IMG/VR virus record: IMGVR_UViG_3300048582_000069
Coordinates: 1-26,059 of that record
Length of the DNA stretch: 26,059 bases
Reading direction: 5' to 3' (one strand)
Source of the DNA: a virus
Position 1 is the first letter of the stretch. Every line of letters starts with the position of its first letter. The translations under genes and the position numbers were made by a program. The notes beneath the pieces were generated by a model. That model had not been told where the DNA came from. It saw nothing but the letters and a program-made list of their open reading frames with translations, and searched no databases. Positions 1 to 26,059 of the stretch are shown piece after piece.

Positions 1-33
1 AAGGGAACGATGACAATAGAAACAGAGGTGTAA
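1..33 (+). CDS. 3' end of an upstream phage gene (partial)
   Basis: The first 33 bases read without interruption as ten codons (KGTMTIETEV) followed by TAA, five bases before the next ATG. The tight spacing fits the end of the preceding gene in the tail operon. Too little is visible to say what it encodes. Confidence 0.4.
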   Translation, partial: KGTMTIETEV

Positions 34-38
34 AACCT

Positions 39-245
39 ATGTTATCACTATCAAGTGAGGTTGTTAAGGCTGTGGATAAAAACAAGGCTACATTTAACAG
101 AGAAGTAAACGCAGATATGCGCACTATTTCACGATTTGGAAAAGAAACAGAAAAAGGAATTGAAAGCTATATTTTAGATGCTGATTTAGGAGGAGTGAGA
201 TTAAAGCTAACTGTTGATGTTAGCGAAAAACCATGTAAGTGTTAA
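39..245 (+). CDS. Small phage protein of unknown function (68 aa)
   Basis: A short acidic and basic protein without membrane segment or recognisable motif; it ends in EKPCKC, with two cysteines in the last three residues. It starts five bases after the upstream stop and lies 18 bases before the tail-tube candidate, so it is probably co-transcribed with the head-tail/tail genes. Siphophages often have small connector or tail-terminator proteins here, but nothing in the sequence identifies this one. Confidence 0.6.
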   Translation: MLSLSSEVVKAVDKNKATFNREVNADMRTISRFGKETEKGIESYILDADLGGVRLKLTVDVSEKPCKC

Positions 246-263
246 CCTTAAATATAAACAAAA

Positions 264-1196
264 ATGAGTAATTGTTGCCAAAGTGGGTTGCTGAATACTG
301 GAAAACTTCCATGTATCGCAAATCCTGATTACATCGTAGGGGTGTATCTTGTACCGTTGAACTCTTCAACGCCATCTGTTCAAAACTTCATTGATTTATC
401 ACAAGATTTTGAAGCAGACGATTTATTAAACAAATTGCGTGCGACTAGTCCGCTGAATCGTTGGTATCCAATCATGGAGCTTGTCGAAACGGACATGCCG
501 ATTGCAGACACGACATTCGAAACAACAACAGACGGTGTAAAAACTTTCTTGTTCGATGGTATTCGTTCGTTTGTTGCAGAGAAACGTGGGAAAAATGCAC
601 CAATCAAGTTCGCTGAATGTTTGAAAAAACTTCGTTGTTCAGAGTGGGGTGTGTTCATTATCACAGCAAACAACATGTTGCTTGGTGAGCGTAAAAATGG
701 AGATAGATTATACCCGTTTGCGGTAAATCCTGATTCGTTCGACCCGAAAGCAATGTTTAAAACGGTTGGGGCTTCACAAAAATTGATGCTTGCATTTGAT
801 TTGAAGCGTTCAGTTGATTTGTCAAGAATCTACGCATTAGTGGGTAGCGACTTAACAGAAGATGTTGATTTTGTTGAAGTAAACGGATTGATTGACGTTG
901 AGTTAATCGTTGCTAATGAAGTGCTTGATACTACGTTGCAATTTGACTTGCACGTTAATGATAAGTACCGTTCAGGATTGAACCCATCCACAACAGGAAG
1001 CGTAACAGGTTTAGTTGCTGCGGATTTCGCATTGACGATTGATGGTTCAACAGTTACAATTACCTCTATTTCTGAGGTAACTGATGGTAGTTATTCAGTT
1101 GTTGCACCTGCTGGAAGTGCTGGTGAAGAGGTTGTGCTTCGTACGAATGTGCTTCGTGGATACGATGGTACAGTAACATTTACGCACCCTGCATAA
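264..1196 (+). CDS. Putative major tail (tube) protein with C-terminal Ig-like domain
   Basis: A 310-residue protein two to three genes before the tape measure, where siphophages keep the major tail protein. The first ~220 residues form a mixed domain with several beta-rich stretches. The last ~85 residues (from about LNPSTTGSVTGLVAADFALT, rich in T, S, V and G) look like an added immunoglobulin-like domain, a common decoration of tail-tube subunits. The start ATG follows an A-rich stretch (ataaacaaaa), usual for Bacteroidota. The N-terminal CC pair and the CLKKLRC segment are unusual for a tube protein. The role is inferred from gene order, size and domain architecture; another structural role cannot be excluded. 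Confidence 0.55.
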   Translation: MSNCCQSGLLNTGKLPCIANPDYIVGVYLVPLNSSTPSVQNFIDLSQDFEADDLLNKLRATSPLNRWYPIMELVETDMPIADTTFETTTDGVKTFLFDGIRSFVAEKRGKNAPIKFAECLKKLRCSEWGVFIITANNMLLGERKNGDRLYPFAVNPDSFDPKAMFKTVGASQKLMLAFDLKRSVDLSRIYALVGSDLTEDVDFVEVNGLIDVELIVANEVLDTTLQFDLHVNDKYRSGLNPSTTGSVTGLVAADFALTIDGSTVTITSISEVTDGSYSVVAPAGSAGEEVVLRTNVLRGYDGTVTFTHPA

Positions 1197-1198
1197 TA

Positions 1199-1387
1199 AT
1201 GAGAATTGGGAAAACTGAAATACTCGATGAAGCTATCACGGGTATTTCACTTTCCGAAGCCTTGGAAAAATTCAAGACAGCCAGAAAATGTGACGTTTTA
1301 CTGATTTGGGAAGCTTTGAATCCAAAGCCAAGGAAGGTTAAGAAAAAAACAGTCAAAAAAGATGAACCAATCGAAAATATTGATTAG
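1199..1387 (+). CDS. Small tail-region protein of unknown function (62 aa)
   Basis: It starts two bases after the stop of the tail-tube candidate (TAATAATG), so it is probably translationally coupled to it. The N-terminal half could be helical (LSEALEKFKTARKCDVLLIW); the C-terminus is highly basic (KPRKVKKKTVKKDE). The position between tube and tape measure is that of tail assembly chaperones, but the protein is short for that role. Its stop codon TAG lies inside the promoter-like box TAGATTTG that heads the repeat unit downstream. Confidence 0.6.
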   Translation: MRIGKTEILDEAITGISLSEALEKFKTARKCDVLLIWEALNPKPRKVKKKTVKKDEPIENID

Positions 1388-1456
1388 ATTTGTGTACTTC
1401 TTTTTCAGGATTGTGTAGCCATAGGAAAGCCCTTGCAGAAATGTGAGGGTTTTTTT
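1385..1456 (+). ncRNA. Candidate ~60-nt transcript or terminator unit, copy 1
   Basis: A -7-like box TAGATTTG (1385-1392) is followed by a pyrimidine-rich stretch TACTTCTTTTTCAG and then a hairpin: CCCTTGCA (1430-1437) pairs with TGTGAGGG (1442-1449), with two G-T wobbles, followed by seven T (1450-1456). A close relative lies at 14233-14303 with the same order of parts. At minimum this is an intrinsic terminator between the tail-tube and tape-measure transcripts; with the box it could be a free small RNA of about 60 nt. The RNA is an inference; the hairpin and T-run are visible. Confidence 0.5.
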
Positions 1457-1457
1457 G

Positions 1458-1465
1458 TACCTTTG
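1458..1465 (+). promoter_or_regulatory. Bacteroidota -7 promoter box before the tape-measure operon
   Basis: TACCTTTG matches TAnnTTTG and sits directly after the T-run of the hairpin at 1426-1456. It ends four bases before the ATG at 1470, so a transcript from it would be almost leaderless. I see no good -33 TTTG at the usual 19-21 base spacing. Confidence 0.45.
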
Positions 1466-1469
1466 AATC

Positions 1470-1925
1470 ATGTTGGAACAAACAGAAGCATATTTAATGA
1501 TGAAGCGATCTAAAGACCTTAGTCAACGGCTTGCATGGTTTGATACGTTTAAGTTCGACACGGCTTTTAAAAACCTGATTCTTGACAAGGTACGCACGCA
1601 ATTAGACCACGGTAAGAACTCCGAAGGCGTGATAGTTGGGTATTATTCCCTTACTACGGAAATAATCACAAAAGGCAGAAAACAACAAGGAGATAATTAT
1701 AATTTTCAAGATACGGGGGATTTTTTCAGGTCGCTTTACATTGCTTACACGCCCGATTCAATGACTATTGAAGGTGATGGAAAAAAAGACGATGAAGACA
1801 TAATTATAAAGTATTCCAAGGATGGGGATTTGCTCGGTGTAAGTCCTGATGATTGGAATTGGTTTGTGGATCAAATGAAAGAGAAATATATTAGCTATGC
1901 AAGAAAAGTATTATTTAGAAGTTGA
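1470..1925 (+). CDS. Putative tail morphogenesis protein (151 aa), function uncertain
   Basis: An acidic protein that opens a new transcription unit after a terminator and a -7 box. The C-terminal half contains a run typical of small phage neck or tail-completion proteins, with KYSKDGDLLGVSPDDWNWF followed by an amphipathic helix (KEKYISYARKVL). The central TGDFFRSLYIAYTPDSMTIE is compatible with an HK97-gp10-like fold, though I cannot confirm that. It overlaps the next gene by 29 bases in another frame. The position two genes before the tape measure supports a tail assembly role. Confidence 0.55.
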   Translation: MLEQTEAYLMMKRSKDLSQRLAWFDTFKFDTAFKNLILDKVRTQLDHGKNSEGVIVGYYSLTTEIITKGRKQQGDNYNFQDTGDFFRSLYIAYTPDSMTIEGDGKKDDEDIIIKYSKDGDLLGVSPDDWNWFVDQMKEKYISYARKVLFRS

Positions 1926-2346
1926 TGAGTGTCCTTACTATTCATGGCGTAAAGCCAACGAAGGGAAACGGCATTTTCTTCGCAAAGGAAAAGAGGGAAC
2001 AAAAGAGCAAGACGAGAAAGCATGGGAGTTATTATTTCGTAACTTTGTGGAAGTAATTGGATTAAGCGAAGAATTTGAGCAGTATTTAAAGAATTTGGAG
2101 CGGTTAAACAAGATTAACAGCAAGATAATAAGCACGGGAGATAGGTTTCTACTTAATGAACGGGAATATTTGTTAATCGATATTGAGTTATTCGAAAAAC
2201 AAGCGAAGGAAAATAAAGGAAATGCGAGCGATTCAATGCTTATTTTGAGTAAGTTTCAGGGCTACCACTTAAAAGAAAAAGAAGTAACGGTATTGGAATA
2301 TTACAAATTATTGGATAATTATGGGAAAGCAAATAAAGCAGTCTGA
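1897..2346 (+). CDS. Putative tail assembly protein upstream of tape measure (149 aa)
   Basis: A charged, mostly helical protein (ECPYYSWRKANEGKRHFLRK near the start; LFRNFVEVIGLSEEFEQYLK in the middle) that overlaps the gene before by 29 bases and the tape measure by 26 bases. Siphophages place tail assembly chaperones here, often made as two proteins by frameshifting. A simple -1 shift from the preceding gene would not reach this frame, so it is more likely translated from its own ATG (1897). No family recognised with certainty. Confidence 0.6.
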   Translation: MQEKYYLEVDECPYYSWRKANEGKRHFLRKGKEGTKEQDEKAWELLFRNFVEVIGLSEEFEQYLKNLERLNKINSKIISTGDRFLLNEREYLLIDIELFEKQAKENKGNASDSMLILSKFQGYHLKEKEVTVLEYYKLLDNYGKANKAV

Positions 2347-5300
2347 CATTTCAGAAGCTGATGTATTCGGGGCTATTGGTGCGAGTGCTGAAAAGAATAT
2401 ACAGAAAGTTGAAGCGTTGAACGTTGAACTGAAAGGTATAGCGACAGCGGTCAATGACACGATTAAAAAAACGGGTAAAAACTCCGAAAAGGAAATCAAT
2501 ATACTTGTACAGCTTTCAAAGACATTAAACGACCTTACAACGAAAATCGTAAAGAATAATAAAGCGATTACAGATAGTGAAATCCTACGCACTAAAGCAA
2601 TGAATGCGCAGGAAATAGCACTTGAAAAACTTAGACGTGAACAGCAAAAAACAGCATTTGAAGCCGAAAAACAAGCCATTGCAATAAACAAAGCTAGAAA
2701 CTCAGCTAAAGAAGCAGAACGCCCGTATAACAAACTTTCAGCACGTTTAAATGAGTTACGCAAGAATTACAAGGATTTAGCCGTTGCAGGAAACGAAAAC
2801 AGCGCAGCAGCTAGAAAAATGAAAGCGGAAATAGATTCCTTGGACAAAACATTGAAACGTGTTGATGGGAATGTGGGGCAATTTCAGAGGAATGTAGGTA
2901 ACTATTCGAGTGCATTTGGAAAGATGCAAGGGATGTTAGGTAGTCTAGGTTTAACTCTTGGAGTCGGTGCGGTTGTTCGTGAATCATTTAATGTGATTAA
3001 AGACTTTGACCAAGGAGTTGCAAACTTAGCTTCTGTATTAGGTACTACACGCTCACAGATTCAGGGACTTGAAGCAGATGCGAAACGATTAGGTGCAAGT
3101 ACTTCTTTCACAGCTACCGAGGTCGCTAACTTACAAACTGAATTTGCAAAATTAGGATTTACAGAAGCGGAAATCTTAAAGGTAACGGAAGGTACATTAA
3201 GTTTAGCAGCTGCAACAGGAACAGAATTAGCAAGAGCAGCAGAGGTGGCAGGTTCAACACTTCGAGGTTTTGGACTTGATGCAAGCGAAACGAATAGAGT
3301 TACCGATGTAATGGCGAAGTCGTTTAGTGCTTCCGCATTGGACATGGAAAAATTTGCTGAATCAATGAAGTATGTTGCACCCGTTGCGAAGGTTGCAGGA
3401 CTTACAATTGAAGAAACTACTGCAATGCTCGGGGCAATGGCGAACGCTGGTATCAGTGGTTCAATGGCAGGTACTTCATTACGCCAAATTATTTCAGAGT
3501 TAGATAAAACAGGAAAGTCAACAGGTGAAGCATTAGCAGACCTTGCAAAGAAAGGGTTGAACCTTGCAGATGCGGAGGATGAAGTTGGAAAAAATGCCAA
3601 AACAGCTTTATTGGTATTAGCAGACCAAACGAAACAAATTGATGCGTTAACAACTAGCTTTAATGATGCAGAAGGTTCAGCCAAGGCAATGGCAGATGAG
3701 CAATTAAACACATTAGGCGGTGCAATTGCGTTGCTTACAAGTGCGTTTGAAGGTTACATTTTAGGGCTAAACGATTCCACAAAAGCAAGCAACGGATTTA
3801 AAGATTCAATTAAATTTATTGCTGACAATTTACCAGCAATTCTAAACGGGCTAGGTAAATTAATGGCGTTGTTTGCTATCATGATAGTAAGACAAAAAGT
3901 CCTGAATAGTGGAATGATTGAGTTTACTAAAAATCTATTTTCAGCAAACGAAGGGTTTGCAGACGGTGCTAGTAATGCGCAAAAGTTTGGTAATGCATTG
4001 AAGGGAATTGGTTGGAGTGCTTTAATAGCTGTTGTGTGGGAAGTAGGCAGAGCAATTTGGAACTATGTAGATGGAACACAAGAAGCTATTTGGGTAACAG
4101 AACAGTTTGAGAAAGCAAATAAAAGCCTAAATTCTACGATTACTGAGTACTTAGATAAAATGAATCAACAGATTGAAATGAAACGCTTGTTAATTCGTGA
4201 GGAATTGGCAGAAGGTAAGATTTCGCAAAAGGTAGCAGATGAAAGATTAAAGGCACTAGATAGCTTAAATAAAGAGAATTTGAAAGGTATCCGTTTACGT
4301 TTAGATGCTATGAGACAAGAAAAACAACTCGAATTAGAACAGTTGGAGAGACAAAAAGCAGGTTTAAATCAATTCACTTCACCATTTGAGTATGGCAAAT
4401 TAACAGCTGAAATTGTAAAGCGTAAAGGTGAAATAAAAGCGTTAAACACACAATTAAAAGACGTTATTTCACAACAGAATCAAAACAACATTCAGCTAAA
4501 GCAAGAGGAAGTTTTAACGAAGGAAGTAAACAAATCTAAAGATAAATCAACAAAAGCAACAGAGAAAAAAACAAAAGCTACGGAGAAAGAAGTCACGGCG
4601 TTACGTGAACAATTACAGTTGATACGTGAAATCGAAGGGGCTTTTTTAGACATGGAAGCGGATGATTTAAGCGGTAGAATTGAACAAGCAACACGCTCAC
4701 AGCTTGCAAACATTCAAGATGCAGGAAGCTATACTATTGACGTATTAAACGACTTAATCGCAAAGGAAACGGAACTAAAGAAAGCTATCATTGAAAGGCA
4801 ATATTACGATGATATTGCAGGCGGAATGAATATCGAACTAGCGACAGCGAAGCGAAATAAAGCTATTCAGGATTTGGATGAGGAACAGTTGTCTAAGAAA
4901 AAAGACATTTTGGATGAACTTGAAACATCTCAAGAAAACTACTATAATAAAGATTTAGACAACCAAAAAGACTATGTTGATAAAACGGAGGAATTCAACA
5001 AAAAGCTACGGGATTTTTCACGACAAACAGCTGACGAAATCATACAGCAGTTGAAACGTGTTAGCGAAGAAAGAGAAAGCGAATTTGATAGACGTATAGA
5101 TGCGGAACAGAGTTTACAAGACCAACTAGCAGAACAGGCAAACGCAGGAAATATTCAAGCGCAACAATCAATACTTGCAAGTCAACAAGCAGAACAAAAA
5201 GCTACGATCGCAAAACAAAAAGAGCAACAGAAACAGCAACGACTTGATGAGATTAATATCTTGATGAAAGCGATACAGCAAAACGTTGACAATGGTGACA

Positions 5301-5767
5301 ATATACCTATTGCGACTAGTAAAGCAGGTATTCAAGTGGGATTTGTGAAAAAATTTGTTAGTCTTTTTTCTAAGGTGAAAGGATTTATAAAAGGAACAGA
5401 GGGTGTTGTAGCTGATGAAGATAAACCTATAATGAGCGGTAGGGATGGACATTTAGTGCGTGTCGATGGAAAAGAAAAAATAATAAAAGAGGATTATGTC
5501 AGTAAACTAGCGAATGCTGGACTGAGGAAAACGTCCGATATCGTGAGTAGTGCTATCATGTATCAAAATATCGCTACTAAAGGCGGTCAAGTAGGTTATT
5601 CGATTGACTTGGGTAGTGTTGTAAACAAGTTAGATGAGTTGCAAAAGACTATCAAAAACAAGCCTGAAACAACCATTTCACCGTTAATTATTGAAGGCAT
5701 GGCAAAGGGAGTTGTTGAATCACATAAACAAGGGAATGTTACACGTCTTAATAAGTATTTATCATGA
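2321..5767 (+). CDS. Phage tail tape measure protein
   Basis: At 1148 residues this is the longest gene of the window. Residues 1-225 are charged coiled coil (LEKLRREQQKTAFEAEKQAI). Residues ~228-400 carry the TP901-type core, with FDQGVANLASVLGTTR, LGASTSFTATEVANLQTEFA and MLGAMANAGISGSMAGTSLR. Hydrophobic stretches at ~504-525 (GLGKLMALFAIMIV) and ~563-582 (GWSALIAVVWEVGRAIWNYV) are usual for tape measures, which span the host membrane during DNA entry. A second long coiled coil follows. Near residue 1040 is GRDGHLVRVDGKEKII, a segment I associate with Bacteroidota phage tape measures. The ruler length predicts a long, flexible siphophage tail of roughly 170 nm if the usual ~1.5 angstrom per residue holds. 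Confidence 0.95.
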   Translation: MGKQIKQSDISEADVFGAIGASAEKNIQKVEALNVELKGIATAVNDTIKKTGKNSEKEINILVQLSKTLNDLTTKIVKNNKAITDSEILRTKAMNAQEIALEKLRREQQKTAFEAEKQAIAINKARNSAKEAERPYNKLSARLNELRKNYKDLAVAGNENSAAARKMKAEIDSLDKTLKRVDGNVGQFQRNVGNYSSAFGKMQGMLGSLGLTLGVGAVVRESFNVIKDFDQGVANLASVLGTTRSQIQGLEADAKRLGASTSFTATEVANLQTEFAKLGFTEAEILKVTEGTLSLAAATGTELARAAEVAGSTLRGFGLDASETNRVTDVMAKSFSASALDMEKFAESMKYVAPVAKVAGLTIEETTAMLGAMANAGISGSMAGTSLRQIISELDKTGKSTGEALADLAKKGLNLADAEDEVGKNAKTALLVLADQTKQIDALTTSFNDAEGSAKAMADEQLNTLGGAIALLTSAFEGYILGLNDSTKASNGFKDSIKFIADNLPAILNGLGKLMALFAIMIVRQKVLNSGMIEFTKNLFSANEGFADGASNAQKFGNALKGIGWSALIAVVWEVGRAIWNYVDGTQEAIWVTEQFEKANKSLNSTITEYLDKMNQQIEMKRLLIREELAEGKISQKVADERLKALDSLNKENLKGIRLRLDAMRQEKQLELEQLERQKAGLNQFTSPFEYGKLTAEIVKRKGEIKALNTQLKDVISQQNQNNIQLKQEEVLTKEVNKSKDKSTKATEKKTKATEKEVTALREQLQLIREIEGAFLDMEADDLSGRIEQATRSQLANIQDAGSYTIDVLNDLIAKETELKKAIIERQYYDDIAGGMNIELATAKRNKAIQDLDEEQLSKKKDILDELETSQENYYNKDLDNQKDYVDKTEEFNKKLRDFSRQTADEIIQQLKRVSEERESEFDRRIDAEQSLQDQLAEQANAGNIQAQQSILASQQAEQKATIAKQKEQQKQQRLDEINILMKAIQQNVDNGDNIPIATSKAGIQVGFVKKFVSLFSKVKGFIKGTEGVVADEDKPIMSGRDGHLVRVDGKEKIIKEDYVSKLANAGLRKTSDIVSSAIMYQNIATKGGQVGYSIDLGSVVNKLDELQKTIKNKPETTISPLIIEGMAKGVVESHKQGNVTRLNKYLS

Positions 5768-7455
5768 TTAGATTATTAGCACCGTGGGGAGAATTACAGC
5801 CCGTTGAGCGTGATGTAATTGGCTTTAAGTCTACATTCGGAAAACGCCCTAATTTGTTAGCATTTAACACGGAAACATTGACCTTGAAGAATGAGGATTT
5901 CGTTCAAGTGATGCAACATATTCAAACGATAGGACGTTTTCAAGATATTCCAGTAACTGTTCAAGGGGATAACTTTACCGGTAATTACATTTTATCGTTA
6001 CGTGGTGCGCAGAAAACACTCAATAGCATTACCGTTTCAATCAGACCAAGGAAGGGAAATCTAACATTTTTTGAGCGTGCAGATGCGTTAACTTTTGAGT
6101 CGTTGAACTTCTTGAATGCACTTGATGAATCAACATTTGTAGAAATCCCCTACTTAGTTGTGAAGCCTGATTTGGTGCTTCAATCGTTGATTGTATCATT
6201 TACCATTTATTCGCTATCTATTGAAATTGCACGCACGATTAAAGAGATTGCAGACGTAACAGCTCAAGGTTCGAACGTACTAGCTCCACAGGTAGCAATA
6301 TTGCAAGGTGTAATTTTGGCAGCATATTTGGCGGTATTGGTTGCTACATTGGTACTCTATGTGATTGAATTGAAACGTTTGTTTTTCCCGAAATTACGCT
6401 ACTTCAAAGCAATGCGAGACTATGACCTTATACGTCAAGGTTGCGAACACTTAGGCTATACGCTTCAAAGCGACTTGCTAGAGAACCAACTCCGAAAACT
6501 TGCAACGCTACCAATACCACTAACACGGGATTTGACACGGAAAAGTATTTTTGATTTTATTCCTGATGAGTTGAGTAACGATGTGTTTAATTATGGGTAT
6601 CCAACTTCACAGGATACCGTGCCAACATTAGGAGCATTAATCGAACAGATTGAAACTATTTACAACGCAGAAACGCACATTTACAACGGGGTGGTGCGTA
6701 TTGAAACACGCCAAACATTCATTCAAAATCCAATTGCAACGCTACCAAGTGTATTCAACGACCAATCCAACAACACGAACGTAAATGCGTGGGATGAGGA
6801 AAACGTATGGAAACGAAAACTGTTAAGCTGGCAAATTGACTATTCAGATGCACATACTACCGACAATTTCAACGGCTTAGGCACGGAAAAAAGCACAGAA
6901 GCAATAGTAATAACCGAACCCGACTTAGTGAATTACACGGGTTTTAAAAGTGAAACATTCAATTTCGCACTTGGTAGACGAAAAACAAAGCTAACAACTA
7001 TTGAAAAACTCGTAAGGGGGTTGTTTGTCGTTGTTGATGGCTTCGTGAATTTCCTTGGCGGAAATAGCGCACTTGCTCAAGGTGTAGCAGATAGAGTAGG
7101 TGTATTAATGATTAGTGAGGAAACATTCAGTGTTACCAAGAAACTATGGATTAATGACGATGGTCGGCAACCACAGGATTACATAGGAAATTTGAACGCT
7201 GTTTTCATCTACGAGTGGTATCACAAAGACCAAGAATTAAGTGTAAACGATGGCGAAATTTACGATTCTATGCCTATTCCATGCACACAATTTGAATTTC
7301 AGAAATTTGCACAAAATAAATACGTAAATTTGCAAGGAACGACAGATGTAGTGCAATTGTTAGAAGCTAATTACAACGATGATGAGCGAAAGGCAATTGT
7401 ATCATTTAAGAAGTTCACAGGAGCAAGTAACACGAAAGTAACAACGGTATTCTAA
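5764..7455 (+). CDS. Baseplate/distal-tail-like protein with two hydrophobic segments
   Basis: A 563-residue protein whose ATG overlaps the tape-measure stop (ATGA), the usual place of distal tail and baseplate hub proteins. The N-terminal ~130 residues are beta-rich (IPVTVQGDNFTGNYILSLRG), as in Dit or hub domains. Two strongly hydrophobic segments at ~138-158 (LIVSFTIYSLSIEI) and ~179-203 (ILQGVILAAYLAVLVATLVL) are odd for a baseplate protein and look like a transmembrane hairpin, perhaps inserted in the host membrane at infection. The remaining ~350 residues are mixed alpha/beta with no enzymatic motif visible. The role rests on position. Confidence 0.6.
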   Translation: MIRLLAPWGELQPVERDVIGFKSTFGKRPNLLAFNTETLTLKNEDFVQVMQHIQTIGRFQDIPVTVQGDNFTGNYILSLRGAQKTLNSITVSIRPRKGNLTFFERADALTFESLNFLNALDESTFVEIPYLVVKPDLVLQSLIVSFTIYSLSIEIARTIKEIADVTAQGSNVLAPQVAILQGVILAAYLAVLVATLVLYVIELKRLFFPKLRYFKAMRDYDLIRQGCEHLGYTLQSDLLENQLRKLATLPIPLTRDLTRKSIFDFIPDELSNDVFNYGYPTSQDTVPTLGALIEQIETIYNAETHIYNGVVRIETRQTFIQNPIATLPSVFNDQSNNTNVNAWDEENVWKRKLLSWQIDYSDAHTTDNFNGLGTEKSTEAIVITEPDLVNYTGFKSETFNFALGRRKTKLTTIEKLVRGLFVVVDGFVNFLGGNSALAQGVADRVGVLMISEETFSVTKKLWINDDGRQPQDYIGNLNAVFIYEWYHKDQELSVNDGEIYDSMPIPCTQFEFQKFAQNKYVNLQGTTDVVQLLEANYNDDERKAIVSFKKFTGASNTKVTTVF

Positions 7456-8738
7456 TGAATCAACTAGATAGAGTAACAGAAGTTAATGAGGTCACAGGAA
7501 ATGACTTTATTACGGTGTACATTGAAGAAGGCGGCGTATTGGTATTGCGGAAAATCAAGACTTCAAACGCTTTCAACGGTCAAACACTAATTCAAAACGT
7601 TGTGTTTGTTTCTGAAAAAGCGGATTTCCCTACACCCGTTGCAGGTGTTATAACATTACTTGCAGGCTACACTTATATAATCACAACCACGGTTGACTTA
7701 ATGGGGGATAGACTTGTTTGCGGTGGTGTAGTAAACTTATTCGGTACTTCATCAGAAACGAGCTATTTAACCTCCACAGGGTTGGGTGTTGGTGTACCTT
7801 TGGTTACGTCAATTTATACGGTGGTTTTTCGTTATATGACCTTTCACGATGTTGACACTTGCTACTCTATTGATGGAAATACTAACCTTGTTGCACTCGA
7901 TTGGATTGGTGTTAATTGGTTAAATGTACCCAACGTTGGAGAAATAAACACGTGTGACAATTTCATTTTAGAAACGTGCGCTTTTCTTGGTGCGAACGGA
8001 ATGACATTCACGGGAACGATTGGAACGATTGGTATTACAAACAGTTTATTCCGTGGCATTGATTCGGTATCTATTCCAATCATTGAAGTACAAGCAAGTT
8101 GCACAATTACACGAAGGTTTAGGATTCTGTTTAGTTCAATCATTTCGCTAACTTCAAACACGGGAATTGCATTTTCAACAAGCGCAGTAGTACCAATTGA
8201 AGGATATATTTTACAGACTGTTAATTTTAGCGGAAACGGCACGTATCAAACGGGCGTAACAGCACAAGACAATAAAGCACTTTTTGAGGGGTGTAGAGGT
8301 ATTGAGAATAGCGGTTCGGTAGCACAGTACTACATGAATGCGAACGCAGTAGCAACAGATATAGTAACTCAAAATGTATTCGTGAAAGCTGGAGGAACTA
8401 CCACAGCAGGTACTATTATACAGCGATTCACACACACTAACAACCGAGCGACTTACGTAGGGGCTTTGAGTGGTATTTTTAAGGTGACTATTTCAGTAAG
8501 TGCAACAAGTGGAAACAACCAGTTACTACGTTTTAGAGTTGCGAAAAACGGGACCACAATAGCACAAAGTGAGGTTGAGGAAACGACATCAGGAACAGGA
8601 AGAAGTCAAACGCTAATTTGTCAAGACTTGGTTTCATTGGTTACTAATGATTTTATAGAGTTGTGGGTTGCGAATGGAAGCACAAACCAAGATATAACAG
8701 TTGAGAATTTGAACGTAATAATTGAAAAAATAAACTAA
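7455..8738 (+). CDS. Tail fibre-like protein: beta-helix plus C-terminal jelly roll
   Basis: The ATG shares its A with the preceding stop (TAATG). Residues ~60-330 consist of short T/V/I/G-rich repeats (ITLLAGYTYIITTTVDLMGD, TFTGTIGTIGITNSLF) typical of a right-handed parallel beta-helix, as in receptor-binding tail spikes. Residues ~333-427 (ALSGIFKVTISVSATSGNNQ, LRFRVAKNGTTIAQSE, FIELWVANGSTNQDITVEN) look like the C1q/TNF-type jelly-roll head seen on many phage receptor-binding proteins. It probably binds the host surface, possibly as a trimer. No catalytic residues for polysaccharide cleavage stand out. Confidence 0.7.
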   Translation: MNQLDRVTEVNEVTGNDFITVYIEEGGVLVLRKIKTSNAFNGQTLIQNVVFVSEKADFPTPVAGVITLLAGYTYIITTTVDLMGDRLVCGGVVNLFGTSSETSYLTSTGLGVGVPLVTSIYTVVFRYMTFHDVDTCYSIDGNTNLVALDWIGVNWLNVPNVGEINTCDNFILETCAFLGANGMTFTGTIGTIGITNSLFRGIDSVSIPIIEVQASCTITRRFRILFSSIISLTSNTGIAFSTSAVVPIEGYILQTVNFSGNGTYQTGVTAQDNKALFEGCRGIENSGSVAQYYMNANAVATDIVTQNVFVKAGGTTTAGTIIQRFTHTNNRATYVGALSGIFKVTISVSATSGNNQLLRFRVAKNGTTIAQSEVEETTSGTGRSQTLICQDLVSLVTNDFIELWVANGSTNQDITVENLNVIIEKIN

Positions 8739-8965
8739 TGAACAAGCTACTCAAACACGCAGAAGAATTATTAAAAGGCTCGCCCGATTTAATCAATTCG
8801 GTATTTAAAAATCCTGAAATTGCGAAACTTCCAGCAGAGGATAGAATCAAAATCAATAACGCAAAAATTGAAATTGACAAGGTTTTTAACGACATTTCTC
8901 AAAATAAAACTGTAAATTTGACGAAATTAAATAGTATAATCGATGGGCTTAACAGTACTAGGTAG
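8738..8965 (+). CDS. Small tail-region protein of unknown function (75 aa)
   Basis: A helical, charged protein without cysteines or membrane segment (LLKHAEELLKGSPDLINSVF). It starts on the stop codon of the fibre gene (TAATG) and overlaps the next gene by 23 bases, so it belongs to the tail operon and is translationally coupled on both sides. It could be a fibre or baseplate assembly chaperone, but nothing in the sequence shows this. Confidence 0.6.
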   Translation: MNKLLKHAEELLKGSPDLINSVFKNPEIAKLPAEDRIKINNAKIEIDKVFNDISQNKTVNLTKLNSIIDGLNSTR

Positions 8966-11900
8966 GGTATTCAAGGACGACCAAGATAGGACATTAACGT
9001 TTCCTTTCTTTAGCGGTTACGATAAAATAAGAGCAAAGTATACTGTTCAACTTGATTATTCTGTACCATTTACAAGCCTTGTATCAGTCGTAAAGAGTGG
9101 CACTACATTAACATTAACTAGTGGCACGTGGGAAAACTACGGATTTGTAGCAGGTGCAACACTTAGTGGTACGTATGGCGTTAATTCGCTTGCAGGAACG
9201 GAAACGATTGATTATATTGATGGTGCTTTTATGAATGTTACGGGGTTGACGACATCGAACGATGGAACATATGACACGGGAACGATTAGAACAAATAGCG
9301 TTGCGGATGCCTTAACCATCTTCTTTAACTTAGTACCAAACGACAACAGCAATCAAAGCGAATTTTCGTTAATTGACGGAGAAGTGAACAAGCTAACTGC
9401 ATTTCTCGACGGAATGGCGGTTAATGACATTGTAGATTTTACACGCTTGAATAATTTTTCGGGTGGCTCATATATGGAGGGCACGGTAAAACGAATTGCA
9501 GATTCAGGAGTATTTAAGCGTTACGAAATTAACTTTCAATTCAATCCATGGACGGTAAAACTTCCTGAATTATACGAGGCTTCAAATTGCGTAAAGCCAT
9601 GGTTGAAAATCGAAGCATTCCCAGAGTTCAATAATGCAGGAGTGAAGCTAACTTTAGTAAACACACCAACGGACGCGAACACAGGACTAAGCAACGAAGT
9701 AGGAAACGGAGGTATACCAGCCTATACGCTAACTTCATGCGTGTTCAAGAATCTTGACGATGAAGTATTACCTAGTATAGACTATTCACAAGCGACTAAG
9801 TTTGAAGTAGTAGTTACAGGGACTTTTGATGCAGATTCGAAATTTCAGATAAACGTTTGGAACGATCCGCAAACTGATTCACTTTACAAGAACCTACCGA
9901 CTAGCTTTAGTGCAAATACATTCAACCTGCAGCGTGGTACAGCCATTCCAGTAGGTTCGTTAGCAGGAACAGTAAACAGCAGTACACGACCAGATGGGGC
10001 GTTGCTTACACTTTCAAATGTTGAGATTACGCAAGATGGAACAAGTGCAACGATTACGGGAAGAATAACGCCAAACGCAGAATTTACAAGTGAATTCGAA
10101 GCACGACAAACATTCGACAGAGTTTTAAAGTTGTGGATTAGATGCGAAAATTCAACGCTTACAAGTAATTTAATTAATCCTGTTTGGGTGGTTTGCTTCG
10201 AAGCTGAAGCAACGAAGCAAGTTATACCACTTGGAGAATATGATATTAAAACGAATACGCCATACCAACACGATGGAGAAATAATTTACAAGATTTTCCA
10301 AGAAGACGATGGGCGTTTTATAACTACTATCGACCTACCAAGAAACAACGACTACGAAACGATTTCGATAGGTATAGTTGTACGTAATTTTGTGACGGGA
10401 GAAACGTTCGACTTAGAGAAATTCACGACAAATTTGGCTAGTTTCCCAACGTTGCCCGATGGAACGAAGCCGATTGATTTTGTTGCTCAAAGGAACTTCA
10501 ACCTATCTAGTGAGAATTTAAACAACGTTGTAACGATTCAACGTGACCCCACAGAAGATTCAGAAACAGAATACGGTGTAATAATCGACTATGGTCTTTT
10601 GATTAACTGGAAAGAGTGGCTAACACAAAACAACGCTACACTAGAATTTTTCGGAGTAAATACACAAGAGTGGTTTTCATACCAAAACTTATCACATGAA
10701 CTATGTTTAAGATTCGCAATTGAAACGCCCCTTGGAACGTATGAGAATTTCATTGATTTCGAGGTGTTAGACTATGACGATTGGGAAGGTGAAAGTGTTT
10801 TTGAGTTTTACACGTTGGACGATGAACCACTTACACAGCCTTTGAAAAATGCAAAATGCAAGGTAATTGCAAGGCATACGCCAGATGTACCTAAATCTGT
10901 GTTAACAAATCCATGGGGACAAATTACAGTTGAGCCATTCGAAGCGGAAAAAAGATTCTCTATTTCTAGTGTGTGGACAATGGACATTCCTAATTGTCCT
11001 TTAATCCCCTTGGATGGAGAAACAAAGTTAAAACTAGAAGGTGACGGTACAGAAGTAACTTTAACGTGCATCTTTGACCCGTTGAAAATCAATGTATCAA
11101 ATGGCGTTTCTTTCTCATCCCGTGTAAGCCTTGGACGTGATACACCGATTGAAGGCGAAGACGAAGAGTTTTACAAGAACAGTCAAAACAGACATAAAGA
11201 AACATTCCAATTAAGTACACTACCACCTATTAAGCCAACAGATGAGCGTGGGGATGATTGTTGTTGTAAGTTGGTTGTAATGGCTGATCCTGAAAGCAAC
11301 GACACGCATAAGAACGATGTTTCTAGCCGTTGGGCGTTTGGTGACGATGTTACTTTTGAGTTATACAAAGGTGACGTTTTAACGGATTTCGTGCCAACAA
11401 CTCAAAGTTTTTCAAATGACACGAATGCAAAGTACTGTACTATTGCTTGGAAAGATGTACTTGAAAATACAGGCGTTGGTTGCTATTCAATTAAGGCGAT
11501 TTCAGACGTTGCAGGACTTGAAATTACGGAAACAGTAGGAGAATTTGAACTTAAAATATTCGATTGGGAGCAAGCAGATAGGACGGTAAGACTTCGAAGC
11601 GTTTTTAACGATGCCAATCAGAAGCTAGGTATCAACTTCACGAATGCGCAAGTAGTTGATGACATTCGAGTAAAGGGAGATATTGAGGATTTCCAACCTA
11701 ACACAGTAATCGACAACCTGAAATATTCAGACTACTCAATGAACAAGGTTAAACGTGAAAACTTGACACGTTGGACTTTGAACATTGAACCAAATCAATT
11801 CTGTGTAATTGACCGACTTATTAACCTTCATTTAGTTGGGGAAAACACTATCTTGTTAAGTGACTACAACGCAACGGCATACGATAAAACACTACTTGAC

Positions 11901-12185
11901 CGTGCTATGATTCTAAGTCAAGAGGGCGGAGGGGCACAAATGGAGAGTTTCAGAGGTTCGGCAAAAAAAGGATTTCAAGCAGACTTTGAAGAAAAGGTAC
12001 AAGACAATTTCACAGCATACGGATTTATAGGTCAAAGTGGCGAAGCACAGCCGAATATACCACTTATTCCGAATGTTGTGGGTGGTAGTTCATTTTTCGA
12101 CGTAATAGTCAACGTTAATGGCGTGGAAATCGATAACTTTACGCTAGACTCAGCAGAGGATAACACAATTAATATAAACGTATAG
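8943..12185 (+). CDS. Large phage tail/baseplate protein (1080 aa)
   Basis: A long protein, beta-rich throughout, with few lysines and many T, N, D and G, as expected for a tail-tip or fibre protein. Residues ~40-115 form a T/G/S-rich insert (SGTTLTLTSGTWENYGF) resembling an added Ig-like or fibre domain. A cysteine triplet (DDCCCKLVV) lies near residue 774. The last 60 residues (AYGFIGQSGEAQPNIPLIPN and FFDVIVNVNGVEIDNFTLDS) look like an attachment domain for the next fibre protein. It starts 23 bases inside the preceding gene. Gene order (after the hub-like protein and fibre) points to a tail-tip protein; I recognise no named family. Confidence 0.7.
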   Translation: MGLTVLGRVFKDDQDRTLTFPFFSGYDKIRAKYTVQLDYSVPFTSLVSVVKSGTTLTLTSGTWENYGFVAGATLSGTYGVNSLAGTETIDYIDGAFMNVTGLTTSNDGTYDTGTIRTNSVADALTIFFNLVPNDNSNQSEFSLIDGEVNKLTAFLDGMAVNDIVDFTRLNNFSGGSYMEGTVKRIADSGVFKRYEINFQFNPWTVKLPELYEASNCVKPWLKIEAFPEFNNAGVKLTLVNTPTDANTGLSNEVGNGGIPAYTLTSCVFKNLDDEVLPSIDYSQATKFEVVVTGTFDADSKFQINVWNDPQTDSLYKNLPTSFSANTFNLQRGTAIPVGSLAGTVNSSTRPDGALLTLSNVEITQDGTSATITGRITPNAEFTSEFEARQTFDRVLKLWIRCENSTLTSNLINPVWVVCFEAEATKQVIPLGEYDIKTNTPYQHDGEIIYKIFQEDDGRFITTIDLPRNNDYETISIGIVVRNFVTGETFDLEKFTTNLASFPTLPDGTKPIDFVAQRNFNLSSENLNNVVTIQRDPTEDSETEYGVIIDYGLLINWKEWLTQNNATLEFFGVNTQEWFSYQNLSHELCLRFAIETPLGTYENFIDFEVLDYDDWEGESVFEFYTLDDEPLTQPLKNAKCKVIARHTPDVPKSVLTNPWGQITVEPFEAEKRFSISSVWTMDIPNCPLIPLDGETKLKLEGDGTEVTLTCIFDPLKINVSNGVSFSSRVSLGRDTPIEGEDEEFYKNSQNRHKETFQLSTLPPIKPTDERGDDCCCKLVVMADPESNDTHKNDVSSRWAFGDDVTFELYKGDVLTDFVPTTQSFSNDTNAKYCTIAWKDVLENTGVGCYSIKAISDVAGLEITETVGEFELKIFDWEQADRTVRLRSVFNDANQKLGINFTNAQVVDDIRVKGDIEDFQPNTVIDNLKYSDYSMNKVKRENLTRWTLNIEPNQFCVIDRLINLHLVGENTILLSDYNATAYDKTLLDRAMILSQEGGGAQMESFRGSAKKGFQADFEEKVQDNFTAYGFIGQSGEAQPNIPLIPNVVGGSSFFDVIVNVNGVEIDNFTLDSAEDNTININV

Positions 12186-12187
12186 CA

Positions 12188-12922
12188 ATGGCAACGACAA
12201 CAATAAATGTAAACGCAAGTTTTACGGGGCTTTCAGATACTCCGAGTAGCTACATAGGTCAAGCGGGTAAAGCGGTATTCGTGAAGCTAGACGAAACTGG
12301 TTTAGAATTCGGAACAGCAGGAGGTGGAGATAACCTTTTTACAGCGGACTTAACACTAAGCGCAAACCGTACACACGACATGAATGGTAACTCAATGACC
12401 TTTACAAAATCTAAGGTTGAATTTAGGAGTGCAGGTAATTTGTCAACAGACAAGCCTTTAATTATTCGAAATCATACCAACACAGCCAATGGATTCGAGT
12501 ATAACGGGGATGGCACTTATAGACTTGGAGATACAACAGGTAGCAATTTATCAAATTGCTTTCAAAGGCTTGCGGATGGTCGATTATTTATGGCACATTC
12601 AGGAACGAATTTCATTGAAATAAATCCAGGTGGCGGTGTTCCAAATCGTTTATTTTCCGATTCAAACTCATGGTTGATTGACGGGAATAGTAGGGAAGTA
12701 ACGCTTCAAAGTACAACAGCTAGAATTTCAGCATTTAGGGGCGGTTTATTATTCCATTCGGGACAAGTAGTATTTGATACAGGAAGTGCAACAAACTTTC
12801 TAGCAATTCAAAATGGTACAGCACCAACTCTTAACATTGCAGGAGGTTGGATATACGTAGAAGGTGGCGCATTAAAGTACAGAGGTTCAAGTGGCACAGT
12901 AACAACGCTAGCAGTAGCATAA
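12188..12922 (+). CDS. Tail fibre-like structural protein (244 aa)
   Basis: The N-terminal motif FTGLSDTPSSYIGQAGKAVF followed by VKLDETGLEF is a recurrent attachment segment in phage fibre proteins. It is followed by repeated short beta-strand units (LTLSANRTHDMNGNSMTF, FEYNGDGTYRLGDTTGSN) and the ending ALKYRGSSGTVTTLAVA, also common for fibres. It starts two bases after the stop of the 1080-residue tail protein. It probably forms part of a trimeric fibre or the surface of the tail tip. No chaperone domain or catalytic residues are visible. Confidence 0.75.
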   Translation: MATTTINVNASFTGLSDTPSSYIGQAGKAVFVKLDETGLEFGTAGGGDNLFTADLTLSANRTHDMNGNSMTFTKSKVEFRSAGNLSTDKPLIIRNHTNTANGFEYNGDGTYRLGDTTGSNLSNCFQRLADGRLFMAHSGTNFIEINPGGGVPNRLFSDSNSWLIDGNSREVTLQSTTARISAFRGGLLFHSGQVVFDTGSATNFLAIQNGTAPTLNIAGGWIYVEGGALKYRGSSGTVTTLAVA

Positions 12923-12935
12923 AATATATAAAATA

Positions 12936-13250
12936 ATGGCATTAATTATCAAATCAACAGAACAAAAACAATTGAATGTTAGAAACTCTAGCATTAACCT
13001 ACCAAGCATTTACGGACGTTTGGCGTTTGTAGCAAGTATAGACGGTCGCAGTCTTGAAATAGGTATAAACACTTACGAGAATAAAGAAAAGTACACAGCA
13101 AGCCCCGAAAATATGCTATTAACTGATTTCCCACAAGGTAGTATTAAAACAACTATCGAAGTGGGAGAGGTGCAAGATGTTGAAACAGCGCACAAGTACG
13201 GTAAAATTGCCGTTGAGCAGTTAGGTTATTCATGTGAAATCGACTTGTAA
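12936..13250 (+). CDS. Hypothetical phage protein (104 aa) after the fibre genes
   Basis: A soluble, mixed alpha/beta protein (LNVRNSSINLPSIYGRLAFV; IGINTYENKEKYTA). It follows the fibre gene by 13 A/T-rich bases (aaaatatataaaata) and ends two bases before the membrane-anchored protein. The position suggests a small structural or fibre-associated protein; I do not recognise the family. Confidence 0.65.
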   Translation: MALIIKSTEQKQLNVRNSSINLPSIYGRLAFVASIDGRSLEIGINTYENKEKYTASPENMLLTDFPQGSIKTTIEVGEVQDVETAHKYGKIAVEQLGYSCEIDL

Positions 13251-13251
13251 G

Positions 13252-13554
13252 ATGACTTTCTTAGACTTATTCAAAGACATTTCAATCAAGGAATATAAAC
13301 GTGCTGGAATTGGTGCGGTTATTCTACTAGGTGCAATGTGGTACTTATACAACGAGAATCAAAAACAAGCCCAAGTAATCGCACGTCACAGCATGCAACT
13401 TGAAAAACGAGTAGAACGTTTAGAGATTGACATTCAAGACTGCCAAACAGCTAAATTCGAAGCGTTACGTACACAAGTGGACAAGTCTAACGGACTAATT
13501 GAAAAGGTAGACAACCACCTTAACACAATAGAAGCAATCATCAAAAACAAATAA
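13252..13554 (+). CDS. Membrane-anchored coiled-coil protein, possible spanin or lysis accessory
   Basis: One hydrophobic segment (AGIGAVILLGAMWYLY, residues ~17-32) is followed by a charged coiled coil (QLEKRVERLEIDIQDCQTAK). This N-in/C-out layout resembles inner-membrane spanins (Rz-like), and the next gene looks like a holin. The start is the ATG one base after the upstream stop; an in-frame TTG at 13234 would add MKSTCK but lies inside the previous gene. No partner lipoprotein (Rz1-like) is visible nearby, so the spanin role is only a possibility. Confidence 0.6.
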   Translation: MTFLDLFKDISIKEYKRAGIGAVILLGAMWYLYNENQKQAQVIARHSMQLEKRVERLEIDIQDCQTAKFEALRTQVDKSNGLIEKVDNHLNTIEAIIKNK

Positions 13555-13556
13555 TC

Positions 13557-13775
13557 ATGGAAAATGAAATCTTAAATCGTATCAAGGCACCAACCCCGAA
13601 ATTTTGGCGTAAATTCAGAAACACAGCAGGAGTAATCGCAGGGATTGCAGGAGCGTTAATCGTTGCGCCTATTGCTTGGCCTGTTGGAGCAATTACAGCG
13701 TTTACTTATATTGCAGTCGTTGGTGGTGCAGTAGCAGGTACAGCACAATTAACTAAAGAAGACACAAGTAAATAA
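13557..13775 (+). CDS. Putative holin (72 aa, two membrane segments)
   Basis: The N-terminus APTPKFWRKFRN is basic, followed by two hydrophobic, glycine/alanine-rich segments (TAGVIAGIAGALIVAPIA and AITAFTYIAVVGGAVAGTA) and a short polar tail. Size, two segments and the PTPKFW stretch match small holins of Bacteroidota phages as I remember them. It starts two bases after the gene before and is the last gene of the tail/lysis transcript, closed by a weak terminator. The likely endolysin (17253-17696) is far away in the early block, which is unusual. Confidence 0.65.
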   Translation: MENEILNRIKAPTPKFWRKFRNTAGVIAGIAGALIVAPIAWPVGAITAFTYIAVVGGAVAGTAQLTKEDTSK

Positions 13776-13812
13776 AAAAACGGGGTGTAAAAGCCCCACT
13801 ATTTTAAATTTT
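13774..13812 (+). terminator. Weak intrinsic terminator after the holin gene
   Basis: Seven A precede GGGG (13782-13785) and CCCC (13794-13797) with an 8-base loop, followed by A/T-rich sequence (actattttaaattttt). The stem is only four G-C pairs, extendable by A-T pairs on both sides. It would close the structural/lysis transcript before the separate promoter of the next gene. Confidence 0.4.
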
Positions 13813-13814
13813 TG

Positions 13815-13822
13815 TATATTTG
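13815..13822 (+). promoter_or_regulatory. -7 promoter box of the exported-protein gene
   Basis: TATATTTG matches TAnnTTTG and ends five bases before the ATG at 13828, so the transcript would be nearly leaderless. A -33 TTTG at the expected spacing is not evident. Confidence 0.5.
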
Positions 13823-13827
13823 CCTTA

Positions 13828-14184
13828 ATGAAACGATTCATTCTAGGCTTAATTCTCATGTTCACGCTCAGCGTAATGGGAAGTTCGATTGGTTATGCAA
13901 CTCCAATTGATGCCAAAACTGAACAGGTTTTCAAAACTGATATTGAGAAAGTGTCTTTAGACATGGTATCAATTTACATTGAAAAATCAAAAGTTGCAAG
14001 TGCTGATTATGTCAGGTGTGGAAATCTGATTTTAGTCAAGAACTACAAATTAGTTGAAAAGCGCATCAAGAAGCCCATTACATTACATAGGCGAAGTTGC
14101 AAGACTAATTACAATAAATTAAAAGATACCGAAATTCCACTCAAACATTATAATTTGCCATTAAAAGTGGGTTGGAACAAATAA
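13828..14184 (+). CDS. Small exported protein of unknown function (118 aa), moron-like
   Basis: The N-terminus is a clear Sec signal peptide: MKRF, then LGLILMFTLSVMGSSIGYA with likely cleavage after YA (around residue 24). The mature part is basic with two cysteines (VRCGNL and RRSCKTNY) that may form a disulphide. No known domain recognised. The gene has its own -7 box just upstream and a strong terminator downstream, and sits between the lysis end of the late operon and the early block. That autonomy is typical of phage morons expressed in the lysogen, for example to alter the host surface; the function itself is unknown. Confidence 0.75.
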   Translation: MKRFILGLILMFTLSVMGSSIGYATPIDAKTEQVFKTDIEKVSLDMVSIYIEKSKVASADYVRCGNLILVKNYKLVEKRIKKPITLHRRSCKTNYNKLKDTEIPLKHYNLPLKVGWNK

Positions 14185-14200
14185 AAAAACTTCAAAAATT

Positions 14201-14231
14201 AAAAGCACTCATCTATTTGGGTGCTTTTTTT
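14201..14231 (+). terminator. Strong intrinsic terminator after the exported-protein gene
   Basis: AAAAGCACTC (14201-14210) pairs with GGGTGCTTTT (14219-14228) with one T-G wobble and an 8-base loop, followed by an uninterrupted T-run to 14231. It starts 17 bases after the stop codon. Confidence 0.8.
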
Positions 14232-14232
14232 G

Positions 14233-14240
14233 TATCTTTG
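14233..14240 (+). promoter_or_regulatory. -7 promoter box heading repeat unit copy 2
   Basis: TATCTTTG matches TAnnTTTG and begins one base after the T-run of the preceding terminator. The next hairpin terminator lies only ~60 bases downstream with no open reading frame between, so the box would produce a very short RNA, or read through towards recT. Confidence 0.4.
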
Positions 14241-14303
14241 CACTCATAGTTACTTCTTTCTTTTTTCAGCCGAAAGCCCTTTGCAGAAATGTGAGGGGCT
14301 TTT
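14241..14303 (+). ncRNA. Candidate ~60-nt transcript or terminator unit, copy 2
   Basis: It has the same parts in the same order as 1385-1456: a -7 box, a pyrimidine stretch (TTACTTCTTTCTTTTTTCAG), then GAAAGCCCTTTGCAGAAATG and GTGAGGGGCTTTT. AAAGCCC (14273-14279) pairs exactly with GGGCTTT (14296-14302). The two copies share the hairpin almost base for base, loop included, which a plain terminator would not need. It may be a small RNA, an antitermination or attenuation element, or simply a duplicated terminator. Confidence 0.45.
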
Positions 14304-14348
14304 ACCGTTTATCACGAATATTTACCACTCATCACAATAACCTACCAC
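14301..14348 (+). promoter_or_regulatory. Cluster of TTTAYCAC-like repeats upstream of recT
   Basis: TTTATCAC (14308-14315), TTTACCAC (14321-14328), TCATCAC (14329-14335) and CCTACCAC (14341-14348) lie in 41 bases, with TTTACCG at 14301 as a possible fifth. They are 18 bases upstream of the -7 box of the recT operon, a likely position for operator sites of a phage repressor or activator. No regulator gene is visible in the window. Confidence 0.4.
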
Positions 14349-14365
14349 AACCAACCGAACATAAG

Positions 14366-14373
14366 TATATTTG
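14366..14373 (+). promoter_or_regulatory. -7 promoter box of the recT operon
   Basis: TATATTTG matches TAnnTTTG and ends 23 bases before the recT ATG, leaving an A-rich leader (aaaatttaaaagaagtaatt). No clear -33 TTTG at 19-21 bases, which fits an activator-dependent or operator-controlled promoter given the repeat cluster just upstream. Confidence 0.55.
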
Positions 14374-14396
14374 TTGAAAATTTAAAAGAAGTAATT

Positions 14397-15284
14397 ATGA
14401 GTAATGTAACAGTAAAAGATTTTTTCGCTAGAGAAGATGTCAGCAACAAGTTTAAAGAGTTGCTAGGTAAAAAAGCAGTTGGATTTGTGACAAGTGTATT
14501 GCAAATAACCAACCAAAACGCAATGCTTGCAAAGGCAACACCTATTAGTATTTTCAATGCTTCGGCAATGGCTGCAACTTTGGATTTACCAATAAATCAA
14601 AACCTAGGATTTGCATATATAGTGCCATATAACGAACGATATAAAGACGCACAAGGTCAATGGCAAACACGTTGTAATGCACAATTTCAAATAGGATGGA
14701 AGGGGCTTGTCCAACTAGCGCAACGAAGCGGTCAATATACAGCGATTAATGTTGTTGAGGTTTATGAAAATCAATTCGTTTCATTCAATGCGTTAACTGA
14801 AGAATTGAAAGCAGATTTTGAGATTGACGGAGACGGCAAAGTAGTTGGATATGTGGCTTATTTCCGTTTACTTAATGGATTTGAAAAAACTTGTTATTGG
14901 TCAATGGCAAAAGTTGAAAAACACGCTAAAAAGTATTCAAAAACTTTCGATAACGAAAATTCAGCGTGGAAAACAGATTTTGATTCGATGGCAAAAAAGA
15001 CTGTTTTGAAAAACACTATTTCAAAATGGGGGATTTTATCGATTGAAATGCAAAATGCAGTAGTTGCAGACCAAGCGGTAATCAATGATGTGGAAACATT
15101 AGATGTGACTTATTCAGATGCTGGAGAAAGTGTAAATATTCAAATCAAAGAATCAATTGCAGAGGATGAATTGATTGATGTGATTGAAAATATTAAATCT
15201 GGAAATCTGAATTTAGAAGCATTGCAATTGCAGTATGAAATTTCAGAAGAACAGCTTAAAACTATTCAAGATGCGCTTGTTTAG
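14397..15284 (+). CDS. recT: RecT-family single-strand annealing protein
   Basis: A 295-residue protein with the RecT family signature: an N-terminal segment NQNAMLAKATPISIFNASAM, then INQNLGFAYIVPYN, AQFQIGWKGLVQLAQRSGQY and a basic SAWKTDFDSMAKKTVLKN. RecT proteins anneal complementary single strands and promote strand exchange, working with the 5'-3' exonuclease encoded by the next gene, which overlaps by 14 bases. Length matches the family. An acidic C-terminal tail (~residues 235-295) may contact the OB-fold protein or exonuclease. Expression is probably early, from the promoter at 14366-14373. Confidence 0.93.
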   Translation: MSNVTVKDFFAREDVSNKFKELLGKKAVGFVTSVLQITNQNAMLAKATPISIFNASAMAATLDLPINQNLGFAYIVPYNERYKDAQGQWQTRCNAQFQIGWKGLVQLAQRSGQYTAINVVEVYENQFVSFNALTEELKADFEIDGDGKVVGYVAYFRLLNGFEKTCYWSMAKVEKHAKKYSKTFDNENSAWKTDFDSMAKKTVLKNTISKWGILSIEMQNAVVADQAVINDVETLDVTYSDAGESVNIQIKESIAEDELIDVIENIKSGNLNLEALQLQYEISEEQLKTIQDALV

Positions 15285-16101
15285 GTGTTCAAGTTTGGGA
15301 AAAATAACTGTGGGGATGTCGTTGTCCCCACTTGGTTTAACCGAAATTCAGTCTAGGGAGTTAGCTGAATTAATTGAAAAAGGTTCAAAGTCCAAAAAAA
15401 TTCAAGAGTTGACCGAAAAACGGGACAAAATTCCTGAGTTGAAACTTTCTTCAGGTGCTAAAACCTACATTGAGGATGTTTGGTATGGTGATTATTTTGA
15501 GTTTCAAAAAGCATTTCACAACAAGTATGTGGAAAAAGGAAACATGAAAGAGGATGCAAGTATCAAAGCATTGTCGAAATACCTTGGATTTATGACTGTA
15601 AAGAACGAAATCTATTTATCGAATGACTTTATCCAAGGCACTCCAGATATTCGCTTAAATCGTCCGAAATGCACTATTGACACAAAGAATGTATATTACC
15701 CGAATGGATTATCCTTTTTTCAAGATGATGAAGAAAAAAAAGACTACGTTTGGCAAATACATGGGTACAATTTTTTGGAGGGAAAAGAAGTCGGGTTTGT
15801 TGCTAGAATTTTGATGAATCCGCCAGCTCATATTTTAGAAAAAGAAGTGTGGACGTACTGGAAAAACAGCGGAAACGATGGACAGCCGAATGATGAATTT
15901 CGCAAAGAAGTTGAAGAAATGTTTAATTTTGAGCGATTACCAATCGATGAACGTGTGAATCTTTTTCGAGTTGATACTACAGAGAATGAAATAAAAATCA
16001 TTCAAAAAGCTGTTGAATTAGCAAATGAATATTACAACGAATTGACCGAGAAATTCGGCAATCGAAACAAAGAAGTAATTGAATTTTTTAAACACAAATA
16101 A
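15271..16101 (+). CDS. Phage exonuclease of the PD-(D/E)XK (YqaJ/lambda-exo-like) type
   Basis: From the ATG at 15271 (14 bases inside recT) the protein has 276 residues. Candidate nuclease residues are E94 in GNMKEDASIKAL, D126 in FIQGTPDIRL, then D137 and K139 in TIDTKNVY, giving the pattern E...D...DxK with aspartate where many relatives have glutamate. The following KDYVWQIHGYNFL matches the Q-containing helix conserved in this superfamily. The enzyme would resect 5' ends at double-strand breaks so that RecT can anneal the strands. An in-frame TTG at 15235 would extend it by 12 residues within recT and is less likely. Pairing with RecT makes the assignment firm. Confidence 0.88.
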   Translation: MRLFRCSSLGKITVGMSLSPLGLTEIQSRELAELIEKGSKSKKIQELTEKRDKIPELKLSSGAKTYIEDVWYGDYFEFQKAFHNKYVEKGNMKEDASIKALSKYLGFMTVKNEIYLSNDFIQGTPDIRLNRPKCTIDTKNVYYPNGLSFFQDDEEKKDYVWQIHGYNFLEGKEVGFVARILMNPPAHILEKEVWTYWKNSGNDGQPNDEFRKEVEEMFNFERLPIDERVNLFRVDTTENEIKIIQKAVELANEYYNELTEKFGNRNKEVIEFFKHK

Positions 16102-16110
16102 CAAAGTAAA

Positions 16111-16392
16111 ATGCAAGTAAAAGGAACAATTAAGCGTGTAATGCCAACGGTGACAATTAGCGACAAATTCAAAAAACGTGACATAGTTGTCACAACGGAT
16201 GGTGAATATCCGCAGGATTTAAACATTCAATTCACACAAAACAAATGCGATGTGTTGAATCAGTACCAAGCAGGGGACAACGTGGTGGTTGATATTAACC
16301 TAAAAGGGAATGACCGTGTGAGTGCTGACGGTGTAGTGTCTAACTTCACAAAAATTGAAGGTTGGAAAATTGGTAAATCAGAAATCTATTAG
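16111..16392 (+). CDS. DUF3127-like OB-fold protein, putative single-strand DNA binding
   Basis: The 93 residues match the DUF3127 family pattern: an N-terminal VKGTIKRVMPTVTISDKF, then KKRDIVVTTDGEYPQDLNIQ, FTQNKCDVLNQYQAGD and VVVDINLKGN. The family occurs in Bacteroidota and their phages and has an OB-like beta barrel. Here it follows RecT and exonuclease in one operon, where phages often keep their single-strand binding protein, so it probably coats replication or recombination intermediates. The usual acidic SSB tail is absent. Confidence 0.8.
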   Translation: MQVKGTIKRVMPTVTISDKFKKRDIVVTTDGEYPQDLNIQFTQNKCDVLNQYQAGDNVVVDINLKGNDRVSADGVVSNFTKIEGWKIGKSEIY

Positions 16393-16395
16393 GAC

Positions 16396-16899
16396 ATGAA
16401 AAAGGAACAAATATACGTAACAATCGACAGCGAGGAAAAGCGACTTAGAGCGATTGAGATTCTGGAAAAGGCAAGGGAAAAGATTAGAGAAACAAGTTTT
16501 TTATACCTGTTTTTTCAAAAGGATTACAAACACCTATGTATTGATAAGACTGGTGAATGGTCATTGTTTGGCATCACACACAATACAGAAATAACCCTCG
16601 ACGAACTCGAAGCATTACTCATCCCCAACTACCAAGTGAAAGACGTAATTCTATCACTTGACGAGTTGAAGCAACAAGCGGAAAAACTAGGTTACGACTT
16701 GGTAGAAAAACCATACGAGCCTTACGTGCCAAAGGTAGGTGATTTTGGGGCTTTTAGTAACAATGGTTGCAAATTTGAATACGTTGAATTTTTAGATGAT
16801 ATTCGAAATGGGGAAATATACATGAAGAACAATATTCAATGGCATAACTTCCGCAAACTAACAGACGAAGAAAAACAAAAAATTCAGGAATCATGGTAA
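16396..16899 (+). CDS. Hypothetical early phage protein (167 aa)
   Basis: A charged soluble protein starting three bases after the OB-fold gene. The N-terminal half reads like a small alpha/beta domain (QIYVTIDSEEKRLRAIEILE), followed by two candidate helices (TLDELEALLIPNYQVK, SLDELKQQAEKLGYDLVEKP) and a tryptophan/phenylalanine-rich C-terminus (QWHNFRKLTDEEKQKIQ). No catalytic motif recognised. The last seven bases overlap the next gene. Confidence 0.7.
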   Translation: MKKEQIYVTIDSEEKRLRAIEILEKAREKIRETSFLYLFFQKDYKHLCIDKTGEWSLFGITHNTEITLDELEALLIPNYQVKDVILSLDELKQQAEKLGYDLVEKPYEPYVPKVGDFGAFSNNGCKFEYVEFLDDIRNGEIYMKNNIQWHNFRKLTDEEKQKIQESW

Positions 16900-17075
16900 A
16901 AACAGATTTAATAGTAAACGTGATAATTGCAATGTTTATTTACAACATTATTATCAAAGCAATATCCGCAACAATTATGAAGTATCTTTTTCAAACGAAA
17001 ATAGTTCAAGAAGCATCAAGAGATGTCCGAAAAACGTTTGCTGAAAAATTAGCTGAAAAACAAAAAAGCGAATAG
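16893..17075 (+). CDS. Small single-span membrane protein (60 aa)
   Basis: An N-terminal hydrophobic segment (LIVNVIIAMFIYNIIIKAIS, residues ~6-25) is followed by a basic, helical cytoplasmic-type tail (RDVRKTFAEKLAEKQKSE). It overlaps the preceding gene by seven bases and stops two bases before the next. Function unknown; small membrane proteins in early phage operons may act in exclusion or anchor replication, but nothing shows this here. Confidence 0.6.
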   Translation: MVKTDLIVNVIIAMFIYNIIIKAISATIMKYLFQTKIVQEASRDVRKTFAEKLAEKQKSE

Positions 17076-17077
17076 AT

Positions 17078-17266
17078 ATGCAAAAAACAGATTACAGCTT
17101 ATTCCTTTTAGAAAAAGAGAGGGATAAGATTTCCAACGAGTTGAAAGGTTGGGATGTTGAGGAATACGTCAACCACAATGACGAATGTAAGGAACTCAAA
17201 AACCGAGTGAAGCAGTTAAATAGAAGTATAGGAATTTTAAAACGTGAACAGGATGAAACTAAGTAA
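17078..17266 (+). CDS. Small coiled-coil protein (62 aa)
   Basis: Almost entirely charged helix with heptad-like spacing (LFLLEKERDKISNELKGW, ECKELKNRVKQLNRSIGILK), no membrane segment. It starts two bases after the membrane protein gene and overlaps the peptidase gene by 14 bases. It could dimerise with the preceding membrane protein's tail or act as a small adaptor; no family recognised. Confidence 0.6.
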   Translation: MQKTDYSLFLLEKERDKISNELKGWDVEEYVNHNDECKELKNRVKQLNRSIGILKREQDETK

Positions 17267-17696
17267 GCATTTAACGGTGGCTGAATTTATTGCAAGCCAC
17301 ACAGCAACAAGGTTAGGAATCTCAAACGAGATGACACCCGAACATTTAGCAAACGCGAAGATAGTAGCTTTAGAGTTATTCGAACCAATTAGAGCCTTTA
17401 GGGGTGCACCAATTAAGTTGAACAGCGGATATAGAAGCGAAGCCCTCAATAAGCGCATAGGAGGTTCAAAAACAAGTCAACACATGAAAGGTGAAGCAAT
17501 GGACTTGCCATTGACGACATCGGAATTTTTGTGGATTAGGGATCACTTGGAATTTGACCAGCTTATTTGGGAGTTCGGTACAAAGGATTTTCCACAATGG
17601 GTGCATGTGTCTTACAATTGTTCAGGAAAACAAAGAAAGCAAGTACTCCGAGCAGTCAAGCAAAACGGAAAAACAAAGTATTTACCATTTAAATAA
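17253..17696 (+). CDS. Peptidase M15 family protein, probable endolysin
   Basis: From the ATG at 17253 the protein has 147 residues. It shows the M15A zinc-peptidase signature SQHMKGEAMD, with H77 and D84 as ligands, and WVHVSY with H118 as third ligand. The region upstream (RAFRGAPIKLNSGYRSEALN) is the conserved substrate-site segment. Such enzymes cleave peptide cross-links of peptidoglycan, so this is the likely endolysin. There is no signal peptide, so it would need the holin at 13557-13775, about 3.5 kb away. It is the last gene of the recT operon, closed by a strong terminator; early expression of a lysin is unexpected. An in-frame GTG at 17244 adds three residues and is less likely. 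Confidence 0.9.
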   Translation: MKLSKHLTVAEFIASHTATRLGISNEMTPEHLANAKIVALELFEPIRAFRGAPIKLNSGYRSEALNKRIGGSKTSQHMKGEAMDLPLTTSEFLWIRDHLEFDQLIWEFGTKDFPQWVHVSYNCSGKQRKQVLRAVKQNGKTKYLPFK

Positions 17697-17716
17697 CCAA
17701 GTAAACTTCAAAATTA

Positions 17717-17748
17717 ACACGCTGCATTCATTTGTAGCGTGTTTTTTT
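17717..17748 (+). terminator. Strong intrinsic terminator of the recT-endolysin operon
   Basis: ACACGCT (17717-17723) pairs perfectly with AGCGTGT (17736-17742), loop of 12 bases, followed by a T-run to 17748. It begins 20 bases after the peptidase stop codon. Confidence 0.85.
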
Positions 17749-17801
17749 ATGCTTGAAAATCAACGAGTTAAAAATATTATTAAAAAAAATGTTTGAAAAG
17801 T

Positions 17802-17832
17802 ATTGTCAATTAAAAAGTTTACTTTATATTTG
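17802..17832 (+). promoter_or_regulatory. Best-formed Bacteroidota promoter in the window (-33 and -7)
   Basis: ATTG (17802-17805) is followed after exactly 19 bases by TATATTTG (17825-17832), matching the TTTG-n19-21-TAnnTTTG layout. It lies 54 bases after the terminator and would transcribe the run of small overlapping genes up to about 20443. Confidence 0.75.
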
Positions 17833-17859
17833 CTGTATAGAAACAAAGAAAAAAGAAAG

Positions 17860-18021
17860 ATTATAAGAGTAAGAACAGTTTATCCAAACACACAACCAAA
17901 CGTACCACAACCAAAGTTCGTTACATTCAGCGACTTGGTGCATTGGTGGACACGCCTAAACAGTGGTAATTTTAATCACGAACAGTATCGCAAGGTACTT
18001 GAATCACGTAAAAATAAGTAA
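17860..18021 (+). CDS. Small hypothetical protein, start codon unclear
   Basis: The frame is open from 17803 to the stop at 18021 but has no ATG. Two TTG codons (17803, 17830) are possible on paper, yet both lie inside the promoter elements and could not be in its transcript. Downstream only ATT (17860) and ATA (17863) are available before the conserved-looking part RVRTVYPNTQPNVPQPKF. I place the start at ATT 17860, after an A-rich stretch, as one option. The protein has two tryptophans (LVHWWTRLNSGNF) and a basic end (KVLESRKNK). No family recognised. Confidence 0.45.
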   Translation: MIRVRTVYPNTQPNVPQPKFVTFSDLVHWWTRLNSGNFNHEQYRKVLESRKNK

Positions 18022-18023
18022 CT

Positions 18024-18215
18024 ATGAAAATCACAGTAATTCAAAAGCACGAAATGCGAAAAGCGAAAAGACGTGCAACGTCAATGTTGAAAGAAAACAA
18101 CGAAACAAGAAGAAAGCAAGGGACACCTGTTTTTAAGATGGTAGCGATTCCCGAGGTATCTTATTGGTCAACTTACATTTTTCCACGAAATCCTGAGCAA
18201 GATGAAAATCTATAA
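18024..18215 (+). CDS. Small basic hypothetical protein (63 aa)
   Basis: It starts two bases after the previous stop. The N-terminal half is strongly basic and helical (KHEMRKAKRRATSMLKENNE), as in small nucleic-acid-binding proteins; the rest is neutral (VAIPEVSYWSTYIF). It overlaps the next gene by 14 bases. No family recognised. Confidence 0.55.
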   Translation: MKITVIQKHEMRKAKRRATSMLKENNETRRKQGTPVFKMVAIPEVSYWSTYIFPRNPEQDENL

Positions 18216-18549
18216 ATACACTCAAAACGGAAAGGAATTGCACACAACGAGCAAAGACCTTGCAAACCTTCTAACTGATACGGTGGTTACACCTATCGAA
18301 GTAATTGAAGCGGATTTTTACGAGTATGAAATCGAGCGAACAGATTCTGGACAACCAAGAAACCACAAGGACAACGCAATAATCTTTTTTGATGAAAATG
18401 CGGACGTGAATCACAGAGTGCCGTTTTATTTTGAAGATGGGGATTTAATTGTGAATGACAGAGAGATGAAAGACCTTGAACTATCCGCTATCATGGAGGG
18501 CTTGTTAATGCGAATTGAAAACGAATTTCGGGAGTGGGATGAAAGATAA
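18202..18549 (+). CDS. Hypothetical acidic phage protein (115 aa)
   Basis: A soluble acidic protein with an N-terminal beta-rich segment (IYKYTQNGKELHTTSKDLAN), a central VIEADFYEYEIERT and a C-terminal helix (LSAIMEGLLMRIENEFREWD). It overlaps both neighbours by 11-14 bases, so it is translationally coupled within the early run. Acidic small proteins in this position can be DNA mimics or anti-host factors, but there is no evidence for this here. Confidence 0.65.
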   Translation: MKIYKYTQNGKELHTTSKDLANLLTDTVVTPIEVIEADFYEYEIERTDSGQPRNHKDNAIIFFDENADVNHRVPFYFEDGDLIVNDREMKDLELSAIMEGLLMRIENEFREWDER

Positions 18550-18763
18550 AGGAAAAGTAGCAATCTACGACAAGAAGCTCAAGGATGCACAGAAAAAAGT
18601 TGCACTAATCGAAGCGCAACTTAACGGAAAATACAACGAAGAGTTGATACAACAGCGCAACAACTTGTATGCTGACATTGATGGGTATCGGACTAAAATA
18701 GAGTACTATTCAGGTTACAGAGAAAGACAGCACGAGTTTAACGTAGAAATTTTAAAGCCATGA
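18539..18763 (+). CDS. Small coiled-coil protein (74 aa)
   Basis: The ATG at 18539 overlaps the end of the preceding gene by 11 bases; an in-frame TTG at 18515 would add eight residues and is less likely. The protein is one long charged helix (YDKKLKDAQKKVALIEAQLN, KYNEELIQQRNNLYADIDGY). It ends on an ATGA overlap with the next gene. Function unknown. Confidence 0.6.
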   Translation: MKDKGKVAIYDKKLKDAQKKVALIEAQLNGKYNEELIQQRNNLYADIDGYRTKIEYYSGYRERQHEFNVEILKP

Positions 18764-18996
18764 CAAGAAACCAAAGATTACAAAACACATTCACACCTGC
18801 ACAATGGGAGAAATGTGAGCTAGTAGCCTACATTCAAGGCGAAAACAAGGATAAACCAAAGGAGTTAACTCTTGACTGTTTCGACGAGATTATTCACGTC
18901 AAGAAATCAGCCAACGCAAAGAATGGTAAAATGTTCATTCATGCAATGGGGTATAGAAATGGTGAGCCGTATTTTTTAATTATTAAAGATAAATAA
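18760..18996 (+). CDS. Hypothetical early phage protein (78 aa)
   Basis: It starts on an ATGA overlap. Sequence reads as a small alpha/beta protein (TFTPAQWEKCELVAYIQGEN; DCFDEIIHVKKSANAKNGKM) with a hydrophobic C-terminus (EPYFLIIKDK). No motif recognised. It belongs to the chain of coupled early genes. Confidence 0.6.
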   Translation: MTRNQRLQNTFTPAQWEKCELVAYIQGENKDKPKELTLDCFDEIIHVKKSANAKNGKMFIHAMGYRNGEPYFLIIKDK

Positions 18997-18997
18997 G

Positions 18998-19291
18998 ATG
19001 GAATTCAAAGGAACATGGGAGGAGTGGAAAACATACACCTACATAAGTGAAAACGGACGTGAAACAACAATAGTACAAAACATAAACTACAAAGGCGAGA
19101 GAACAGATATACACGTTCGATTTTCAGCTATTGAGGAAACAGAAAAAGAAACAAACAAAGCAAATGCACTACTAATTTCAAAAGCACCCAAAATGCTTGA
19201 AATGTTGATTGAATTATCTTTTATATGTAACTTATCAGATGAAAAACAAAGAGAGGTGAATAAACTAATCAAAGAAGCAACAGAGTTATGA
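18998..19291 (+). CDS. Hypothetical phage protein with ANALLISKAPKMLEML helix (97 aa)
   Basis: The N-terminal half is beta-rich and aromatic (TWEEWKTYTYISENGRETT), the C-terminal half contains NKANALLISKAPKMLEMLIE. A similar helix (roughly eAnA.LIa.AP.mLe.L) recurs in many small phage proteins of otherwise unknown function, so this is a real phage gene of that loose group. It ends on an ATGA overlap with the following gene. Confidence 0.65.
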   Translation: MEFKGTWEEWKTYTYISENGRETTIVQNINYKGERTDIHVRFSAIEETEKETNKANALLISKAPKMLEMLIELSFICNLSDEKQREVNKLIKEATEL

Positions 19292-19626
19292 TCAAGAGAG
19301 GAAATTTAAAAAGACGTGTGCTAGCGTTGGACATACCACACGAAAAGGTAGGAAATATTAACATTTGGGAACATTGCGACCAACCACGAGATAAAGTCGA
19401 AACTAAAGACCGCAAACGTGAGTACTTAAAATGGCGTAGTATGCGTAACTTAATCGCTTACATTCATTCTGGTTACAACGGTAGGGAGTGCGCCAGAATT
19501 TTTGGAATTGACCCCGTGACATTCATACACTCTATACATAGCACATGCGACTGTATCGAGGTGAAGGACAAGAGTAGCGATGTTTATTTGATTTATTTAC
19601 ATTTGATAGATGAGCTCCCCGATTAA
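19288..19626 (+). CDS. Small protein with DnaA-domain-IV-like helix-turn-helix (112 aa)
   Basis: Residues ~50-88 (RSMRNLIAYIHSGYNGRECA, then RIFGIDPVTFIHSIHSTCD) follow the pattern of the DnaA C-terminal DNA-binding domain: a helix, a fungal-type linker, then FG-dxxTvxHaixxi. Full DnaA would have an ATPase domain, absent here. Such stand-alone modules are found in phages and may bind the phage origin or act as regulators. The rest is basic (LKRRVLALDIPHEKVGNINI). It overlaps the next gene by 17 bases. The resemblance is by eye only. Confidence 0.6.
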   Translation: MIKRGNLKRRVLALDIPHEKVGNINIWEHCDQPRDKVETKDRKREYLKWRSMRNLIAYIHSGYNGRECARIFGIDPVTFIHSIHSTCDCIEVKDKSSDVYLIYLHLIDELPD

Positions 19627-19882
19627 ATGGATGCACCCGAGTGAATACAACTATATCCGTACGTTGATGAAAAACGGGATGTCGTTGCAGCAAGTGAACA
19701 AAATCAGACGAATACCGATGAAAAAACAGCTTGAAATAGCTAAGTTATTTATGTCACACGATTTAGGGGTGCATTGGGGTAATAAAACAGAGCCATACTT
19801 TACAGAAAAAGAAGCCTTAACCGGTTATGTGTTCGATGGAAAATTAACCGGTTGGGAGCTAGAAATTTTTAATGAGTTATGA
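19610..19882 (+). CDS. Hypothetical early protein with N-terminal HTH-like helices (90 aa)
   Basis: The N-terminal half (EYNYIRTLMKNGMSLQQVNK and RIPMKKQLEIAKLF) looks like a three-helix, possibly DNA-binding, unit. The C-terminal half carries a short duplication, LTGYVFDGK followed by LTGW, whose DNA contains TTAACCGGTT twice (19817-19826 and 19844-19853). It overlaps the gene before by 17 bases and the next by four. No family recognised. Confidence 0.6.
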   Translation: MSSPIKWMHPSEYNYIRTLMKNGMSLQQVNKIRRIPMKKQLEIAKLFMSHDLGVHWGNKTEPYFTEKEALTGYVFDGKLTGWELEIFNEL

Positions 19883-20088
19883 TAAAAATCACAGACAACA
19901 GACGCTTAAACTGTGGCGTTCACATCGAACAAGACCACGTGAGACTAGGTAGCATCGTTTGGTTGCACAATGAATTTCAAATCAATATTCACTCATTCTA
20001 CATTCAAGAGGCTAACATTGATGAAATTCAATATCAATTCGATAAATTAAAATCTATGCTTGAAGAAGCTAAAAAACAACTGATATGA
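19879..20088 (+). CDS. Small hypothetical protein (69 aa)
   Basis: Coupled on both sides by ATGA overlaps. The sequence is a short beta-rich part (LGSIVWLHNEFQINIHSFYI) followed by a helix (DEIQYQFDKLKSMLEEAKKQ). No motif recognised. Confidence 0.6.
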   Translation: MIKITDNRRLNCGVHIEQDHVRLGSIVWLHNEFQINIHSFYIQEANIDEIQYQFDKLKSMLEEAKKQLI

Positions 20089-20270
20089 CACTACAAAAAG
20101 CAAAAGAAATCCTAACACTCCACAGGAGATGGACACGGGGAGAAATAGAAGAAATACCACCTTACACACACAACGAAATAGGCGAGGCAGTAGATGTGCT
20201 GTTACAAGCGGTTGAAGTGGTTGATGTAAAGGATGAAGATGTTGAACGATTGGTAAAGTTGCAAGGATGA
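20085..20270 (+). CDS. Small hypothetical early protein (61 aa)
   Basis: Coupled by ATGA overlaps to both neighbours. It has an N-terminal helix (KAKEILTLHRRWTRGEIE), PPYTHNEIGEAVDVLL and an acidic end (EVVDVKDEDVERL). The pairing of a WRRG-like segment with EIGEAVD also occurs, as I recall, in other small Bacteroidota phage proteins. Function unknown. Confidence 0.55.
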   Translation: MTLQKAKEILTLHRRWTRGEIEEIPPYTHNEIGEAVDVLLQAVEVVDVKDEDVERLVKLQG

Positions 20271-20443
20271 AACAAGTACTAATCAAGGCATACGGTTGGT
20301 GTGAAATAATCGAACACCACGGTTCATACGCAGAGATTAAAACACCCAAAGGCGGTCACATAGTCTATAACATTGCAGGTCTTGAGGTTAGAGATTTTGA
20401 ACCACCGAAAAAACAAGAAGTAAAACAAGGTAAGTTGTTTTAG
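20267..20443 (+). CDS. Small hypothetical protein (58 aa), last gene of the early run
   Basis: ATG at 20267 overlaps the preceding stop (ATGA) and the frame runs to TAG at 20443. The translation starts MKQVLIKAYGWCEIIEHHGS, continues with AEIKTPKGGHIVYNIAGLEV and ends KQGKLF. The coupling and normal composition support a real gene. The C-terminal QGKLF resembles a PCNA-interacting (PIP) or clamp-binding tail (Qx-LF), speculative in a bacterial phage but worth noting next to replication genes. Confidence 0.6.
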   Translation: MKQVLIKAYGWCEIIEHHGSYAEIKTPKGGHIVYNIAGLEVRDFEPPKKQEVKQGKLF

Positions 20444-20459
20444 ATTAGAAAATAATTTG

Positions 20460-20467
20460 TATCTTTG
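20460..20467 (+). promoter_or_regulatory. -7 promoter box of the replication operon
   Basis: TATCTTTG matches TAnnTTTG, 16 bases after the stop of the previous gene. It leaves a ~105-base leader before the likely start at 20574, a leader that contains the repeated ACGGTCA motif. Confidence 0.5.
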
Positions 20468-20476
20468 TGAAAAGTA

Positions 20477-20570
20477 ACGGTCAATTACTACAAAGAAATT
20501 ATTGAAGCCTTGCATTGAGGAGCTGTTTGACCGTGGCGAATCTTTGCAGGGCTTTACTGTTAAACGGTCA
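20477..20570 (+). promoter_or_regulatory. Three ACGGTCA motifs in the leader of the replication gene
   Basis: ACGGTCAA (20477-20484), its inverse TTGACCGT (20527-20534) and ACGGTCA (20564-20570) lie between the -7 box and the ATG at 20574. The first two form a 50-base-spaced inverted pair; the last abuts the start codon. They could be binding sites of a repressor, or pair in the RNA to hide the start. No regulator is identified. Confidence 0.35.
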
Positions 20571-20573
20571 TAT

Positions 20574-21125
20574 ATGAGAAAAGCATTTAAATTTTATCAA
20601 AGCTATTATGAGGTAGCAAATGAGTTAAGCGAGAAAGATAGACTATCTTTTTATGATGCCTTAATGAAAAAACAATTTGAAAACGTTGAGCCTGATTTAA
20701 AAGGCATGGCGAAGTTTGCTTATATCTCTCAAAAACACAGCATTGACGCACAAACAAAAGGATATTTTGATAAAACAAAAGACCCTAAGTTTAACCCTAT
20801 TGAACCCCCTTGTGTAGGGGGTATTGAACCCCCTTGCAAAGAAGAGAAAGAGAAAGAGAAAGAGAAAGAGAAAGAGAAAGAGAAAGAACAAGTGTACCGT
20901 AAATTTGACCATCTTAAACTTTCTGTTACTGATTTTGAAAAATTGAAAGTAGATTACTCACAAAAGCAAATAGACGACGTGTTAGATTCTATTGAAAATT
21001 ACAAAAACAACAAGTCTTATAAATCTCTCTACTTGACCGCCAAAAAATGGTTAAGTAGGGAAAAAGAACTAAACGCCAACAAACCAAAACCAAACACATA
21101 CACACCAATTAAATTAATCGACTGA
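20574..21125 (+). CDS. DUF6291-like phage replication protein (DnaB partner candidate)
   Basis: From the ATG at 20574 the protein has 183 residues. The N-terminal [20 protein letters not shown] and [15 protein letters not shown], then [20 protein letters not shown]-type residues, match the DUF6291 pattern found before helicase genes in Bacteroidota phages. A low-complexity linker follows ([13 protein letters not shown] then seven EK pairs) and then a C-terminal domain ([33 protein letters not shown]) resembling DnaD/replisome-organiser ends. The gene stops on the start of the DnaB-type helicase (TGATG), so it is probably the initiator or helicase loader. A TTG at 20502 would extend it by 24 residues unlike the family. 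Confidence 0.75.
20799..20885 (+). repeat. 24-base hairpin repeat and (GAGAAA)7 tract inside the replication gene
   Basis: ATTGAACCCCCTTG occurs at 20799-20812 and 20823-20836, and CCCCCT (20804-20809) pairs with AGGGGG (20815-20820). Directly after, GAGAAA is repeated seven times at 20844-20885, encoding (EK)7. All units are multiples of three, so copy-number change keeps the reading frame and only alters linker length. Confidence 0.85.
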
Positions 21126-22477
21126 TGGAAAAACAACAATTGCAAGATTTAGAAGATAGCGTAATTGGTGCGCTATTGGTTGACGCTAGTTTGATATACA
21201 ACGATTCATACAAACTACTTACACCGCAACATTTCAACGCTGTTAATGGGGTGCTTCTTGAAACTATACAAGCACTAGCAACAACGAAAATAGATTTGAT
21301 TTCCCTAGTGAAGGAATTGAAAGCGAGCAACAAACTAAACTACGTTGGTGGTATTGTTCACGTGTCCAAGATTGCTAGTAGTGCTTGTATTTCGTATGAA
21401 TTTGAAAAGCGTTGCTACTACCTACATGAAAATTTTATCAAGTCAAACTTGCAAGATTTAGGAATGAAGATTCAATCTTTAGCACTTAACGAATCGGTTG
21501 ATACGTTCGATAAAGTAGACAACACTTTAAACCTTGTTCGTGAATTTTCGGAGGATGTGGAAGTCAAGCGGTCAAAATCTAAAGACGAAATTATACACGA
21601 CTTAGTGATTGATATTGAGCAACGGGCTACTGTTGGATTTTCAGGACTACAAACACGCATTCCTGAAATAGATGAGAAAATCGGGGGGCTTGGTAAAGGG
21701 GACTTGATTATAATTGCAGGACGTCCAGCGATGGGAAAAACAAGCCTTGCTTTGTCGATAGCCTACCGAATGAGCAAAGGGGGTAAAAAAGGTTTATTCT
21801 TTTCGCTCGAGATGAAAAAAGAAAGCATCTACACTAAGTTGTTTGCTATCGATGGGAAAATCGCAACCAAAAACTTATTCCGTGGAACTTTATCCTTGAT
21901 GGAGGAAAAACAACTGTACGTAAGTAGCGATAATATTCGAAAGCTAGATTTAGAGGTTATTGATGAATCATTCTCGCTTAGTAAGATTATTTCCGATTGT
22001 TATTCACAAAAACAGATGAGAGGGCTTGATTATGTGATGGTTGACTATTTGCAATTAATGGAGGTGCAAGGCAAAGGAAATAGAGAGCAAGAAGTAAGTC
22101 ACATTTCTAGGCAACTGAAAATGTTAGCCATGAAGTTAGATATTCCCGTTATTGCACTTAGTCAATTATCACGAAGCGTAGAAACCCGTGGAGGAGATAA
22201 AAAACCGAACCTTTCAGATTTACGTGAGTCGGGTTCGATTGAACAAGATGCTTCAATTGTGGCATTCTGTTACAGACCAGCATACTATGAGCTTACAAAT
22301 GAAGAGGGATTGATTGAACATGATACCGCCTATGTGATTCTAGGCAAGAATCGAAACGGTGTAACGGGTGGCATAAAACTGAATTACGATTATCAAATCA
22401 GTCAAGAATGGGGATGTGATAATAATTTCCCGATATTTGAATCAACTAACACATTGAAGCCAAATGAAGCATTCTAA
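21125..22477 (+). CDS. dnaB: Replicative DNA helicase, DnaB family
   Basis: A 450-residue helicase of normal DnaB length. The N-terminal domain (residues ~5-110; LEDSVIGALLVDASLIYNDS) is followed by a linker and the RecA-like motor: Walker A GRPAMGKTS (~198-206), FSLEMKKESIYTKLFA, Walker B YVMVDYLQLM (~303-312), then IALSQLSRSVETRGGDKKP and LRESGSIEQDASIVAF, which carry the sensor and arginine-finger region. It unwinds DNA ahead of the phage or host polymerase. It starts on the stop of the DUF6291-like gene (TGATG) and overlaps the NinG-like gene by 14 bases, so the three are co-translated. Confidence 0.95.
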   Translation: MEKQQLQDLEDSVIGALLVDASLIYNDSYKLLTPQHFNAVNGVLLETIQALATTKIDLISLVKELKASNKLNYVGGIVHVSKIASSACISYEFEKRCYYLHENFIKSNLQDLGMKIQSLALNESVDTFDKVDNTLNLVREFSEDVEVKRSKSKDEIIHDLVIDIEQRATVGFSGLQTRIPEIDEKIGGLGKGDLIIIAGRPAMGKTSLALSIAYRMSKGGKKGLFFSLEMKKESIYTKLFAIDGKIATKNLFRGTLSLMEEKQLYVSSDNIRKLDLEVIDESFSLSKIISDCYSQKQMRGLDYVMVDYLQLMEVQGKGNREQEVSHISRQLKMLAMKLDIPVIALSQLSRSVETRGGDKKPNLSDLRESGSIEQDASIVAFCYRPAYYELTNEEGLIEHDTAYVILGKNRNGVTGGIKLNYDYQISQEWGCDNNFPIFESTNTLKPNEAF

Positions 22478-22988
22478 AAAATGTAAGCACTGTAAACAAC
22501 CGATGTCAATTGTTTATAACTCATTGCAAAAGTATTGCGTTGATAAACCCGAATGTGTTGAAGTTTGGGTGTCAGTCGAAAAGGAAAAGCAATGGAAAAA
22601 GCGTAAAGCAAAGTTGAAGCAAGAAGCTATGACTTTGAGCGACTATATGAAGATAGCGCAGCAGGTTTTCAATAAGTGGGTGCGTCAACGTGATGAAGGT
22701 CAACCGTGTATAAGCTGTGGTATTCAAACAGGAAAACGTGATGCAGGACATTTTTTTTCTGTAGGCAATTATCCAAGTGTTCGATTTCATGAAGATAACA
22801 ACCATTCACAGTGCGTCAACTGTAACCAATTCAATGGGGGTAATATTCACGAATACAAGCCCCGACTAATATCGAAGATAGGAGTTAAAAGATTCAATGA
22901 GTTAGACAAACTAGCACACCAACCACGGAAATACAACATTCCAGAAGTGAAAGAAATAATTGATAAATACAAAAAACTTACAAAATGA
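22464..22988 (+). CDS. ninG: NinG/Rap-like recombination protein
   Basis: A 174-residue protein with the NinG pattern: an N-terminal zinc knuckle (CKHCKQPM), a helix-rich linker (KRKAKLKQEAMTLSDYMKIA), then WVRQRDEGQPCISCG, RDAGHFFSVGNYPSVRFHED and NNHSQCVNCNQFNGG, an HNH-like fold with four zinc-binding cysteines. Lambda NinG (Rap) resolves Holliday junctions and D-loops made by Red recombination; here it sits next to helicase and in the same phage as RecT and exonuclease. It overlaps the helicase gene by 14 bases and the NinB-like reading frame by four (ATGA). Confidence 0.88.
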   Translation: MKHSKKCKHCKQPMSIVYNSLQKYCVDKPECVEVWVSVEKEKQWKKRKAKLKQEAMTLSDYMKIAQQVFNKWVRQRDEGQPCISCGIQTGKRDAGHFFSVGNYPSVRFHEDNNHSQCVNCNQFNGGNIHEYKPRLISKIGVKRFNELDKLAHQPRKYNIPEVKEIIDKYKKLTK

Positions 22989-23398
22989 TTTACGACACAA
23001 CCAAAGAAATGGACAGAAATAGTCTTTTTAGCCGTTTAGACGCACTTTTAAAGAAAAGTAGTATCATATAACTCAAAGAGATAAAAAAGAAGCGTACACT
23101 AAGCCAAAACGCATATCTTCATGTTTGTATTACTTTATTCGCTATTGAATTTGGGTACGACTTGGAAAATGCAAAGTATCTTTTGAAGTCTGTTTGCCCA
23201 TTTATGCACGAATGGAAAGAGGATTTTAAAGTGGTTAAACAGACCCGACAAATGGACACTAAGCAACTAACTGATTTTATTGATTGGATTCGCACGTATT
23301 CAAGTATGCAAGGGTGTTACATTCCCACAAGTGAAGAGTACTTGATGAATAGATTTGAAATCGACAAGGAAATAAGCAAGCACAAAGAATTTTTGTAA
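22985..23398 (+). pseudogene. NinB-like gene interrupted by one in-frame TAA
   Basis: The frame from ATG 22985 reads MIYDTTKEMDRNSLFSRLDA, LLKKSSII, then TAA at 23069-23071, and continues in the same frame with LKEIKKKRTLSQNAYLHVCI, LFAIEFGYDLENAKYLLKSV and TDFIDWIRTYSSMQGCYIPT to a stop at 23398. The whole reads as one 137-codon protein of the kind found next to ninG in Bacteroidota phages (NinB-like, single-strand DNA binding in recombination). Relatives, as I recall, have a glutamate at this place, so GAA to TAA would explain it. Position after ninG with an ATGA overlap supports this. A downstream restart (TTG 23162) might give a partial protein; readthrough or a sequencing error cannot be excluded. 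Confidence 0.75.
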
Positions 23399-23435
23399 TA
23401 TTTTCGCTTAAATGTAAATTGTAAACTTTTTTATG

Positions 23436-23443
23436 TATATTTG
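23436..23443 (+). promoter_or_regulatory. -7 promoter box of the zinc-ribbon gene
   Basis: TATATTTG matches TAnnTTTG and ends four bases before the ATG at 23448, again giving an almost leaderless transcript. A TTG lies 14 bases upstream, shorter than the usual spacing. Confidence 0.5.
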
Positions 23444-23447
23444 TGCT

Positions 23448-23624
23448 ATGGAAAAACAAGTAGTAAAAGCAGAGGAAGTAATTACCTATATGTGCAATTG
23501 TCCTAAATGCCAAGAAGAGATTTATTCTGAATACCAAAAAGATTGGGATATACACGAGATGGCATACTATGACCAAGAAATAACATGTGGAGATTGTGGC
23601 TGTGAATTTATTGTTACATTATAA
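23448..23624 (+). CDS. Small zinc-ribbon protein (58 aa)
   Basis: From ATG 23448 (MEKQVVKAEEV) the protein carries two cysteine knuckles, CNCPKC and CGDCGC, 30-odd residues apart, typical of a single zinc ribbon. The rest is acidic and aromatic (DWDIHEMAYYDQEI). An upstream ATG at 23433 lies within the promoter box and would not be transcribed. It likely binds nucleic acid or protein; no specific family recognised. Confidence 0.65.
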   Translation: MEKQVVKAEEVITYMCNCPKCQEEIYSEYQKDWDIHEMAYYDQEITCGDCGCEFIVTL

Positions 23625-23633
23625 AAAAAGTAA

Positions 23634-23780
23634 ATGGAAAAACAACGAAAGCAACGAAGAAAAAAAGACCTTACACGCTCGGAGTGCGTAAGTGTTAAGT
23701 GCTACCCTCAGCATTTTAAAGAGTTGAAGGGTAAATTGATTGAACACAGGGAGAAATTAGAAAAACGGGATAAGATATGA
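23634..23780 (+). CDS. Small basic protein (48 aa)
   Basis: ATG at 23634 opens MEKQRKQRRKKDLTRSECVS, then VKCYPQHFKELKGKLIEHRE, ending EKRDKI at TGA 23780, which overlaps the next ATG (ATGA). Very lysine/arginine-rich N-terminus. It starts nine bases after the zinc-ribbon gene. The couplings favour a real gene; function unknown. Confidence 0.5.
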   Translation: MEKQRKQRRKKDLTRSECVSVKCYPQHFKELKGKLIEHREKLEKRDKI

Positions 23781-23983
23781 TACAAACAACAGCATACATT
23801 TTAGCAACATTTGCCCTTGGTTGGTGGTCATGGCTTATTTGGTACATCTATCAGTCAAAACGAACATTTATAACTTACAATGACGATACTAGAATGTATG
23901 AGTTGTGGCACGATAGAGAGTGTATATTCGAGCATACATTCTATTCGAGAGTAGAAATTGAGCGTCAAAGGTTGGGGTTATAA
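23777..23983 (+). CDS. Small single-span membrane protein (68 aa), last gene before the cassette array
   Basis: The N-terminus is a hydrophobic, tryptophan-rich segment (YILATFALGWWSWLIWYIY, residues ~7-25), followed by a short soluble part (TFITYNDDTRMYELWHDREC). It starts on an ATGA overlap. Its stop codon TAA (23981-23983) is formed by the first three bases of the first TAACG element, so the array junction falls exactly at the end of this gene. Function unknown. Confidence 0.6.
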   Translation: MIQTTAYILATFALGWWSWLIWYIYQSKRTFITYNDDTRMYELWHDRECIFEHTFYSRVEIERQRLGL

Positions 23984-24106
23984 CGGTTCTCGGCTTTGTG
24001 CAGGTGGGGCATTAAAGCACGAAAGTTTCAACCCACCACTAAACTTTAATAGAACTACAAATGATTGATTTTAAACTGAACCCCCACTTGCACAAAACCG
24101 ATGTTA
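23981..24106 (+). repeat. Cassette-array recombination-site-like element 1 (126 bp)
   Basis: It runs from TAAC (23981) to GTTA (24103-24106). Left arm CGGCTTTGTGCAGGTGGGG (23991-24009) pairs with right arm CCCCCACTTGCACAAAACCG (24081-24100). Between TAAC and the stem the left side has GGTTCT, the right side only AT, so the hairpin is asymmetric. The loop (24010-24080) holds GAAAGTTTCA, ACTAAACTTTAATAG and the ATG of the next gene. The left flank (gttggggtta) has no complementary partner upstream that I can see, so this looks like the first element of the array. Confidence 0.75.
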
Positions 24107-24339
24107 GCACCAGCGTTTTGTATCACGGCAGTCCAATTCGGATTGATGATAGATATATGGCGTCTGGCACTTTCTTCACGGTAGATAAAAATATTGCAAG
24201 AGATTATGGTAAATTCATTTATTCAATAGAATTAGACGAGAAAATAGCAAGCATATTCCATCCTGATAGTTTACGAGAGCATTTAGTTAGTTGTCGTTTA
24301 ATCCCGATGTTTATGTTCAATGTCCAGGAGTGTCCTTAA
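24061..24339 (+). CDS. Cassette gene 1: small YHGS-motif protein, possibly ADP-ribosyltransferase-like
   Basis: The ATG lies in the loop of element 1 and translation passes through its right arm (LNPHLHKTDVSTS) before the part that looks like a real domain: VLYHGSPIRIDDRYMASGTF, FTVDKNIARDYGKFIYSIEL. A YHG(S/T) strand, a G-F-FT segment and an A..YG helix recur in small ADP-ribosyltransferase-fold proteins, but no clear catalytic glutamate pair is visible and the protein (92 aa) is short, so this is weak. The next ATG (24157) lies inside the domain, so the arm-encoded N-terminus is probably used. The gene is enclosed by GTTAGCACCA and TGGTGCTAAC. Confidence 0.6.
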   Translation: MIDFKLNPHLHKTDVSTSVLYHGSPIRIDDRYMASGTFFTVDKNIARDYGKFIYSIELDEKIASIFHPDSLREHLVSCRLIPMFMFNVQECP

Positions 24340-24348
24340 CATTGGTGC

Positions 24349-24707
24349 TAACGGTTTGCGTATAAGCGAAGGTTTTAAAAATAGCGAAGGAATATGATAA
24401 AGAATATTAAAATAGGCAGATGTAACATTTCATTAGTGTTACACCACAGATTTGAAAAACAAAAGCGATTTGACCGAACATTTACAAGATGGGAAGTTGG
24501 ATTGTGGTTTAGGAAAAATAAAATAGTCGGTAGAACTAATTTTAGTAAGCCAAAAGAATGGGGTGATAATCTTGTAAATTCTTATATGTTAGGAATTGAA
24601 TTGCTTTTGTTTAGAGCGTGGATAAATTGGGATTTTAATGGAATGCACCTTGGAATCGACGATTAACTGTGCGTTGGCTTTTTAAAACTTTTGCTTATAC
24701 GCTGTTA
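24349..24707 (+). repeat. Cassette-array element 2, with a whole gene in its loop (359 bp)
   Basis: It runs from TAAC (24349-24352) to GTTA (24704-24707). The left arm at 24358-24381 (GCGTATAAGCGAAGG, then TTTTAAAAA) pairs with 24679-24702 (TTTTTAAAACTTTTG, then CTTATACGC): 22 of 24 positions match and the other two are G-T wobbles. An unpaired GGTTT follows the left TAAC. Unlike the other elements, the loop holds a complete gene (24394-24666). After GTTA only a short tail separates it from element 3. Confidence 0.75.
24394..24666 (+). CDS. Cassette gene 2: hypothetical protein inside element 2 (90 aa)
   Basis: A basic, aromatic protein (MIKNIKIGRCNISLVLHHRF; TFTRWEVGLWFRKNKIVGRT) with a C-terminal segment NSYMLGIELLLFRAWINWDF that may be a buried helix. 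The ATG follows an A/G-rich stretch (atagcgaaggaat) just after the left arm, and the stop is 12 bases before the right arm, so the gene fills the loop. I recognise no family. It cannot be told whether the loop or the interval is the mobile part. Confidence 0.65.
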   Translation: MIKNIKIGRCNISLVLHHRFEKQKRFDRTFTRWEVGLWFRKNKIVGRTNFSKPKEWGDNLVNSYMLGIELLLFRAWINWDFNGMHLGIDD

Positions 24708-24732
24708 TGGCATCGTTTTAATGTGCCATAAC
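24704..24732 (+). repeat. Gene-less cassette interval between elements 2 and 3
   Basis: GTTATGGCA (24704-24712) and TGCCATAAC (24724-24732) are perfectly complementary over nine bases with an 11-base loop (tcgttttaatg). The interval has the private flanking stem seen around the genes of the array but holds no gene, suggesting the cargo was lost or lies in the loop of element 2. Confidence 0.7.
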
Positions 24733-24848
24733 GTTATCGGGCTTGGCGAAGTGGCTGAACCCGAAGTTAAATAGAATTACTAAACTTTAAAATTAAGAAC
24801 AAATGTCAAATAGAATTACTGAACAGCCATTTTGCCAAACCCGTGTTA
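24729..24848 (+). repeat. Cassette-array element 3 (120 bp)
   Basis: TAAC at 24729-24732, GTTA at 24845-24848. CGGGCTTGGCGAAGTGGCTG (24738-24757) pairs with CAGCCATTTTGCCAAACCCG (24824-24843): 17 of 20 match, two wobbles, one mismatch. GTTAT is unpaired on the left. The loop carries AAATAGAATTACTAAACTTT and ends with the ATG of the next gene, close to the loop of element 1. Confidence 0.75.
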
Positions 24849-25132
24849 TATGCAGTGCTTTATCTTCCGATGATTGGAGAAGATTAGCTGGACATATTGA
24901 TAACGGCTTCTTTGCTAGTGAAAAAACTTTTTCGGCTGAAAGAAAGAACGGTTATTATTACCTAAACACAAATAAATGTGACGATGTGTCAATGGTTCGG
25001 GTGTATTGCCAAATTGGAGTTGAAGGCATTGATAAAATTGAAAGACTTGGAGAAGATACCGATGGATGGCAAGAGATACACCCGAACACCTACAAGAGTG
25101 TAGAAAAGTTTTTGAACGGTATGCGGTCTTAG
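24803..25132 (+). CDS. Cassette gene 3: hypothetical protein with arm-encoded N-terminus (109 aa)
   Basis: The ATG lies in the loop of element 3 after an A-rich stretch (aaaattaagaacaa). Residues 1-20 (MSNRITEQPFCQTRVICSAL) are encoded by loop, right arm and GTTA; the body follows (SSDDWRRLAGHIDNGFFASE, KNGYYYLNTNKCDDVSMVRV, GWQEIHPNTYKSVEKFLNGM). The body looks like a normal soluble alpha/beta protein; the arm-encoded part does not. No later ATG precedes the likely domain, so the fused start is probably real. The gene is enclosed by GTTATATGCAGTGC and GCATTGCATATAAC. Confidence 0.6.
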   Translation: MSNRITEQPFCQTRVICSALSSDDWRRLAGHIDNGFFASEKTFSAERKNGYYYLNTNKCDDVSMVRVYCQIGVEGIDKIERLGEDTDGWQEIHPNTYKSVEKFLNGMRS

Positions 25133-25141
25133 CATTGCATA

Positions 25142-25228
25142 TAACGTTTTCGGGCTTTGCGAAGGCTGCCTAACGGATGCTTAATTTTCGCACAAAAATC
25201 AATGGCAGCTTTTGCCAAACCGCTGTTA
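25142..25228 (+). repeat. Cassette-array element 4 (87 bp), with a 15-codon reading frame
   Basis: TAAC at 25142-25145, GTTA at 25225-25228. CGGGCTTTGCGAAGGCTGCC (25151-25170) pairs with GGCAGCTTTTGCCAAACCGC (25204-25223), strongest at the inner end. GTTTT is unpaired on the left. An ATG at 25202 reads MAAFAKPLLPAGRII and stops at 25249, before the next gene: the loop start here does not fuse to the cargo. Confidence 0.7.
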
Positions 25229-25272
25229 CCTGCTGGGCGGATTATTTAGCAGGAATTTAAAAAAGGAACAAA

Positions 25273-25635
25273 ATGAGTTTAGACGTTTATTTAAACAGAA
25301 AAAGGTATTTAAGCTACGATGAAGGCAAAACATATACCGAAGACGATGAGCGAGTTTATTGGGCAAACATTACCCATAATTTAGGCAAAATGGCAGGTGA
25401 AGCAGGAATTTATGAAGCACTTTGGCGACCAGAAGAAATTGGGAAAACAAAGGCGAGTGAAATTGTAGAGTTACTTGAAAAAGGATTAGCCGATTTGAAA
25501 GCAAGACCTGAATATTTTGAAAAGTTCAACTCGCCTAATGGATGGGGAATGTATGAACATTTTGTTCCTTTTGTTGAGAAGTATTTAGAAGCCTGTAAAG
25601 AATATCCTGATGCTGTTATCGAAGTGTCAAGGTAG
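25273..25635 (+). CDS. Cassette gene 4: conserved hypothetical phage protein (120 aa)
   Basis: The sequence (MSLDVYLNRKRYLSYDEGKT; VYWANITHNLGKMAGEAGIY; EALWRPEEIGKT; FNSPNGWGMYEHFVPFVEKY) belongs to a family I recall from many phages and bacteria, with the fixed N-I-T-H-N-L and N-G-W-G-x-Y stretches; its function is unknown. The ATG follows its own A/G-rich leader (aaaaaaggaacaaa), independent of element 4. It is enclosed by GTTACCTGC and GCAGGTAAC. The presence of a widespread phage gene inside the array suggests that the array captures phage cargo. Confidence 0.8.
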   Translation: MSLDVYLNRKRYLSYDEGKTYTEDDERVYWANITHNLGKMAGEAGIYEALWRPEEIGKTKASEIVELLEKGLADLKARPEYFEKFNSPNGWGMYEHFVPFVEKYLEACKEYPDAVIEVSR

Positions 25636-25644
25636 CCTTGCAGG

Positions 25645-25770
25645 TAACGGTTAGGGTATTGCCGAAGGCAGGGATTTAGAAGTAGAAAGTTTCAGCCTTG
25701 CACAAATGCCCAATAGAATTAAAAATGATTAATTAACCGAGAATGCCCTGCTTTTGACAATACCTTGTTA
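25645..25770 (+). repeat. Cassette-array element 5 (126 bp)
   Basis: TAAC at 25645-25648, GTTA at 25767-25770. AGGGTATTGCCGAAGGCAGG (25653-25672) pairs with CCTGCTTTTGACAATACCTT (25747-25766), mostly matches plus wobbles. GGTT is unpaired on the left. The loop repeats the pieces GAAAGTTTCA and AATAGAATTA of elements 1 and 3 and holds ATG ATT AAT TAA (25725-25736), a start followed at once by a stop. The right flank GTTAGGTGCAGTGC should find its complement just beyond the window. Confidence 0.75.
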
Positions 25771-25800
25771 GGTGCAGTGCTTCTCACAAATTTAAATAAA

Positions 25801-26059
25801 ATGGCAAAATACAAAGCAAAACAAATTAATGAAATTGAAGCGGAACAATTTTTACCACCACTTCAAATTCCAAAAGGTGTATTTAATGTTTACGGTTCAC
25901 CTAATGGCGAAGTTTATTCAGGGCAAGTTTGGACTATTCAAGGCGAAAGAGTAAATGTAAAAGCTGGTGAGTGGATAGTTCAAGAACCTGATAATTCAGA
26001 AAGATACTATCCAATAGCTGATGAAGTCTTTAAACGTAAATATGAATTGGTGCAGTCAT
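25801..26059 (+). CDS. Cassette gene 5: small phage protein with GEWIV motif (partial, runs off the window)
   Basis: The frame from ATG 25801 is open to the window end, 86 codons: MAKYKAKQINEIEAEQFLPP, VYSGQVWTIQGERVNVKAGE, WIVQEPDNSERYYPIADEVF and KRKYELVQS. It follows an A-rich leader (aaatttaaataaa). The pattern (K-x-x-x-I-E-A-x-Q-F near the start, V-x-x-G-E/D-W-I-V in the middle, Y-P-I-x-x-x-x-F-x-x-x-Y-E near the end) is that of a small protein common in phages, often described by its GDW(I/V) core; function unknown. It is the second typical phage gene in the array. Confidence 0.7.
   Translation, partial: MAKYKAKQINEIEAEQFLPPLQIPKGVFNVYGSPNGEVYSGQVWTIQGERVNVKAGEWIVQEPDNSERYYPIADEVFKRKYELVQS

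Follow-up and report, generated by a model that had tools for sequence, protein, structure and literature searches.

Five attC-type hairpins in a Bacteroidota phage contig

The window, here the whole 26,059-nucleotide stretch of virus record IMGVR_UViG_3300048582_000069, closes with an array of five hairpins, E1 to E5, of the form TAACG...TGTTA and measuring 126, 359, 120, 87 and 126 bp. Because tape-measure, DnaB, NinG and RecT-like proteins are encoded on this contig, the array lies in a phage, which settles the wording "in or beside a phage" of the initial annotation; complete isolated phage genomes also carry such arrays. An explicit search for TAACG, arm, loop, arm and TGTTA recovered all five elements at the positions and lengths first reported, with five matches on the + strand of the window and none on the − strand; 371,396 bases of shuffled sequence yielded no match.

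These five elements are attC-type sites. E1 (23981..24106, + strand, the putative attC bottom strand) forms the distal array end, and its TAAC shares bases with the stop codon of the phage ORF before it. E2 (24349..24707, +) has arms of 24 bases that are 92% complementary and owes its length to a 90-aa ORF in its loop (24394..24666, +), which has no family match in Pfam or PHROG; because this loop is long, E2 was missed by the covariance model (CM). E3 (24729..24848, +) is 89.5% identical to a hairpin that isolated Flavobacterium phages carry ahead of a DNA methyltransferase gene. E4 (25142..25228, +) was found by both the explicit search and the CM and is also present in the huge phage LR756502, and E5 (25645..25770, +) was matched by the CM, as was E1, whose match is by construction since it belonged to the training set.

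Folded as single-stranded DNA and compared with shuffles, E1 (z = −4.6) and E3 (z = −3.5) stood out, whereas E4 (z = −0.3) and E5 (z = −0.9) taken alone folded no better than shuffles; because these scores are weak, the case for E4 and E5 draws on homology and common form. In E1, E3 and E5, folding right down to the TAAC/GTTA ends occurs on the + strand only. The right boxes read as initially listed (GTTAGCA, GTTATGG, GTTATAT, GTTACCT and GTTAGGT), and the accompanying claim that the classical box is absent holds for four of them, but GTTAGGT does fit GTTRRRY. Rfam and tRNA scans of the window gave no matches.

Complementary ends of about 15 bases belong to each cassette rather than to each hairpin, as in GTTATATGCAGTGCT / AGCATTGCATATAAC. 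This pairing and the ORF behind the length of E2 are absent from the initial annotation. The body of cassette 1, GTTAGCACCAGCGTT...AACATTGGTGCTAAC (24103..24352, +), has ends complementary at 13 of 15 positions, and its 92-aa ORF (24061..24339, +), which matched nothing in Pfam or PHROG, starts at an ATG in the E1 loop, the E1 right arm encoding its first ~15 residues. A miniature cassette without a gene, GTTATGGCATCG..TGTGCCATAAC, occupies 24704..24732 (+). Cassette 3 carries a 109-aa ORF (24803..25132, +) whose N-terminus, MSNRITEQPFCQTRV, is encoded by E3; near-identical leaders stand before unrelated proteins in other phages. The 120-aa ORF of cassette 4 (25273..25635, +) belongs to PHROG 4019 (unknown function), and that of cassette 5 (25801..26059, +) is truncated by the contig end. 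No integrase is in view for this array, and the contig ends inside it, before attI. With five sites on an incomplete contig, the window fits the definition of a phage CALIN, namely at least two attC-type sites in a phage without a visible integron integrase.

Movement of single cassettes in isolated phages

The same element type occurs in 16 arrays from isolated Flavobacterium ("Moomin") phages of three genera, which share a constant attI-like end. With up to 15 sites detected and no PF00589 protein in the five phages tested, the Moomin phages likewise fit the definition of a phage CALIN. The near-identical phages lillamy9-1 and 9-7 differ by one 439-bp cassette, which lies mid-array in one and at the constant attI-like end in the other. 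Both the ends of this cassette and the empty site left mid-array are seamless, and the cassette has only ~5 nt in common with its new, non-hairpin target. The initial annotation had proposed comparing strains and had named elements fixed in place with no exchange of cargo as the outcome that would count against a cassette system; in these relatives of the window array, cassettes are instead gained, lost or moved singly, with boundaries exactly at the R box.

Rearrangement breakpoints located the junction precisely: 109 of 150 fell at the left TAAC against 3.4% expected, whereas the right GTTA, with 4 of 150 against 3.1% expected, was at background. Some breakpoints extend 9-18 nt into the left arm. 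Cassette ends are mutually complementary (7.9-8.4 of 12 positions versus 3.9-4.1 in shuffles), and complementarity across the hairpin is not raised (4.0 of 12). The unit that moves in phages is a hairpin together with its downstream gene, an arrangement that had not been foreseen. Proteins with the Phage_integrase domain (PF00589) were absent from the five Moomin phages tested and from LR756500 and LR756502; we assume that the enzyme acting on Moomin phages is a host enzyme supplied in trans.

Distribution of the sites and orientation of the genes

Covariation analysis resolved a 23-pair stem with compensatory changes in 17 pairs, a signal inflated by the choice of sequences for complementarity. 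The chromosomal matches listed all lie in Bacteroidota or Ignavibacteria/Chlorobi records. Within one Bacteroidota class, 55 of 247 genomes (22%) were positive for the exact pattern and none for a control pattern; prevalence is given by exact pattern, as the genome CM search undercounts: its first step scores few candidates, only short-loop elements were returned, and one genome received a score of zero. The palindrome and the TAAC/GTTA ends are present, though classical boxes are rare, with GTTRRRY at 45 and RYYYAAC at 35 of 618 sites. One phage array holds 47 hairpins, and in the genome of Polaribacter phage P12002L methyltransferase genes are flanked by such elements. Loci around NinG proved a poor route to arrays (4 of 80 gave one weak match each), and Polaribacter Freya phages, whose length varies beside an integrase, gave no CM match and are not members of the system.

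Gene orientation relative to attC separates phages from chromosomes. Phage genes are reversed in 174 cases and classical in 13, whereas chromosomal genes follow the classical order, with gene and then attC on the same strand, in 114 cases and are reversed in 6, so that a general reversal in every array was rejected. The start codon lies in the hairpin loop in 157 of 384 phage cases (41%) versus 16 of 276, and such phage hairpins encode the N-terminus of the cassette protein. Neither the reversal nor the starts inside hairpins had been anticipated by the initial annotation. A platform promoter (Pc) directed away from attI would be unable to drive phage cassette genes, since these run toward attI.

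Tyrosine recombinases and attI-like sites beside related arrays

Chromosomal arrays in Bacteroidota and Ignavibacteria lie next to a tyrosine recombinase and an attI-like site, bearing out the suggestion of another recombinase and the proposed search for one common to array-bearing genomes: 17 of 131 elements lie within 10 kb of the integrase against 0.8 expected. The integrase was detected in 42 of 55 pattern-positive and 86 of 192 pattern-negative genomes; the 13 positives without a detected integrase and the 86 negatives with one imply either further members or functions of the family or arrays missed by the strict pattern. Most integrases have an attI-like GTTA site beside them, usually less than 200 nt away, with the motif (c)atatantaGTTA, and in the Moomin phages the constant attI-like site is the point of entry, with one insertion at it. 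Some phages encode their own short version of the integrase at the attI end of the array. In most chromosomal Bacteroidota cases the integrase is transcribed toward the array.

These integrases resemble IntI in part and lack its specific insertion. Two array-neighbouring integrases scored 181-192 bits on the IntI model (cutoff 265), IntI1 residues 198-228 and 234-243 are missing from more than 80% of array integrases, and VchIntIA residues 183-244 were unmatched in a fold comparison, although the fold is closest to XerA and VchIntIA. The best sequence match of the core is XerA (NF040815; 217 bits, just below the cutoff of 220), and five XerC/D-type enzymes form a clade separate from the array integrases. 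Most chromosomal array integrases have the SP(L/F)D C-terminal motif; chromosomal integrases also carry their own N-terminal extension of ~70 aa, which phage integrases lack. A plasmid search returned IS91-paired tyrosine recombinases ~37-54% identical to one array integrase, and a tblastn search with a single distant query, of modest power, found no IS91 transposase near array loci.

Proposed mechanism and alternative explanations

Collectively, the array of this Bacteroidota phage is very probably of integron type, its cassettes moved by a tyrosine recombinase with an XerA/IntI-like core and without the IntI insertion. Comparison among related arrays establishes what the unit is, where its junction lies and that units move one at a time, as well as the constant attI-like end and the dedicated neighbouring integrase. 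Each hairpin would act as an attC-type site with the + strand as the recombining (bottom) strand; we infer that the recombinase folds this strand in vivo and cuts TAA^C at the left hairpin end, whereby a unit [CG-hairpin-GTTA-gene-...TAA] would be excised or inserted singly and new units would be taken up through a single attI-like site at the array's far end. Junctions in related arrays lie at TAA^C of this strand, where such a reaction would be expected to place them. The presumed enzyme belongs to the Bacteroidota family whose genes adjoin chromosomal arrays and also occur in some phages; it would act in trans on phages without their own copy, such as the Moomin phages and perhaps the window phage. 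The reversed phage genes, running toward attI, would be transcribed within phage transcription units, and many would start translation inside the hairpin loop. Methyltransferase cargo plausibly serves counter-defence.

It is improbable that the array is an ordinary phage CALIN of classical cassettes from bacteria, now static, on which a canonical IntI acts if anything does. That account can point to the virulent phage P12002L, where present-type elements flank the methyltransferase genes and where, as PMC9892861 reports, class 1 IntI1 recombined one site of the CALIN, yet it conflicts with recent movement of single cassettes, with boxes that differ from GTTRRRY, with phage genes reversed unlike those of chromosomal arrays, with the below-cutoff IntI scores of the two neighbouring integrases tested, and with the lack of IntI1 residues 198-243 in most array integrases. 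Less probable still is action by host XerC/XerD on folded single strands mimicking dif, as for CTX-type phages, with the neighbouring integrases belonging to unrelated mobile elements. To our knowledge Xer enzymes occur universally and are able to recombine hairpins, and the five Moomin phages tested have no recombinase of their own; however, the integrase adjoins arrays far more often than chance would allow and has a neighbouring attI-like site, and five XerC/D-type enzymes fall in another clade.

Shuffling by homologous recombination, through similar repeats or through methyltransferase genes, with the hairpins as terminators or REP-like repeats, is scarcely credible: a common hairpin core does supply repeats and some breakpoints reach into the left arm, but breakpoints concentrate at TAAC while GTTA stays at background, and the moved cassette has little sequence in common with its non-hairpin target. 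REP/BIME or terminator repeats, which would be fixed, untranslated and devoid of cargo exchange, were rejected, since cassettes move and ORFs run through the hairpins, as terminators would forbid.

Significance and comparison with known systems

Beyond the favoured reading of a recombinase-driven cassette array, the system may be a second kind of integron that arose independently, a proposal we advance tentatively: a Bacteroidota cassette system common to chromosomes and phages, with XerA/IS91-type recombinases lacking the IntI insertion and phage attC sites giving the start codon and N-terminus of reversed genes. Surveys contain very few complete integrons in Bacteroidota, with one in Salinibacter ruber (IntegronFinder 2.0 paper). 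Sites of the present type are numerous in phages as well as in the sampled genomes, and a widespread integron-type system of these bacteria and their viruses has apparently gone unrecognised until now. If the integrase works as proposed, a large system of gene exchange between bacteria and phages has mostly escaped notice, and recombination at folded sites could do without the IntI-specific insertion. Moomin phages and their sequenced hosts provide a test bed, with near-identical isolates one moved cassette apart, and reversed genes with attC start codons make cassette birth and expression directly testable.

XerA, an archaeal enzyme that acts on dif, is the best sequence match of the integrase core, but lacks both a cassette array and an N-terminal extension. 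The IS91-paired recombinases (e.g., Sphingomonas pJE1) resemble one array integrase and have no IntI insertion; unlike the array integrases, as far as one distant query detects, they adjoin an IS91-family transposase. The "inverted" integrons of Treponema (PMC3607928) have an integrase transcribed in the direction of the array, a layout found in most of the chromosomal Bacteroidota loci, but differ in integrase family and attC, and their genes, as far as described, are not reversed relative to attC.

Phage CALINs, including that of P12002L with methyltransferases, were described by Qi et al. (2023; PMC9892861). They too are phage-borne attC-type sites that lack an integrase and carry DNA methyltransferase cargo, and P12002L itself has present-type elements; the site recognised by IntI1 is P12002L_attC2, and attC directions in this phage were reported as divergent. 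The constant attI-like end, movement between isolates, a cognate integrase family and phage gene reversal are not described in the accessible text of that report.

Along with the phage CALINs, the closest parallel is integrons proper (class 1 and Vibrio chromosomal integrons, with IntI, attI and attC), which likewise exchange single genes through folded palindromic sites with TAAC/GTTA ends, use one attI-like entry site with a tyrosine recombinase beside it, and share the SP(L/F)D motif with most chromosomal array integrases. In contrast, the array integrases lack the IntI insertion and have an N-terminus of their own (chromosomal) or none (phage), the R boxes mostly depart from GTTRRRY, and phage genes are reversed relative to attC, often starting within the hairpin.

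Hairpins of the array

The positions and lengths that the initial annotation gave for five TAACG...TGTTA hairpins, E1 to E5 (23981-24106, 24349-24707, 24729-24848, 25142-25228 and 25645-25770), were all confirmed in the window, an IMG/VR virus record of 26,059 bases. An explicit search for TAACG, arm, loop, arm and TGTTA (the finder) matched precisely these five and nothing in 371 kb of shuffled sequence. Folded as single-stranded DNA, E1 and E3 were far more stable than shuffles and E4 and E5 were not; pairing reached down to TAAC/GTTA on the + strand only, in E1, E3 and E5. The consensus stem has three unpaired places (columns 17/54, 24 and 27/45), and 44 diverse stems exhibited compensatory change at 17 of 23 pairs, which describes the fold and does not prove it because the stems were selected for complementarity. 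In the window, complementarity of about 15 bases connects the ends of cassettes (here the stretches between hairpins), not hairpin flanks.

E2 owes its length to an ORF occupying its loop. At 24349-24732, this 90-aa gene is followed by a 29-bp gene-less inverted repeat as the next "cassette". E2 may be a site that has taken a gene into itself, which could be one stage in how cassettes arise.

Cassette movement between phage isolates

The array lies in a phage: genes for a tape-measure protein, DnaB helicase, RecT and NinG are on the same contig. E3 and the 13 bases past it share 89.5% identity with sites in isolated Flavobacterium ("Moomin") phages (Nilsson et al. 2020, PMC7077304), a study whose main text contains neither "integron" nor "integrase". 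All 16 Moomin arrays compared, from three genera, share a constant terminal sequence, TAAC followed by TACAATATTACATGATAAAAAATATT. Gain and loss of single units, a comparison suggested at the outset, was found between the near-identical phages lillamy9-1 and lillamy9-7 (aligned blocks 98.4-100%, most ≥99.8%): among other changes, one 439-bp unit is gone from mid-array, leaving a seamless empty site, and now lies at the constant end.

Across all Moomin array pairs, 109 of 150 distinct breakpoints fell within 8 nt of the left TAAC (3.4% expected) and 4 of 150 at the right GTTA (3.1% expected). By our reading of the list, most of the remainder are 9-18 nt off the left TAAC and chiefly within the left arm, since chance similarity can carry an alignment onward there, or at TAACG motifs missed by the finder. 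Together, the left-TAAC breakpoints and the relocated unit show by sequence comparison that crossover occurs at TAAC, that a hairpin moves with its downstream gene, and that the constant end acts as a putative attI (integron entry site). In attC (cassette site) terms, the + strand of the window would correspond to the bottom strand. A cassette's own start and end match at 7.9 (phage) or 8.4 (bacterial) of 12 positions; with shuffled partners the figure is 3.9-4.1, and for the two sides of a hairpin 4.0. Near-identical hairpins (e.g., E3 and Moomin H8) precede unrelated genes in different phages, though hairpin and gene move together.

Distribution of the hairpins

The strict pattern matched at least 120 viral and at least 120 genome stretches; by record titles, the genomes among the matches listed all belong to Bacteroidota or the Ignavibacteria/Chlorobi group. 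Within one Bacteroidota class, 55 of 247 sampled genomes matched, against 0 of 247 in the backward control. Polaribacter phage P12002L, for which Qi et al. (PMC9892861) report a CALIN (an attC cluster without integrase), carries elements of the present type beside methyltransferase genes. Polaribacter Freya phage isolates that share a host vary in length by as much as 4.9 kb, the additional genes lying ahead of an integrase; this is another variable phage locus, holding no hairpins of the present family.

An array-associated integrase and attI-like site

The recombinase proposed for arrays was sought, and a TIGR02249-matching protein of about 340-400 aa adjoins the array in many array-bearing genomes. 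Matches at E ≤ 1e-10 occurred in 30/30 such genomes, none above the model cutoff, and the top match was a protein of this size in most. Integrase and nearest hairpin are 0.6 kb apart in both F. sedimenticola and Flavobacterium sp. AS60, and 1.3 kb apart in F. celericrescens; in Flavobacterium sp. LMO8, a strain that the Moomin study isolated, a hairpin adjoins the integrase. Across the 247 genomes, the integrase was present in 42/55 pattern-positive versus 86/192 pattern-negative genomes (P = 3e-5). Among 131 elements, 17 lay within 10 kb of an integrase versus 0.8 expected (17 and 131 being hand counts). For most integrases an attI-like site, recognised because the start of the cassette there is complementary to its end, lies between integrase and first hairpin, usually within 200 nt; its form, (c)atatantaGTTA, resembles the constant end of Moomin arrays.

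The integrase core is XerA-like (217 bits), and XerA and VchIntIA are the nearest matches to the predicted structure (pLDDT 82.5, pTM 0.56); the tree does not settle its position among IntI (integron integrase), Xer and IS91-associated enzymes. In F. celericrescens (5549-7327) and LMO8 (1075-2817 of their loci), the integrase frames span ~580-590 aa, the N-terminal part being extended and apparently repeated. A phage-encoded relative of about 260-290 aa lies near the array in seven phage contigs; no PF00589 protein was found in five Moomin phages tested, LR756500 or the huge phage LR756502.

Gene orientation in phage arrays

The longest ORF between neighbouring hairpins runs in hairpin sense at 174:13 in viral loci, versus 5:81 and 1:33 in bacterial loci (viral versus bacterial P = 1e-60). 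As the order attI-cassette-hairpin is identical in both, it is the genes, not the sites, that are reversed in phages. In 157/384 phage hairpins, versus 16/276 hairpins of bacterial loci, an ATG in the loop begins an ORF that crosses the right arm and is 50 aa or longer. The 169-kb phage contig IMGVR_UViG_3300043411_001575 carries 47 hairpins over 36 kb (within 78-117 kb), with 43/43 ORFs on one strand, and has an integrase gene of its own on the attI side. Several DNA methyltransferases are among the ten proteins tested from this array, and a leader, RITEQPFCQTR(V), precedes several of its proteins and also occurs in window cassette 3 (ORF 24803..25132).

We suggest that the + strand would fold, be cleaved at TAA^C, and the unit be inserted at attI. 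In phages, new units would be added where a series of co-oriented genes is farthest from its promoter, often carrying their own start codon; for an integrase-less phage, the enzyme would have to come from the host or a co-infecting phage.

Relation to known integrons

Integrons, phage CALINs (PMC9892861) and inverted integrons (PMC3607928) are already known; reviews count Bacteroidota among integron-bearing phyla, and IntegronFinder 2.0 (PMC9024848) gives one complete Bacteroidetes integron. Neither the pairing of this integrase with such attC sites nor the reversal of genes in phages was found described in the literature covered, from which bioRxiv preprints and the majority of subscription papers were absent.

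On Acinetobacter nosocomialis plasmid NZ_CP095868.1 (stretch positions 2504-4700), the tree groups a recombinase fragment next to tet(X3) with an array integrase of Runella. Ahead of the gene stands GTTATGTGCC, and after it comes TAACAAGCAGTTTTGCAATAGTGGGG, which looks like one half of a hairpin cut short; neither the covariance model of the hairpins nor the finder scored this site. tet(X3) may derive from a Bacteroidota cassette platform.

In most cases the array integrase ends in SP(L/F)D, as does IntI, and lacks IntI1 residues 198-243. The system departs from integrons in two defining features, this IntI insertion and GTTRRRY, the latter a difference that the initial annotation had pointed out for the classical boxes; a third, gene order, departs in phages only. 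It nonetheless appears to work like an integron.
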